Source of the DNA: Desulfatiglans anilini DSM 4660
GTDB lineage: Bacteria > Desulfobacterota > DSM-4660 > Desulfatiglandales > Desulfatiglandaceae
Assembly: GCF_000422285.1 (NCBI RefSeq)
Contig: NZ_AULM01000003.1
Coordinates: 1-64,000 of the forward strand
Direction: 5' to 3'
Length of the DNA: 64,000 nucleotides
Shown piece after piece: positions 1 through 64,000 of the stretch. A program made the translations under genes and the position numbers. Each line of letters opens with the position of its first letter. Position 1 is the stretch's first letter. Under the pieces are notes generated by a model, which had not been told where the DNA came from, made no database searches, and saw only the letters and a list, made by a program, of their open reading frames with translations.

Positions 1-1463
1 TCTGCCAGAACATCACCCTCCAGTCAGAACAAGACGCCACCGTCCAGTTCGGCAACTATCAACTCCCTGGTTCCGTCACCGCATTCAAGTTCGAAGACAT
101 CGATCAGGACAAGATCCAGGGCACCGACGAGGATCCCCTTTCCGGCTGGGAAATGACCCTCTACTCCGGCTCCGACTGCCAGAGCGGCGAGGAGATCGGA
201 TCCCCCGCCAATACCGACACCAACGGCAACGCCCTCTTTGACAACCTCACCCCAGGCGAGTACTCCGTCAAGGAAACCCTGCAGTCCGGATGGGCCGCTT
301 CCACCAGCGTCTGCCAGAACATCACCCTCCAGTCAGAACAAGACGCCACCGTCCGGTTCGGCAATTACCAGCCTGCCACCATCACAGCCTTGAAATACTT
401 GGATGAGGATGCAAATGGGGTGAGGGATACAGATGAATTTGTCATCCCAGATTGGGACATGCAACTTTACGAAGGGCACGGCTGTAATGATCAGAACGCG
501 ACAACAACAATCATGACAACTGACATGGAGGGTGTCGCCACTTTTTCGGACCTCTCACCAGGCGAATATTCCATCAAAGAAATCATCCCACCCGATGAAG
601 GGTGGGTTGCCGTCAACGGAACTTGTCGTGACGTAACGTTGGGCCCAGGGGACTCCGTCCAGGTTGAATTCGGTAACCGGATCAGCGTTGGTGAAGTGAA
701 AGGCCGCATCGAGGTGTTGAAGTTTTATGATTTGGACGGCGATGGGATCCAGGGCGACGAAGAACAAGATCTGCCCGGATGGACCATGAAGTTGTACGGC
801 GGCTCTGGCTGCGCACCTGAACCCTCTCTGCAGGAAGCCGAGACCGGCCTCAATGGCACAGTCGCCTTCATAAACCTCGAACCGGGAACCTATTCCGTCC
901 AGGAGGTGCTCCAGAGTGGATGGGAGGCCACCAACGGCACCTGCAAAGACGTCATTATCCCGGAAGAACCTGAAAATCAGACGGTAAGCATCTCTTTCGG
1001 CAACCGCGAACTGCGCAGCATCACAGCCCTGAAGTTTTACGACGATAATCTGGACGGCGTGAAACAGAATGATGAGGCCGTTATCGAACAATGGCCTATC
1101 ACCCTTTATAAAGGGGATTCGTGTGAAGGTGACCCCTTGGCGCAGCTGTCGACCGATGACTACGGCGTCGCCCTCTTCGAAGATCTTTCCCCTGGGACCT
1201 ACTCCATCCAGGAATTTGTTCCCGACGATTGGGAAACGTCAACCTCCGTTTGTCAGACAATCTCTATCGTGGAGAATAGTGCAGATATTCTTTTCGGAAA
1301 CAGGAAGAAGGTCACCGATCCAAACGGCCCCCCCGCTCCGCTTCCGGTGCCTACGATGTCCCATTTGGGCCTGACGGTCTTTGCGCTTTTGGCTGGCGGC
1401 CTGGGCGCCCTGGCGGTGCGCAGGAAGGGCGCTTCACGGTTCAAGAAAGGCCCCGCAAGGTGA
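1..1463 (+). CDS. Partial tandem-repeat (SdrB/Cna-B-like) surface protein with C-terminal sorting-type tail
   Basis: The reading frame is open from base 3, so the gene starts upstream of the window; the first internal ATG at 153 is not the true start. At least four to five units of roughly 90-103 residues follow each other. Each has an Asp-rich turn (LKFYD..LDG), a W...LY.G..C strand, a F..L.PG.YS.(K/Q)E motif and an ending FGN(R/Y), with paired cysteines. This pattern is typical of SdrB/SpaA Cna-B-like prealbumin folds in cell-surface stalks. The end has a Pro-rich linker, VPTM, a hydrophobic segment (about 1370-1415) and an Arg/Lys tail, resembling IPTL-CTERM sorting signals. It is inferred to be exported and membrane-tethered. 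Bases 1-60 and 310-369 are nearly identical, so the repeats were duplicated or homogenised recently. Ligand and function are unknown. Confidence 0.8.
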   Translation, partial: CQNITLQSEQDATVQFGNYQLPGSVTAFKFEDIDQDKIQGTDEDPLSGWEMTLYSGSDCQSGEEIGSPANTDTNGNALFDNLTPGEYSVKETLQSGWAASTSVCQNITLQSEQDATVRFGNYQPATITALKYLDEDANGVRDTDEFVIPDWDMQLYEGHGCNDQNATTTIMTTDMEGVATFSDLSPGEYSIKEIIPPDEGWVAVNGTCRDVTLGPGDSVQVEFGNRISVGEVKGRIEVLKFYDLDGDGIQGDEEQDLPGWTMKLYGGSGCAPEPSLQEAETGLNGTVAFINLEPGTYSVQEVLQSGWEATNGTCKDVIIPEEPENQTVSISFGNRELRSITALKFYDDNLDGVKQNDEAVIEQWPITLYKGDSCEGDPLAQLSTDDYGVALFEDLSPGTYSIQEFVPDDWETSTSVCQTISIVENSADILFGNRKKVTDPNGPPAPLPVPTMSHLGLTVFALLAGGLGALAVRRKGASRFKKGPAR

Positions 1464-1660
1464 TCCTGCTCCAGCACCCATCGGCTCAGAATATCGGTGG
1501 GTGCTGGTCTAAACATGTACAGATCCCCTCGCGGGAAGTGGACCGGCTGGTGCTTGACCCCTATGCCGAACCCGCAGAACAACTCCGAAAGGATATCTGG
1601 TCAGGAAGGCCTTTCAGTCAAAAGAATCGGAATTTCTTTAGCTTTGAAGGCGGTTTCCAA

Positions 1661-1713
1661 CCAGCCATAAAAAAAGCGCAATCTGTGACAGATTGCGCTT
1701 TTTTTATGGCTGG
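1661..1713. terminator. Strong bidirectional intrinsic terminator
   Basis: A perfect 25-bp inverted repeat with a TGA loop. The stem core is GCGCAATCTG/CAGATTGCGC, flanked by seven A on the left and seven T on the right, so it looks like a rho-independent terminator in both directions. It lies between the surface-protein gene (plus strand) and tRNA-Leu (minus strand) and can serve both. It directly abuts the encoded CCA end of the tRNA. Confidence 0.85.
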
Positions 1714-1800
1714 TGGTGCCGAAGGCGAGACTCGAACTCGCACAGGCGTCCGCCTACTAGACCCTGAACCTAGCGCGTCTACCAATTCCGCCACTTCGGC
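1714..1800 (-). tRNA. tRNA-Leu (anticodon CAG)
   Basis: The minus strand folds into a class II tRNA. The acceptor stem is GCCGAAG/CTTCGGC. The D arm GGCGGAATTGGTAGACGC is typical of bacterial tRNA-Leu. The anticodon arm CTAGG-TTCAGGG-TCTAG has anticodon CAG. There is a long variable arm and a T arm with GTTCGAGTC. The 3' CCA is encoded. It has its own promoter-like sequence upstream and a strong terminator immediately downstream, so it is probably a monocistronic tRNA. Confidence 0.95.
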
Positions 1801-1833
1801 ACGCAAGAATGGGGTTGAAAATTTAGATCCTTG

Positions 1834-1862
1834 ATACTATAGTTCCGCCTAAACGTTGTCAA
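1834..1862 (-). promoter_or_regulatory. Sigma-70-type promoter of tRNA-Leu
   Basis: On the minus strand a perfect TTGACA (1857-1862) is followed after 17 bp by TAGTAT (1834-1839); an overlapping TATAGT would give a 15-bp spacer. It lies about 35 bp upstream of the tRNA 5' end, as expected for a tRNA promoter. Confidence 0.65.
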
Positions 1863-1946
1863 CACATTTATGCGGCTCTGACAGGCCGGCTGGGCAATTC
1901 GCGAGGATTGGCGCCGGCTTTGCATTTCAGGAACCAAGGAACAGCC

Positions 1947-2909
1947 ATGACCACCCTGTACAGTCTGGACCAATTGGAAAACCCCCTCGTCAACCCTGTG
2001 CTGACCATCGGCAACTTCGACGGCGTCCACAGGGGGCATCTCGCCCTTTTCGACGCGGTCAAGAGCCGCGCCCGAGAGATCGATGGGCAGTCGGTCGTTC
2101 TCACATTCGACCCGCATCCCATCAAGGTCATGAAACCGCAAAATGCACCCCCGTTGATCACGCCCACAGAGCAGAAGCTTCAATTGATCGAGGTCGCAGG
2201 CATCGACGTGATCCTCTGCCTCCGCTTCACCCGGGAATTTGCGTCCCTTTCCGCGGCGGACTTCATCCAGAACATCCTGGTGAGAAAGATCGGCATCCGG
2301 GAATTGGTCGTCGGGTACGATTACGCCTTCGGGCGCAACCGGGAAGGGAATACGGCATCCCTGAAGGCTGCCGGTCGAAAATTCGGGTTCAAAGTCCACG
2401 TGATGGATCCGATCCGGATCGATTCAACCCTGGTTTCGAGCACCGCGATCCGGCAATTGGTGCAGGCCGGTCAACTGGATGAGGCGAAGAAACTTCTCGG
2501 GAGGAATTACCAGATCACCGGCATCGTAAAGACTGGCATGAACAGAGGTGGACGCCTGCTGGGATTCCCCACCGCAAACCTGAACGTGGTCGACGAACTC
2601 GTGCCGCAGCGCGGCGTCTACGCCGTGCAGGTGCTCACAGACAGCGGGAGCTATCAAGGCGTAACCAACATCGGGTACAATCCCACCTTCGAAAACAACG
2701 CCTTTTCCATTGAAACCCACATCCTCGATTTCAACGAAAACCTGGTCGGCAAGACGATCCGGGTCCGTTTCATCGCGCGCATCCGCCAGGAGCGGAAGTT
2801 CGAATCCGTGGCCGCCCTCGCTGAGCAGATCCGGAAGGATATCCTCCAGGCACAGGCGATTTTCGCCCGAAACCATGAGCGATCGGAGACCGAGCCCCCC
2901 GCCGCATGA
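1947..2909 (+). CDS. ribF: Bifunctional riboflavin kinase / FMN adenylyltransferase (FAD synthetase)
   Basis: Converts riboflavin to FMN and then FAD in the cytoplasm. The N-terminal adenylyltransferase domain has the nucleotidyltransferase motif TIGNFDGVHRGH (residues 20-31). The C-terminal riboflavin kinase domain has GRLLGFPTAN (from about residue 202). The length, 320 residues, is normal for the family. The ATG at 1947 is preferred over an upstream in-frame TTG at 1908 because AAGGA lies 6 bp before it and the protein then starts as usual for the family. The next gene, apbE, uses FAD as substrate, so the pair forms a flavin-supply and flavin-use unit. Confidence 0.95.
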   Translation: MTTLYSLDQLENPLVNPVLTIGNFDGVHRGHLALFDAVKSRAREIDGQSVVLTFDPHPIKVMKPQNAPPLITPTEQKLQLIEVAGIDVILCLRFTREFASLSAADFIQNILVRKIGIRELVVGYDYAFGRNREGNTASLKAAGRKFGFKVHVMDPIRIDSTLVSSTAIRQLVQAGQLDEAKKLLGRNYQITGIVKTGMNRGGRLLGFPTANLNVVDELVPQRGVYAVQVLTDSGSYQGVTNIGYNPTFENNAFSIETHILDFNENLVGKTIRVRFIARIRQERKFESVAALAEQIRKDILQAQAIFARNHERSETEPPAA

Positions 2910-3042
2910 GCGCTTTGGACAGGATTTTTCTTTCTGTTGGATCCTGCGGTTTTCGGTTGCATTGGATCGCTTTTTGGTATAGGTCTTCCCTGTGAGTTTT
3001 GCGTGGAAAAGAAATCCTGAAAAGGTGCTGGGAGGAAGCTAT

Positions 3043-4101
3043 ATGAAGACGACCAATCTGTCCGCCCTTCAGAAGGGCGTCGACCGGCGTACGTTCCTGA
3101 AGCTCTCAGGCATGCTGGGGCTTGGGGCGGCTGCGGTGCCTGTCCTTGCCACCCAAGCCGAGGCGGTCCGTTTCAATCGTGACGAACATAAGGTCTCCAT
3201 GACGCGCGTCGCCATGGGCACCTTCGTTTCGATGACCCTCATCCATCCTTCCAGGGACGAGGCCCAGGAAGCCATGGGCCGCGCTTTCGACGAGGTTGAC
3301 CGGCTGAGCCGTGAGCTGAGCCGCTTCGACGGCGCCACAGCCGTATCGCACCTCAATACCGAAGGAACCCTGCGCGATGTGCCCCCCGAACTTGCCGACG
3401 TCATTGAACGCTCTCTACGGTATTACCGCCTCAGCAACGGCTGCTTCGACATCACCGTCAAGCCGATCGTCGATCTTTTCCAGGCCTCTTTCGACATGTC
3501 GGGCCAGGCTCAGACCCTCGAACCCAACCTGGAAAAGGTCCTGCCTTACATCGGCGCCGACAAGATCCTCTTTTCAGGACGCACCTTGCGCTTTGCCGAA
3601 CCCGGCATGGGCATCACGCTGGACGGGATCGCGAAAGGCTACATCGTCGACCGGGCATCGGAAGTTCTCACCCGGCTCGGCATCCGCAACCACCTCATCA
3701 ATGCCGGGGGAGACATCAGGACCTGCGGCGCCAAAGAACACCACAAACCGTGGTCCATCGCCATTCAGGACCCGCAGAAACAGAAGCGCTACCCTGATGT
3801 CATCCGACTTGGCGACGGCGCCATAGCCACCTCGGGAAACTACGAGGTCTACTATGACCATGAAAAGATGTTTCACCACATCGTCAACCCGAAGAACGGC
3901 CACTCGCCGCTCCAAAGCAGCAGCGTATCGGTGTGCGCCGCCACGACGATGGATGCCGATGCCCTGTCCACCGCCGTCTTTGTCATGGAGCCCGCCCAGG
4001 GGCTGCGCTTCATTGAGACCTTGCCTCGGTGCGAAGCCTTCATCCTGACGAAGGCGGATAATAAGTTCAAGACTTCCGGGTGGGGGTGTCAGGCCATATA
4101 A
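3043..4101 (+). CDS. apbE: FAD:protein FMN transferase (ApbE), Tat-exported
   Basis: ApbE proteins split FAD and attach FMN covalently to Thr/Ser of extracytoplasmic redox proteins such as the Rnf/Nqr subunits. The N-terminus has a twin-arginine motif, DRRTFLK (R15-R16), then a hydrophobic stretch ending ATQAEA. This predicts Tat export and no lipoprotein cysteine. Family motifs are MGTF, DGIAKGYIVD (about residue 194), NAGGDIR (about 221), ATSGNYE and HHIVNPKNG. The start at 3043 has GGGAGG about 8 bp upstream; an in-frame GTG at 2992 would bury the signal peptide. Its last 35 bp overlap the 3' end of the convergent hflX. No target flavoprotein is encoded nearby. Confidence 0.93.
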   Translation: MKTTNLSALQKGVDRRTFLKLSGMLGLGAAAVPVLATQAEAVRFNRDEHKVSMTRVAMGTFVSMTLIHPSRDEAQEAMGRAFDEVDRLSRELSRFDGATAVSHLNTEGTLRDVPPELADVIERSLRYYRLSNGCFDITVKPIVDLFQASFDMSGQAQTLEPNLEKVLPYIGADKILFSGRTLRFAEPGMGITLDGIAKGYIVDRASEVLTRLGIRNHLINAGGDIRTCGAKEHHKPWSIAIQDPQKQKRYPDVIRLGDGAIATSGNYEVYYDHEKMFHHIVNPKNGHSPLQSSSVSVCAATTMDADALSTAVFVMEPAQGLRFIETLPRCEAFILTKADNKFKTSGWGCQAI

Positions 4102-5719
4102 GTTTCTCGATCATTTCGACAACCTTGACTAGAGTGGGAGGATGAAGCGCCGACACGGTGCACCCTCCCATTTTTTCGGCCAGGTCCTCCGCCTCCTGCG
4201 CCTCCAGGAGATCGGCCTTGTTCAACAGCTTGAGAACCGGCACCTCCTGCAGCGCCAAATCCGCCAGAATACGCTCCACGGTAACCGCCTGCTCCTCGAG
4301 CTGCGGATGGGTGATATCCATCACGTGCAGCAGCAGATCCGCATCCTGAAGCTCCTCGAGCGTCGCCGCGAACGCCTCCATCAGACTCTGCGGAAGATCG
4401 CGGATGAACCCGACCGTATCGGTGATGATCGCCTCGCGTTCCTCCGGGAAGCGCAGCCTGCGGCTGCTGGGGTCCAGCGTCTCGAAGAGGCGGTTGCGCG
4501 CACCAACCGCGCTGTGCGTCAGGGCATTCAGAAGAGTGGACTTCCCCGCATTGGTGTACCCCACGATGGAGATCACCGGCAGACGCCTCGCATTCCTCAA
4601 GCGCCTTCGACCGGCGCGCTGCACCTTGATTGCGCTCAATTCCCGGTTCAACGCGGCGATCCGGTCTCTGACCCGGCGACGATTGATCTCGAGCTTGGTC
4701 TCGCCCGGCCCACGGCCTCCGATCCCGCCCGTGAGGCGCGACATCGCGGTGTTCTTCGCCGCCAAACGCGGCAGCAGGTATTTGAGCTGCGCCAGCTCCA
4801 CCTGGATCTTGCCCTCACGCGTCACGGCACGTCGCGCGAAGATGTCCAGAATGAGCTGACTGCGGTCGATGATCTTGAGGTCGGTGTATTTTGTCAGATG
4901 ATCCACCTGGGCGGGGCTCAATTCCTGGTCGAAGATGATCAGTCCGGCTCCGGTCTGTAGACACTGGAGCACCAGTTCCCCCAGCTTCCCCTTGCGGATC
5001 AGAAAACGCGCATCAGCCTCCCGCAGGCGCTGCACCACCTTCGCGACGACATCGAGGCCGTCCGACCTGGCCAGTTCTTCCAGTTCATCGAGATGGCTTT
5101 CGGCCTTCCAGCGAGGTCCGGTCGTCACCCCTACCAGCAAGGCCTTTTCCCTCTGGTCCAGGGCATGGCCTCTTTGCTCTCTGACGAGTTCGCCTTCGAG
5201 GGATTGAATCATCGCCACGAAGTCGACCCTCAGCTGCCCGATGTCCGGGAGCTTTTCCGTCCTCCATCCCTGCCCGTTCACAGGATGTGGAAGAATATGT
5301 GCATAGGTGATCGCTCCGGCAATCCCCCGCTCGTCCACTTCCACACAGGCCATGGCATCCAGCGCAAGCAGCACAAGATCGGAGAGATCCTCCTCGGAAA
5401 GCGGCTCCTTCTCCAGGTGCGTATGGATGCAGCGAAGCCCGCACAGACGCCCCGAACCTTCGCGGTAACCGGATAGTTCCGGGATCCAGACATGGCTGTG
5501 GTCCCCCACCACCACATGGGACACCTCCCCTTTCCGGGTAAGCAGCAGGGCGACCTGCCGGTTCAGCTCCCGTGAAAGCGACGCCATCTCGCGGACCAGT
5601 TCACGCGATATCAACTCAGCCGGCGGCACCCTCCTGCGATAGAGGGTTTGAAGCCGCCGCTGCTGACCGGCCTTCAAGCCGCTTGTCTTGCCATGTATGG
5701 GATCGATAGGAGCCTCCAT
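4067..5719 (-). CDS. hflX: Ribosome-associated GTPase HflX
   Basis: HflX binds the 50S subunit and splits stalled or stress-arrested ribosomes. After an N-terminal domain and a helical linker rich in Arg/Lys, the G domain shows GYTNAGKST (G1, about residue 383), DTVGFIRDLP (G3) and NKAD (G4). The conserved GGIGGRGPGETKLE precedes the G domain. The protein has about 550 residues from the ATG at 5719; the frame is open further to 5827, but the family normally begins close to IHGKTSGLK, just after the chosen start. No clear ribosome binding site supports either start. The longer-than-E. coli N-terminal part is common in deltaproteobacterial HflX. The gene lies downstream of dnaB on the same strand. 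Confidence 0.92.
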   Translation of the reverse strand: MEAPIDPIHGKTSGLKAGQQRRLQTLYRRRVPPAELISRELVREMASLSRELNRQVALLLTRKGEVSHVVVGDHSHVWIPELSGYREGSGRLCGLRCIHTHLEKEPLSEEDLSDLVLLALDAMACVEVDERGIAGAITYAHILPHPVNGQGWRTEKLPDIGQLRVDFVAMIQSLEGELVREQRGHALDQREKALLVGVTTGPRWKAESHLDELEELARSDGLDVVAKVVQRLREADARFLIRKGKLGELVLQCLQTGAGLIIFDQELSPAQVDHLTKYTDLKIIDRSQLILDIFARRAVTREGKIQVELAQLKYLLPRLAAKNTAMSRLTGGIGGRGPGETKLEINRRRVRDRIAALNRELSAIKVQRAGRRRLRNARRLPVISIVGYTNAGKSTLLNALTHSAVGARNRLFETLDPSSRRLRFPEEREAIITDTVGFIRDLPQSLMEAFAATLEELQDADLLLHVMDITHPQLEEQAVTVERILADLALQEVPVLKLLNKADLLEAQEAEDLAEKMGGCTVSALHPPTLVKVVEMIEKLIWPDTPTRKS

Positions 5720-5999
5720 CCGAAAACGGCCGTTCGCGCCCCGGCCTTTCGAATCCAGATCCGCTGGAAACGCCTTGAAGCAAAGGGCCCTTGCACAGAG
5801 AAAATTTTGCTGTCCACAGAGGAACATATGAAGCGTGAACTGTCGGAAAATCGGTCAGGCATGCACGACATCCGCTTCACCCTGATCTGAACTCTTTCAG
5901 TAAAGGAAGACTGGCTTTGGCGGGATGGTCGCGTCGTTGTCTTCAAGGCCCTCCTTCGGACGGCCGCTGAAGAATCACCGGGAAGAAACAATCCGCCGC

Positions 6000-7367
6000 T
6001 CACTGTATCGGGAGGTCTTCTCCAGCGTAGTTTTCGAAGCGGGTCAACTCTTTCAGGAATGTCAACTTGAAGAAGCCGGTCGGACCGTTCCGCTGTTTGG
6101 CCAGGATGATCTCGGCCACGTTCCGGTTCTCTTCGGAATTCGGGTTGTACATCTCGTCACGATAGATGAAAACGATCACATCGGCGTCCTGTTCAATGGC
6201 CCCGCTCTCCCTCAAATCAGCCAACTGCGGACGTTTGTTCGGCCGGTCCTCCACCTTCCGGTTCAACTGGGAAAGGGCCATCACCGGCACATTCAGATCT
6301 TTTGCAAGCCCCTTGAGCGCCCGGGAGATTTCGCTGATCTCCATCTGACGCGACTCGGCGCTTCGCCGCCCCTGCACGAGCTGCAGATAATCGACGATGA
6401 CCAGGCCCAGGTCCTGATGTTTCTTGAGCCGGCGGCACTTCGCCTTCATCTCCAGGACGCCGGCAGCCATACTGTCATCGATGAAGATCGGCATCTCGCA
6501 CAGGCTGCTGGCGGCATGCGTAAGCTTGCCCCACTCCTCATCCTTTAGAAAACCTGTACGGAGCCTGGCGGCGTCGATGCCCGCATCGAACCCGAGCAGC
6601 CTGATCCCCAGCTGCGACCGGGACATTTCAAGGGAGAAGATGGCCACGCCTTTGCCGGTCTCTTTTGCGGCGTTGTAACCGATGTTGAGCGCGAGGGCCG
6701 TCTTGCCCATACTGGGGCGGCCGGCAACGATGATCAGGTCGGACGGCTGAAGACCAGCGGTCAGGCGATCGAAATCCGTAAAGCCGGTGGGGGTGCCAGT
6801 CACATGGCCGGGCTGCTGTGCAACAGCTTCGAGGCGCTTGAAGCTGTCCTTGATCACGTCGTTGAGCGGATGAAACCCTTCTTTGACCTGGGACTCAGCG
6901 ATGTCGTAGACGGACTGCTCGGCCAGGTCGAGCAGGTCCTCGACCCGCTCCCAATCCTGGAAACAAGACTCTGAAATGGTGGAGCAGTGCCCGATCAGCT
7001 TACGCCTGACCGACAGTCCCTTGATGATCTCGGCATGGTGCACGATTCCCGCCGACGTCGAAACGGCCTCGACGAGATCGGCCAGATACCGGGCGCCGCC
7101 AATTCGTTCGAGACAATTCTTCCGAGTAAGGATCTGCGACAGGGTGATCAGGTCGATCGGTTCGCCGCTGTCATAAAGCCCGCACATCCCTTCGAAGACG
7201 GCCGCATGCGCCTCCCGGTAAAAATCATCCGGTGAAAGGATGTCCACGACCAGATTCATTGCGTCGTTGTTGATCAGGATACCGCCGAGGACCGCCTGCT
7301 CGGCCTCCAGATTGTGCGGAGGCACCTTCAAGCTGACCGGCGCTCTTTCCTTTTTGCTCACGGCCAT
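6000..7367 (-). CDS. dnaB: Replicative DNA helicase DnaB
   Basis: Hexameric 5'-3' helicase of the replication fork. It has an N-terminal DnaB domain (PHNLEAEQAVLGG near residue 20), and the C-terminal RecA-like ATPase has Walker A GRPSMGKTAL (about residue 213), Walker B VIVDYLQL and the ending AKQRNGPTG.....F typical of DnaB. The ATG at 7367 is preferred over an in-frame TTG at 7376. It is the last gene of the rpsF-rpsR-DUF2232-rplI-dnaB operon, an order widely conserved in bacteria. It begins 36 bp after rplI. No intein is visible. Confidence 0.96.
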   Translation of the reverse strand: MAVSKKERAPVSLKVPPHNLEAEQAVLGGILINNDAMNLVVDILSPDDFYREAHAAVFEGMCGLYDSGEPIDLITLSQILTRKNCLERIGGARYLADLVEAVSTSAGIVHHAEIIKGLSVRRKLIGHCSTISESCFQDWERVEDLLDLAEQSVYDIAESQVKEGFHPLNDVIKDSFKRLEAVAQQPGHVTGTPTGFTDFDRLTAGLQPSDLIIVAGRPSMGKTALALNIGYNAAKETGKGVAIFSLEMSRSQLGIRLLGFDAGIDAARLRTGFLKDEEWGKLTHAASSLCEMPIFIDDSMAAGVLEMKAKCRRLKKHQDLGLVIVDYLQLVQGRRSAESRQMEISEISRALKGLAKDLNVPVMALSQLNRKVEDRPNKRPQLADLRESGAIEQDADVIVFIYRDEMYNPNSEENRNVAEIILAKQRNGPTGFFKLTFLKELTRFENYAGEDLPIQ

Positions 7368-7403
7368 GGGATCCAACTCACCGATCGCGCGTTCAACGCA
7401 GGG

Positions 7404-7865
7404 TTACTCTGCAGAGGTCTTTTCCTCAGGAACCACCGAAAGCTGCAGCATGCCGGTCACCCCGGGATAGATGCGGACCGGGACCTTATAATCACCGACC
7501 GACTTGATGGGCTTGTCGAGGAGGATCTTGCGACGATCCACTACAAAGCCTTTTTTCTCCAGTTCCTCTGCGATGTCCATTGCGGTAACCGACCCGTAAA
7601 GCTTTCCTTCCTCGCCCGCCTTCTGGGCGAAAGAAAATCCCATGCCCTCGAGCCTTTCCTTGAGTTGAACGGCCTCCTCCTTGGCTCGCAGCCGCCGGAG
7701 TTCGATCTTTTTTTTCTGAAGTTCGAAGGCCTTGATATTTTGAGACGTCGCGAGCACCGCTATCCCCCTCGGCACAAGATAGTTGCGGACATAGCCTTTG
7801 GCGACATCCACCACGTCCCCTTCCAAACCCAGTTCTTCCAAGTCCTGCCTCAATATCACTTTCAT
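7404..7865 (-). CDS. rplI: 50S ribosomal protein L9
   Basis: L9 binds 23S rRNA near the L1 stalk with its N-terminal domain and extends a long helix to a C-terminal domain. The N-terminus MKVILRQDLEELG and the following GYVRNYLVPRGIA are the family signature; a lysine-rich connecting helix and a C-terminal VGDYKVPVRIYPGV segment follow. The length, 153 residues, is normal. The start has GGGAGG about 7 bp upstream. It lies 22 bp after the DUF2232 membrane protein and before dnaB in the conserved operon. Confidence 0.96.
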   Translation of the reverse strand: MKVILRQDLEELGLEGDVVDVAKGYVRNYLVPRGIAVLATSQNIKAFELQKKKIELRRLRAKEEAVQLKERLEGMGFSFAQKAGEEGKLYGSVTAMDIAEELEKKGFVVDRRKILLDKPIKSVGDYKVPVRIYPGVTGMLQLSVVPEEKTSAE

Positions 7866-7887
7866 GAACAGACCTCCCTAGCGTGTC

Positions 7888-8832
7888 TCATGAATTTTCG
7901 AGCTCGTTTTTGCGCATCTTCCTGAAATCCATCCACTGATCGAAAAGGCCCAGGAGCGCCAGCAGCACCAGAAAAATCTGCTGCATGAAAATCAGGAAAT
8001 AGACCCCGGCCCTGGCCCATCCGGGAACCCGATAGCGATTCAAGAAAAAAAGAATAATAGACAATCCATGGAATAAATAAACGGCCATGGCGACGATCAG
8101 AACGTTGACCGCCAGCACAGCCAGCGGCCCAGAGCCCAAAAACGTGAGAAACCCCGATACGATGAGGGCCCAGACCAACTGTTCGGGCGCATGCCAACGG
8201 TCCAGTGGCGCCGTCCCGGGAAGATCGATCCGGCGCGCCTTGAGGAGCACCCGGCCGGCGATCATGTTGAGCCACACCACGACCCCCATTCCGATCACCA
8301 TCAAAGAAAAATAGATGCGCGCAAGCAGATCGAACAGGCTCTGCGAAAAGGCCTCCAACTCGCTTTCACCCAAAGCTGCAAGCCCCGCCGACTGGTAGGC
8401 CTCGATGCTCGCCTGCATCTGCGCCTCGAGATAGGCCAAAACCATCTCTCCGGGCCCCATGCCGCGCCGGGCCGCCAGGGCCACCAGCAGCGTGATCCCC
8501 AGGAGGGCCATCACGCCGGTCGTCAAAAAGATAACGCGCCCCGGGGCATAGCCCTTTTCCGTGAAAGCCGCCAGCATGAACCCGAGGGCGCCGAATTCCA
8601 CACCGAAAACCGCGATATGGGCCCCTCCCCCCAAATGCGCCGCCAAGGCGATCAAGGCAAGCACCAGCACCGTCAGTTTGAGACCCTGACGGAATCCGAG
8701 CTTGATGGAATAGTAAAAGAAGGGCAAGGGGGCCAGGAGGCTGAACAAAGGCCCGAACAGAGGAAGCCAGACCGGCATGGACAGCAAGAGACCGGCCCAC
8801 CCTGCGCACCCCAGTACGTCTATCGGCTTCAT
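7888..8832 (-). CDS. DUF2232 (YybS-like) multi-pass membrane protein
   Basis: A protein of about 314 residues with about eight hydrophobic segments and the arrangement of the DUF2232/YybS family, which sits between rpsR and rplI in many bacteria. The C-terminus is basic and hydrophilic (MRKNELENS). The molecular function of the family is not established; it resembles the membrane-embedded S components of transporters only loosely. The start at 8832 (MKPIDVLG) is tentative; the frame is open to 8859 and neither start has a good ribosome binding site. The gene follows rpsR by about 70 bp. Confidence 0.75.
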   Translation of the reverse strand: MKPIDVLGCAGWAGLLLSMPVWLPLFGPLFSLLAPLPFFYYSIKLGFRQGLKLTVLVLALIALAAHLGGGAHIAVFGVEFGALGFMLAAFTEKGYAPGRVIFLTTGVMALLGITLLVALAARRGMGPGEMVLAYLEAQMQASIEAYQSAGLAALGESELEAFSQSLFDLLARIYFSLMVIGMGVVVWLNMIAGRVLLKARRIDLPGTAPLDRWHAPEQLVWALIVSGFLTFLGSGPLAVLAVNVLIVAMAVYLFHGLSIILFFLNRYRVPGWARAGVYFLIFMQQIFLVLLALLGLFDQWMDFRKMRKNELENS

Positions 8833-8902
8833 GGGAACTCTGGCGTGTGGTTCCAACAACGTCGGCTTGCTCAGGCGACAGCCCCCGCTTCAGGCCTCTT
8901 CG

Positions 8903-9160
8903 TCAGCGCAGGGTTGACGTCGTGTAAGGCAGCAATGCTATATTTCGAGCCTGCTTGATCGCAACCGTCAGCATCCGCTGGTGTTTTGCACAGTTGCCCG
9001 AGATCCGGCGCGGCGTGATTTTTCCCCGTTCGGTGGTGAAATGTCTGAGGGTCTTGACGTCTTTATAATCGATGACAAGGCTGCTGTCGGCGCAAAACCG
9101 GCACACCTTCCTTCTGTGGAAGGTCCTCTTGAATCTTCCTCTCTCACGATTGAATGCCAT
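8903..9160 (-). CDS. rpsR: 30S ribosomal protein S18
   Basis: S18 forms a heterodimer with S6 on the platform of the 30S subunit. The 85-residue sequence has the family core [13 protein letters not shown] and the C-terminal [15 protein letters not shown]. It also has an N-terminal CRFC pair like zinc-type S18 proteins, so zinc binding is possible; whether all ligands are present was not checked. The start is 1 bp after the rpsF stop codon, with GGAGAGG in the end of rpsF as ribosome binding site, so translation is likely coupled. Confidence 0.96.
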
Positions 9161-9161
9161 G

Positions 9162-9554
9162 CTATTCCTCTCCTTCTCCTGATTCCTCTTCGGCTTCCGA
9201 TTTAGGTGTTTCCTGCGACTTCGTCCGGGCCTCCTCCGCCTGCCGCCTCAATGCCTCGGGATCCGCATCTTCGCCCAGCTTGACGGTCTGGTACTTCAGG
9301 ACACGGTCATCGAGCCGCATTTCGCGCTGTAATTCTTCCGGGACACGATTTTCCCCGCAGAATCGGAGCAGCACGAAACTCGCCTTGTCAAATTTCTTGA
9401 CATCATAAGCCAAAGGCCTTCGGCCCCAGTCCTGCACCTCGATCACCTCACCGCTGTGCCTGCCGACGATGTCGACGAACTTTTTGGAAACACTCTGGTA
9501 GTCTTCTTCCGCCAGATCCGGGTTAATCAGGTAGAGAGTCTCGTAATACCTCAT
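9162..9554 (-). CDS. rpsF: 30S ribosomal protein S6
   Basis: The first gene of the operon encodes S6, the partner of S18. It begins [14 protein letters not shown], typical of S6, and contains [21 protein letters not shown]-type core motifs. The C-terminal 30 residues are strongly acidic and Glu-rich, an extension common in the family. The ATG at 9554 is chosen because AAAGGAG lies about 10 bp upstream and the family begins here; an in-frame ATG at 9584 would add ten extra residues and bury the binding site. A structured leader and a good promoter precede it. Confidence 0.95.
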
Positions 9555-9599
9555 CCCAAACGGTCTCCTTTCGGACTTCCCCAAAAAGGGGGCATTTTG

Positions 9600-9645
9600 G
9601 TCCCCGCCTCAGGCCAGCTTACAGGCAGGCTGGCTTTGCAGGGAC
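9600..9645 (-). promoter_or_regulatory. Putative structured leader of rpsF mRNA
   Basis: The 5' untranslated region on the minus strand can fold into two stacked stems, an outer GTCCC/GGGAC and an inner GCCAGC/GCTGGC. Many bacteria have an S6:S18-binding leader upstream of rpsF that allows autoregulation. The position and two-stem form fit such a leader, but the diagnostic loop was not verified. Confidence 0.4.
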
Positions 9646-9668
9646 AAGGAGCAATTCAAAAATAGATA

Positions 9669-9697
9669 TTTATATAGGTGAAAGAGTCAGAAGTCAA
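9669..9697 (-). promoter_or_regulatory. Sigma-70-type promoter of the rpsF operon
   Basis: On the minus strand TTGACT (9692-9697) and TATAAA (9669-9674) are separated by exactly 17 bp, close to consensus. It lies about 115 bp upstream of rpsF. The -35 box is only three bases from the left terminal repeat of the interspersed element at 9701. Confidence 0.75.
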
Positions 9698-9700
9698 TTA

Positions 9701-9981
9701 GTTTCCGTCCGGAAATGGTCTTTTTGCCCAATCTCGGCGTCAATCTGCGCGTTTGTTTGGGCGGCGACCTGTAGGCTGCCTCCGCGCAAACGCTTGATTT
9801 CCTTGATATTGGTCAAACCGGGACCCGCCGCGAAGCGGTGGGACTGAGCACCCGAAGGGTGTGAAGAAACCGGGACCCGCCCCGAAGCGGTGGGACTGAG
9901 CACGCGCAGCGTGTAGAGAAAAATTCTCATTTCCGGCCTGGAAACTATTGCGCTTTCAAAGTTTTATTTCCGGACGGACAC
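9701..9981 (+). repeat. Interspersed palindromic element, copy A (full length, two modules)
   Basis: This is the best reference copy. The left end GTTTCCGTCCGGAAAT and right end ATTTCCGGACGGACAC form a terminal inverted repeat with 15 of 16 positions matching. Inside is a palindromic core with outer arms GCGTTTG/CAAACGC around GGCGACCT....AGG. Two tandem 52-bp modules follow (about 9816-9919), each with a CCGC..GCGG hairpin and a CACCC-GAA-GGGTG hairpin (CACGC-GCA-GCGTG in the second). It fills the space between cbpM and the rpsF promoter. No protein-coding frame is conserved among the copies. Confidence 0.85.
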
Positions 9982-10023
9982 CAATCAATTTCAGAAGAGA
10001 GAACCCTTGTTCGGAATGTTCGC

Positions 10024-10051
10024 CGGGAGGTCGCCCATAGGCGCCCTCCCG
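10024..10051. terminator. Hairpin, possible terminator of the dnaJ-cbpM transcript
   Basis: CGGGAGG (10024-10030) pairs with CCTCCCG (10045-10051), and the stem continues with CGCC/GGCG around a CATA loop. It lies about 80 bp downstream of the cbpM stop codon on the minus strand. No T-tract follows, so termination is uncertain. Confidence 0.4.
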
Positions 10052-10129
10052 ACGAAGATGTCTTGACGCGGCAGGGAGGACCGTCACCACATAGGCGCCA
10101 AACGGGGAGCGCTTACAGCAATTTGAGCC

Positions 10130-10429
10130 TCATTTCTTGAGTTGTCCGGCCAATTCCTCGAGGATTGCATCGAACTGCCGGCGCATATCGATCATGTTCT
10201 GACGCATACGCAAAATGACCTCCACCCCCGGAAGGTTGACCCCCATGTCCTCCATGAAGATCTTCGTCAGCCTGAGGGTTTCCAGATCCCCGGCGCTGAA
10301 GAGTTTGGCGGCGCTTCCCTCGGTGCATAGCGGACAGACGATCTCCTCGGATTCGAGTTCGGACAGAAGGTCCTCATCCAGTTCAAAGGCCTCGATCACT
10401 TCCGTAATCGTCCAGTATTCTTTGGTCAT
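10130..10429 (-). CDS. cbpM: MerR-type chaperone modulator CbpM-like protein
   Basis: A protein of 99 residues with an N-terminal winged-helix-like TITEVIEAFELDEDLLSELE segment and a C-terminal helical part with NLPGVEVILRMRQNM, which matches CbpM/MerR-like modulators of J-domain proteins. CbpM binds the J domain of CbpA and inhibits it. The protein also has a CPLC pair absent from E. coli CbpM. The ATG at 10429 has GGAGAGG about 7 bp upstream; the frame is open to 10447. It follows dnaJ by 78 bp on the same strand, consistent with a co-expressed regulator and partner. Confidence 0.75.
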   Translation of the reverse strand: MTKEYWTITEVIEAFELDEDLLSELESEEIVCPLCTEGSAAKLFSAGDLETLRLTKIFMEDMGVNLPGVEVILRMRQNMIDMRRQFDAILEELAGQLKK

Positions 10430-10507
10430 TGTCGGACCTCTCCCCAAAAATACCAGGTTCAGGCCGCAGATTCCGGTCTGGCCTTCTCGTGCAGCCTTCC
10501 TATTCTT

Positions 10508-11647
10508 TTAAAAGCGAATCCCTTCCCGGATGTCTTCCTGGTAAAAGGACGAAAGGGCCTCCGCGGCCTTCAGGGCCTGCTCGTCATCGGTTTTGGGCAC
10601 CTTCACCACCAGTTTCAACATCAGATCGCCGTATGCCTTGGTTTTCGGGTTCTTCGCACCCTTCCCCCGCAGCTTGAGGGTCTGCCCGCTCTGGCTGCGC
10701 GGCGGCACCTTGACCTTCACCGCCCCCTTGGGAGTGGGAACCGTCACGGTGCCGCCCTTGATCGCCTCCGTCACAGTGACAGGCAGATCCATGTAAAGGT
10801 TGTCATCCTCGCGCCTGAGCAAAGGATGAGGCTTGATGTGAACGATGAGGAACAGATCGCCCGGTGGGCCGCCGTCCATTCCCGGCTCTCCCTTCCCGGC
10901 AACGCGCACTTTGGACCCTTCTTTCACCCCCTCGGGTATCACGACGCGGATCCGCTCCTCCCCCATCGCCTGTCCGGTGCCGCCGCACTGCGGACACGGC
11001 CGTCCGATCTGACCATGCCCTCCGCACTGCGGGCAGGGCTTGGTGAAACGCATGGGCCCTTCGGCCACATTGATCCGTCCGGAGCCACCGCACGCAGGAC
11101 AGGTGGTCAGCTTGGAACCGGGGTCCATCCCGGAGCCCTTGCACAGAGCGCAGGCCGTCATCTTCTGCATCGACAATTCAGTCTCGAAGCCTTTTAAGGC
11201 GGAGATCAGGTCCACTTCCATGGGATGTTCGATATCCCTGCCCCTTCGGGGGCCGCGTCCCTTGAAGGCCTTGCCCCCGCCCCCCAAATCGAAGATATCC
11301 CCGAAAATGTCCTCGTAGCTTTGATACCGGCCGAACTCCGGCCCGGCCCGGCCCGCGCCGGCCTGCTGTTTATAGGCTTGCTGCCAGCTTTTGTATTCCC
11401 TGGCCTTTCCTGCGTCGAAGCCGGACTGGAGCCCTTCCTCACCGAACTCGTCGTAAAGCTTCCGTTTCTCCGGGTTCCCGAGGCATTCATACGCCTGCGA
11501 GATCTCCTTGAAGGTCTGCTCCGCCTCGACATTTCCGGGGTTGATATCAGGGTGCCATTTTCTTGCAAGCTTCCGGTAGGCCTTCTTGATCTCCTCCTGG
11601 GTAGCTGTGCGCGAAACACCGAGGATCTCATAGAAATCTCTTGCCAT
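10508..11647 (-). CDS. dnaJ: Zinc-finger J-domain chaperone (DnaJ type)
   Basis: Hsp40 co-chaperone that stimulates the ATPase of DnaK. The J domain contains KWHPDINPG (HPD motif, about residues 32-34). The zinc domain has four CxxCxGxG motifs, at [24 protein letters not shown] and CPQCGGTG. Two C-terminal substrate-binding domains follow. The glycine/phenylalanine linker is short and replaced in part by a Lys/Gln-rich segment. The start ATG has GAGG 9 bp upstream. It is paired with a CbpM-like gene, whose known partner CbpA lacks the zinc finger, so this J protein combines the two types. Confidence 0.92.
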
Positions 11648-11691
11648 GCAGTCTTACCTCGCGCGTGTCTGGGGACCGAATATGTTAAAAA

Positions 11692-11720
11692 ATCTTAAGG
11701 AACCTGCGAGCGGTTGTCAA
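11692..11720 (-). promoter_or_regulatory. Sigma-70-type promoter of dnaJ-cbpM
   Basis: On the minus strand a perfect TTGACA (11715-11720) and TAAGAT (11692-11697) are 17 bp apart. It lies about 45 bp upstream of the dnaJ start codon. No CIRCE inverted repeat is visible near it. Confidence 0.65.
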
Positions 11721-11792
11721 ACAAATGAAGGGCGAAGCCAAACCGGGAATCACGCGGTACGGGATTGAAACGGGAGTTCTTACATCTTACAT

Positions 11793-11872
11793 CTCTGGAA
11801 AACTGGCCACGTATTTGGGGTCTACCTCAAATCTCTGAAAAAGTGGTTCCGCGTTTGGGGGCCATCTCAAGC
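11793..11872. repeat. Imperfect 40-bp tandem repeat in a gene-free stretch
   Basis: Two adjoining units begin CTCTGGAAAACTGG and CTCTGAAAAAGTGG and both continue into a TTTGGGG...ATCTCAA-like end. The surrounding 11648-12036 stretch holds the dnaJ promoter at its left and otherwise no supported gene; a 68-codon frame here is not credible. Confidence 0.5.
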
Positions 11873-12036
11873 CTGCAGGTTTTCAGACCCTCATTGTTCG
11901 GCCGCCAAACAAATCTGAGCCCATCCCCGGCAAACGCATCCGCATCACCGAAAAAACTTGATCTCAGATAATATCGATATATGATTCGATCTTCAGCGAA
12001 ACGCCGTTCAAAAACCATCTGGAATTTTATCAGCTT

Positions 12037-13293
12037 ATGGTTGCCTTTCATTCCATCGACTGGATCTTTCTCTGCGGCGCCTTGTTGGCCGGTTTCTTCC
12101 TTGGCTTAGGCACGGCCGCCGCGATCAAGACGTTCAGGCTCAAATCCGCCCGAGCCATTGCAGAAGAGATATACCGTGAAAACGAAATGCTCCGCCGGGA
12201 AGGGCAGGAAACCCTCCTTTCGCAGATTGAAAGCGCCTTCGCCCGGCTTTCGGTGGACGCGCTCGAGCACTCGACCCATGCATTCCTGAATCTCGCCGAT
12301 GCCCGGTTCAAGGAAGAGAGGACGCTGAGCGGCAGCGAACTCGAGGCGAAAAAGGGCCTGATCGATGTCCAAATCAGCCGGATGTGCGGCGAACTCGACA
12401 AGATCACGGAGCTGATCCGGGCATTGGAGCAGGAACGGCATCAAAGCTACGGTGCGCTCGACAGCCGTTTGAAATCCTCCCAGGAGCAGATGCGTGATCT
12501 TCTCGAAACGACTCGCGCTCTGCGGGAGGCCCTGGCCAACAACAAAGCCAGGGGCCAGTGGGGAGAAAGAATGGCCGAAGACGTCCTGCGGTCATGTGGC
12601 TTAAAAGAAAACATCAATTATTACAAGCAGAAATCGAAAGCGGGCGGCGGATCGCGACCCGATTTCACCTTTCTCCTGCCCCAGGGCCGCCGTTTGAACA
12701 TGGATGTAAAGTTCCCGCTGAGCAATTACCTCAAGACCCTGGAAGCCGCCTCCGACCTGGAAAAGAATCTGCGCCAGAAAGATTTTCTGAAAGACGTCCG
12801 CGCCAGGATCAGGGAGGTCACGACACGGGACTATATCGACCCTGAACAGCACACTCTCAACTATGTCCTGTTGTTCATTCCCAACGAACATATCTATGCA
12901 CTGATCCACGAACAGGATCCGGAACTGATCGAAGAGGCCATGAGAAGCAATGTCATCCTTTGCTCGCCGCTGACCTTGTTTGCGGTCCTGGCCGTCATCC
13001 GCCAAGCCGTCGAGCAGTTCACCCTGGAGAAGACGACTGCGGAAATTCTGACGCTGATGAGCACCTTCAAGCAGCAGTGGGAGCTGTTCTGTGAAAAAAT
13101 GAGCCTCCTCGGCCGCCGCATCAACGAAAGCCAGAAGGAATTCGAGGCGTTGACGACGACCCGGCGCCGGCGCCTCGACCGATCCCTCGATCGCATCGAG
13201 ACCCTGCGCGCCGGATATCTGGAAAAAAGCGCGGCGCCCCACGAAATCGAATCCTTTGCAGACTCGCAAGACCGGTCCGAACAGCCTGGCTAG
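12037..13293 (+). CDS. rmuC: DNA recombination protein RmuC
   Basis: RmuC-family proteins limit DNA inversions and are built like structure-specific nucleases on a membrane-anchored coiled coil. The N-terminus has one hydrophobic segment (about residues 8-28), followed by a long coiled coil (40-165). The conserved core has RGQWGERMAEDVLR (about 176-189) and PDFTFLLPQG....DVKFPL (about 207-230). The C-terminus is again helical and charged. The length of 418 residues is typical. The ATG at 12037 has no strong ribosome binding site. It appears to be transcribed alone. Confidence 0.93.
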   Translation: MVAFHSIDWIFLCGALLAGFFLGLGTAAAIKTFRLKSARAIAEEIYRENEMLRREGQETLLSQIESAFARLSVDALEHSTHAFLNLADARFKEERTLSGSELEAKKGLIDVQISRMCGELDKITELIRALEQERHQSYGALDSRLKSSQEQMRDLLETTRALREALANNKARGQWGERMAEDVLRSCGLKENINYYKQKSKAGGGSRPDFTFLLPQGRRLNMDVKFPLSNYLKTLEAASDLEKNLRQKDFLKDVRARIREVTTRDYIDPEQHTLNYVLLFIPNEHIYALIHEQDPELIEEAMRSNVILCSPLTLFAVLAVIRQAVEQFTLEKTTAEILTLMSTFKQQWELFCEKMSLLGRRINESQKEFEALTTTRRRRLDRSLDRIETLRAGYLEKSAAPHEIESFADSQDRSEQPG

Positions 13294-13528
13294 AAAATTT
13301 ATGGGCAAAGAGGGGAAGCTGGGTTGCACCGGAAAAGCCCTTCCGCATGGAAACCAAGTCGAAAAATCGTGGCACAAAAACGCCGCAGTGACGGGGGATG
13401 AGCCAAAGGCGGCAGGGATATGTTTTTCAGCAATCGATTTTTTCTTCGAGTGAAATAGCTCTTACTGCTTGACTCTCATAATTATTCCTGTAAAGAAATA
13501 GCATTTCTCACAGATGACAGGGGGCGTG

Positions 13529-14881
13529 ATGGCGGAAAAGCGAAAAGGCAGAGTCTTAATTGTAGATGATGAGAAAGGGATCAGGCAGGCATTGAAGATG
13601 GTGCTGCAGGAAGACTACGAAGTCATCCTGGCCGCTTCCGGAGCAGAGGCCGTTGATGCCTTTACGCAAAACGCCTTCGACATTGTCCTCCTCGATATCC
13701 TCCTGCCGGATTCAAACGGTCTCGATCTCTTGAAGACCTTCAAAGAGACAGATCCGAACACGGCGGTGGTCATGGTAACAGCGGTCAAAGAGATCAAGAC
13801 CGCTGTACAGGCTATCAAGGCCGGCGCCTACGAGTACATCATCAAGCCGTTCGTCGTCGATGATCTGCTTGCGGTTCTAGACCGGGCGCAAGAGAAAAAG
13901 AAGTTGCTCCAACAGGTGTCCTACCTGAAGCACGAACTCCAGCGCTACCACCTCTTCGAAAAAATGATAGGAAAAGACCCGAAGATGACGGAGGTCTTCG
14001 ACCTTATCGCGACAGTGGCATCCAGCGACGGAGCAGTCCTGATTCAGGGGGAAAGCGGAACCGGCAAAGAACTCGTTGCCAGAGCCATCCATCATTTAAG
14101 CTCTCGCAAGGACCAGCCCTTCGTGGTGATCAACTGTGCCGCCATCCCGGCCTCCCTGATGGAATCGGAGATCTTCGGCCACCAGAAAGGGGCGTTTACA
14201 GGCGCCGTATCGAGCGTAATGGGGAAGTTCGAGGTCGCTGACGGAGGAACGGTTTTCCTCGACGACATCGACTGCCTTGAAGTCAGCATGCAGGCCAAAC
14301 TTCTGCGCGTTATCCAGGAAAAGGAATTCGAACGGGTTGGAAGCAACAAGGTCCTCAAAGCGGATATCCGCTTTGTGGCGGCCTGCAACAAGGAAATGCA
14401 GACTTTGATCCAGGAAGGGCGTTTTCGCGAAGACCTTTTCTACCGCTTGAATGTTTTTCCGATCAAACTCCCTCCACTGCGCGAAAGGCGGATCGACATT
14501 CCCCTGCTTCTCGAGCACTTCCTCGACTGCCATGCCCAGCGCACCGGAAAACCGGCCAAGCGGTTCTCAGACGAGGCCCTTGCCCAGTTGACGGCCTACC
14601 AATGGCCAGGCAACGTTCGCGAACTTCAAAACCTCGTCGAAAGGCTTTTTACCATCACCAAGAGCGATGTCATCGGAGTCGAAAATTTATTCGGGCTCAG
14701 CATCGCAGGCAAGCAGCTTCACGACATGACGCTTCGGGAAGCCGTCAATGACTTCGAGAAGGATTTCATCACCCAGGTGCTGGCCCGCGTCCGCGGCAAC
14801 CGCAAGAAGGCGGCGGAGATACTTGGTATCCATCGGAATACGCTCCTCGCGAAGATCAATGAACTGGGCATCGAAGCTTGA
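13529..14881 (+). CDS. Sigma-54-dependent response regulator (NtrC family)
   Basis: Three domains are visible. The receiver has an acidic pair in VDDE and the phospho-acceptor at D56 (VLLDILLPD). The AAA+ ATPase has Walker A GESGTGKE (about 174-181), the sigma-54 contact loop GAFTGA (221-226) and a Walker B segment. The C-terminal Fis-type helix-turn-helix ends in RGNRKKAAEILGIHRNTLL. It should activate sigma-54 promoters when phosphorylated. The ATG at 13529 (AGGGGG upstream) is preferred; an in-frame ATG lies at 13514. The histidine kinase at 15454 is the obvious partner, separated by repeat copy B. No sigma-54 promoter was found in this window. Confidence 0.92.
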   Translation: MAEKRKGRVLIVDDEKGIRQALKMVLQEDYEVILAASGAEAVDAFTQNAFDIVLLDILLPDSNGLDLLKTFKETDPNTAVVMVTAVKEIKTAVQAIKAGAYEYIIKPFVVDDLLAVLDRAQEKKKLLQQVSYLKHELQRYHLFEKMIGKDPKMTEVFDLIATVASSDGAVLIQGESGTGKELVARAIHHLSSRKDQPFVVINCAAIPASLMESEIFGHQKGAFTGAVSSVMGKFEVADGGTVFLDDIDCLEVSMQAKLLRVIQEKEFERVGSNKVLKADIRFVAACNKEMQTLIQEGRFREDLFYRLNVFPIKLPPLRERRIDIPLLLEHFLDCHAQRTGKPAKRFSDEALAQLTAYQWPGNVRELQNLVERLFTITKSDVIGVENLFGLSIAGKQLHDMTLREAVNDFEKDFITQVLARVRGNRKKAAEILGIHRNTLLAKINELGIEA

Positions 14882-14948
14882 GAGGCTGTGATCATCCCTG
14901 CTCCGGGTGCCGCCGCTCAGGGGTGCTCCTTGCAACGAAAATAAACTA

Positions 14949-15143
14949 TTTTCCCTCCGGAAATAGTCTTTTTGCCCACTCTCGGCGACAATCTGCCTAT
15001 TTGCTCGTGCGGCAGCCTACAGGTGGCCTCCGCGCAAGCACTGAATTTTGCGATGGGACTGAGCACGCGAAGCGTGTGAAGAAAAGTTCTCCTTTCAGGA
15101 TTGGAGACCGGGTTCTGTCGGTCAATCATTCCCGAAAGGACAC
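14949..15143 (+). repeat. Interspersed palindromic element, copy B
   Basis: The left end is TTTTCCCTCCGGAAAT and the right end ATTCCCGAAAGGACAC, diverged forms of the family ends. The core GTGCGGCAGCCTACAGG and CTCCGCGCAAGCAC is recognisable, and one module remains with the hairpin CACGC-GAA-GCGTG. It lies between the response regulator and histidine kinase genes, on the same strand orientation as copy A. Confidence 0.75.
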
Positions 15144-15453
15144 CACACGAGATCGGGCCGGTTGCATGCCTATTTTCTTGTACACAGTTTTTCCCTGCAT
15201 CCGCGGCCTCCCGTCGAAGGGGCGCCTCGTGCAACCCTTACCGAAGCCGGACCGGTCGTGGCCTTTTTCGGCGGCTTTTTCGATGCCGATTTATCACCTG
15301 CATCCTGTTGTTTTCAGGCATTGAAATTGCTTGCAGGTAGGACGCAGATCCTGCCGGCCGGCAATCCTCGCGGTTGAGCGTGGCCCCCGGAACCGACGGC
15401 AGCCGAGGTGCAAGTTCTTTGATACGTATGGAAAATCTCATCGGGGTGCATGA
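15144..15453 (+). other. Gene-free leader upstream of the histidine kinase
   Basis: About 310 bp with no credible coding frame. No convincing sigma-54 or sigma-70 promoter or T-tailed hairpin was seen. Confidence 0.5.
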
Positions 15454-17487
15454 ATGGAAACACAGGCCAGCTGCGTCAACATCAAACCCGTTCTCGAGTA
15501 TCTGAAGAATGCCACCCCTATCGTTGATATCGCCGAATTCGTCCGGGGCCTCGATCCTGAAATCGACGCCCTCGAAGACCCGATCGAATACCTGACCGAC
15601 CCCAACAACTGGATCTCGAGCATTGTCCTCGTAAAGATCCATCAACGCGCGCGCACCCTTCTCAAAGACCCTGAAATCTCTTTCAAGATCGCCCGCTTCG
15701 CTATAGAGAACAGCTCCCTCGGCTATCTTCAGAAGGTCGCCATAAAAATCTTTTTTTCACCCAAGAACGGCCTCCGGCATATTCAGCGGATCAACGATAA
15801 GTTCAGCCGGACCAAGCGCATCGAACTACACGACATGGACAGGAACAGTGCGGTCATACGGCTCCACTGGCTGCCGGAACTGGTGCTCTCGAAGGATATC
15901 TGCCTCTACAACCAGGGGCTGTATACGTATATCCCGACCATCTGGGTGAACAAACCCCTCGAAATCAAGGAAACCTGCTGCTACTTCAGAGGTGCGCCTT
16001 ATTGCGAGTATCATCTTCGCTGGCCTTTCGCATACCGATTGCGTCACTATTTCTCGAGATTTTTCACCTCGAGGGCTATGCTGAAAGAGATCATCACCGA
16101 ACAGGAGAAGGACAAGGAAATCATCGTCAGGAAATACGAAGAAGTGAATCAACTGAACCTGCAGCTCAGCAGCAAGGTCACCCAGCTTATCGCCATTCAG
16201 GAAACAGGGAAGGCCATCCTGAGCATCCTCGAAAAAGATCCGCTTCTGACGGCCGTGATCAATATCCTCGCCAAGGCTTGCAGCATTTGCCGCGCACTCA
16301 TCATGATCACCGACGATACCGGTGAAAGATTGCATTATCTTCATGCCTGGGGTTTTGAAGGCGAAACGCCGGATTGGATGAAAAATTACACGGTCCCGGT
16401 TGAACGGAGGGGCAACATCCTGACCAAGGTCGCCAGGGAGGGTCTGGAATGCCATCTGCCGGAGGTCCGCGGCGAGCAGCTCAAGAAGGAGCGTTTCTTC
16501 TCACGGGAAAACAAGCCGATCGCCATCTATGCCTGCCCGCTCATCACGGATGCAAAGGTGATCGGGGTGATCGCCATCGATGCCCCAGCCATCCGCGGGG
16601 TGGCCAAGGAAACCCGGGAAACCCTGAAGATCTTCGCCCCCTTTATGGCGATCGCGATCGGAAACGCCAAGCTTTACTCCCGCCTGAAATCCCAGATGGA
16701 AGAACTGCGGAACTCCCGGACCCTTTTGAACCAGGCGGAAAAATTCGCCTTTTTGGGACACTTGGCGGCCCTCCTGGCCCATGAGATCAAAAACCCCATG
16801 ACGGCTATCGGGACCTTTATCCAGATGCTGCCCGAAAAGGCCCACAGCAGTTCCTTCATAGAAGATTTCTACGCGGTCGGGATGGAGGAAGTAGCCCGCA
16901 TCAACAATCTGATCACCCAACTGCTCGACCTGGCAAGCAGGAAGGAAAGCCACTTCGAACCGGCCGATCTGAACCCCCTCTGCGAAAAGATGGTGACGCT
17001 CTTCACGCCCCAGGCGAATGTAAAAAGGATTCGACTGCAGCTCGACCTGGATCCTGAACCCTGCATATTCCCAATGGATGAGGAAAAGATCAGACAGGTC
17101 ATCCTGAACCTCCTTTCCAATGCCGTCGAGTTCACTCCCAACAATGGAACCATCACACTGAAAACGCGGCGGTTGATTCAGCCCGGACAGCCGCCGGGCT
17201 TCCTCCTCGAAGTTCAGGATTCAGGCGCAGGAATCAACCCCGAACTCTTCGGCAGGATCTTCGATCCCTATTTCACCACCAAACACAGAAGCTCCATCCG
17301 CCAAGGAACCGGCCTGGGACTGTTCATCGCTCAACGAAACGTCCAGGACCACAGCGGCACCATCGAGGTAGAGAGCCGCCCGGGCCGCGGAGCACGCTTT
17401 GTCATCCATCTTCCGGAACATAAAGAAACCCCTTCCCCTGAAACAGTACATTCATCCGCCTTTTTTCAAAAAAGCAATTCCCAATAA
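15454..17487 (+). CDS. Sensor histidine kinase with V4R-like and GAF input domains
   Basis: The 677-residue protein has no membrane segments and should be cytoplasmic. The N-terminal 190 residues end in CCYFRGAPYCEYHLRW, the pattern of 4-vinyl-reductase (V4R)/heme-NO-like small-ligand domains. A coiled coil (about 205-235) leads to a GAF domain (about 240-395). HisKA has HEIKNPM with His443 as the predicted phosphorylation site, and the HATPase domain shows NLLSNAVEF, DSGAGI and GTGLGLFIA. The start codon ATG at 15454 is followed by a normal N-terminus. The preceding sigma-54 regulator is its likely partner. The bound ligand is unknown; the paired cysteines near 170-178 suggest a metal or small hydrophobic ligand. 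Confidence 0.85.
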   Translation: METQASCVNIKPVLEYLKNATPIVDIAEFVRGLDPEIDALEDPIEYLTDPNNWISSIVLVKIHQRARTLLKDPEISFKIARFAIENSSLGYLQKVAIKIFFSPKNGLRHIQRINDKFSRTKRIELHDMDRNSAVIRLHWLPELVLSKDICLYNQGLYTYIPTIWVNKPLEIKETCCYFRGAPYCEYHLRWPFAYRLRHYFSRFFTSRAMLKEIITEQEKDKEIIVRKYEEVNQLNLQLSSKVTQLIAIQETGKAILSILEKDPLLTAVINILAKACSICRALIMITDDTGERLHYLHAWGFEGETPDWMKNYTVPVERRGNILTKVAREGLECHLPEVRGEQLKKERFFSRENKPIAIYACPLITDAKVIGVIAIDAPAIRGVAKETRETLKIFAPFMAIAIGNAKLYSRLKSQMEELRNSRTLLNQAEKFAFLGHLAALLAHEIKNPMTAIGTFIQMLPEKAHSSSFIEDFYAVGMEEVARINNLITQLLDLASRKESHFEPADLNPLCEKMVTLFTPQANVKRIRLQLDLDPEPCIFPMDEEKIRQVILNLLSNAVEFTPNNGTITLKTRRLIQPGQPPGFLLEVQDSGAGINPELFGRIFDPYFTTKHRSSIRQGTGLGLFIAQRNVQDHSGTIEVESRPGRGARFVIHLPEHKETPSPETVHSSAFFQKSNSQ

Positions 17488-17621
17488 CCTCCAAAAATGG
17501 TATAAAGTAGAGTTTTAAATTTCACGTGAGACCTGCGCGCTCAAGCCTCCTGGCGAAGACGAGCCGCTGTTCGAAACCGGGCGTCCTGTCGTGGCGCCAT
17601 GTGAAATGGGGGGATTTCCCG

Positions 17622-18899
17622 TTGGAATTTGCGACCATTAAAGGATTCAAAGATATCCTGCCTGAAGAAATACCTTACTGGCAGGAGACCGAGGCCGTTG
17701 CGCGCCGGACATTCCAGGTATCGGGTTTTCAGGAAATCCGCACCCCGTTGATCGAGGCGAAGGAGCTTTTTGCCCGCAGCATCGGCGAGGAGACCGACAT
17801 CGTTTCGAAGGAGATGTACACCTTCCAGGACAGCAAAGGGCGAGGGCTCTCGCTGCGTCCGGAGGCCACCGCTTCGGTCGTCCGGGCCTACATCCAGAAC
17901 CGTCTCTACCAACAGGATCCCGTTCAGAAGCTGTTCACCATTGGCCCGATGTTTCGCCATGAACGGCCGCAGAAGGGCCGGTTCCGGCAGTTCCATCAGA
18001 TCAACGCCGAATTTTTCGGGGACCCCGGGCCCAAGAGCGACGCGGAAATCATCGTCCTCGCCGAATCGCTTTTCCACGCCTTTGGACTGCGGGACCTCAC
18101 GCTGCTGGTCAACTCCCTCGGCTGCCCGACCTGCCGCCCCGATTTCCGGGCGGAGCTGCAGATCTATCTTCAGGACCGCGAGGACAAGCTTTGTACGGAC
18201 TGCCGTCGGAGAAGCCACACCAACCCGCTGCGCGTCCTCGACTGCAAAGTACCCGGGTGCCGGGAGACCGTGGCGGACGCCCCCCTGATCCTCGATGTGC
18301 TGTGTGATGACTGCCGCAGGCACCTCGAAGGGCTTCAGGAATACCTGGACCTGTCGGGGGTGGAATACACCCGGGCCCCGCGTCTGGTCCGCGGCCTCGA
18401 TTACTACACCCGGACAACCTTCGAGTTTCAGACCGAGCGGCTCGGCGCCCAGAATGCGGTTGCCGGGGGAGGCCGCTACGACGGACTGGTCCAGCAGCTC
18501 GGGGGGCCCGACCTGCCTGCCATCGGTTTTGCGGTGGGAGCCGAAAGGCTGATTGCTCTCCTCCAGGAGCTGCGCCCCTGCCCGGCCGGGAAGCCGGATC
18601 TCTTCTTGGCCGCCTTGGGCGAAGCGGCCGAAAAGACCTGCTTCGGCTGGGCAACCGCCTTGCGCAGGGCAGGGTTTTGGGCGGAGATGGGTTACGGCTT
18701 CAAAGGGCTCAAGGCCCAAATGAAGAAGGCCGACAAGCTGGGGGTTTCGACCGCACTCATCCTGGGGGAAAACGAGCTCGCCGAAGGGCAGGCCGTCCTC
18801 CGGGATATGCAAAGCGGCCGGCAGGAAACGATCGGCACCCGCGATATCGTCCCGCTGCTCGTCAAACGGCTTACCGAAAATCCCATTTCCCGCGCATAA
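17622..18899 (+). CDS. hisS: Histidyl-tRNA synthetase
   Basis: Class II aminoacyl-tRNA synthetase charging tRNA-His. Motif 1 precedes EIRTPLIEAKELF, motif 2 contains FRHERPQKGRFRQFHQ, and the histidine-specific motifs LVRGLDYYT and AGGRYDGL are present. The C-terminal anticodon-binding domain ends the protein. The TTG at 17622 is the preferred start: GGGGGGA lies about 8 bp upstream and the protein then begins MEFATIKGFKDILP, as the family does, giving 425 residues. An upstream in-frame GTG at 17526 would add 32 atypical residues. The four cysteines near the insertion domain (CPTC, CTDC) suggest a bound metal. aspS follows by 13 bp, a common pairing. Confidence 0.95.
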   Translation: MEFATIKGFKDILPEEIPYWQETEAVARRTFQVSGFQEIRTPLIEAKELFARSIGEETDIVSKEMYTFQDSKGRGLSLRPEATASVVRAYIQNRLYQQDPVQKLFTIGPMFRHERPQKGRFRQFHQINAEFFGDPGPKSDAEIIVLAESLFHAFGLRDLTLLVNSLGCPTCRPDFRAELQIYLQDREDKLCTDCRRRSHTNPLRVLDCKVPGCRETVADAPLILDVLCDDCRRHLEGLQEYLDLSGVEYTRAPRLVRGLDYYTRTTFEFQTERLGAQNAVAGGGRYDGLVQQLGGPDLPAIGFAVGAERLIALLQELRPCPAGKPDLFLAALGEAAEKTCFGWATALRRAGFWAEMGYGFKGLKAQMKKADKLGVSTALILGENELAEGQAVLRDMQSGRQETIGTRDIVPLLVKRLTENPISRA

Positions 18900-18912
18900 G
18901 AGGGCGACAACC

Positions 18913-20715
18913 ATGCAAATCGACTCCATGAGCACCTGGCAGAGAACCCACAGCTGCGGGAAACTGCGTGCATCCAACCACGGCGAAGAAGTGATCCTGA
19001 TGGGCTGGGTCAACAGCCGCAGGGACCTTGGACAGCTGATCTTCATCGATCTCAGGGACCGGGAAGGAATCACCCAGATCGTCTTCGACCCGCAGGCGGA
19101 TGCCGAAAGCCATGCCAAGGCGCACATTCTGAGGAACGAGTGGGTCCTGGCCGTGCGGGGCGAGGTCGTCAACCGCCTGGAAGGGCAGGAAAACAAGCAG
19201 ATTCCCACAGGCGGTATAGAGGTTCGAGCCCTCGAGCTGAAGATCTTGAACCACACCGAAACCCCTCCTTTCCAGGTCGACGGCGCCGTCGACGGTTCGG
19301 AGACCCTGCGCCTGAAACATCGCTATCTCGAACTGCGGCGGCCCCAGATGTTGGCCACCTTCAAGAAACGGCACCGCATCGCGGCATTTATCCGCGAATA
19401 TCTCAACCGGATGGGCTTTCTGGAGGTGGAGACCCCCTTTCTGACGAAGAGCACCCCGGAGGGAGCCCGCGACTACCTGGTTCCCAGCCGTGTCAACCGC
19501 GGATGCTTCTACGCCCTTCCCCAGTCCCCTCAGCTTTTCAAGCAGCTCCTGATGGTGGCGGGCTTCGAACGGTACTACCAGATCGTACGCTGCTTCCGCG
19601 ACGAGGATCTGCGCGCGGACCGCCAGCCGGAATTCACCCAGGTGGACCTGGAGATGTCGTTCGCTACGGAAGAGACGGTCATGTCGGTCTTCGAAGGCCT
19701 GATGATCGACCTTTTTCAGGAGGTCCAAGGGGTCGAGATCCCGGCACCCATCGGCCGCATGGACTACCGGGAGGCCATGGAGACCTACGGCACGGACCGG
19801 CCGGACCTGCGTTTCGGAATGGAGATCCGGGACCTGACGGAGCACGCCCGCAAAACGGATTTCAGGGTGTTCCGGGACACTGCCGCCGGGGGCGGTGTGA
19901 TCAAGGCCATCCGGGTGCCTGGAGGAGCCGCCGCCTTTTCGCGGAAAAACCTGGATGAACTGGGAACCCTCGCCGTAGAATGGGGGGCAAAAGGCCTGGC
20001 CTGGGCCAAAATCACTCCTGACGGCTGGCAATCGCCCCTGGATAAATTTCTGAAGTCAGAAGAGAAAGGGGCCATCAACGCATCGATGGAAGCCCAGCCG
20101 GGGGACTTGATCCTTTGCGTGGCCCACGAGCGGAGCATTGTGAACGAGGTCCTCGGGCGGATGCGCACCCATATCGCCCGGGAACGCAACCTCATCCCGT
20201 CCGACCGCTGGTCCTTCCTTTGGGTCACCCGCTTCCCGCTCTTCGAATTCGATGAGGCCGAGGACCGCCTCGCGGCCGTCCATCACCCTTTCACATCGCC
20301 GCTCGAAGAAGACGTCGCAGTCCTTGAAACCGATCCGCTGGCAGCGCGGGCACGGGCCTATGACCTCGTTCTGAACGGTTCGGAGATCGGCGGCGGAAGC
20401 GTGAGGATCCATCGCCTCGATCTCCAGCAGCAGATTTTCAAGCTCCTTGGAATCAGCCCCGAACAGGCTCAGGCGAAATTCGGGTTCCTCCTGGAGGCCC
20501 TCCGGTACGGTGCACCGCCCCATGCCGGGATGGCCATCGGGTTCGATCGCCTGGTTGCCCTGATGACTGGAGCGCAGTCCCTTCGGGAGGTCATTGCCTT
20601 CCCGAAGACCACCAGCGCCTCGTGCCTTCTGACCGAGGCACCTTCGGAAGTAGACCCAAGGCAACTCAGCGAACTCGGCTTGGCCCTTGTCGCTGAGGAG
20701 GAAGCGGATCAATGA
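18913..20715 (+). CDS. aspS: Aspartyl-tRNA synthetase, bacterial type
   Basis: A class IIb synthetase of 600 residues. It has the N-terminal OB-fold anticodon-binding domain (GWVNSRRDLGQLIFIDLRD), the catalytic core with motif 2 FRDEDLRADRQPEFTQVD, the bacterial GAD insertion (about residues 290-410) and motif 3 GFDRLVALM. The ATG at 18913 has AGAGGG upstream. The sequence does not by itself show whether it also charges tRNA-Asn. It is probably co-transcribed with hisS. Confidence 0.95.
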   Translation: MQIDSMSTWQRTHSCGKLRASNHGEEVILMGWVNSRRDLGQLIFIDLRDREGITQIVFDPQADAESHAKAHILRNEWVLAVRGEVVNRLEGQENKQIPTGGIEVRALELKILNHTETPPFQVDGAVDGSETLRLKHRYLELRRPQMLATFKKRHRIAAFIREYLNRMGFLEVETPFLTKSTPEGARDYLVPSRVNRGCFYALPQSPQLFKQLLMVAGFERYYQIVRCFRDEDLRADRQPEFTQVDLEMSFATEETVMSVFEGLMIDLFQEVQGVEIPAPIGRMDYREAMETYGTDRPDLRFGMEIRDLTEHARKTDFRVFRDTAAGGGVIKAIRVPGGAAAFSRKNLDELGTLAVEWGAKGLAWAKITPDGWQSPLDKFLKSEEKGAINASMEAQPGDLILCVAHERSIVNEVLGRMRTHIARERNLIPSDRWSFLWVTRFPLFEFDEAEDRLAAVHHPFTSPLEEDVAVLETDPLAARARAYDLVLNGSEIGGGSVRIHRLDLQQQIFKLLGISPEQAQAKFGFLLEALRYGAPPHAGMAIGFDRLVALMTGAQSLREVIAFPKTTSASCLLTEAPSEVDPRQLSELGLALVAEEEADQ

Positions 20716-20798
20716 GCCGCCACAGTTGGAATTTACTCTCTGCCACCGAGAATAATGGGGTGCAGCACTTGATTTTTCCAAATACCTGCGCATTTTTC

Positions 20799-20827
20799 TT
20801 GACAACGTGTTTGCCTTTCGGCATAAA
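20799..20827 (+). promoter_or_regulatory. Sigma-70-type promoter of the PxxKW gene
   Basis: TTGACA (20799-20804) and CATAAA (20822-20827) are 17 bp apart, about 45 bp upstream of the start codon at 20873. Confidence 0.65.
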
Positions 20828-20872
20828 CGCTGATTCGAAATTTGTATTTTTCAGCGAAAGGATGTGATTGAC

Positions 20873-21151
20873 ATGCTTTGCACAACCGTAAAGGAAGGCG
20901 TCGAGTGCGCCTTTATGGAGAAGAAGGGCTGCCAGTTCAATGGAGGCAGCTGCCATCCCATCGTCGAGCAGTGTGAGGGCTGCCAGAGGATCAAAGAATT
21001 CCCCACCGGGAAATACTGCGCCGTCTTTCCCGATCCTGCAGCGAAATGGCGCTTCTCGAAATGCAATATGGCCACCCACGTGAAAGAAGCCCCCAAGAAA
21101 GCGGACGCCAAGATCAACCCCCTGAAGGCTTCCAAACGCGGAAAACACTGA
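20873..21151 (+). CDS. PxxKW family cysteine-rich protein
   Basis: A small protein of 92 residues with seven to eight cysteines in pairs typical of metal binding: C-x8-C-type spacing in the first half, CEGC in the middle, and the motif PDPAAKW followed by a further Cys. The family is known mainly from sulfate-reducing and related Deltaproteobacteria and has no established function. The C-terminal 25 residues are lysine-rich and probably disordered. The ATG at 20873 has AAAGGA about 10 bp upstream; a GTG at 20864 would be too close to it. It has its own promoter and is not obviously linked to its neighbours. Confidence 0.8.
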   Translation: MLCTTVKEGVECAFMEKKGCQFNGGSCHPIVEQCEGCQRIKEFPTGKYCAVFPDPAAKWRFSKCNMATHVKEAPKKADAKINPLKASKRGKH

Positions 21152-21616
21152 TCAGCCCTTCGCAGCTGCGTTTTCGCCTCTGACGATCGACCGGGCTCTT
21201 TTGCAAGCGCCGGAAAGTAGTTTTATACCTTTGAAATGGCCAGGCCGATAGTTGCCCATAGGGAGGCGGGCTGGCGATCTGCGGTTATTTTCACGCCTAG
21301 GAGATGAACCGCTTCCGAAAAGCTCCGCTCATCCGTCACCTGCGGAACATGATGCTACGCTCCCGAAGCCGATCGCGATAACCGGCCGTTGAAAAATGTC
21401 CATTTGCCGCGTTGCACTCAGCCTGTGACAGGACGGCGCACTTCAAGTGCGCCGTCCTGCACGGGATTGTGCAAACCTTGCATCTGGTCGCCTTGTAAAG
21501 CCTTGTGCTGAAGGGAATTCCAACGTCTTGATGAGAGTCGCGCAGGTTCCACAGGGTGACGCCGCTTCAGGATGGCCGAATCCACAACCAGGCCTTCTCG
21601 CATTGCGCCATTTCTG
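21152..21616. other. Gene-free stretch with a long hairpin
   Basis: About 465 bp between the PxxKW gene and the convergent tlyA. It contains the inverted repeat at 21429-21459 and no supported reading frame. Confidence 0.5.
21429..21459. repeat. Perfect 15-bp inverted repeat with one-base loop
   Basis: CAGGACGGCGCACTT and its exact complement flank a single C. No T-tract follows, so it is more like a structural repeat than an intrinsic terminator. A related hairpin core (CGGCGCAC..GTGTGCCG) occurs at 49385-49406. Confidence 0.6.
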
Positions 21617-22423
21617 TCAAACCGCTGTATCGGATCCCTCGGCGGGGCCCGAGGTCTCCGTGCGCTTCAGGCAGACCAGGAACTCGCGGTTTCCTTTAGG
21701 TCCCAGAATGGGAGACGGGATCGCTTCCAGCGGTGTCCATCCCGTTGCCTGAAAAAAGCCTGTCAGGTCCTCCACCACCCGGCGGTGGCATGCCGGGTCA
21801 CGGACCACGCCCCCTTTGCCCACCTCGTTTTTACCCGCCTCGAACTGCGGTTTAATCAGCGCGATTATGAAAGACGAGGGGGCCAGGAGCCGCGACACCG
21901 GGGGAACAATGATCTTGAGAGAGATAAAAGAAGCATCGATCACGGCCCCATGAACGGGGCCGGGAAGGTCGCCCGGCAGCAGGTACCGGGCGTTGGTGCG
22001 CTCGAAGACGAGGACCCGGGGGTCCTGACGGAGCCTCCAGTCAAGCTGCCCATAGCCGACATCGACGGCCAAAACCCGGGCAGCCCCCCGCTGAAGCAGG
22101 CAATCGGTGAAGCCGCCTGTCGAAGCGCCTACGTCGAGGAGGGTCAGTCCATCGACCTGAATCGAAAAATGATCGAGGGCGGCCTGGAGCTTGAGCCCGC
22201 CACGGCCGACGTAGGGATGCGGGCGCCCGACCACCTCGATCGCGGCGGACGGCGCCACGAGGGTGCCGGCCTTATCCGCTGCCCGTCCATCCACCCGGAC
22301 CGCGCCCGCCATGATCATCGCCCTGGCCTTCTCGCGGCTCTCCGCGAGCCCGCGCTCCAACACCAGGCGGTCGAGCCTGATCCTGTCCGGGCGTTCCGTC
22401 ATGCCGCTCTGCACACCCTTCAT
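21617..22423 (-). CDS. tlyA: TlyA family RNA 2'-O-methyltransferase
   Basis: A protein of 268 residues. The N-terminal S4 RNA-binding domain has [19 protein letters not shown], and the FtsJ-type methyltransferase domain has the SAM motif [15 protein letters not shown] and ends near KGNREFLV. TlyA enzymes methylate 16S and 23S rRNA cytidines in mycobacteria; in this lineage the targets are unproven. The ATG at 22423 is chosen because it overlaps the dxs stop codon as ATGA, so translation is probably coupled. It is the last gene of the xseA-xseB-ispA-dxs-tlyA operon. Confidence 0.9.
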
Positions 22424-24339
22424 TCGCCGGAGCGATCGCTCTTTCCCGTCCGCCACTCCAGAGCCTCGCCGGCAATCCCTTCTGCAAAAAGGCCGCAGCG
22501 TTCTCTCAGCACGGCCGCGGGTCCATGTTCCACAAAGCGGTCCGGGAGGCCCATCCGTTTGATCCGCACACCGTCGAGCCCTTTGTCGCTCAGCAGTTCC
22601 AGGACAGCGGAGCCGAAGCCCCCCTGGAGGGCATTCTCCTCGACAACCAACACATGACCGCAGTCCTCGGCAAGCTGCGCGATCCGCTCATCCAGAGGCT
22701 TGACAAAGCGGGCATTGAAGACCCCGGCGGCGACCCCCTTTTCCTGCAGCAGTCGGGCGGCTGCCATGGAAGGCGCCACCATGCTTCCTATAGCGACGAT
22801 CAGGAGATCCTTTCCTTCCTTCAGCAATTCCCCGCGGCCTATGTCGATCCGGTGAAAATCCGCTTCGATCGGGGCTCCTGTCCCCACACCCCGCGGATAA
22901 CGCACCGCCACAGGCCCCGGTTGCTCCAGGGCGGTGTAAAGCATGTGCCACAATTCGTTTTCGTCCTTGGGGGCCATGACGGTCATATTCGGCAGCATCC
23001 TCAAATAGCCGAGGTCGAACATCCCATGATGGGTCGGACCGTCCTCCCCGACCAGCCCTCCCCGGTCTATGGCAAAGGTGACGGGGAGATTGGGAAGGCA
23101 GACATCATGGATGATCTGGTCGTAGGCGCGCTGCAGAAACGTCGAGTAAACCGCGACGACCGGTCTGAGCCCTTCGGTCGCCAATCCGGCTGCGAATGTG
23201 ACGGCGTGCTGCTCCGCAATCCCGACATCCATGAACCGCTCAGGGTACTTTTCCGCGAACTCCACAAGCCCGGTCCCCTCCGGCATGGCCGCGGTAATCG
23301 CGAAGAGCCGCTCGTCCCTCGCACCCAAATCCATCATGGCCCGCCCGAAGACCTCGGTATAGGTCGGGGCCGGCTTGGCTGCGCCGGATGAAGGGGTTCC
23401 GGTTGCAATCTCGAAGCACCCGACGCCATGGTAATGGCATGGATCCTTTTCGGCCGGTTCGTAGCCCTTCCCCTTGACGGTCAGGGCATGCACCAGCACC
23501 GGACCGTCGAGGTGCTTCGTGTTTTCGAAGGTTTCGATCAGCCGATCGAGGCGGTGGCCGTTGATCGGACCGATATACTTGAATTTGAAGGCCTCGAAAA
23601 GCATGCCGGGCGTAAAAAAGGTCATGAAGGAGTCCTCGCTCTTCCGGACCAGGTTCAACACGCTCTCCCCGACACCGGGCAGCGATCCGATGAACCGCTC
23701 GAGATCCTTCTTCACCCCCACGAAGCGCCTGCCTGTCATCTTGCGGCTCAGAAAAGAGGAAAAGGCCCCCACGTTGGGAGATATGGACATATCGTTGTCA
23801 TTCAGGACCACGATCAGGTCCCGCTCCGTGTGGCCCGCCTGATTGAGCCCTTCGAAGGCCATGCCGGCCGTCATGGAACCGTCGCCGATGACGGCGATGA
23901 CCTTGTTGCGCTTTCCATATATCTTGAAGGCCGTCGCGATTCCGAGCCCGGCCGAGATCGACGTGCTGCTGTGGCCAGTGTCGAAGGTGTCATAAGGGCT
24001 TTCGGCGCGTTTAGGAAAGCCGCTGATGCCGCCGAGTGTACGCAGCGTGTGGAACTGTTCGCGACGGCCGGTGATCAGTTTGTGGGCGTAGGACTGATGA
24101 CCCACATCCCAGATGATCTTGTCCCTTGGCGCGTCGAATACATAGTGAAGCGCCAAAGTCAATTCCACCACCCCGAGGCTCGGCGCCAGATGCCCACCGG
24201 TCCTGGATACGGTCTCGATGATGGTTCTGCGAATCTCCTGCGCCAGTTCCTCCAACGCCTTGATGGGGAGCCTTTTTAAATCAGCAGGAGAATGGACGTC
24301 CTTGAGCCGCTTGGTCGTTTCTTTCTGATTCTCGCTCAT
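22420..24339 (-). CDS. dxs: 1-deoxy-D-xylulose-5-phosphate synthase
   Basis: The thiamine-diphosphate enzyme that condenses pyruvate and glyceraldehyde-3-phosphate in the first step of the MEP isoprenoid pathway. The length of 639 residues is normal. The thiamine-diphosphate motif [22 protein letters not shown] and the histidine segment TGHSSTS are present, and the C-terminal domain resembles transketolase. It starts with an ATGA overlap on the ispA stop codon and itself ends in an ATGA overlap with tlyA. Confidence 0.96.
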
Positions 24340-25244
24340 CTCTTTCTCTGGATGATGTAGGCGGCCAAATGCCGCAGGGGTTCCGCAGCCTGATCGAAAT
24401 CCGCGATGACCTCGACCGCTCCCTCCACGAGCCCCTTCTGGACCCGCCTCGCCTCCTCCAAACCCAAAAGGGCCGGGTAGGTCATTTTCTGCTTGGCCGC
24501 ATCGCTTCCGATCGGTTTGCCCATGATCTCCTGATCCCCCTCGATATCGAGGATATCGTCAGAAATCTGAAAGGCCATACCGATCTTCCGCCCGTAGCTT
24601 TCGAGGGCGGCCACATCCTTTTCGGCTCCGCCTCCGAGGACGGCCCCCGAGACAATGGCCGCCGTAATCAGATCACCGGTCTTGTGCCGGTGGATGAAAT
24701 CGACGATCGCGGGGTCCGCCGTCCGGCCTTCCATCTGAATATCGACGACCTGCCCCCCGACCATGCCGTTATAGCCGGATGCATGCGCGATGACATGGAT
24801 CGCCCGCAGCAGCCGGTCGACGGGAAGCCCCGTGATCAGCTCCGCCCGGGTCATGATGTCGAACGCCTCCGTCAGCAGACCGTCTCCGGCGAGAAGCGCC
24901 AAGGCCTCGCCGTACACCTTGTGGCTGGTGGGCTTTCCCCGCCTGAGATCGTCATCGTCCATGACCGGCAGATCGTCGTGGATCAGAGAATAGGTGTGAA
25001 TGCACTCCAAGGCGCAGGCGACCGGCAAGACAGCCGCTCCGCTGCCGCCTACCACCTCGGCCCCGGTGATGCAAAGGATGGGCCGGAGGCGCTTGCCTCC
25101 TGCGAAAAGGCTGTACGTCATCGCATCCACGATGTCCGCCGCGAGCCCTTCCGGCGCAGGGAACATCCCCCGCAGCGCCCTGTCCACCATGTCTCTCTTC
25201 GCCTTTAAATAGCCCTTGAAATCAAAGACGGATGCATCAGGCAT
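24336..25244 (-). CDS. ispA: Geranylgeranyl/farnesyl diphosphate synthase
   Basis: A trans-prenyltransferase of 302 residues that joins IPP to allylic diphosphates. The first Asp-rich motif is [14 protein letters not shown] and the second is DDILD. The ATG at 25244 (MPDASVFDF) is preferred: GGGAGGAGG lies 6 bp upstream inside xseB and the overlap with xseB is 8 bp; the frame extends to 25292 but lies inside xseB. The product chain length cannot be read from sequence alone; residues before the first motif would decide farnesyl or geranylgeranyl. Confidence 0.93.
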
Positions 25245-25476
25245 CACCGTCCTCCTCCCTGTCGAACGGAACCGTGCGAAAACGCTCTTCACCCTCCTTG
25301 ACGAGCAGGGCCACTTTTTTCTGCGCCTCCTCCAGTTTTCCGGAGCAGAATTGCACCAGTTTCATCCCTTCCTCGAACGCCTTCAACGATGCATCGAGCG
25401 GAAGCGCACCCCCCTCGAGGCCCTTGACGATCTCCTCCAAACGCTCCATCGCCTTTTCAAATGTCTTTTCCGGCAT
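25237..25476 (-). CDS. xseB: Exodeoxyribonuclease VII small subunit
   Basis: A 79-residue helical protein with the XseB core FEKAMERLEEIVKGLEGG and LDASLKAFEEGMKL. It forms exonuclease VII with the large subunit XseA, which is encoded 264 bp upstream on the same strand. The start has GGAGGGGG about 5 bp upstream. The gap to xseA holds interspersed element copy C. Confidence 0.95.
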   Translation of the reverse strand: MPEKTFEKAMERLEEIVKGLEGGALPLDASLKAFEEGMKLVQFCSGKLEEAQKKVALLVKEGEERFRTVPFDREEDGDA

Positions 25477-25567
25477 CGATCCCCCTCCGAAGCCTGCACG
25501 AACGTAATCACCCTGCGCAGGCCTCCCCTTTACTACGGGCTGCCGACCCTGTCAATCCGGTAGCTTC

Positions 25568-25750
25568 AATTCCTCCGGAAATAGACTTTTCAGCCAATCT
25601 CCACATGAATCCGCGCGTTTGCCTGCGCGGAGACCTGCTGGCCGCCTCTGAACAAACGCTTGATTCCCTTGGCATCGGCAAAACCGGGGTCCGCCGCCAA
25701 TCGGTGGGACTGAGTACGCGAAACGTGTGCAGAAAAATCCTCATTTCCGG
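25568..25750 (+). repeat. Interspersed palindromic element, copy C, right end truncated in xseA
   Basis: The left end AATTCCTCCGGAAAT, the core GCGTTTG and CAAACGC and one degenerate module are recognisable. The right end stops after ATTTCCGG, where it meets the end of xseA: the last three codons of xseA (Arg-Lys-stop) lie in the element. Confidence 0.75.
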
Positions 25751-27111
25751 GTAGCTGGATCTGACTCGGCCTTTTCCACCCGGGCCTCCAGGCTCCCCGC
25801 CCCAAGCAGTATTCTGATGCTTTCGCCTTCCTCGATATCGGCTGCATCCCGCAAAACGCTCTCCTCCGGCAGCCTGAAGGTGATGCTGTATCCTCGCTGC
25901 AACGCCGCCATGGGGCTCAGGTCCCTGAGGCGCCCCTGCACGAGATCGAGCGCGTAACGCAAAGACTCGAGGCGCCTTTCGGTTTGGGAGACGAGGTTCG
26001 CTCGAGCGAAAACGAGTTGCTGCCGGTCCCTCTCGATACGGGCCGCGGGCGCGTAAAAGCGCAGGGAGCGGCTCTCCGATCGCAACCGGCGGTCGTCCTC
26101 TTCGAGCCTCACCTTCATCCGCCGCACCAGGCGCCCCTGCAGGTCGTCCAACCGGAGCCACCAGCCTTCGACCAGCCTTGCCGGGGCTGCGACCGAACGC
26201 TGCAGCGCCTTCAGCCTCGCTTCCTGCATATCCAGAAGATAACCGATCGACCGGAGAAGCCGCTGCCGCCAGTCTCCAAGGCGGCGCGCCAGCTCCTCCT
26301 TTTCCTTCACGAGTATCTCCGCCGCCGCTGAGGGGGTCGGGGCCCTGACATCGGCGGCCATATCGGCAATCGTCCAGTCGGTCTCATGGCCGACCGCCGA
26401 AACGACCGGGACGCTCGAGCGCCTGATCGCCCGCGCCAATTCCTCCTGGTTGAAGGGCCAGAGGTCTTCCAGGGAGCCGCCTCCCCGGGCGATGACGATC
26501 ACATCGGGCCGGACATACCGGTCCGCCGCTTCGAGCGCGGCCTGGAGATCGGGAAGGGCTTCCACCCCCTGGACGCGGGACGGCACGACCACCACCTCGA
26601 GGTTCGCGAACCGGCGGTGGATGATCTTGAGGAAGTCCCTCACCGCGGCGCCGGTCGGCGAGGTCACGAGTGCAACGCGCTGCGGCAGAAAAGGCAAGGG
26701 CCGTTTGAGCGCCGTGTCGAAAAGGCCCTCGGCGGCAAGCTTGCGCTTCAATTGTTCGAAGGCGAGGGCCAGGGCGCCGACCCCCAACGGCTCCAGATAA
26801 TCCAGGAGGAGTTGGTACTCTCCCCTCGGGGCGTAGACCCCGATCCGTCCCTGCGCCAGGATCTTCATGCCGTTTTCGGGGACGAATTTCAGACAACGCG
26901 CCTGCGGACGGAACATCACCCCGCGGATCTGCGCCCGTTCGTCTTTGAGGATCATATAGTAATGACCGGAGGCGGGGGCGCTGAAATTGGATATCTCGGC
27001 CTCCAACCAGATGAAATCGAAACGGCTTTCGAGCAGGGACTGGATCTCCCCGGTCAGTTCACTGACCCGGTAAACCCTGGGCCCCTGCTGTCCGCTGGAC
27101 GTCAAACCCAT
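25741..27111 (-). CDS. xseA: Exodeoxyribonuclease VII large subunit
   Basis: The catalytic subunit of exonuclease VII, 456 residues. It begins with an OB-fold nucleic-acid-binding domain (WLEAEISNFSAPASGHYY). The catalytic domain has VARGGGSLEDLWPFN-type and VSAVGHETDW motifs, and a long coiled coil follows. The C-terminus is ordinary except that the stop codon and final residues overlap the end of repeat copy C; the family has a flexible tail here. It is the first gene of the isoprenoid/exonuclease operon. Confidence 0.95.
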   Translation of the reverse strand: MGLTSSGQQGPRVYRVSELTGEIQSLLESRFDFIWLEAEISNFSAPASGHYYMILKDERAQIRGVMFRPQARCLKFVPENGMKILAQGRIGVYAPRGEYQLLLDYLEPLGVGALALAFEQLKRKLAAEGLFDTALKRPLPFLPQRVALVTSPTGAAVRDFLKIIHRRFANLEVVVVPSRVQGVEALPDLQAALEAADRYVRPDVIVIARGGGSLEDLWPFNQEELARAIRRSSVPVVSAVGHETDWTIADMAADVRAPTPSAAAEILVKEKEELARRLGDWRQRLLRSIGYLLDMQEARLKALQRSVAAPARLVEGWWLRLDDLQGRLVRRMKVRLEEDDRRLRSESRSLRFYAPAARIERDRQQLVFARANLVSQTERRLESLRYALDLVQGRLRDLSPMAALQRGYSITFRLPEESVLRDAADIEEGESIRILLGAGSLEARVEKAESDPATRK

Positions 27112-27196
27112 TCAGTCACCCTGCGAGGATCCAGTCGACCCAACCCTCTCGAAGAGCGGGATCCCCTGTTTCGTTCATCACCCTTCCCGAAATTCC

Positions 27197-27226
27197 TTGA
27201 CCAGTCGACCTGATTTAAAATAGCAT
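27197..27226 (+). promoter_or_regulatory. Possible sigma-70 promoter of the carboxyltransferase gene
   Basis: TTGACC (27197-27202) and TAGCAT (27221-27226) with an 18-bp spacer, about 140 bp upstream of the start codon at 27368. Confidence 0.45.
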
Positions 27227-27367
27227 ATCTGATCTTGCAGCATTTTGTTTCTCCTGGTCGCATTTCGCCCCCGCTGCCGGGCGGCATCCTCCCCCCGAAC
27301 CACATCAGACCGCTTGCACATCATGGGAAACAGGTGCCAACCGAATCTTATTATTGGAGGTTTCAAG

Positions 27368-28861
27368 ATGGACAACTTTCTGGAAAGCGGCCCCAAAAAC
27401 CCCCTGAAGATTCAGGATAACACCTTTCGTGACGGTCATCAATCACTCCTGGCCACCCGAATGCGGACCGAGGATATGCTGCCCATAGCCGAAAGGATGG
27501 ATCAAGTCGGCTTCTGGGCCATGGAGGTCTGGGGCGGTGCCACGTTCGATTCGATGCATCGTTTCCTAGGCGAAGACCCCTTCGAACGGATCAAGACCCT
27601 CAAGAAGCATATTCGAAAGACCCCCTTTTCCATGCTCCTCAGAGGTCAAAACCTCGTCGGGTACCGCAACTACGCAGACGACGTCGCACGGCTCTTCGTC
27701 GACAAGACCTGCGAGGCGGGGATGGACGTCTTCAGGGTGTTCGACGCCCTGAACGACTTCCGCAACTTCGAGACCGTGGTCGAACGCATCAAGGCCAACG
27801 GCAAGCATTTTCAGGGGACCATCTGCTACTCTCTGACCGAGCGCCGGATGGGGGGAGAGGTCTTTAACCTGGACTATTACACCCAGAAGGCAAAAGAACT
27901 TCAGGACATGGGTGCCGACACCCTGTGCCTGAAGGATATGGCCGGTATCATGTCCCCCTTCGACATCGCCAAGCTCATCACCGCTCTGAAGAAAGAGATC
28001 ACCATCCCGATCCACCTTCACACCCATTACACGAGCGGGATGGCCTCCATGGTTTACCTGGAAGCCGTCAAGGCCGGCGTCGACATCGTTGACACATGCC
28101 TCGCCCCCTTCGCCTTGCGCACATCCCAGCCTGCGGTGGAACCCATCGTCGCGACGCTTTTCGAGACCGTCCGGGACACCGGGTTCGATCTCTCCCTGCT
28201 TCTGGAACTCGGGGAGCACATCGAAACGGTGGCCCCCAAATATCGAGATTACCTTGCCAAACACCGCATGTCGGTCATCGACACCGGCGTCCTGCAGCAC
28301 CAGGTGCCCGGTGGAATGATCTCCAATCTGGTCAGTCAGCTGAAGGAAGCGAAGGCCCTCGACCGGCTGTCGGAAGTCTACCGGGAAGTGGCGGTGACGC
28401 GGAAAGAACTGGGCATGCCGCCGCTCGTCACCCCCACGAGCCAGATCGTTGGCGTCCAGGCGGTCTTGAACGTGCTTTTCGGGCGCTACAAAATGGTGAC
28501 GAACGAGGTCAAGGATCTCGTCTACGGGCTGTACGGAAAAACCCCGATCCCGGTCGACCCGGAGGTTCAGAAGAACATCCTGAAAGGGTACAAGCGGGGG
28601 GAGACACCCGTAACCGGGCGGGCGGCAGACTATCTTGAGCCCGAACTCGACAAGGCCCGCCAGAATGCCGGGGACCTGGCGAAAAGCGACTTCGATCTCC
28701 TGATCGTCGCCCTCTACCCAAGCACCGGGGTGCGCTTTCTCAAATGGAAATACGATCTGGAAGAGCGCCCTAAAGAGGTTGCAGCTAAAACCCTCGAAGA
28801 TATCCGCAAAGAGGATGAGGCCATGGCTGCAGCCATCGAACAGGTCTGCAAAGCGATGTAA
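27368..28861 (+). CDS. Biotin-dependent carboxyltransferase subunit (pyruvate carboxylase B / oxaloacetate decarboxylase alpha type)
   Basis: The protein (497 residues) carries out carboxyl transfer between carboxybiotin and pyruvate. The HMGL-like TIM barrel has DNTFRDGHQSLLATR near the start and the metal-binding HLHTHYTSGM. The conserved carboxylase C-terminal domain follows. There is no biotinyl-lysine (AMKM) domain, so the biotin carrier and, for a carboxylase, the biotin carboxylase subunit must be encoded elsewhere. The ATG at 27368 has GGAGG 6-7 bp upstream; the upstream TTG at 27245 is not used. It may be a pyruvate carboxylase PycB, an oxaloacetate decarboxylase or a methylmalonyl-CoA carboxyltransferase 5S subunit. 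Confidence 0.85.
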   Translation: MDNFLESGPKNPLKIQDNTFRDGHQSLLATRMRTEDMLPIAERMDQVGFWAMEVWGGATFDSMHRFLGEDPFERIKTLKKHIRKTPFSMLLRGQNLVGYRNYADDVARLFVDKTCEAGMDVFRVFDALNDFRNFETVVERIKANGKHFQGTICYSLTERRMGGEVFNLDYYTQKAKELQDMGADTLCLKDMAGIMSPFDIAKLITALKKEITIPIHLHTHYTSGMASMVYLEAVKAGVDIVDTCLAPFALRTSQPAVEPIVATLFETVRDTGFDLSLLLELGEHIETVAPKYRDYLAKHRMSVIDTGVLQHQVPGGMISNLVSQLKEAKALDRLSEVYREVAVTRKELGMPPLVTPTSQIVGVQAVLNVLFGRYKMVTNEVKDLVYGLYGKTPIPVDPEVQKNILKGYKRGETPVTGRAADYLEPELDKARQNAGDLAKSDFDLLIVALYPSTGVRFLKWKYDLEERPKEVAAKTLEDIRKEDEAMAAAIEQVCKAM

Positions 28862-28920
28862 ACCGCGCCGGTCGAACCGCCGCAGGTCCTTGCCGGAGGT
28901 TTGAAGGATCAAAATGTTTT

Positions 28921-28942
28921 GGGGGCGCCGGCCGGCGCCCCC
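28921..28942 (+). terminator. GC-rich terminator hairpin
   Basis: A perfect 22-bp palindrome GGGGGCGCCGG/CCGGCGCCCCC that starts right after AAAATGTTTT and is followed by ATTGTTTC. It lies 60 bp after the carboxyltransferase stop codon. The T-tract is weak. Confidence 0.6.
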
Positions 28943-29059
28943 ATTGTTTCATTCGGTATTTCGGGTCATCAGAAGCAAACGCCCTTCCCGACCCCTAAAG
29001 CTCCCTCGAGGATTCCCACACAAACAGCTGCGCTTCAAAGCGTCCGAAAGACCGGTTCA

Positions 29060-29590
29060 TCACATGTCCGAAGTGGATTCCTCGAGCTCCGCTGCATCTC
29101 CATCCACACCTGCGCTCAGATCCATCTCATAAAGGGAAAGATCATCCTCCACCTCGTCGACCCAGCCGATATCATCCCACTCACGCTTTTTACCCAGCCC
29201 GGAGCGGTGGGCAGCCAAATCGCGCATGTGGGAAAATTTTTCGAGGTCGCTTTGGCAAACCACGCAGAGTGTGGTCTCCGGCACGATCAAAAGCCTTTCC
29301 ATGGGAATCTGCTCGCCGCATTCCTCACACAGGCCGAAACTCCCATCCTTCATGACCTTCCTGATCAGCCGCTCGATGTTTTTCAACTCCCTTGTCTTCC
29401 GCTCGATCAGGCTGTAATTGCTGCAGGCCGAAATCTCCCGCTGCGCGTGGTCGGTTTCATCGTTGCTGTTGTCATCCGAAAAACGATCGTAAAAATCCTT
29501 CTGGTTGGCAACCAACTGCCGCAAGGTCTCCTCGTACTCCAGCTTTCGGCGCTCGAGTTGATCCAAGAAATCCTTCCTGCTTTCCTGCAT
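29060..29590 (-). CDS. DksA/TraR family zinc-finger protein
   Basis: A protein of 176 residues with an N-terminal coiled coil (about 1-75) and a C4 zinc finger (CEECGEQIP...CVVCQ), the layout of DksA, which enters the secondary channel of RNA polymerase and works with ppGpp. A final acidic, serine-rich tail of about 50 residues is unusual. The coiled-coil tip differs from E. coli DksA, so function may differ. The ATG at 29590 has GGAGGGAGG upstream. Its promoter is at 29694-29721 and it seems to be monocistronic. Confidence 0.8.
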   Translation of the reverse strand: MQESRKDFLDQLERRKLEYEETLRQLVANQKDFYDRFSDDNSNDETDHAQREISACSNYSLIERKTRELKNIERLIRKVMKDGSFGLCEECGEQIPMERLLIVPETTLCVVCQSDLEKFSHMRDLAAHRSGLGKKREWDDIGWVDEVEDDLSLYEMDLSAGVDGDAAELEESTSDM

Positions 29591-29693
29591 GGCGCCTCCC
29601 TCCGGAAAAGTCCCCTCTTTGATAAGTACCCCCAAGTAGCTCACCTCGATAAAAAAATGTTAAAATTCTAGATCTTCTTCCTGAAGCGTCGGA

Positions 29694-29721
29694 ATAGTAG
29701 CCACTTTTGAAAGTTTGTCAA
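29694..29721 (-). promoter_or_regulatory. Sigma-70-type promoter of the dksA-like gene
   Basis: On the minus strand a perfect TTGACA (29716-29721) and TACTAT (29694-29699) are 16 bp apart, about 105 bp upstream of the start. Confidence 0.65.
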
Positions 29722-29886
29722 TAGAGAAAACGCCTTGAAGGTAAACACGGGCTCTTTCTCCTAAAAAACCGACCGGGATGCTCACGTTTACTGCCAGGCC
29801 AAACAAAGGCCGCCCTCTCAGGCCATCCTTTTGCCCCTTGCCTGCCGATGCCCTTTTGACCTATAATTCCTCCCATCTTCAAGAGG

Positions 29887-30062
29887 GTTTCCATCGGGAA
29901 ATGGTCTTTTTGGCCAATCTCGGCGTCAATCTGCACGTTTGCTTGTGCGGCGACCTGCAGGCCGCCTCCGCGCAAACTCTTGATTTCCTTGATATTAACC
30001 AAAAATCCTCATTTCCGGATTGGAAACCGGGTTCTGCCGGGAAATCATTTCCGGATGGATAC
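29887..30062 (+). repeat. Interspersed palindromic element, copy D, no module
   Basis: The left end GTTTCCATCGGGAAAT and right end ATTTCCGGATGGATAC are near-perfect inverted repeats. The core is GTTTG and CAAAC around GGCGACCTGCAGGCCGCC. The 52-bp module is absent, so this is a minimal element of about 176 bp. An inner ATTTCCGGATTGGAAAC lies 45 bp before the right end. It fills the gap between the dksA promoter and tmk. Confidence 0.85.
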
Positions 30063-30220
30063 AAGAGGGCTTTTTCTTCACCGGCCTCAGCGGTCAGCCC
30101 ACCGTTTCGCGCCGTATTCCGGTTCGGACGCGGGCTGTCCACCCAACAGAGCCGGAATCTCTATCCATTGCCGGGGAGCAGCAGTGAGATGATTTTGCTT
30201 ATAAACAAAGGACGTTGGCC

Positions 30221-30904
30221 GTGTTCATAACCTTCGAAGGAATCGAGGGGTGCGGCAAATCGACCCAGGCCAGACGACTCGCCCGCCGCCTGGAGGAGCG
30301 CGGTGTTCCGACCCTGTTTACGATTGAGCCCGGCGGGACGCGCATCGGCGGGGACATCCGGCGGATCTTGCTGGATGCGCGCAACTGGGATCTCTCCCCT
30401 CTGGCGGAGCTTTTTCTTTACGAGGCGGATCGCGCGCAGCATATTTTCGAGGTCATCGACCCGGCCCGCGAAGCCGGCCAATGGATCGTCTGCGACCGCT
30501 TCTATGACGCCACCACGGTTTACCAGGGTTATGCCAGGGGGCAGGACCCCCTTTTCGTTGCGTCGCTGAATCGTACGGCCACGCGCGGCCTCACACCGGA
30601 CATCACTTTCCTTCTCGACTGCCCCGTCGGCGCAGCGCTGGCGCGCGCGCGGCAACGGGAAGCAGAGGTGAACCCCGCCGGCCCCTCGGGCCAAGACCGC
30701 TTCGAGAAGGAGTCCGAGGCCTTCCACCAGTCCGTCCGCGAGGGCTATCTGGCCCTCGCCCGTTCGGAAGGGCTCGGTGGGCGGTTCCGCGTCCTCGACG
30801 GAATGTTTTCCATCGAACGGCTGGAAAACGAGATCTGGTCCGTGATCCTTCCGCTGTTGCCAGCCCTCCCAAGCAAGAAACCATGTCTTTTTCCGACATC
30901 ATAG
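30221..30904 (+). CDS. tmk: Thymidylate kinase
   Basis: Phosphorylates dTMP to dTDP. The P-loop is EGIEGCGKST (about residues 6-15), the DR(F/Y) motif is DRFYDATTVYQ and the LID region follows with an Arg-rich segment. The protein has 227 residues. The GTG at 30221 is chosen because AAAGGA lies 8 bp before it; the TTG at 30215 is too close to that site. The 3' end overlaps holB by 22 bp. This pairing is common. Confidence 0.93.
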   Translation: MFITFEGIEGCGKSTQARRLARRLEERGVPTLFTIEPGGTRIGGDIRRILLDARNWDLSPLAELFLYEADRAQHIFEVIDPAREAGQWIVCDRFYDATTVYQGYARGQDPLFVASLNRTATRGLTPDITFLLDCPVGAALARARQREAEVNPAGPSGQDRFEKESEAFHQSVREGYLALARSEGLGGRFRVLDGMFSIERLENEIWSVILPLLPALPSKKPCLFPTS

Positions 30905-31911
30905 GTCAATCGAGGGCGATCCGTTTGCTCCATCAAGCCATGGAGCGGGATCAGATGCCCCATGCCTACCTTTTCACAGGCATCCGGGGCGTCGGCAAGA
31001 CCTCGACCGCACGCGCAATGGCCATGCACCTGAGTTGCGCTGCTCCGGCCGAAGAAAAAGGGTGCGGACGGTGCGCGCCCTGCAGGCAGATCCTCGGCGG
31101 AAACCACCCGGATCTGCTTTTCGTGCAGCCTGAAGGCGCGAACATCAAGATCGATCAGATCCGCGGCCTGAACCGCAGACTCGCCTTCGCCCCCGTTTCG
31201 GCACCCTACCGCATCAGCGTGGTCCAGCAGGCGCAGGCCATGACAGAGGAGGCCGCCAACGCTTTCCTGAAAACGCTCGAGGAGCCCCCTCCCCGCAATA
31301 TTCTGATCCTGCAGGCCGTCGAACCAGGAGACCTTCTCCCGACCATCGTTTCCCGCTGCCAGCGGATCGCCTTCCAGCCCCTCGATGCACAGGAGATCGC
31401 CGTCTGGCTGACACAGCATCGCCAAACCGAACCCGAGTCCGCGAGGACCGCGGCTGCGATCTGCGGTGGCAGCCTTGGGATGGCACTGAAAATGGTGGCA
31501 GGCCCCTTCCTCGAAAAACGCAGAAACTGGCTGCACCAGTTGATGGAGCTCTCTTCGAAGCCGGTGGATGCCGTTTTCTCGCTTGCAGCGGAATGCGCCG
31601 CCGAGGATGCGAAGGGGCGCCTCGAGCATTCCGAAAACAATCTGCCGGGGCTGCAGGATCTTCTGTCTGTATGGGAGAGCTGGTACCGTGACTTGCTGCT
31701 CCTGCGGACGGATGCGACCGATGAGCTCCTGATCAATCGTGATTTTTCACGGCAGTTGAAAAAGAGTTCCGAACAGTTTAAAATAAAAAGTTTAATGGAC
31801 AGCATCTTCAGGCTGGACCGGGCGCGGCGCGATATCTTGAAAAATCGCAACACGGGCCTCGTGTTGACCCATTTGATCTTCGGTCTGAGAAAAGGCTCCA
31901 CGCCGCTGTGA
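30883..31911 (+). CDS. holB: DNA polymerase III subunit delta' (clamp-loader)
   Basis: A clamp-loader AAA+ protein of 342 residues. It has P-loop GIRGVGKTS, a zinc module with CGRCAPC, Walker B-like EEAANAFLKTLEEPP and the SRC motif TIVSRCQR. Because it has a P-loop and SRC it could also be a tau/gamma-like paralogue, but the size and the tmk neighbourhood favour delta'. It overlaps tmk by 22 bp, implying translational coupling. Confidence 0.88.
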   Translation: MSFSDIIGQSRAIRLLHQAMERDQMPHAYLFTGIRGVGKTSTARAMAMHLSCAAPAEEKGCGRCAPCRQILGGNHPDLLFVQPEGANIKIDQIRGLNRRLAFAPVSAPYRISVVQQAQAMTEEAANAFLKTLEEPPPRNILILQAVEPGDLLPTIVSRCQRIAFQPLDAQEIAVWLTQHRQTEPESARTAAAICGGSLGMALKMVAGPFLEKRRNWLHQLMELSSKPVDAVFSLAAECAAEDAKGRLEHSENNLPGLQDLLSVWESWYRDLLLLRTDATDELLINRDFSRQLKKSSEQFKIKSLMDSIFRLDRARRDILKNRNTGLVLTHLIFGLRKGSTPL

Positions 31912-32074
31912 AACCCGCCTTGCGCGCTGAACCCCAGACCGATGGGCCGGGTCTTTCCGATTCGGAAACGGAGATGGCCGATTCACAGGGATAACATGCC
32001 GCTTCAGCGCGGGGGCGCCTGAACGGCGGCCCGAAGACAATGTGGAAGGCATCGATGAAACAGCAGGAAACACG

Positions 32075-32908
32075 ATGAGCAAGATCGTCGGCATCCAATT
32101 CAAACCCGATGGGAAGATATACGAATTCGAATCGGGGCACTTTGTTTTGAGCAAGGGCGACAAGGTGCTGGTAGTGACCGAAGAGGGTCCAGCTGTCGGG
32201 TGCGTCTGCACGGAGCCGCGAAACCGCCCACCGCAGCTTCCTTCAAAGCCGCTGCAGAAGGTCTTTCGGCTCGCCACGGATGAAGAAATCAGCCGTTTCG
32301 AGGAGAACGCGCGTCTGGAGCAGGAGGTTTACGAAGCCTGTCTCGAGCGGGTAAAAGCCAGGGAGCTCCCCATGTGCCTCGTCGGCGTGGAACGCAGGTT
32401 CGATGGCAGCAAATTCATCGTTTTTTTCACGGCGGACGGACGAGTGGATTTTCGTGCCCTGGTCAAGGACCTCGTCAAAAAATTCCGCACCCGAATCGAG
32501 ATGCGCCAGATCGGTGTACGTCATCAGGCCAAGATGGTCGGCGGCCTCGGCACCTGCGGACGCCCGCTCTGCTGCGCAAGCTTCCTCAGCAACTTCGAGC
32601 CCGTGACCATCAAGATGGCGAAGGAACAGAATCTCTCGCTCAACCCGACCAAGATTTCGGGCATGTGCGGAAGACTGATGTGCTGTTTGTCCTACGAACA
32701 CTCCTTCTATGAAAAGATGAAGAAAAACCTGCCGAAGATCGGCAAAAAGGTCTCCACGGATCAGGGCGAAGGGCGGGTAGTCCGGCAGAACGTGCTGCTG
32801 GAGACCCTGACTGTCGTCCTCGAATCGGGGGAAGAAATGGAAGTGGGCATCGGCGATTTGACGAAAGACGGCCTCTTCAGAAAAAAGAAGAAACCACCAA
32901 AGGAGTAA
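32075..32908 (+). CDS. ricT: PSP1/RicT (YaaT) family protein
   Basis: The 277-residue protein has the PSP1 domain with the Cys-rich signature CGRPLCCASFL and GMCGRLMCCL. In Bacillus, RicT acts with RicA and RicF and binds iron-sulfur clusters to control RNase Y; this function is not shown here. The ATG at 32075 is preceded by AGGAAA. The C-terminal 15 residues are basic. It sits between holB and metG, an order found in several Deltaproteobacteria and Firmicutes. The start of metG follows by 11 bp. Confidence 0.88.
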   Translation: MSKIVGIQFKPDGKIYEFESGHFVLSKGDKVLVVTEEGPAVGCVCTEPRNRPPQLPSKPLQKVFRLATDEEISRFEENARLEQEVYEACLERVKARELPMCLVGVERRFDGSKFIVFFTADGRVDFRALVKDLVKKFRTRIEMRQIGVRHQAKMVGGLGTCGRPLCCASFLSNFEPVTIKMAKEQNLSLNPTKISGMCGRLMCCLSYEHSFYEKMKKNLPKIGKKVSTDQGEGRVVRQNVLLETLTVVLESGEEMEVGIGDLTKDGLFRKKKKPPKE

Positions 32909-32919
32909 CCAGGATAACC

Positions 32920-34830
32920 TTGTCGACCTTTTATATCACCACACCGATATACTACGTCAACGCGGAGCCGCATCTCGGGCACGCCTACTCGACGATCGTG
33001 GCGGACGTGCTCAATCGCTTTCATCTCCTGCGCGGGGAAAAAACCTTCTTCCTGACCGGAACGGACGAGCACGGAGACAAGATCGTGAAGGCCGCAGAGG
33101 CCGCGGGCGAATCCCCGGCTGATTACGTCGACCGTATCAGCGCGATGTTCCGCCGACTCTGGCCCAAACTGAACATCTCCCATTCGCATTTCATTCGGAC
33201 CACCGACCCCGCGCACAAAGCCGTTGTCCAGGCCATCCTGACCCGCGTGAAAGATCGGGGGGACATCTATTTCAGCGAATATGAAGGTCTTTACTGCTAC
33301 GGCTGCGAGCGTTTCTACACCGAACGGGAACTGGTGGACGGGAAGTGCCCGGATCATCAGACGCCGCCCGAGGTCATCCGGGAGGCCAATTACTTTTTCA
33401 GGATGAGCCGTTACCAGGATTGGCTCCGCGATCATATCGAGCGGAACCCGGGCTTCATCCGTCCCGAACGGTATCGCAACGAGGTGCTCTCGTTTCTGAA
33501 GGAGCCCCTGGAGGATCTCTGCATCTCCCGCCCCAAATCCAGGCTCGAGTGGGGCATCCCCCTGCCCTTCGACGACCGTTTTGTCACTTATGTCTGGTTC
33601 GACGCCCTGATCAACTACATCTCCGCCCTCGATTACCCTGACGGCGAGGGCTTCAAGACCTTCTGGCCCGCAGCGCAGCACATCATCGCCAAGGACATCC
33701 TGAAGCCCCACGGCATCTATTGGCCCTGCATGCTGAAATCGGCCGGAATCGAACCCTACCGGCATCTGAACGTCCACGGCTACTGGATCATCGACAAGGG
33801 CAAAATGTCCAAAAGCTTGGGGAACGTGGTGAAACCCCTCGACATGGTGGACCGCTACGGCCTTGACGCCTTTCGTTATTTTCTGATGCGCGAGATGGTT
33901 TTCGGGCTGGATTCCGACTTCAGCGAAGAGGGCTTCATTGCGCGCGTCAATGCGGACCTCGCGAATGACCTCGGGAACCTGGTCAGCCGCAGCGCAACGA
34001 TGGTCAACAAATTCTTCGACGGGCGATACCCGGACACGCAGGGGCCGACGCTGCCGATCGATGACACCCTGAAGGCCCATGCCCTTGGGCTCGTAGGCCG
34101 TTATACCGCATATATGCTCGAGCCCGCCTTTCACAAGGCCCTGATGGCGGTCTGGGAGGTCATCAACCAGGTGAACAAATACATCGACGAAACCGCGCCC
34201 TGGGTCCTCGCCAAATCCGACCGCGGGCGCCTCGGCACCGTCATCGCCCACATCCTGGAAACCCTTCGGATCGTTTCGGGCCTGCTCTGGCCGTTCATGC
34301 CCGAATCCGCCGAGAAGATCCAGGCGCAGCTCGGCCTTCCCCGCTCAGGCCGCGATCTGACGCTCTCCGACCTCGAGGGCTGGGACAAAAAGGGCCTCTT
34401 TTCGGCCATTCGCACGGGCCCCGCCCTTTTCCCCCGAATCGAGGCGCGCAAACAAACGCCGGCGGCCGCGTCGAAACCGGCCAAAAAGGACGAGCCCCTC
34501 CCCGAGAAACCCGTCATTTCTTATGAGGACTTCGAAAAGGTGGACCTCAGGGTGGGGACCATCCTCACCGCCGAGGCCATCCCGAAGTCGAAGAAACTGC
34601 TCAAGCTGACGGTGGATGCCGGAGGGGAGCGCACCGTCGTCGCCGGGATCAAGGAGCATTACAGCCCCGAGGACCTGCCTGGGAAACAGGTCCTGATCGT
34701 CGCCAATCTCGCCCCGGCCACCTTGATGGGAGTCGAATCGCAGGGGATGATCCTGGCCGCATCCGATGAAAACGGCCTCCACATCCTCCTGCCCGAACGC
34801 CCCAAGAAACCCGGCACACGCGTCAAGTGA
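32920..34830 (+). CDS. metG: Methionyl-tRNA synthetase
   Basis: A class I synthetase of 636 residues. It has HLGH (about residues 18-21), the signature KMSKS (about 295), and the zinc-binding knuckle CYGC...C. An anticodon-binding helical bundle follows, and a C-terminal tRNA-binding (EMAP II-like) domain contains DFEKVDLRVG. The linker before that domain is Lys/Ala/Pro-rich. The TTG at 32920 is the only plausible start that gives the usual N-terminus; AGGA lies 6 bp before it. The stop codon overlaps the xth start (TGATG). Confidence 0.96.
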   Translation: MSTFYITTPIYYVNAEPHLGHAYSTIVADVLNRFHLLRGEKTFFLTGTDEHGDKIVKAAEAAGESPADYVDRISAMFRRLWPKLNISHSHFIRTTDPAHKAVVQAILTRVKDRGDIYFSEYEGLYCYGCERFYTERELVDGKCPDHQTPPEVIREANYFFRMSRYQDWLRDHIERNPGFIRPERYRNEVLSFLKEPLEDLCISRPKSRLEWGIPLPFDDRFVTYVWFDALINYISALDYPDGEGFKTFWPAAQHIIAKDILKPHGIYWPCMLKSAGIEPYRHLNVHGYWIIDKGKMSKSLGNVVKPLDMVDRYGLDAFRYFLMREMVFGLDSDFSEEGFIARVNADLANDLGNLVSRSATMVNKFFDGRYPDTQGPTLPIDDTLKAHALGLVGRYTAYMLEPAFHKALMAVWEVINQVNKYIDETAPWVLAKSDRGRLGTVIAHILETLRIVSGLLWPFMPESAEKIQAQLGLPRSGRDLTLSDLEGWDKKGLFSAIRTGPALFPRIEARKQTPAAASKPAKKDEPLPEKPVISYEDFEKVDLRVGTILTAEAIPKSKKLLKLTVDAGGERTVVAGIKEHYSPEDLPGKQVLIVANLAPATLMGVESQGMILAASDENGLHILLPERPKKPGTRVK

Positions 34831-35600
34831 TGAAGATCGCGACCTTCAACACCAATTCCGTCAGGGTCCGGCTGCCTTCACTCATCCAATGGATGAAAAG
34901 CCAGCAACCGGACCTGCTTTGCCTTCAGGAAATCAAGGTCCAGGACAAGGACTTCCCCGCCGCGGCATTCGAGGAAATTGGATACCGTTCGGTTTTTAAA
35001 GGGCAGAAGACTTACAACGGCGTGGCGATCTTGAGCAAACTCCCCGGCGAGGATATCCGCACGGCCCTTTATGGCACCGATGACGAAGAGGCCCGTTTCG
35101 TCGGCGGCCGCTACCGTGATTTTCACCTCGTCAATGTCTATGTCCCCCAAGGTTTCTCGACGGACAGCGACAAGTTCGCCTACAAACTCCAATGGCTCGA
35201 GGATCTCCTGGCCTACATCCGGGAGCACTTCACTCCCGCAGACCCCCTCCTGGTCGTGGGGGACTTCAACGTCGCGCTCGACGACCGGGATGTCCACGAT
35301 CCAAAGCACCTTGCCGGGCAGGTCGGCTTTCACCCGGAGGAGCAGAAACGCCTGCGCGCCCTGCTCGACTGGGGGCTCACCGACCTCCTGCGCCGGTTTC
35401 ACGAGGGCGGCGGCCTGTATACCTTCTGGGATTACCGGGTGCCCAAAGGGTTCAAACGCAATATCGGCTGGCGCATCGATTATATCCTGGGCACGCCCCC
35501 CATGGCGGAGCGTGCCATAAACGTCTGGATCGACCGCGAGGCGCGGGGCGCCGACAAGCCATCGGACCACACCTTCCTTGTTGCTGAGTTCGAAGGGTGA
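34830..35600 (+). CDS. xth: Exodeoxyribonuclease III / AP endonuclease
   Basis: An Mg-dependent endonuclease/exonuclease of the ExoIII family, 256 residues, acting on abasic sites and 3' blocked ends. The catalytic motifs LQEIK, GDFNVALDDRDV and SDHTFL are present. The ATG at 34830 shares its first base with the metG stop (TGATG), so translation is probably coupled; the upstream GTG at 34827 is also possible but gives the same protein plus one residue. Confidence 0.94.
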   Translation: MKIATFNTNSVRVRLPSLIQWMKSQQPDLLCLQEIKVQDKDFPAAAFEEIGYRSVFKGQKTYNGVAILSKLPGEDIRTALYGTDDEEARFVGGRYRDFHLVNVYVPQGFSTDSDKFAYKLQWLEDLLAYIREHFTPADPLLVVGDFNVALDDRDVHDPKHLAGQVGFHPEEQKRLRALLDWGLTDLLRRFHEGGGLYTFWDYRVPKGFKRNIGWRIDYILGTPPMAERAINVWIDREARGADKPSDHTFLVAEFEG

Positions 35601-35808
35601 GCTTGTTTAAGTGCTTACAGCTTCGAGAGAGTTTGCTCTGAGAACTGCTGAATCTCTCTCCTTAGTGGAATGGTTTGGCCTGGCCGATTCCAATTGGAAA
35701 ATCGTTTCAATGGCACCGACCGCCTAAATGCATAACACTATTCAATACCGATCGGCTCCTGATGCGCGCCTTCTATTGGCGAGCAGTCGATAACAGTGTG
35801 AATCAACT

Positions 35809-36939
35809 ATGACTTCTTTCGCTATCACCATTCCCAACCTTAATCAAAGCCGTTTTCTGACGACCGCGCTCGAAAGCCTGCGGCATCAAACAGCACCTTT
35901 CGAGATCGCCTTGATGGATGGAGGGTCCACTGACGGCTTTCCACATGTCGCCGAATATTACACGGATATCATCACTTATTCGCGATCAGGGAAAGACGGG
36001 GGCCAATCCGCCGCCATTAAAGAGGGGTTCGATAGAGTATCCGGAGATATAGTAGCCTGGCTTAACGCAGATGACTACTATTTTCCTGACACCTTGAGAA
36101 AGGTAGCTGATTGCTTCGATAAGAACCCGGATGTAGACGTCATCTATGGCAATGCGGTCTTTGTAACCCCGGAAGGATTCTTTCTGTCATATTATCCTTC
36201 TGTAAAACATTGCCAAGATATTTCCGAAATATACAAGGCGTGCATTATCTGCCAGCCGGCATGCTTTGTCAGACGTAGGGCCTACGATGAAATTGGAATG
36301 ATAAATACATCCTTGGTGTACACCATGGATTGGGATCTTTGGTGCAGGCTTGCTAAAAAGGGGGCTAAATTTCTCTACCTACCAGAAGTATTGGCCGCTG
36401 TGCGCTATTATGAGGGCACTAAGACATTAAGTTGCAGCATGAGACGTTATTGGGAGATATACCGCATTGAGCTTCTTTATAACCATTTCATCCCGTTTGT
36501 TACTATTGAATTCATGGATTACGATGTAATCGTTTTAAATAAACAAACAAAAACGACAAGGGCATTCAGGCAGTTTTATAACAAGGTCTACGCACCTTTT
36601 AAATCCACATATCGCAAGCTTTTTCAGCGTCAAGATGTCTCCTATGAAGGCCTATTGTATGGATTTCACCGGTGGGATCAGATCGTTGAAGGAACGTGCA
36701 AAATTTATCTTCCTTGGTATGAAAAACAATTTTGGCGGAATCTCAAATTAAAAGCAGCACCATTGGATTTCAATTATGAAATCAGCATAGACGGCAGGAA
36801 AGTTAACGCTCCAACCTTGGAGGATAATACCCTTATTCAACCTATACCCCCATCGAATGGACACGCTCACGAAATCAGAATTTCAAGAACGGGGGAAAAG
36901 CCATGGCGGTTTGGCTCTCTGACTAGCGATCTCGCCTAA
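35809..36939 (+). CDS. Family 2 glycosyltransferase
   Basis: The 376-residue protein begins with a GT-A fold (ITIPNLNQSRFLTTALESL; DGGSTDG; LNADDYYF as the metal-binding DxD-like motif). The second half is aromatic and has no recognised domain (about residues 240-376). The gene is clearly richer in A and T than its neighbours, especially after 36200. It opens the glycan cluster, about 210 bp after xth. The sugar donor and acceptor are unknown. Confidence 0.85.
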   Translation: MTSFAITIPNLNQSRFLTTALESLRHQTAPFEIALMDGGSTDGFPHVAEYYTDIITYSRSGKDGGQSAAIKEGFDRVSGDIVAWLNADDYYFPDTLRKVADCFDKNPDVDVIYGNAVFVTPEGFFLSYYPSVKHCQDISEIYKACIICQPACFVRRRAYDEIGMINTSLVYTMDWDLWCRLAKKGAKFLYLPEVLAAVRYYEGTKTLSCSMRRYWEIYRIELLYNHFIPFVTIEFMDYDVIVLNKQTKTTRAFRQFYNKVYAPFKSTYRKLFQRQDVSYEGLLYGFHRWDQIVEGTCKIYLPWYEKQFWRNLKLKAAPLDFNYEISIDGRKVNAPTLEDNTLIQPIPPSNGHAHEIRISRTGEKPWRFGSLTSDLA

Positions 36940-37039
36940 AGCCTTTAGAATCATAAATGATTACTTTATGCCTTTTTGTGGAGTCATTTTATAAAAACAA
37001 CTTTTGAAGGAGTAAACACCCGCATCCCCTTTTGAAATC

Positions 37040-38797
37040 ATGACCACTTTTAAACTACTGCTGGAAAAACGTATCATCAGGCGCTTCAGGCGAAGTCGCG
37101 CGTTTTCTCGCTTCAAGGGAACTCTAAACCGGCATGTGGCCGCTCCATTTCTGAGAGGAATTCTTCATCCTTCAGGCATACAGGAACATCGATCTTTCCC
37201 CGCTTTACGTCTGCTCTGGGACATGCCAAACCCTCCTCTCCTGAGCGTATTGATGCCCATCTATAAGCCCGATCTTGGGCTTTTCAAAAAGGCCGTTTCG
37301 TCCGTTCAAAGACAATGCTACCCCAATTGGGAGCTCTGCCTTGTCGATGATGGATCCAATGATGAACACCTCATCAGTACGTTCCAGAACCTGGAAGGGG
37401 ATGCACGCATCAAGGTTTTTCGTTTCAAAATGAACGAGGGAATCTCCGCCGCTATCAACAAAGCCGCAGCATTGGCCAACGGTTCATACTTCGGAGTCCT
37501 GGACCAGGATGATGAACTGCATTCGAGCGCTTTATTGGAATATGCACGGGTCATAACCCGCAATCCTGAAGTGGATATCATTTATTGTGATGAAGATAAA
37601 ATCGATGAAAAGGGTCGTTTCTGCTCCCCTTGGTACAAATCCGACTGGAATCCCGATATGGCGCTCTCTTTCAACTATGTCATGCATTTCGTGCTCTATC
37701 GATCCAGTCTTTTTCGGGCCCTCGGAGGCACTCGGACTCGTTTCGACGGATCGCAAGATTATGATCTTCTTCTGCGGGCTGTCGAAAAAACCGGTCATAT
37801 TCACCATATTCCCAAAATCCTCTACCACTGGAGAATCAGCGCGGGGTCCATCGCCGGCGGACCGGAGGCAAAACCCCATGTATTCGTGAAAGGTTTGGCT
37901 GCGCTGAATGACGCCTTGCACCGCAGGGAGATCCAGGGCTCCGCCGAACACGCTCCCGATGCATGGAAAGGCGTTTACCGTGTTCGCAGAAAAATCAATC
38001 GCCCCCATACAACGAGCATCCTCGTTCTTCTAACCGGCAATCCTGATCGACCATTACCACTTTTCAGGAGCATCGCTGCCCTCATTCCGAGTGCTGATAG
38101 AGAAATCATCTGTATGGATCCGTCCATCCCCGAAGCCGGCAAAACAACCATGGTTCATAATATCCCCATCACCTGTGTTGCATCTCCCGACAAAGCGCTG
38201 AATAATGTTCCGGCTTATTTCAATGCGATGGCCCGAAAGGCTCGAGGGGATTTCCTCCTTTTCCTCGATGACACCATGGAAATTCTCTCTTCCGAAACAC
38301 ACTTCGCACTGCTCGAGCAAGGTCAGCGTTCCGAGGTCGGTGCCGTTGGCGGCAAAGTCTTTTACCCAAATGGGTTCCTCGAACAAACGGGCATCATCCT
38401 GGGTCCTTTTGGTCTTTTCGCTTATGCCAATCGAGCCAGTCCGGATGATGTGGGGTATGTCGGTATCAAACGTATGATCGCAAACTACAGTGCCATAATG
38501 GGACTCGGCATGATGACCCGCCGACTGCTTTTTTTTGAACTTGGCGGCTTCGACGAACAGTATGACAACTATTGCTGGGATGCAGATTACTGCCTTCGGC
38601 TCCGCGAGCGACGTTTCCTTATCACCTCTACCCCATACGCAACTTTCAGGCACCATATCCCTGCTCGGCCAACACATCTTGGGATATCCAGCCAAGACAC
38701 TGCAATTTTTAAAAAAAGATGGCATCACGTGATTGACAATGACCCTTATTTCAACAAAAATCTTTCGCGTTTACGTGAGGATTTTTGGCCTGGATAA
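37040..38797 (+). CDS. Two-domain family 2 glycosyltransferase
   Basis: A single 585-residue chain with two GT-A-like units. The first (about residues 65-290) has SVLMPIYKPDLG, DDGSNDE and DQDDE. The second (about 315-560) has LLFLDDT, an AVGGKV..PNG segment and GGFDEQYDNYCWDADYCLRL, a typical family-2 acceptor region. Such tandem enzymes build rhamnan or O-antigen repeats. Start ATG at 37040 is followed by basic residues. It lies 100 bp after the preceding transferase. Confidence 0.83.
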   Translation: MTTFKLLLEKRIIRRFRRSRAFSRFKGTLNRHVAAPFLRGILHPSGIQEHRSFPALRLLWDMPNPPLLSVLMPIYKPDLGLFKKAVSSVQRQCYPNWELCLVDDGSNDEHLISTFQNLEGDARIKVFRFKMNEGISAAINKAAALANGSYFGVLDQDDELHSSALLEYARVITRNPEVDIIYCDEDKIDEKGRFCSPWYKSDWNPDMALSFNYVMHFVLYRSSLFRALGGTRTRFDGSQDYDLLLRAVEKTGHIHHIPKILYHWRISAGSIAGGPEAKPHVFVKGLAALNDALHRREIQGSAEHAPDAWKGVYRVRRKINRPHTTSILVLLTGNPDRPLPLFRSIAALIPSADREIICMDPSIPEAGKTTMVHNIPITCVASPDKALNNVPAYFNAMARKARGDFLLFLDDTMEILSSETHFALLEQGQRSEVGAVGGKVFYPNGFLEQTGIILGPFGLFAYANRASPDDVGYVGIKRMIANYSAIMGLGMMTRRLLFFELGGFDEQYDNYCWDADYCLRLRERRFLITSTPYATFRHHIPARPTHLGISSQDTAIFKKRWHHVIDNDPYFNKNLSRLREDFWPG

Positions 38798-38945
38798 TAT
38801 TGACTATGTATTTCCACCCATTCAATATATTTTTTATATAACATTTCGTATTACTGAATTTTCGAATCACAAAATAAAATATCATTCAAACCAGTCAATT
38901 CATATTTATTGATTTTATAGTCTATGTGCAGTTTTAATCTACTGA

Positions 38946-39022
38946 GTTTCCGGCCGGAAATGATCTTCCTTTCTGCATTGGAAACTTCGTTTTGATGGAT
39001 AATTCTTTCCAGGCGGACAAAC
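38946..39022 (+). repeat. Interspersed palindromic element, copy E1, internally deleted
   Basis: A short element with left end GTTTCCGGCCGGAAAT and a right end CTTTCCAGGCGGACAAAC. The palindromic core and modules are missing, so only the ends and about 40 bp remain. It lies in a 540-bp AT-rich gap after 38797; the bases on either side (38798-38945, 39023-39123) show no gene. Confidence 0.6.
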
Positions 39023-39123
39023 AATAATTACCAACCCGGAATGGCCCTGTGGAATATTTTTGTCCCTGCCCTACCGGGAAATAACTTGCGTCTATTCGGA
39101 AATAAAGCTTAGAAAAAACAATA

Positions 39124-39264
39124 GTTTCCAGGCCGGAAACGAGGACCTTTCGCCAATATCAAGGAAATCCAGTGTTTGCGCGGAGGCGACCTGTAGGTCG
39201 CCGCACAAGCAAACGCGCGGGTTGAAGCAGAAATTGGGCAAAAAGACCATTTCCGGACGGAGAC
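39124..39264 (-). repeat. Interspersed palindromic element, copy E2, inverted
   Basis: In reverse orientation the left end is GTCTCCGTCCGGAAAT and the right end reads CGTTTCCGGCCTGGAAAC. The core GCGTTTGCTTGTGCGG, the palindrome GGCGACCTACAGGTCGCC and CAAACACTGG are intact. No module is present. Confidence 0.8.
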
Positions 39265-39278
39265 TAACTTATGTCTGA

Positions 39279-40403
<1,125 letters not shown>

Positions 40404-40470
40404 CAGGAGACCGTCGTGGTTCGGCTTTTCCACGACCTCCCCGCGATTTAAATGACAGGAGAGGCATCTT

Positions 40471-41946
40471 TTGGCAACCAGAGGACTTCACCAGGAGAAT
40501 GAAAAACCGGCGCCTTTCATCTCCATCATCATAGTCACTTGGAACAAGAAGAAGGATGTTCTCAATCTCCTCGAAGCGCTTTCCAAACTCGATTACCCGG
40601 TAGATCGCCTTGAAACGGTGCTCGTCGACAATGCATCGACCGACGGCACCACTGAACAAGTCCATCTGAAATACCCGGCCGTCCATATTCTGAAGCATCC
40701 TGAGAATCTTGGGGGGTCGGGTGGATTCAACGCGGGCATGCGTTGGATTCTTGCAAACAGACCGAACTCCGATTACTTGTGGCTATTGGACAACGACGTT
40801 CTCGTACCCCCTGAATCTCTTGACATGCTGGTCCGTGCGCTTGAGTCCCGACCAGACGCAGCCGTCTGCGGCTCCAAAATTCTCGACCAGCAGAATCCCG
40901 AAGAACTGATCGAGGTCGGGGCGTATATCGATTACCGGCGCGGTGACATCCGTCAAAACAGGGGAACAACCCATCAGCAACCGGGGACAGACGGCATCGA
41001 AGAGGTCGACTATGTCGCCGCTTGCTCCCTGCTCGTCCGGGCCTCTGTCTTGAAAAGCGTAGGCCTATGGCACGAGGATTTCTTCATTTATTGGGACGAT
41101 ATGGAATGGGGCGTACGCTTCAAGACTTTCGGATACAGGGTGCTGGCTACACACCATTCGATCGTTTATCATCCCAGCTGGGCAGGCAGAACCTCCGACA
41201 AATCCGTTGTCTGGAGGAACTACTACCGTGCCCGAAACGGGCTGTGTTTTTTCAATCATTACTCCAGCGGCCTGAAAAGAAGGCTTATCCTGGGACGAAT
41301 GATTCTGCGCTTCCACCTGATCGGAGCAAACAACTGTCTTCGTTCTGAAACCGCCGTTTCCGATGCGTTCTCCGAAGCCATCGACGATTTTTTCAGGGGG
41401 CGTTACGGCAAGAAAAGCCTTTCGTTACCGGAGTCCAATCTCGAAAGATTTATAAAGATCAGGAGACCTGAGGACATTTTTGTTTTTTTGCCTCGAGAGA
41501 CGATGGTCCAGATGGCGGAGCCGATCCTCGCTCAGCTTCTCCTGTACGAAGGTGCGTTCCGCCTGCACCTTATTGTATCCAACACCGAGTGGAAAGACCG
41601 GCCTTCTCTTTTCCATAGAAACAACCTTCTGACGTTCAAGCCTAATGCATCCGGCGGCATCACCATGATCGACAAGATGCGGCTTCTTTTATCGATCCGC
41701 AGTAAGATGAATAGGAATCCTCTGTTGATCACGCCGCCCCTCACACCCCGATTTCTTGCGATGACCGGTCTCCCTATCGCAAAAGTGGATTTTGAAAAAG
41801 GCGAAACGATCACTATCCAACAGTTGAACGTCCCCCTCCTATTGCGCAGCTCCTGCAAAACGGTCTGGGACGTCTTCAGGGCGCTGCTCGCACCCCCGAA
41901 AAGGATTTGGCGCATTTCTGAGGCCATTGACCCGGATCCCTCGTGA
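40471..41946 (+). CDS. GlfT2-like family 2 glycosyltransferase
   Basis: The 491-residue protein has a GT-A domain (about residues 15-290) with IIIVTWNKKKDVLNLL, DNASTDGT, the glycine-rich ENLGGSGGFNAGM typical of galactofuranosyltransferase GlfT2-like enzymes, and the DND of WLLDNDVL. The remaining 200 residues have no recognised domain. The start is TTG at 40471 with AGGAGAGG about 7 bp upstream; the nearby ATG is out of frame. The adjacent mutase-like flavoprotein would supply a furanose donor, so galactofuranose transfer is a reasonable inference. Confidence 0.8.
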   Translation: MATRGLHQENEKPAPFISIIIVTWNKKKDVLNLLEALSKLDYPVDRLETVLVDNASTDGTTEQVHLKYPAVHILKHPENLGGSGGFNAGMRWILANRPNSDYLWLLDNDVLVPPESLDMLVRALESRPDAAVCGSKILDQQNPEELIEVGAYIDYRRGDIRQNRGTTHQQPGTDGIEEVDYVAACSLLVRASVLKSVGLWHEDFFIYWDDMEWGVRFKTFGYRVLATHHSIVYHPSWAGRTSDKSVVWRNYYRARNGLCFFNHYSSGLKRRLILGRMILRFHLIGANNCLRSETAVSDAFSEAIDDFFRGRYGKKSLSLPESNLERFIKIRRPEDIFVFLPRETMVQMAEPILAQLLLYEGAFRLHLIVSNTEWKDRPSLFHRNNLLTFKPNASGGITMIDKMRLLLSIRSKMNRNPLLITPPLTPRFLAMTGLPIAKVDFEKGETITIQQLNVPLLLRSSCKTVWDVFRALLAPPKRIWRISEAIDPDPS

Positions 41947-41974
41947 CATAGTCTGCATGCCTGTGTTATGTAGG

Positions 41975-42227
41975 GTCCATCCGAAAATGAAGCTTCCGAA
42001 TACGAAATAGTTCCAAGGCCGGAAACCAGGATTTTTCTTCACAAGCTGCGCGAGCTCAGTCCCACCGCTTCACAGCGGGTCCCGGTTCAGCCAAAATCGA
42101 GAAAATCAAGCGATCGCGCGGAAACGTATGAATCATCCACCGCACAAGCACGCAAGCAGATTGACGCCGAGATTGGCCAAAAAGACCATTTCCCGGTAGA
42201 ATCCAGTTTCCAATCCGGAAATGAGGT
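41975..42227 (-). repeat. Interspersed palindromic element, copy F, inverted, with one module
   Basis: The minus-oriented copy has an outer end at 41975 (GTCCATCCGAAAAT), one module (CCGCTTCACAGCGGG core, about 42040-42090), a diverged core, and a left end TTTCCCGGTAGAATCC near 42204. A further inner-type piece CAGTTTCCAATCCGGAAATG lies at 42204-42223, suggesting a partial second copy or rearrangement. It fills the gap between two glycan genes. Confidence 0.7.
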
Positions 42228-42297
42228 AGCTTACGAGCCTTCTTCCTTATGTGATGAAGCGAATCTTCAGAAACGCTAAGATGTAACGGATCTGCTT

Positions 42298-43701
42298 ATG
42301 CGCGTTATCGTTCTCGGAGGCGGCCCTTGCGGCCTCGGTGCAGCCTGGCGTTTGCATGAACTCGGACACACGGATTGGGCCCTGTACGAAGGAGGCCGGA
42401 ATTGGGGCGGGCTCGCAGGCTCCGAACAAGATCACGAGGGTTTCTGGTGGGATTACGGAGGGCATGTCCTCTTCTCCCATTACCGCTACTTCGATCGTCT
42501 GATGGCCGAGCTCCTGGGAGACTCTGACGGTTGGGTATTGCACCGGCGCGAATCCTGGATCTGGATCCAGAACCGCTTCGTCGCCTACCCCCTGCAACAA
42601 AACATTCGCCACCTGCCGAAGGAGGTTCTCTGGCCGTGTCTGCAGGGTTTACTCGATATTCACAATGTTCCCTCCGCTGCCCCACCACGCCATTTTGACG
42701 AGTGGATCGAGGCAAACTTCGGCCGGGGACTGTCTGATTGCTTCATGCGCCCCTACAACCGCAAAGTGTGGGCCTATCCTCTTGAAGAGATGGACTGGAA
42801 TTGGATCGGTGAGCGCGTCGCCCCGACCAATCTAGCCGCAGTCCTTCGGAACCTGATTTTCGAAAAGGATGAACGCTCGTGGGGCCCCAATGCCCAATTC
42901 CGATTCCCCCGGCTCGGTGGAACCGGATCCATATGGCGGACATTGGCTGCAAGGCTTCCTGAAAACCAAAGATCTCTCGAGAAAAAGGCCGTCAAGCTCG
43001 ATCCGGCCAAGCGAACCCTGCTCTTCGAAGATGGGACCATCGACGGGTATGACCGGTTGATCAGTTCGATTCCCCTGGATGCTTTGCTCGCCATGATCGA
43101 TGGAGACTCCGGCCTGCCGGGCGGAAGCGGACTGATCCACACCGCCACGCATGTCGTAGGACTCGCTTTGACTGGCAATCCGCCGGAGGAGCTTGCGGAC
43201 AAGTGCTGGATGTACTTTCCTGAAGACGAGTGTCCCTTTTACCGCGCCACCGTTTTCAGCAATTATTCTCCCAACAATATTCCGGATGTTGACCGCTTCT
43301 GGTCCCTGCTTCTCGAGGTCAGCGAAAACGCGCAACCGGCGGGAACACATCACCCGCCGGAAAAAATGACCGATTCAGTCATCCAGGGGGCAATCAACAC
43401 ACACCTGATCACCGACCGTTCATCCATCCACCACACCTGGCACCGCCGCCTCCCTTATGGATACCCTGTCCCGACTGTCGGACGCAACGCGGTTCTTTTC
43501 CCGCTGCTCCGGCAGCTTGAAAACCATGGGATCTATTCACGCGGCCGCTTCGGAGCCTGGCGTTATGAAGTGGGAAATATGGATCACAGCTTGATGCAGG
43601 GCGTCGAAGGCGTCAACAGCCTCCTGGGCGCCGGCGAAGAACTGACCTTATGGTATCCGGCGATCGTCAACGCCCCGCATCCATCCGGTTCGAGACGCTG
43701 A
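42298..43701 (+). CDS. UDP-galactopyranose mutase-like flavoprotein (NAD(P)-binding, protoporphyrinogen-oxidase fold)
   Basis: A 467-residue FAD protein. The N-terminal GGGPCGLGAAWRL is the dinucleotide-binding motif, followed by GGRNWGGLAG and the aromatic segment DYGGHVLFSHYRYFD typical of the UGM/protoporphyrinogen-oxidase-like amine oxidase fold. The conserved RPYNRKVWAYPLEEMDWNWI segment is typical of UGM-like proteins. The start ATG at 42298 lies without a clear ribosome binding site. Adjacent to a GlfT2-like transferase, it probably produces a furanose nucleotide sugar, but catalytic residues cannot be confirmed here. Confidence 0.72.
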   Translation: MRVIVLGGGPCGLGAAWRLHELGHTDWALYEGGRNWGGLAGSEQDHEGFWWDYGGHVLFSHYRYFDRLMAELLGDSDGWVLHRRESWIWIQNRFVAYPLQQNIRHLPKEVLWPCLQGLLDIHNVPSAAPPRHFDEWIEANFGRGLSDCFMRPYNRKVWAYPLEEMDWNWIGERVAPTNLAAVLRNLIFEKDERSWGPNAQFRFPRLGGTGSIWRTLAARLPENQRSLEKKAVKLDPAKRTLLFEDGTIDGYDRLISSIPLDALLAMIDGDSGLPGGSGLIHTATHVVGLALTGNPPEELADKCWMYFPEDECPFYRATVFSNYSPNNIPDVDRFWSLLLEVSENAQPAGTHHPPEKMTDSVIQGAINTHLITDRSSIHHTWHRRLPYGYPVPTVGRNAVLFPLLRQLENHGIYSRGRFGAWRYEVGNMDHSLMQGVEGVNSLLGAGEELTLWYPAIVNAPHPSGSRR

Positions 43702-43743
43702 GGGAGAGAAAAACTCGATGCCTGTTTCTTTTTGGTTTTGCGC

Positions 43744-44664
43744 ATGATCGACGTTGTCATCGTCACTTACAACCGGAAACCGCTCCTTTTTCGCAATCTC
43801 GACCGACTGGAATCCTCTTCGCTGATTCGAAAAGTGATCGTGGTAGACAATGCCTCCGCGGATGGCACTCTTGGAGAAGGCAGGGTCCGCTATCCTGATG
43901 TCCACTGGATCGCGTCGACCGCCAACGAGGGCTGCATCGCCTGGAACCGGGGCATGGAAGCCGTCAGAACCCCATGGGCATTGATCCTCGACGATGACTG
44001 TTTTGTTCAGGATGACCCGCTCGAGCAAGCCTGTGCATTCGCGGCACGCACGCCGTCCATCGGGCTGGCAGCATTCAATGTCATCAGCGAGAAAACCGGC
44101 TCATCAGAGTGGGGCGCAACCATTGACGGCATCCGTACCGCCACGGATTGGCCCAATGCGATCGGCGCCTGCATGCTCACCAACACCCAGGCATTCCGCA
44201 ACGTCGGCGGATACAAAGATTTTTTTCTGTGCTTCAATGATCTGGAACTGGCTCTCAACTTGTGGCGAAACGGCTACCGTGTCGTTTTCCATCCGGACTG
44301 GACAGCCTGTCATCTCGGGCCCCGGCCGGCCCCTTCAAAACGGCGCTTCGCCTACGAAATCCGCAATCTGCTCTGGACGGCATGGGGGCATCTGGATATG
44401 CCCTTCTGCTTCGCCCTCACTCTCAAGTTCGTTTCGGCGGCCATCTTCGACCTTTCGGGGCGTCGCCTCCACGAGCAAATCCTGCGGCCTGCCTGGACGG
44501 GGATCCAAAAAGGGTGGCTGATGCGCGACAGGTCCAAACCGAAAGTTCCTCCTCATATCCGCAGACTTCTTTTCAAGAACCTGTTTCTGAGCGGCCGCAC
44601 CCGGTCTCTGAGGAACCGTCTGATGCCCCCCCTTCAGCCACGATCAGTCAAAGATCATGATTGA
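43744..44664 (+). CDS. Family 2 glycosyltransferase
   Basis: A 306-residue GT-A-type enzyme: IDVVIVTYNRKPLLFRNL, DNASADGT, DDDCFVQDD as the DxD-like region, and GGYKDFFLCFNDLELALNL in the acceptor region. The ATG at 43744 is used; the frame is open to a TTG at 43732 and neither has a good ribosome binding site. It starts 43 bp after the mutase-like gene and ends the first glycan cluster. Sugar specificity is unknown. Confidence 0.82.
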   Translation: MIDVVIVTYNRKPLLFRNLDRLESSSLIRKVIVVDNASADGTLGEGRVRYPDVHWIASTANEGCIAWNRGMEAVRTPWALILDDDCFVQDDPLEQACAFAARTPSIGLAAFNVISEKTGSSEWGATIDGIRTATDWPNAIGACMLTNTQAFRNVGGYKDFFLCFNDLELALNLWRNGYRVVFHPDWTACHLGPRPAPSKRRFAYEIRNLLWTAWGHLDMPFCFALTLKFVSAAIFDLSGRRLHEQILRPAWTGIQKGWLMRDRSKPKVPPHIRRLLFKNLFLSGRTRSLRNRLMPPLQPRSVKDHD

Positions 44665-44779
44665 CCTTTCCCTGGAGCAGGTTTGCTTCTGAAAACCATG
44701 TTCTGTAAGCCTCACATTCGGCGTCCTGTTTTCAAGTCAAAAAGACGCGCCAACTCCGCGGGCAACAGGCATACGGAGG

Positions 44780-45442
44780 TCATGTCATCTTTGCAGCCGG
44801 ACAAAGATGGGCGACCGGGCAGCGTTCGTGGGCAGGATTGCGGGCTTTGCAGATTTCCCGCCCGTGGTAGATGAGGATGTCGGAGAAGCGCCTCCAGCGC
44901 TCTTTTGGCAGGAGGCCGGCGAGATCGGTTTCGATTTTGTTGGGGTCCGTGTTGGTCGTGAGGCCCAGCCGCTGCGCGAGGCGTTTCACGTGGGTGTCGA
45001 CCACGACGCCCGGGACATCGAAGGCGGCCCCCAGCACGCAGTTGGCAGTCTTCCGGCCTACTCCGGGCAGCTTGAGAAGCTCCTCCATCGTGCCGGGCAC
45101 CTGCCCGCCGAACCCTTCCACCAGCCCCTTGCAGGCGCCTTTGACGGATTTGGCCTTGTTGCGGAAAAAGCCGGTGGGGCGGATGTCTTCCTCCAGTTCC
45201 TCGATGGGAACCTTCACATAATCTTCGGCGCTGGGGTATTTCCGGAAGAGCTTTTCGGTCACCTGATTCACCTGTTTGTCGGTGCACTGGGCCGACAGGA
45301 TCGTAGCGATCAGCAGCTCGAGCGGGTTTTTGAACTTGAGGGCCGTCTTCTCCTGGGTGTAAAGCGGATCGAGGATCTCGAAGATCCGCGCTGCGCGCTC
45401 ACGCTTTTCCTCCCGGGTTTCTGCTTTCTTTGGCTTTGCCAC
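44780..45442 (-). CDS. nth: Endonuclease III (DNA glycosylase/AP lyase) with an unusual cluster ligand
   Basis: Removes oxidised pyrimidines. The 220-residue protein has the HhH motif LPGVGRKTANC (with catalytic Lys) and the catalytic Asp in VVDTHVKR. The C-terminal iron-sulfur loop reads CKARNPAHERCPVAHLC; E. coli Nth has C-x6-C-x2-C-x5-C, and here the second position is His. The preferred start is GTG at 45442, with AAAGGA about 9 bp upstream; an upstream TTG at 45514 would add 24 basic residues. It lies convergent with the glycan cluster. Confidence 0.9.
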   Translation of the reverse strand: MAKPKKAETREEKRERAARIFEILDPLYTQEKTALKFKNPLELLIATILSAQCTDKQVNQVTEKLFRKYPSAEDYVKVPIEELEEDIRPTGFFRNKAKSVKGACKGLVEGFGGQVPGTMEELLKLPGVGRKTANCVLGAAFDVPGVVVDTHVKRLAQRLGLTTNTDPNKIETDLAGLLPKERWRRFSDILIYHGREICKARNPAHERCPVAHLCPAAKMT

Positions 45443-46027
45443 GGTCGATGTCCTTTCGATAGGGGATTGCTTCGTTCGCTTGACGATCTTCTCTTCGACC
45501 ACCCGTGCCGCCAATCATACCCCACTGCGCCCGAATGCGGCAGCAAAAACGCCGCGCCCATAGTCCGAAGGATCATGTTCGATTTCCACCCTGTTGTCCA
45601 AGACAAAGACTGCCCAAAAGAGCGTGAAATCCTCCCCCCACGATCAGTGGAGGCACCGGGGACCGCCTGGAAGGGGTGTGCGTAGGCGCAGCGTCTGAAG
45701 AAACCGGGCTCCGCCTCGATGAAGGGGTAGCACTGAATCCCTGGAAAGGCCCCGGTTTAGAGCGGGTACAGGAAGAGCCCACAATGCCTGTCAAGGCGCC
45801 GGTACAGCCCCAAGGAGTGCCCTGAGACCGGCTCCAAGGCCGGCAAAGAAACGTTGACACAGGGGCGTATGGTCTTATGATGATGATGTGAATTTAGAAG
45901 ACGCCGAGGATTTCTGGAAGGCCGGGACTCCATGCCTGGCGGAGGATCTCTTTTCCGATGTCGTCTTTCGCACCGAGAGGACCCTGCAACCGCCAAGACC
46001 TGCCATGCACGAGAAAGGACATAGCCC
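45443..46027. other. Gene-free stretch with a degenerate repeat
   Basis: About 585 bp with no supported gene. It contains diverged copies of the 52-bp module (45653-45741). The frames open here do not look like proteins. Confidence 0.5.
45653..45741 (+). repeat. Degenerate interspersed element, two diverged modules (copy H)
   Basis: The segments ACCGGGGACCGCC...CGCAGCGTCTGAAGAA and ACCGGGCTCCGCC...GGGGTAGCACTGAAT align with the two tandem modules of copy A. Terminal repeats are not recognisable, so this is a decayed fragment. Confidence 0.5.
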
Positions 46028-46615
46028 ATGGAACGCGAAGATCGACTCACTTCCGAACAGGGGCGTTATCTGATCGATGTCGCCCGCAAAACGATCGAAA
46101 AGGCCCTGCGCAAGACCCCGGCGGAGCCCGACTCGAGCGGCGGACGCCCGGACGCCGGCCTCTTTCACGTGCGGCGAGGGACATTCGTTACGCTTACCAG
46201 GGACGGGCAGCTGAGGGGCTGCATCGGACATATCGCCGCCCAGGCGCCGCTGATCGAAAGCGTCCGTGAAAACGCCCTCAGCGCCGCCTTCCGAGACCCG
46301 CGGTTCCGCCCGCTCTCGGCCGATGAACTCGACCGGATCGCCATCGAGGTCAGCATCCTGACCGAGCCCCAGCCCCTGGCCTACACCGATGCCGCTGATC
46401 TCCTCGCCAAACTGCGGCCCGGCGTGGACGGCCTCATCATCAAGAAGGGATACCACCAGGCGACCTTCCTCCCCCAGGTCTGGGAACAGTTGCCCCGGAA
46501 GGAGGAGTTTCTGACCAACCTGTGTCTGAAGGCCGGTTTGGACCCGGAAGCCTGGCGCAAAGGAGACCTGGAGGTCCTGACCTACCAGGTGCAGGCCTTC
46601 GAAGAAGAATCCTGA
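46028..46615 (+). CDS. AMMECR1 domain protein
   Basis: A 195-residue protein with the AMMECR1 signature LRGCIGHI (about residues 62-69) and the following QLTAAFRDPRF-like segment (SAAFRDPRFRPL). The family is widespread and in bacteria often neighbours Memo-like or radical-SAM genes, which are not present here. Its biochemical function is not established. The start ATG at 46028 is tentative; a weak site precedes it. clpB follows by 112 bp with its own promoter. Confidence 0.85.
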   Translation: MEREDRLTSEQGRYLIDVARKTIEKALRKTPAEPDSSGGRPDAGLFHVRRGTFVTLTRDGQLRGCIGHIAAQAPLIESVRENALSAAFRDPRFRPLSADELDRIAIEVSILTEPQPLAYTDAADLLAKLRPGVDGLIIKKGYHQATFLPQVWEQLPRKEEFLTNLCLKAGLDPEAWRKGDLEVLTYQVQAFEEES

Positions 46616-46629
46616 CGCTGCAAGCTTGG

Positions 46630-46657
46630 TTGACATAGGATCGATCGTTCCTACTTT
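46630..46657 (+). promoter_or_regulatory. Possible promoter of clpB
   Basis: A perfect TTGACA (46630-46635) and TACTTT (46652-46657) with a 16-bp spacer, about 70 bp upstream of clpB. No clear heat-shock sigma-32 consensus or CIRCE repeat was found. Confidence 0.45.
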
Positions 46658-46726
46658 GTTAAAGTGAATTGAGCGTAAGCCAATAACGCACCTCACTTCG
46701 TATCACTCCCAGGAGGAATCGGATCT

Positions 46727-49309
<2,583 letters not shown>

Positions 49310-49384
49310 CGGCGTATTGAAAAATGGATGGCTGCGGTCCGGGTAAAAATCGTAAGATGCCGGAGCCGTGAAATCCCGAGAAAC

Positions 49385-49406
49385 GCGGCGCACAAAAGTG
49401 TGCCGC
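49385..49406 (+). terminator. Hairpin downstream of clpB
   Basis: GCGGCGCAC (49385-49393) pairs with GTGTGCCGC (49398-49406) around AAAA, with one G-T pair. It lies 75 bp after the clpB stop codon. No T-tract follows, so it may be a structural repeat rather than an intrinsic terminator. Confidence 0.4.
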
Positions 49407-49521
49407 CGGAACGGGGAATCCGTAAACCGAAGCAGATAGTAGATTTCCAACAGCCTGCTGAATCCGCAGCGCCCGGACACCCCTCCGCCGAAAAGGGGAG
49501 GGATGCCCGGGCCTCCTTTCG

Positions 49522-50595
49522 ATGAAACCATCTTTTCTACCACGGCTCATCAATCCGCCGACGGAGGACCCGGGGCTCTTCGTTCCCTTCCGTTTCAAGC
49601 GAAGAGCCCTTCTTTTCGACCTTGGCGATCTCGGACGCCTCTCGCCCCGCGACCTCCTCAAGGTGAGTCATGTCTTCGTCAGCCATGCCCATGTCGACCA
49701 CTTCATCGGATTCGACGCGCTTCTCCGCGTCCTGCTCGGCCGTGAAAAGACCCTGCACCTCTATGGGCCCCCGGATTTCAGCCGCCATGTCGCCGGCAAA
49801 CTGGCGGGCTACCATTGGAACCTGATCCACACCTACCCGCACGTCCTCGCCTTCGAGGTCCACGAGATCCACCCCGGCGAAATGCGCACCACCAGCTTCT
49901 CCTCCCGGAACGCCTTCCGCGTGTCCGGCCCGCAGCAGACCACAGCCGCAGGCGGCGCGATCCTCGTGGAGCCCGGGTTCACGGTCTCCGCCGCTGTCCT
50001 CGACCACAGGATCCCGTGTCTCGCCTTTGCGATGGAAGAGCGGTTGAAGGTGCAGATCATCAAGGAAGGCGTCGAGGCGCTGGGGCTCCCGGTTGGCCCC
50101 TGGCTCACCCGGTTCAAGGCAAGGATTCAGGAGCGCCCGGACCCGGGCGAACCCTTTCGGGTCACGTGGAAAACTCAGCAGGGGGGAAGCGGAGAAAAGA
50201 TCTTTCCGATCGGGGAGCTGTCCCAAAAAATTGCACGGACCGGGCGGGGAATGAAGATCGCCTATGTGACGGATGCGGCAGGCTCCTCAGAGAACGCCTC
50301 CCGCATCACCGCGCTGGCAGCCGATGCCGACATCCTCTTCATCGAAGGGGCCTTTCTCTACGAGGACCTTTCCGTCGCCCGCAAGACGTTCCACCTGACT
50401 GCGCGGGAGGCCGGGGCCCTGGCGAGGAAGGCCGGGGCAAAAAGCCTCCAGCTTTTTCACTTCTCCCACCGCTACACCGGGCGCGAAACCGAGCTGCCCG
50501 ACGAAGCCCTGGCCGCCTTCAACGATGACCGGCCCTTACGCAACGGGAAGGCTCAGAACGCAAAAGGACCCGCAGGGACCTCCGTCACTCGATGA
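49522..50595 (+). CDS. Ribonuclease Z-like metallo-beta-lactamase-fold protein
   Basis: A 357-residue protein. The metal site motif HAHVDH (about residues 55-60), the DHRIPCLAF segment and the C-terminal HLTAREAGALARKAG...FHFSHRYTG are typical of RNase Z/ElaC, which cuts the 3' trailer of tRNA precursors lacking CCA. The first 40 residues (FVPFRFKRRALLFDLGDLG) differ from canonical RNase Z starts. The 3' end overlaps the convergent exporter gene by 11 bp. RNase Z activity is likely but not certain. Confidence 0.82.
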   Translation: MKPSFLPRLINPPTEDPGLFVPFRFKRRALLFDLGDLGRLSPRDLLKVSHVFVSHAHVDHFIGFDALLRVLLGREKTLHLYGPPDFSRHVAGKLAGYHWNLIHTYPHVLAFEVHEIHPGEMRTTSFSSRNAFRVSGPQQTTAAGGAILVEPGFTVSAAVLDHRIPCLAFAMEERLKVQIIKEGVEALGLPVGPWLTRFKARIQERPDPGEPFRVTWKTQQGGSGEKIFPIGELSQKIARTGRGMKIAYVTDAAGSSENASRITALAADADILFIEGAFLYEDLSVARKTFHLTAREAGALARKAGAKSLQLFHFSHRYTGRETELPDEALAAFNDDRPLRNGKAQNAKGPAGTSVTR

Positions 50596-52405
50596 ACTGC
50601 ATGTCGTGGAGCTGGCTGAAACGGCCTTTCCGGGCCATGAGGTCCTCCCGCGTGCCGGACTCGATGATCCGCCCGCCCTCCATGACGTAGATCCGGTCCG
50701 CCTTCCGGATGGTGCTCAAACGGTGGGCCACGACGAGGATCGTCCGCGTCCCCCGCAGGTTGTCGATCGCCTGCTGCACCATCCGCTCGCTCTCCGCGTC
50801 CAGCGCCGAGGCCGCCTCGTCCAGAATCAGAATGGCGGGATCGACCATGATCGCGCGGGCAATCGCGATGCGCTGCCGCTGGCCGCCGGAAAGCAGGGTG
50901 CCCCGGTCGCCGATGACCGTCTCGTACCCTTTCGGCTGCGCCATGATGAACTCGTGCGCATTGGCATCCCTGGCCGCCGCGATCATCGCCTCCTCCGGTG
51001 CATCCGGACGGCCGAAGCGGATGTTGTTGGCGATGGTGTCGTGGAAAAGCAGCGTTTCCTGGTTGACAATTCCGATCTGCCGGCGGAGCGATTCGAGTGT
51101 CACCTCGCGGATATCCCAGCCGTCGATGGTGATGCGCCCCCCGGAGACATCGTAGAACCGCGGGACCAGATCGAGAAGCGTGCTCTTGCCGGCGCCCGTC
51201 GACCCCACGAAGGCCACCATCTCCCCGGCCCTGACCTCGAAGCTGAGGTCCTTCAGGATCATCTCCCCCGGATCGTAGCCGAACCGGACCTCCTCGAATC
51301 GGATGGCCTCGCCGTGCCGTGGGAGTTCCCGCGCCCCGGGCCGGTCCTGGATCTCGGGAACGGTCTCGAGGATCGTGAAGACGCGCGCCGTCGCCCCCTG
51401 CAGGGTCCGGAGGTTGTTGCTGACCAGGGCCAGACGCTTCACCGGGCTGTAGACCCGGGAAAAGGCATAGACCATGGACATCAACTCGCCGAGGGAGTGG
51501 TCGAAGTAGATCTTGCCCGCGATCAGAACCCCGGGCAGAATCAGGAAGACCACCGAATCCATCATTGGACCGAGCCCGAGGTGCCAGCGGTTCCATCGCA
51601 TCACCTTGCGGTAAAGCTCTTCGGCTTGGCGTCGGAACTTGCCGGTCTCATCCCCCCCTCTGAAGAACCCCTGGATCACCTTCATGCATCCGAGGCTTTC
51701 CTGGTAGACGGCGGTCACCTCGGCGGTGGCGTCCTGGACCCGGCCGGAGTGCTTCTTGACCTTGCGGCCGAACATCCGGACCAGGCCGACGATCACGGGC
51801 CCCACAAAGAAGACCAGGAGCGTCAGCTTGTAGTTCATAAAGAAGAGATACCCGAGGAAGACCAGGGCCGTGATGGGGTGCTCGATCAGACCGAGAAGGA
51901 TGTCCGAGACCAGTTGCTGCATAACCGTGAGATCGGCGGTCGAGCGCGCGATCAACTCCCCGGATTTCCGTTTGTTGTAGAAGCTCAGAGGCAGGCTGAC
52001 GAACTTTTCGAAAAGGTCGATCCGGAGGGAGCGCACCGCCCGGTTCGAGAAGGCGGCGGCGGCCAATCCGCTCAAGTAGGTGGTGATGGACTTGAAAAAG
52101 ACGGCCGCGAACGCGACCAGGGTCAAAATCACCAGGAGGTGATTGGGCGAGACGCCGTCGACGATGACCTTTTCGGTCTTCCGCCAGCCGGTCCAGGACC
52201 CGCCCTCGAAGCTGATCCAGGGGATCTTCCACGAGACCGGATCGGTTCCGCTCTTCATCCCTTCGTCGACGAACGGCTGAAGGAGATAGGCCGGCACGAT
52301 CACAAACACCGCCGAGACCGCCGTCAGGAGCAGGGCGCACACAACAAGCCCCCTGTGCCGGCGCACGTACCCGGCAATCTCCTTGCCCAAAATAAAATTC
52401 AGCAT
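50585..52405 (-). CDS. msbA: MsbA-like ABC exporter
   Basis: A 606-residue half-transporter with six membrane segments followed by an ABC domain: Walker A GSTGAGKST, ABC signature LSGGQRQRIAIARA, Walker B ILILDEAAS and H-loop VAHRLST. MsbA-type exporters flip lipid A core across the inner membrane; a peptide or lipid exporter cannot be excluded. The ATG at 52405 (MLNFILGKEIAGYVRRH) is chosen because AAAAGG lies 5 bp before it; the frame is open to 52552 but the added residues are not family-like. Confidence 0.87.
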   Translation of the reverse strand: MLNFILGKEIAGYVRRHRGLVVCALLLTAVSAVFVIVPAYLLQPFVDEGMKSGTDPVSWKIPWISFEGGSWTGWRKTEKVIVDGVSPNHLLVILTLVAFAAVFFKSITTYLSGLAAAAFSNRAVRSLRIDLFEKFVSLPLSFYNKRKSGELIARSTADLTVMQQLVSDILLGLIEHPITALVFLGYLFFMNYKLTLLVFFVGPVIVGLVRMFGRKVKKHSGRVQDATAEVTAVYQESLGCMKVIQGFFRGGDETGKFRRQAEELYRKVMRWNRWHLGLGPMMDSVVFLILPGVLIAGKIYFDHSLGELMSMVYAFSRVYSPVKRLALVSNNLRTLQGATARVFTILETVPEIQDRPGARELPRHGEAIRFEEVRFGYDPGEMILKDLSFEVRAGEMVAFVGSTGAGKSTLLDLVPRFYDVSGGRITIDGWDIREVTLESLRRQIGIVNQETLLFHDTIANNIRFGRPDAPEEAMIAAARDANAHEFIMAQPKGYETVIGDRGTLLSGGQRQRIAIARAIMVDPAILILDEAASALDAESERMVQQAIDNLRGTRTILVVAHRLSTIRKADRIYVMEGGRIIESGTREDLMARKGRFSQLHDMQFIE

Positions 52406-52667
52406 GGTACCTTTTAATGTTCGTCCGGCCGCTGCTCTTGCCGCTTCCACCTGGAACCGCTCTCTTCCGGACCCGTGGCGCCGCCGCTCCTTGCCCTGCA
52501 GGCCCAAACCTGACGGAAGCGCATTGCGCGTCCCCCACAAAGGCTTGGACACCCGGCTTCCTCAGGGATCTGCACCCCGCACCGATCCGGAAAGCTGACC
52601 CCTGAGAGCCGTCGCACGATTCGACAGGATCGCGCGTGTGCCGGCGGCATTTCCTGGACGCGCTGCG

Positions 52668-53819
52668 TCACAGGGCGCCGATCAGCCTCGCGATGACGAT
52701 CCGCTGAACCTCCGAGGTCCCCTCCCCGATCTCGAGGAGCTTCTGATCCCGATAAAAGCGCTCGATATCGTACTCCTTCATCAGCCCGTAGCCCCCATGC
52801 AGCTGCACGGCATGGTTGGCGGCCCGGTACATGACCTCGGAGCAGTAAAGCTTTGCCATCGCCGCCACCTTCGAGAATGGCTGATTGTTGTCTCTAAGCC
52901 AGCAGGCCTTGTAGAGCAGGAGCCGAGCGCACTCGATCTCCAGGGCCATATCCGCCAGCTTGAAGGAATTGACCTGGAAATTGGCGATCGGTTTGCCGAA
53001 CTGAACCCTTTCTTTGCTGTATTTCAGGGCCATCTCGAAACAGCCCTGCGCCCCCCCGAGCCCCATCGCCCCGATGGAAAGCCTCCCACCGTCAAGGGTC
53101 TGCATCATCTGATAGAAGCCGTGGCCGCGCGGTCCCAGGCGATTCTCCTCAGGGACCCGGCAGTCGTCGAAATAGAGCTCGCTCGTGTTGGAGGCGCGCC
53201 ACATGAGCTTCCCATGCATCTCGCGGGTCTCGTAGCCCGGGGTTCCCTGCTCCACCAGGATGCAGGAGAGTTCGGGCCGGCCGTCTTCCCGGGTGCCGGT
53301 GCGGCAGAGGACCGTAGCGCCGGCGCTGATGCGGGTCGACGCATTGGTGATGAAGATCTTGCTGCCGTTGATGACCCACGAGTCGCCGTCGAGCACCGCG
53401 TTGGTCCGAGAGTTGCTCGCATCCGAACCGGCATTCGGCTCCGTCAGCCCGAAGCCCCACAGGGCCTCGCCCGAGCAGAGCCGGGGGAGGTGTTTCCGCT
53501 TCTGCTCCTCGCTGCCGAAGTAATAGAGCGGCCCGATCCCGAGCGAATTCCCGGCTGCCACGGTGGCCGCATGGGAGCCGTCGACACGCGCCATCTCTTC
53601 GGTGGCGATGATATAGGAGAGGTAATCCATGCCCTGGCCGCCGTACTCTTCCGCGACGAACATCCCGAAGAGCCCGATCTCGGCCATCTTGGACATGGTC
53701 TCGTAGGAGAACTCCTCCCTTTCGTCCAGTTCCCTCGCTACCGGCTTGATCTCCTTTTCGGCAAAATCCCTGACAGACTTGCGCAGGATCTCCTGATCCA
53801 TGGAAAGACTGAAATCCAT
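52668..53819 (-). CDS. Acyl-CoA dehydrogenase
   Basis: An FAD enzyme of 383 residues. It has the N-terminal helical part, the FGLTEPNAGSDASN middle motif, WRASNTSELYFDDCRVP, and the C-terminal YRDQKLLEIGEGTSEVQR with the glutamate of EGTSE as predicted catalytic base, as in short-chain types. The ATG at 53819 has GGAGGG about 5 bp upstream. It may oxidise an aromatic or branched acyl-CoA given the thiolase/DUF35 pair next door, but specificity is not visible. No electron-transfer flavoprotein genes are present. Confidence 0.93.
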   Translation of the reverse strand: MDFSLSMDQEILRKSVRDFAEKEIKPVARELDEREEFSYETMSKMAEIGLFGMFVAEEYGGQGMDYLSYIIATEEMARVDGSHAATVAAGNSLGIGPLYYFGSEEQKRKHLPRLCSGEALWGFGLTEPNAGSDASNSRTNAVLDGDSWVINGSKIFITNASTRISAGATVLCRTGTREDGRPELSCILVEQGTPGYETREMHGKLMWRASNTSELYFDDCRVPEENRLGPRGHGFYQMMQTLDGGRLSIGAMGLGGAQGCFEMALKYSKERVQFGKPIANFQVNSFKLADMALEIECARLLLYKACWLRDNNQPFSKVAAMAKLYCSEVMYRAANHAVQLHGGYGLMKEYDIERFYRDQKLLEIGEGTSEVQRIVIARLIGAL

Positions 53820-53999
53820 AAGCCCTCCTTCCAGTCATTGGGGTCATTCCGGAGGGACGACCACCCGTTGTCGCCAATCAACACAGGGCATCGCGGGAGT
53901 TGGACGGTCTTCCCCCGCAGCAGCGCCCGGCCTTCCAGCCTGCGGATTCAAACGACCTGTCTACCATGTCAGCCTCAGAAGGGGACTGATTCTGGGCAT

Positions 54000-54029
54000 C
54001 ATATAGACATAGCTATTCATGGTTGTCAA
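54000..54029 (-). promoter_or_regulatory. Possible promoter of the acyl-CoA dehydrogenase
   Basis: On the minus strand a perfect TTGACA (54024-54029) and TATATG (54000-54005) are 18 bp apart, about 180 bp upstream of the start. The inverted pair GACATAG/CTATGTC has one half inside the spacer. Confidence 0.45.
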
Positions 54030-54208
54030 TGAGAAAAAAGATTACGTTAAACTATGTCAAAACATATTTAAAGAAATTCCCTTTGTTCCCTTAGCCCTCT
54101 GTTGTAAAAACCACCAAATATTGTAAAACAAATCCTGCTCCAACCGGAAAATGACATGGCCACCCAGAATATTGTTCTTTCATAACCGGTTCGACCTGAT
54201 GAATTCCC

Positions 54209-54238
54209 TTGACAACTCCCTCCTTTCTTCAGTATATC
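54209..54238 (+). promoter_or_regulatory. Promoter of the XRE-cupin regulator
   Basis: A perfect TTGACA (54209-54214) and TATATC (54233-54238) with an 18-bp spacer, about 50 bp upstream of the start. Confidence 0.6.
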
Positions 54239-54290
54239 AAATATTAGGTATTTTAAAAAATATTTTCGCCCCTGGGACGGGAAGCACCCT

Positions 54291-54833
54291 ATGAACCTTG
54301 GCACCCTGATCCGCCGCCATCGAAAAGAGCAGAAGCTGACCCTCAAGGCCTTGGCCCACAAAGCCGGCATCTCCGAGGGGTTTCTGAGCCAGGTCGAAAA
54401 CAGCGTGCACTCCCCCTCCGTCGATACACTCGTCAGCCTGTGCCGGGCGTTGGGGGTCAACGCCGGCGATCTGTTGAACCAGGTGGAAGAGCAGGAAAGG
54501 CTGACCGTCATTCGCAAGGACCAGTGGGACGAACAAGAACTCCCGCACAGTGGCTTCGTCACGAGGCGCTTTTTCGCGCCGGAAAACCGCACCGTCATCG
54601 ACTGCGCCGTCCTGATTCTCGACCCCAAGGCCTCCATTCCGGCAAGGAAAAACATCCGCAACGGACAGGAGGTCCTCTGCATTCTGAAAGGGTCGCTGGA
54701 ACTCTTGCATGGAGACCAAACCCTTCAGCTCCACGAAGGGGACTCCGTTCAATTCTGGACGGACAGCGGCAGCCAGCGCATCGCCAACACCAGCGGCGCC
54801 GCTGCCGTCGCCCTGTGGGTAGGGACAATTTAA
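54291..54833 (+). CDS. XRE-family transcriptional regulator with cupin domain
   Basis: A 180-residue protein. The helix-turn-helix (about residues 8-62) has LTLKALAHKAGISEGFLSQVE and SVDTLVSLCRALGV, followed by a C-terminal cupin (about 105-178) that resembles small-ligand sensor domains. Regulators of this type (SutR/PuuR-like) control neighbouring catabolic genes. It diverges from the acyl-CoA dehydrogenase and lies before the thiolase-fold/DUF35 genes, so these are its likely targets. The stop codon TAA at 54831 adjoins repeat copy G directly. Confidence 0.88.
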   Translation: MNLGTLIRRHRKEQKLTLKALAHKAGISEGFLSQVENSVHSPSVDTLVSLCRALGVNAGDLLNQVEEQERLTVIRKDQWDEQELPHSGFVTRRFFAPENRTVIDCAVLILDPKASIPARKNIRNGQEVLCILKGSLELLHGDQTLQLHEGDSVQFWTDSGSQRIANTSGAAAVALWVGTI

Positions 54834-55153
54834 TGCATCTGGAAATGGTTTTTTCGGCCCACCTCGGCGTCAATCTTCACGTCTGCTTGTGCGGCAGCCT
54901 ACAGGCCGCCTCCGCGCAAACGCCAGATCGCCTTGATATTGCCGGGTTGGAAACTGGGTTCTGCCGGAAAGGAAGTCCTTCCCGGATGGGGACGATCCGA
55001 TTCGCAGAAGTGGGAATGAGCACCGGAAGGGTGCGAGGAAACTGGGACCCGCCGCGAAGTGGTGGGATTGAGCACCGGAAGGGCATGAAGAAAAGATCCT
55101 TATTTCCGGATTGGAAGCTGCGTTGTACCGGAAGATCATCTCCGGATGGATAT
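54834..55153 (+). repeat. Interspersed palindromic element, copy G (longest, two modules)
   Basis: The left end (GCATCTGGAAATGG) is decayed and the right end ATCTCCGGATGGATAT recognisable. The core GCGGCAGCCTACAGGCCGCC and CGCAAACGCC is intact. Two modules (about 55008-55100) show CACCG-GAA-GGGTG-type hairpins and a CCGC..GTGG hairpin. Extra inner end-like sequences (TTGGAAACTGGGTT) suggest a composite history. It fills the gap between the regulator and the thiolase-fold gene. Confidence 0.8.
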
Positions 55154-55276
55154 CAGGGAACAAGGGGAAGGGGAAAAGTCTGCCTGCCCGCTTGCTTGTG
55201 AAAACGTTCTTTTATTGGACTGCACGCGGCCCGATGAGAGCGCCGCCGTGCCTTGGGAGAGAAAGGAGGACGGAAC

Positions 55277-56713
55277 TTGATTACCTTCAGCGACAGACAA
55301 TTGAAGACACCGAAGCTTATGAGGCCCGTTTACCTCGTCACCGCCGGGCAGTCGAAATTCGACCGCGCCATCCCCGAAAAGCGGACCGAAGAGCTCTGTA
55401 TCGACGCCTTGGCGATGGCCGCCCGCCTCATCGACAAGACCCCGGCCGAGCTGAAACGCTACATTCACAGCTGCTACTACGGCCATTTTGCGGACCACTT
55501 CGGCGACCAGCTCCTCGGCGAGGCCGTCATCCATGACCGCCTCGGCCTGGACCCGCTCGGCAACATCGGCATCAAGACCGGCGGCGCCACCGGCGGGTCG
55601 ACCCTCTGGGAGGCGGTGAAGGCCGTCGCCTCCGGGTATTCGGACTGCGTGCTCGCCATGGGCTGGGAGCGCATGGACGAGGTCCCGACGGATGAAGGGA
55701 ACCACCTGATCTCCTGCGCCGCCGACAAGGACTGGGAAACGCCGCTGGGTCACATCTACACCGGTTATTACGCCGTCATGGCCCAGAAGTACTGGCAGGT
55801 CTTCGGCCGCGAGGAGGAGTCCTTCCGCCGCACGCTGGCGGAGATCTCCGTCAAGCACCACGGCTACGCCCGGTTCAATCCGTTCGCCCAGGCGCCGATG
55901 AAGATCACCGTCGAGGACGTCCTCAAGTCCCCCGTGGTAGCCTACCCGCTGCGGGCCTTGGACTGCTGCCTCATGAGCGTCGGGGCCGCCTGCGCCATCA
56001 TCTGCGACGAGGACACCGCCATGGAGCTGACGAAGGGCACCAAGAACAAGCCCCTCCGGATCTGGGTCGCCGCCGGGAGCCACACCCTGCGGCCCGCCTG
56101 CCGGCGCCACATGGAGATCCCGCTCCTCCCGCACGAGAAGGCCGACCAGTATGCCGACCTCGGCGAACGGTTCCCCGGCGGAGAGCGCTATCCGGGCTTC
56201 ACCGGCTTTTTGGGCGCCCGCATGTGCACCTACTACGGCTACAGGATGGCCGGCATCCACAACCCCATGGATGACCTGGACGTGATCGAGCTTCACGACG
56301 CCTTCACCATCAGCGATGTCCAATCCTACGAAGACGTTGGCCTCCGGCCTTACGGCGAGGGGCGCGACTACGTGGAATCGGGCGACTGCTACCACACCAA
56401 CCCCCACACCGGCAAGCCCGGCCGTCTGCCATCGAACCTCTCCGGCGGCCTGATCGGCTGCATGCACGCGGTGGGTGCCACCGGCATCATGCAGACCTTC
56501 GAGATCGCGCTGCATCTCTGGAACCGCTGGGCGGAGCTCCACGGCGATCCGGACATCTGGAAGGCCTTCAACCGCAAGAAGCCCGATGACTGGCAGGATC
56601 TCCAGGTGAAGGGCGCCAAGCGCGGCATGGCCATCAGCCACGCCGGGGTCGGTTCGCATGTCACCGCCACCATCCTGATGGACCCGGACCATCTCCTGAA
56701 ACCCGATGCCTGA
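55277..56713 (+). CDS. Thiolase-fold protein (SCP2-thiolase-like), nucleophilic Cys replaced
   Basis: The 478-residue protein has the thiolase fold: GWERMDE after the active-site helix, the LRALDCCLMSVGAACAI segment, HDAFTISDV and GGLIGCMHAVGATG with the catalytic His of the GHP loop. At the nucleophile position the family has ACATGSAAL, and here it reads GGATGGSTL, so the Cys is Gly103 and the normal acyl-transfer chemistry is unlikely. The start is TTG at 55277, with AAAGGAGG 7 bp upstream. The next gene encodes a DUF35 partner. Similar pairs are BbsA/BbsB and Ltp2/ChsH2; in the latter the thiolase-fold protein is an aldolase without the Cys. Confidence 0.85.
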   Translation: MITFSDRQLKTPKLMRPVYLVTAGQSKFDRAIPEKRTEELCIDALAMAARLIDKTPAELKRYIHSCYYGHFADHFGDQLLGEAVIHDRLGLDPLGNIGIKTGGATGGSTLWEAVKAVASGYSDCVLAMGWERMDEVPTDEGNHLISCAADKDWETPLGHIYTGYYAVMAQKYWQVFGREEESFRRTLAEISVKHHGYARFNPFAQAPMKITVEDVLKSPVVAYPLRALDCCLMSVGAACAIICDEDTAMELTKGTKNKPLRIWVAAGSHTLRPACRRHMEIPLLPHEKADQYADLGERFPGGERYPGFTGFLGARMCTYYGYRMAGIHNPMDDLDVIELHDAFTISDVQSYEDVGLRPYGEGRDYVESGDCYHTNPHTGKPGRLPSNLSGGLIGCMHAVGATGIMQTFEIALHLWNRWAELHGDPDIWKAFNRKKPDDWQDLQVKGAKRGMAISHAGVGSHVTATILMDPDHLLKPDA

Positions 56714-56735
56714 TGAATGAGAGGAGGACACCTCG

Positions 56736-57329
56736 ATGAGCATATTTGGAACCGTCGTTGTCAAAAGGGGGCAATACAAGATCAAGGGGGACTTCCACAC
56801 CATCACCCCCAACATGCCGATCCGCAGCGAGGACGAGAAGTGGCATCTCGTCGGCGTCACGAACCCGAGATGCATGACCTATATCCACACCTACGGCGGC
56901 GAGGCCGTCTTTTTCGAAAACCTGTCCAAAGGCAGGATCCACGGCAGCCGCTGCGACAACCCGGACTGCGAGTTCCCGGGCACCGTCTACCTGCCGTTCC
57001 GGATCCACTGCCCGGACTGTCTGCAGCGCAGCACGGTCGTGGATCTGACCGAAGTCTGCAAGACGACCGCCACCATCCACACCTTCATGGTCTGCGAGCG
57101 GTCCGGGGCCTTCAACACCCTCGACAAGCCGATCAAGTTCATCAACGTCGAGTTCGAGGGCGTCTCGACGATCCTCATGAGCTACCTTTCGGTCGGCGAC
57201 CCGAAGATCGGCATGCGCGTCGTCCCGATCTTCCAGACCCTGGAGCCGACTTACACCATCACGGACCTGTCCTGGGTCCCGGAAGGCACCCCTTCCTCCA
57301 AGCTGCCTAAGGGATTCACCTTCGGCTAA
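56736..57329 (+). CDS. DUF35 (zinc-ribbon and OB-fold) partner protein
   Basis: A 197-residue protein. A zinc-ribbon has CDNPDC and CPDC (about residues 72-96), followed by an OB-fold (about 100-180). DUF35 proteins bind thiolase-fold enzymes and bring in acyl-CoA; in archaea they bridge thiolase and HMG-CoA synthase, and in Ltp2/ChsH2 and BbsA/BbsB they form complexes with thiolase-like proteins. The spacing to the thiolase-fold gene is 22 bp, so they form one operon. It is longer than the usual 130-150 residues because of an N-terminal extension. Confidence 0.82.
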   Translation: MSIFGTVVVKRGQYKIKGDFHTITPNMPIRSEDEKWHLVGVTNPRCMTYIHTYGGEAVFFENLSKGRIHGSRCDNPDCEFPGTVYLPFRIHCPDCLQRSTVVDLTEVCKTTATIHTFMVCERSGAFNTLDKPIKFINVEFEGVSTILMSYLSVGDPKIGMRVVPIFQTLEPTYTITDLSWVPEGTPSSKLPKGFTFG

Positions 57330-57337
57330 CCTCTATC

Positions 57338-57370
57338 GACGGGATGGAGCTGAAAACAGCCCATCCCGTC
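57338..57370. terminator. Strong hairpin between convergent operons
   Basis: GACGGGATGG pairs with CCATCCCGTC, and the inner GCTG pairs with CAGC around AAAA: 14 base pairs in total with a one-base bulge. It lies 9 bp after the DUF35 stop codon and faces the minus-strand glycan operon. No T-tract follows. Confidence 0.5.
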
Positions 57371-57434
57371 CCGCACAAGCAAACGGGCCCGTCGACATTA
57401 GGAAGGGCAATATGGACCGTTCTCGTATGGGACG

Positions 57435-58238
57435 CTACCGTTTGATCACCCGCCGCATTCCATACTTCGATAGAGAAACGATCCAAAAAAACGGAAGGGC
57501 CGGAAGCGGAAGACGCCCTGAGCGGTAAAGCTTGAGATACACCTCGAGCTCTCCGGCTTCCATTTCGTCAAGATCCCCGCTGACGCCTCCTCCGCCATAA
57601 AGCGCCTTGAAATAGAAGGCCAGAGGCAGATCGAGCAGCCATGCCTCCTGACCGCCCAGAATCATCTCCAGCCAAAGCAAATAGTCCTCGCCCTTACGCA
57701 TCCGAGGATCGAAGCGATGCGGAATCCCTCGGAGCACCATGGCCGACCGCATGTGAATACGGTTCGACAGAAGCATCTTCAAAGGACGAAGCCGAAAAGA
57801 CATCCATTTCCCGGGCAGCGGCTCTTCAGAAGCGGCATCGCTGATGCCGGTCCGAACCCTGACAGTACGGTGCCCCGTGACGGCGACCGAAGGCCGGGCG
57901 GCCATCCACTCATATTGAATCTCGAGTTTGCGGGCATGCCAGGCATCATCGGCATCCAGAAAGGCGACATATCTTCCGCCGGCGGCATCCCAGCCGACAT
58001 TGCGTGCTACCGACTGGCCCTGATTCGATGCCAGATGAAGGACGCGCAGCATGCCAGTCATTCCGGGGGCTGCAGCCAACCGGTCGAGGACCGTTCCCGT
58101 GCCGTCCGTGCTCCCGTCGTCGACCAGAATGATCTCGGCCGGGGGCGCACTCTGCCTGAGAACCGACTCGACAGCCCGCACAATGGTGCCACCGCAGTTA
58201 TAACAGGGAATGACCACCGATACCGGCAAGCGCTTCAC
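57435..58238 (-). CDS. Family 2 glycosyltransferase
   Basis: A 267-residue GT-A enzyme with SVVIPCYNCGGTIVRAVESVLRQ-type start, DDGSTDGTG and DADDAWH, and a C-terminal region predicted to contain a membrane-proximal helix. It is the last gene of the minus-strand glycan operon; the preceding gene ends 16 bp upstream. Substrate unknown. Confidence 0.85.
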   Translation of the reverse strand: MKRLPVSVVIPCYNCGGTIVRAVESVLRQSAPPAEIILVDDGSTDGTGTVLDRLAAAPGMTGMLRVLHLASNQGQSVARNVGWDAAGGRYVAFLDADDAWHARKLEIQYEWMAARPSVAVTGHRTVRVRTGISDAASEEPLPGKWMSFRLRPLKMLLSNRIHMRSAMVLRGIPHRFDPRMRKGEDYLLWLEMILGGQEAWLLDLPLAFYFKALYGGGGVSGDLDEMEAGELEVYLKLYRSGRLPLPALPFFWIVSLSKYGMRRVIKR

Positions 58239-58254
58239 AAACCTGCCCCCCTCC

Positions 58255-59448
58255 TCAAACCGTTGGGAACATCTTTCCAGGCCAACCGGAAGCCGTATAG
58301 GTTTTCTTCTTCATAAACCGCCAACTGAATTCATATACGATCCTTCTGGCCGCCCTGATCCCCCGCTTCGGTCCCCAGATCATCCTGCAAGTGCTTTCTA
58401 ATAAACGCGCAAACCACATGTGATACGCGTTGGCAGAGTACGCCGCAACAGCCTGTCCAAAATCCCGTTCCGCCATGACCGGAAGCACTGAATTCTCACC
58501 TTTTTCCGCGGCCTCGAGGGCATGGGCGAGAACCTCTTCCAAGCGCCTTTCGTAGGTATGATCCAGCCTGGTCCGCTGGAACCCGGCCTCCGCTACAGCA
58601 TCTCGTTCCTTGGGGTGTTGAAGGTAATGGCGGATCTTTGCAACGAGATCTTTCGTATCTCTAAAAACGACCGCCTCCCGCCCGGGTTGGTAGAACCTTT
58701 CCAAACCGGGTGCCAGTTCGGTCAAGAGGAATCCGCCGGCGCCCGGGATCTCGAAGGTCCTGGCCTTGATCTGTTTCCCGCCTTTCGAATTACAGAAATT
58801 CAGGCTTATCAAGGACTTGTTTATGATACGGGGAATATCCCGGGCCGCCACCGGCCCCCGCGGCCATCCGTAGCCGAAACACTGAATGTCGATCCCTGCG
58901 CCGCGCAGCTTCGCTACGACCTTGGGCCGATTCCCATGGGCTGTACCGACAAACGAGACGCCATAAAGGCACTTGCCGGCCTCCACCGGCGCCTGCAGGC
59001 ATCCGCTGTCGGCAGCCCACTGGGTCAGCACGACATTCCGGATCCCATCTGCATGGTATCGGGGAACCATATTCGGGTAGGTCGTCGTCATCACATCGTA
59101 GGCCTTCCCTACAAAGCGGGAAACCTCTCGATATTTCCATGAATCGTCTGTCGTCCAACAGACCGTAACAACCTTTCCCTTGCCTCGAACGCGGTAGAGC
59201 GTCTCGTTCCAGATCTCATAATGGAGCGGAATTGCGAGCAATATGTCGGGTTGCACTGCATCGACCGCATCGAGAAGTGCTAGGTTCAAGGCCCTGAAGT
59301 CTTGATAAGCTCCCCTGTCCCACAACTCGAAATGCGTCACATCGTGACCGAGGTTTCTGAGCACCCGAGTGAAAGCCGTATATTCCGTCCCCAAACCTCG
59401 GGAAGCATCTCCATATTGATACTTCCCGCATGCCAATAAAACGTGCAT
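58255..59448 (-). CDS. CgeB-like family glycosyltransferase
   Basis: A 397-residue GT-B-type protein. N-terminal Rossmann part: MHVLLACGKYQYGDASRGLG; C-terminal part: ARTFEIPGAGGFLLTEL followed by FRDTKDL, a pattern seen in CgeB and related spore- or glycan-associated transferases. The likely nucleotide-sugar binding Glu lies in FEIPG. It begins about 65 bp after the DUF268 gene on the same strand. Function beyond glycan transfer cannot be read. Confidence 0.78.
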   Translation of the reverse strand: MHVLLACGKYQYGDASRGLGTEYTAFTRVLRNLGHDVTHFELWDRGAYQDFRALNLALLDAVDAVQPDILLAIPLHYEIWNETLYRVRGKGKVVTVCWTTDDSWKYREVSRFVGKAYDVMTTTYPNMVPRYHADGIRNVVLTQWAADSGCLQAPVEAGKCLYGVSFVGTAHGNRPKVVAKLRGAGIDIQCFGYGWPRGPVAARDIPRIINKSLISLNFCNSKGGKQIKARTFEIPGAGGFLLTELAPGLERFYQPGREAVVFRDTKDLVAKIRHYLQHPKERDAVAEAGFQRTRLDHTYERRLEEVLAHALEAAEKGENSVLPVMAERDFGQAVAAYSANAYHMWFARLLESTCRMIWGPKRGIRAARRIVYEFSWRFMKKKTYTASGWPGKMFPTV

Positions 59449-59513
59449 TACAGAACCTCAGAAACCTGCCGAAAGCATCATCCAGGCCTTTCAAGCGCAG
59501 AGAATCGAGCGCT

Positions 59514-60266
59514 TCAGACACGCCTGAAATCAAACATCCCCAAAGCGTATGACATATCCGCCGCCTGCGCCAGTGAGGCGTTCTCGACATAAGTCCCATC
59601 ATCTCGAACTAAGGAAAATTCGCGCAACTGCAGCCCTTTCATTGCCGTCACAATATCCTCTGCTGCAAAAACGATGTTGGCATTGAAATAAACAGCAGGC
59701 TTTCCAACAGGAACAGTCATCAAAAACCTTCCACCCGAAATGACGACACGCTCCAATTCGCGCATTGCATTCCAGCATGCATCGACATCCAGGCAGTCAC
59801 CATAGCGGCCCAGTCCTACATGCTCAATAACATGAAGACAGCTTAAGGATTCAACGCTTCCGGACTTGAATGGAAGATGGCCGATATCCCCTCTGATCCC
59901 TTTATAAGACGAAAGCATGACAGAAGGAGGTCTGTACTCAAGATGTACGACAGGCAATATTCCACATAGCTGCGTTATAAATGTAACACTGGATGAAATA
60001 TCCAAATGCATTTTCGGTAATCTTTCAGAAACTATGCGCTTCGTTGCCCAATATGCCTGATAAGCGTAGTGAGGATCAAAACGACTTTTATTTGTTCTCT
60101 CATAGAATATGGGCGATAGACGCAATGGATAAAAGGCATGGTACCTTTTCCTGTATTTAAAATAATCACCCATAAACCGGAATATCTCAAATACACAGTA
60201 AGGTAAATTGCGTGGATCTGCTGTTTCTTTGACGTTTGTCAGAATATTTCTTAATAAAATCTTCAT
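59514..60266 (-). CDS. DUF268 family methyltransferase-like protein
   Basis: A 250-residue protein resembling DUF268/class I SAM methyltransferases, with SLSCLHVIEHVGLGRYGD and a following GGRFLMTVPVGKP. Its N-terminal region is basic and lacks a clear motif I glycine loop, so SAM binding needs proof. It is AT-richer than neighbours. It lies 34 bp after the flippase in the operon. Confidence 0.7.
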   Translation of the reverse strand: MKILLRNILTNVKETADPRNLPYCVFEIFRFMGDYFKYRKRYHAFYPLRLSPIFYERTNKSRFDPHYAYQAYWATKRIVSERLPKMHLDISSSVTFITQLCGILPVVHLEYRPPSVMLSSYKGIRGDIGHLPFKSGSVESLSCLHVIEHVGLGRYGDCLDVDACWNAMRELERVVISGGRFLMTVPVGKPAVYFNANIVFAAEDIVTAMKGLQLREFSLVRDDGTYVENASLAQAADMSYALGMFDFRRV

Positions 60267-60300
60267 CTATATTAATTTACCGCACAGTTTCCTTGAAAAA

Positions 60301-61641
60301 TCAACCCTTTTTCACAAAAGACAGCGTATGCTTCGTCAAATAAAAAGCGATCGACAAGCACCATAGGCTATAAACAAATCCCGATGCAACAAGGGCCAAA
60401 ACGATACCGAATGGACCAAATATACTTGGCAGGATAAGACACAATGATACTGCTATAATTGATGTTGTAATCTTTGGAAGGATATAAACCCTTGGACGGT
60501 TTGCGAGCATGCCATAACCCGTAAGTGTTTGACCAAAATAATAAAGAGTCCATGCGGCTGTCAAGTAAGGCAACATCCAGGAAAGGCCTGCGTATGAACT
60601 GTTGCTTATAAGCACTACAACATATTCATGAAAAATACAGTAAATAAGGATTAAACAGAATGCAAAAAGGATATAAATCGATTCCATGATAAAAAGCAGC
60701 CGATTCGCGTTTCTCATGCCATTCGGGGAAACCAGCGACCCCGCCCGCTCATATGCGATCGGCGAAAACAGCATCCCCAAAAAACCCGAGATCAAGATCA
60801 ATGGATACACGGACAACTGACTCACGACGGAAAAAGCCCCGACAACCTCTTCGCCGAAATAACCTTGAAGCGCCCAACGATCGCAGGATTCGTTGATCCA
60901 GCCGAACACCCCCCAGATGAAAAACGGCAAAGCATAGGAAATAATATCTTTCCCGAGACCTCGTCCTTTCGAGGAAGCACTTCCGGTGCCCGCCGTTTCG
61001 ACAACCCCGATCCGCTTTCGATAGATCTTCTCGATCACCAGCAGCATAACGCCTGTTGCGATCAGATATCCAAACAACACCCAGCTTGCTTCAGGATAAA
61101 ACAGAAGGACCAATCCCATCCCTGCGAGCGGCTTGAAAAAAGCGGCGGCCGTCAGTGCCAGCGCAACCGTCTTTCTGTCTCTGGCCGCCATCAGCACGGC
61201 CAGCCTTGTCCCGGTCCAACCGGTGCACACTCCCGCCATCAACGCCAGAATCGCGGGCACCCCCCATTTCACACCAAAAACAAGGCACACAACGCCGCAC
61301 GCGGGCACGCCGATGGCGAGGATGCAGGAAGTCAAGAGCACATTATATTTATGGCAGTGAACCAGAAACACATCCTGGATACCCTGATCCCTGGAAACGG
61401 ACCAGAAACGCATCACCCCCTGTGCCAAAGGGCCGAATACCTGCGCCGAAACGGCCAAAATCAGTGTATTGGCGAGCATCAGGCGACCGAACTCCGCTGG
61501 ACCAAGGAAAGCGGTCAAAATCTTGACGGTGAAAATCGCCCCAGCCGCCATCCCGGCCTGTCCAAAAAGGACCCAGCCGGTCTCCGCCCCAATACTGAGG
61601 ATGCGGGAAAGGGAAGGAAAAGACGTGTCGTTTGCCGCCAC
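60301..61641 (-). CDS. Polysaccharide flippase (Wzx/PST family)
   Basis: A 446-residue membrane protein with about 12-14 hydrophobic segments and typical motifs GWVLFGQAGMAAGAIF near the start and INESCDRWALQGYFG in the middle. It should move lipid-linked sugar units across the inner membrane. It lies between two glycosyltransferase blocks, which fits a Wzx/Wzy-type cluster; a Wzy polymerase is not visible in the window. AT-rich as usual for such genes. Confidence 0.85.
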   Translation of the reverse strand: MAANDTSFPSLSRILSIGAETGWVLFGQAGMAAGAIFTVKILTAFLGPAEFGRLMLANTLILAVSAQVFGPLAQGVMRFWSVSRDQGIQDVFLVHCHKYNVLLTSCILAIGVPACGVVCLVFGVKWGVPAILALMAGVCTGWTGTRLAVLMAARDRKTVALALTAAAFFKPLAGMGLVLLFYPEASWVLFGYLIATGVMLLVIEKIYRKRIGVVETAGTGSASSKGRGLGKDIISYALPFFIWGVFGWINESCDRWALQGYFGEEVVGAFSVVSQLSVYPLILISGFLGMLFSPIAYERAGSLVSPNGMRNANRLLFIMESIYILFAFCLILIYCIFHEYVVVLISNSSYAGLSWMLPYLTAAWTLYYFGQTLTGYGMLANRPRVYILPKITTSIIAVSLCLILPSIFGPFGIVLALVASGFVYSLWCLSIAFYLTKHTLSFVKKG

Positions 61642-61675
61642 CGGAAGACCGCCTAAGATTTCCAGACCGGGGTTT

Positions 61676-62665
61676 TCATAACGCGCCCATGCGTCGTTTC
61701 AGCCTCGGGAGAAAGGTTTCTTCGTCGAAGAGTCCCCAAAGATCGCCATTTGCGATGCCTGTTCTCCGGTGAATCTCTTTGCGCGCCCTGAATGCCCTGC
61801 CCATGCCTTTGAGCGCGGCCTTCTTGGACCGTAAAAAGACCCCGCCCCGTCCCCGCATCAGGTAAAATCCCAGGCAGCCGATCCCATAAGCCAAATGCCG
61901 GCCGAATGTCCGCGCCAGAAGAACGGAGGGCATGTTGCGGACCCAGACCCACTCGAGATTACGGTGCCCGTAATAGACGGATGTCGGAGAATCGTGGACG
62001 ATGCTGCTGCTCATCTTGTGGGCAACCACGGCGCCAGGCACGAACAGGCACCGCCAGCCCCTCAGTTGAGCCCTGAAGCTCAAATCCACATCCTCGTAAA
62101 GCAGGAAGAAATGCTCCGGGAACAACCCGATTTCACGCAGCATATCGGTTCGGTAAAGCGCCGCCCCGGCGCAGGCGCCAAAGATCCACGCCTCCCTGTT
62201 GAAATCCGACGCCGGGCGGCCGCGGCCGCGGATGACGCCGGCCCCCGCCTTCGAATATCCGGCGCCGGCGCAGTCTATCACCGTCGGGTTCCAATAGGAG
62301 ACCATCTTCGACGCCGCAGACCCGGCCTCCGGGTTCCGCTCGAGGGCCGCCACCAGGTTTTCGAGCCAGTTGGGGGTAGGCACCGCGTCGTTGTTCAAAA
62401 GCGCCACATAAGGCGTTTTCGCTTGAGCCATGGCGAGATTATTGGCCTTGCAGAAGCCGGTATTTTCGGAGAGCGCGATAAGCCTCACCCACGGACACCG
62501 GGTCTCCAGAAACGGAACCGATCCATCCGTCGACCCGTTGTCCACCACCACCGTCTCGAATTCACGGAACGTCTGCTGTCTCAGTCCATCCAGGCATTCC
62601 GGCAAAAGCGTCCTGCCGTTCCAGTTGACAATAATGACCGCCACCCGGCTAGGAGAGCTAACCAT
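61676..62665 (-). CDS. Family 2 glycosyltransferase
   Basis: A 329-residue protein with VAVIIVNWNGRTLLPECLDGLRQ, DNGSTDGS, NNDAVPTPNW and the acceptor part YEDVDLSFRAQLRGWRC. The C-terminus is basic. The ATG at 62665 is preferred (GGAG 6 bp upstream, 8-bp overlap with the preceding gene); the frame extends to 62911 but lies inside that gene. It resembles rhamnosyltransferase-type enzymes. Confidence 0.85.
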   Translation of the reverse strand: MVSSPSRVAVIIVNWNGRTLLPECLDGLRQQTFREFETVVVDNGSTDGSVPFLETRCPWVRLIALSENTGFCKANNLAMAQAKTPYVALLNNDAVPTPNWLENLVAALERNPEAGSAASKMVSYWNPTVIDCAGAGYSKAGAGVIRGRGRPASDFNREAWIFGACAGAALYRTDMLREIGLFPEHFFLLYEDVDLSFRAQLRGWRCLFVPGAVVAHKMSSSIVHDSPTSVYYGHRNLEWVWVRNMPSVLLARTFGRHLAYGIGCLGFYLMRGRGGVFLRSKKAALKGMGRAFRARKEIHRRTGIANGDLWGLFDEETFLPRLKRRMGAL

Positions 62666-63560
62666 GAACCGCTCCATGGAGCGAGCGCCTGCATAGGGCC
62701 CACAAGGATCGCAGCCGCGGGAATCGCCCCCAATAGGGTTGGTACCCCCTCTCCCGCACAAATTCCTCGAAATATCCAGGCCATCGCCGGGGGCTTGGCG
62801 CATCGGCATTCGAAAGCCGACCGCCCCGGACGTTTCCGAAGTACTTCCGCAGGGTCCCGGTGGTCTCCGCCTTTGCGCGATGGGCGAGTTTTCGGAAGGT
62901 GTTCCCTCCATGAAGCCTGTAATAATACATTGGCGTGTCGATATAGAGCGGCTCGGTCAAGCAGAGCGCCCGCAGCAGAAAATCCCAGTCATGGCAGTAA
63001 AGATACGGTCTGAAGCCGTGAAGGGTCGCATAGATTTCCTTCGCCGCAAAAATATTCCCGGATGAAATGGCCACGTTCGAATCGAGCAGAGCGAATCCGA
63101 CCGAGGGATACCGGGCCATCTCAGCCTGTTTGCGATAAAAATATGCGGCGGTCTCGTTCGACGCATCCACTTCTGCCCCGTTTTCATCGATGCAGCGAAT
63201 GCCCGAAAAGGCCAGTTTCGCACCCGATTTCTCCAACCGCTCGACGAAATAAGCGACCCTCTCCGGCGCGAACAGATCATCGCTGTTCAGGATATTGATA
63301 TACTTGCCGCCGGCGAGCTTCAGTCCACGGTTGATCGCCGCCGCCGCACCGCGATTGCGTTGCCTGACAACGCGCAAGCCGCGACGGATTCGCCCAGCGG
63401 CCCTCTCGATGGCGGCTAAACTTCCGTCGCTGGAACCGTCATCGACCAAGATGATTTCGAGATTTTCATAGGTTTGGTCTTCTACCGAAAGGAGGGCGGC
63501 TTCTATGAACCGAGCGTGGTTATAGGAGGGAATGACAATCGATACTTTCGGGTAAAACAT
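62658..63560 (-). CDS. Family 2 glycosyltransferase
   Basis: A 300-residue GT-A enzyme. It begins MFYPKVSIVIPSYNHARF, with DDGSSDGS and NSDDLF as metal and nucleotide sites. Its 3' end overlaps the following transferase gene by 8 bp. It follows a partial WbsX-like gene by 26 bp. No sugar specificity is visible. Confidence 0.85.
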   Translation of the reverse strand: MFYPKVSIVIPSYNHARFIEAALLSVEDQTYENLEIILVDDGSSDGSLAAIERAAGRIRRGLRVVRQRNRGAAAAINRGLKLAGGKYINILNSDDLFAPERVAYFVERLEKSGAKLAFSGIRCIDENGAEVDASNETAAYFYRKQAEMARYPSVGFALLDSNVAISSGNIFAAKEIYATLHGFRPYLYCHDWDFLLRALCLTEPLYIDTPMYYYRLHGGNTFRKLAHRAKAETTGTLRKYFGNVRGGRLSNADAPSPRRWPGYFEEFVRERGYQPYWGRFPRLRSLWALCRRSLHGAVHG

Positions 63561-63586
63561 CGCCGCACATCAGGAGATTCTATAGA

Positions 63587-64000
63587 TCAGGTCCATCGCC
63601 GCAGCACCTGCTTAAAGAGGCTGTGCCATCCATCCGCTCCGCCATTCCCCCGCATCCGCTTCAGCCGCATGATCCATCTCTCACTGAGCGTCGGAGGCGA
63701 GGCGGCAAAAGAAATCATCCGATAATCCACCAGAAAGATCTTTTCCGGCTGGGAAGCCAAAAACCGCGTCACTTCAGAAGCAGACGGGTCATTCATACCA
63801 TCATCCCACTCAATAGGCAAACGAAGACCGCAACACGCGCCTGTCAGCACCGCATTCCGCTTGGCCCGTTCGGTGGCGGCCAGGAATTGGTGTCCATAAC
63901 GCATATCGGGTTCGAGATGGCACCCTTCACCCCACTCGTTCCAGGCATTGATAAAGACCAGTTGCAGGTCCCCATCAAACCTCGAACGGGTTCTGGCGAT
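63587..64000 (-). CDS. WbsX-like glycan biosynthesis protein, C-terminal part
   Basis: The minus-strand frame is open to the window edge, so the gene continues beyond 64000. It contains INAWNEWGEGCHLEPDMRYG, the signature of the WbsX family (glycoside-hydrolase-like, in O-antigen clusters), then a helix-rich C-terminus with basic residues. An internal ATG at 63904 is not the true start. It is the first visible gene of the minus-strand operon. Confidence 0.8.
   Translation of the reverse strand: MARTRSRFDGDLQLVFINAWNEWGEGCHLEPDMRYGHQFLAATERAKRNAVLTGACCGLRLPIEWDDGMNDPSASEVTRFLASQPEKIFLVDYRMISFAASPPTLSERWIMRLKRMRGNGGADGWHSLFKQVLRRWT

Follow-up and report, generated by a model that had tools for sequence, protein, structure and literature searches.

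A thiolase-fold protein without the nucleophilic cysteine and its DUF35 partner in Desulfatiglans anilini: a candidate carbon-carbon lyase of acyl-CoA catabolism

The window analysed here is a stretch of 64,000 nucleotides from Desulfatiglans anilini DSM 4660 (contig NZ_AULM01000003.1, positions 1 to 64,000). It contains a module of a regulator, a thiolase-like/DUF35 gene pair and an acyl-CoA dehydrogenase. The thiolase-like gene (55277..56713, + strand) encodes a Cys-less thiolase-fold protein of 478 aa and is directly followed by the gene of the DUF35 partner (56736..57329, + strand; 197 aa). The XRE-cupin regulator (54291..54833, + strand) has HTH_3 and Cupin_2 domains, and the dehydrogenase, of short-chain/butyryl-CoA type (52668..53819, - strand), is divergently transcribed. 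No hydratase, ligase or aldehyde oxidoreductase gene was found in the window's own module. The 443 bp gap between the regulator and the thiolase-like gene (54834-55276) holds two 48-nt direct repeats, 75% alike and 52 bases apart, with GAGCACCGGAAGGG, together with a 23-nt repeat in three copies; these repeats are possible operator sites. The only Rfam match in the window was a tRNA at 1717-1800.

The thiolase-like gene starts with TTG at 55277, with GGAGG upstream, and the match to NCBIfam PRK06365 (NF004982) begins exactly there. This model was passed from an inner ATG (703.7 bits against a cut-off of 695) and reached 718.6 bits from 55277, over positions 1-430. PRK06365 is an already catalogued family, named 'thiolase domain-containing protein' with no function attached, and our literature search found neither a description nor an assayed member of the family of this Cys-less protein. 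In Pfam, Thiolase_C_1 scored above its cut-off (63.6 bits) and Thiolase_N below threshold (25.6 against 26.4). The predicted structure (64 sequences; mean pLDDT 75, pTM 0.85) has low confidence at 133-179, near 342-345 and at 391-396, and matches 7yvy with Z 37.0 and rmsd 2.8 over 356 residues, which identifies a thiolase fold. Further fold matches were 6esq (Z 36.0), BbsB (35.7), Ltp2 (33.2) and Sal (31.7). The archaeal thiolases 7yvy and 6esq are also the closest PDB sequences (118.7 and 111.9 bits), and 6esq is the thiolase of a DUF35 HMG-CoA synthase complex; unlike the window protein, both have the Cys. The benzoylsuccinyl-CoA thiolase BbsAB (7pxp) shares with our pair the HDAF motif, the GG..GH..GA loop, the DUF35 subunit and the fold, but BbsB keeps its nucleophilic Cys, and the window protein reached only 112.3 bits against the NCBIfam BbsB cut-off of 750.

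The window protein has KTGGATGGSTL as its active-site segment. In HMMER alignments the nucleophilic Cys of 7yvy, 6esq, 6hsj and 7pxp all fell on Gly103 (codon 55583..55585, + strand), as the first-pass annotation had read from GGATGGSTL, and Gly was present in 81/81 sequences (the window protein and the best 80 of 330 relatives), so that the N-terminal active-site loop lacks the Cys expected of a catalytic thiolase. The same annotation had described HDAF and MHAVGATG as retained, and its motifs and numbering proved correct: H340-D-A-F occurs in 81/81 and H397 in 80/81 of these sequences. His340 (codon 56294..56296, + strand) stands opposite the Tyr of YDHF in Ltp2 (6ok1) and of YDCY in Sal (9myr). 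His397 (codon 56465..56467, + strand) is the His of the thiolase GHP motif. When a plasmid relative was aligned to 9myr and 6ok1, the catalytic Tyr of Sal and Ltp2 matched the first HDAF position, and Gln352 of Sal and Tyr344 of Ltp2 matched the GHP His position of thiolases. Since these positions are His340 and His397 here, the Cys-to-Gly change is common with steroid aldolases, and both thiolase histidines are kept. Hence, of the catalytic Tyr or His suggested earlier, the Tyr is missing, with His340 instead, and His is present twice, each copy conserved. Sampled subfamilies likewise had Gly at the Cys position and His at the other two, except one protein of locus L029.

A cryptic thiolase working with another nucleophile might be considered, because the 81 sequences share C124, C231 and C239 without exception and almost all have C371, which belongs to an insertion peculiar to the family, ahead of the GG-His loop. 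However, no other Cys came to lie on the nucleophile position, whether HMMER, MAFFT or hhalign was used, although a Cys placed there had been named beforehand as what would undo the Cys-less reading; C124 and C239 are in predicted strands; and conventional thiolases occur in the same operons. Loci L051, L121 and L128 encode a conventional thiolase besides the Cys-less protein, which is therefore no replacement for it. We regard a hidden nucleophile as very improbable.

Pairing with DUF35, also proposed from the letters, is well founded. The gene of the partner comes next in 70 of 78 loci among the best 80 of 330 relatives, and Cys73, 78, 92 and 95 are invariant in 73 sequences. Pfam gave no family for it at E 0.001, zf-ChsH2 and OB_ChsH2_C included, and phmmer matched it to 3irb, a DUF35 protein, at E 1.9e-5. 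Its model (pLDDT 86) matched 9myr_B, the DUF35 protein of Sal-Shy, with Z 12.2 over 127 residues, tied first with 3irb (12.2), followed by 6htj (11.7), 6ok1_B (10.7) and then the DUF35 partners of 6esq, 5m3k and 7pxp; all matches with Z of at least 8 were DUF35-type proteins. The invariant cysteines and the fold match of the model thus indicate a four-Cys zinc ribbon with an OB fold. An extra N-terminal region of about 50 residues is almost unmatched among the fold matches.

Comparison with the steroid side-chain aldolases CtSal/CtShy (9myr) and TcLtp2/ChsH2 (6ok1) shows both likeness and difference. The thiolase fold, the Gly at the Cys position and a similar predicted DUF35 fold are shared. 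In contrast, the known enzymes use the Tyr of YDHF or YDCY together with Tyr344 (Ltp2) or Cys304 (Sal), where the window protein has His340 and, at the second catalytic positions, His397 and Ala342. No steroid genes were seen here. In a tree for which the PDB chains were copied from HMMER outputs, the window protein falls in its own 21-row clade (99/96), and Ltp2, Sal and 4u4e lie on another side (100/100). The label 'Ltp2-type' of the first-pass annotation therefore falls, on active-site residues (His for Tyr, and His again at the second catalytic position) and on the separate clade. Independent loss of the Cys seemed proven only when L008_x was left out of the group; with L008_x included, the two Cys-less groups lie on one side of a weak split (76/64), compatible with either one or two losses.

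A scan of GTDB genome contigs gave 330 relatives, of which the best 80, 76-90% identical to the window protein, were kept. By the names of their records they come from some ten phyla as well as Lokiarchaeota, among them Desulfobacterota, Spirochaetes, Actinobacteria, Krumholzibacteria, Marinimicrobia, Latescibacterota, Aminicenantes, Phycisphaerae, a Myxococcales bin and a Lokiarchaeon; as most of these records are metagenome bins, single placements may be wrong. Most genomes of the window's phylum lack the family, which was detected in 17/247 at E 1e-150, 4 of them over the cut-off. Plasmid relatives were all <60% identical, and the DUF35 protein had no match in viral contigs. Such high identity between distant phyla could reflect either strong constraint or gene transfer. 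Judged from the aligned sequences, loss of the Cys extends beyond this protein and marks the widespread family PRK06365.

Selection on the thiolase-like gene bears on whether the protein is a non-catalytic scaffold or regulatory pseudoenzyme, for which loss of the nucleophile speaks. Between the window and locus L037, dN was 0.065 and dS 0.82, strong purifying selection that excludes chance; more widely, dN was 0.065-0.18 where dS was near or beyond saturation. Moreover, some 53% of positions show conservation of 97% or more among the 81 sequences, and both histidines and the motif glycines are kept. With dN so far below dS and such conservation, a pseudoenzyme seems to us the least credible of the readings, and an exceedingly improbable one.

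The small catabolic module suggested earlier from the dehydrogenase and the XRE-cupin regulator consists of real genes, and its arrangement recurs. Among the best 80 of 330 relatives, the regulator gene immediately precedes the thiolase-like gene in 34 of 76 loci, and an acyl-CoA dehydrogenase of the same sequence cluster as the window's occurs in 52 of 80, with a peak two genes downstream (23/75). These counts are controlled internally: the genes are enriched at fixed positions, and farther positions have zero or few of them. Acetoacetate-CoA ligase-type and FadD-type ligases stand two or three genes downstream in relatives' loci. In some relatives, enoyl-CoA hydratase lies beside the pair in L053, L112, L113-L115 and the L051 operon, and a MaoC hydratase in L029; aldehyde:ferredoxin oxidoreductase (AOR) is directly downstream in L082 and L084, nearby in L029 and 5 kb off in L124. 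Such hydratase or AOR adjacency is found in a minority of loci only. CoA-transferase accompanies the pair in L084, L102, L107 and a 40% subfamily, CoA ligases in some relatives, and a Liv-type transporter in L085. Hydratase, AOR and CoA ligase or CoA-transferase are the enzymes that an aldolytic route would call for.

Several loci have further peculiarities. L029 encodes two different Cys-less thiolase-like proteins (8651-9931 and 12136-13332) in one operon with ACAD, DUF35, MaoC, 3HCDH and AOR, and one of the two lacks HDAF (LLGPYT). L020, L022 and L023 carry another Cys-less thiolase-like lineage (SGST, YDPF, GEGNP) beside a second thiolase-like ORF. In L048 (2242-3927) and L080 (11270-12951), a protein of 385-403 aa with no Pfam match and then an SNase-like protein come directly after DUF35, and in L087, L093, L100 and L101, whose records are titled Actinobacteria, the first or second gene after DUF35 encodes a threonine-dehydratase-like PLP enzyme.

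Taken with the known chemistry, the module points to a Cys-independent C-C lyase, a retro-aldolase acting on 3-hydroxyacyl-CoA in the catabolism of short or branched acyl-CoA, to which we give a probability of roughly 45%. Without Cys there is no cysteine acyl-enzyme, and thiolysis is therefore unlikely. Sal and Ltp2, the assayed Cys-less relatives bound to DUF35, are retro-aldolases, and retro-aldol cleavage is the best-known alternative for a Cys-less thiolase fold with DUF35 (PMC12329534, PMC11321319). We propose that the two proteins, one a thiolase-fold subunit and the other a zinc-ribbon/OB DUF35 subunit, would assemble into an alpha/beta complex, in which a C-C bond next to the CoA thioester would be made or broken without a cysteine acyl-enzyme. 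The most likely step would be retro-aldol cleavage of 3-hydroxyacyl-CoA, with a shorter acyl-CoA and either an aldehyde or a ketone as products, or the same reaction run backwards. His340 and His397 may serve as the acid/base pair in place of Tyr/Tyr (Ltp2) or Tyr/Cys (Sal), and Gly103 may make room for the 3-hydroxyl, a role already suggested for its counterpart in Sal. The neighbouring dehydrogenase would supply enoyl-CoA, and a hydratase encoded elsewhere in the genome would convert it to 3-hydroxyacyl-CoA. Against this retro-aldolase stands the Tyr, essential in Ltp2 and Sal, which by alignment is missing here, and so do the lack of hydratase and aldehyde oxidoreductase genes in the window's module and their adjacency to the pair in only a minority of loci; the model also leaves the B12 acyl-CoA mutase and threonine-dehydratase-like genes beside the pair in some relatives without explanation.

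Those mutase genes favour instead the synthetic direction, in which acyl-CoA and a carbonyl compound would be condensed, by aldol or Cys-independent Claisen-type chemistry, to a branched acyl-CoA that a B12 mutase would then rearrange; such a route might serve the assimilation of propionate or ketones. Distant subfamilies adjoin a B12 acyl-CoA mutase with a Phe/Gln pair, which we take to mark isobutyryl-type enzymes, along with its small subunit, MeaB or CobO, and CoA-transferase, and Smithella genomes have the pair with CoA-transferase. But no mutase adjoins the pair in the window or in the best 80 of 330 relatives, and neighbours such as acyl-CoA dehydrogenase, ligase and transferase usually belong to catabolic pathways. 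A synthetic role is unlikely. The retained His pair resembles that of decarboxylating thiolase-fold enzymes, which would suit a Cys-independent decarboxylase or beta-keto acid hydrolase. Earlier work, as cited in PMC12329534, has the Cys-less T. brucei SLP slowly decarboxylating malonyl-CoA, but Sal did not decarboxylate malonyl-CoA (PMC12329534), and no carboxylase partner recurs in the module; we consider such an enzyme rather improbable.

As to the substrate of the putative retro-aldolase, its size is suggested only by the short-chain type of the dehydrogenase. Best PDB matches of the latter were 7szv (391 bits) and 5ol2 (384), against 251 for the isobutyryl type and 227-248 for the isovaleryl type, and an isovaleryl-CoA route was rejected, the dehydrogenase being closer to short-chain/butyryl types. 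Cleavage of HMG-CoA is hinted at by the acetoacetate-CoA ligase neighbour, and no supporting gene was found nearby. The genome of the window carries three genes like that of the acetone carboxylase gamma subunit (G000:C1:364925, C1:373681 and C13:65584), besides two acetoacetate-CoA ligases, and the gamma subunit is also encoded in its genus mate; as it was found in 0/9 other pair-bearing genomes, acetone as a general product was not adopted.

On the Sal pathway, oxidation of the aldehyde product is followed by re-esterification with CoA (PMC11321319), and by analogy the AOR and CoA ligase neighbours appear to match this pattern. One can imagine, as an improbable extension of the retro-aldolase, an aldolytic variant of beta-oxidation widespread in anaerobes. 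The Gly/His/His lyase with DUF35 would yield acyl-CoA and aldehyde, AOR would oxidise the aldehyde with a gain of low-potential ferredoxin, and the acid would be re-activated by CoA ligase or CoA-transferase. If true, this variant would bypass 3-hydroxyacyl-CoA dehydrogenase and thiolase for chains unable to use them.

The Cys-less thiolase-fold lyases of tested function that we found in the literature are steroid aldolases. The present protein belongs to a distinct and highly conserved lineage, which has another pair of candidate catalytic residues and is found in many bacterial phyla, mostly of anaerobes, and in Asgard archaea, and so far labelled only 'thiolase'. Close homologues in the cultured strains Desulfopila aestuarii and Desulforhopalus singaporensis make the family open to testing. 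If the protein is a lyase, many anaerobic genomes would hold a step of acyl-CoA metabolism that has been misread.
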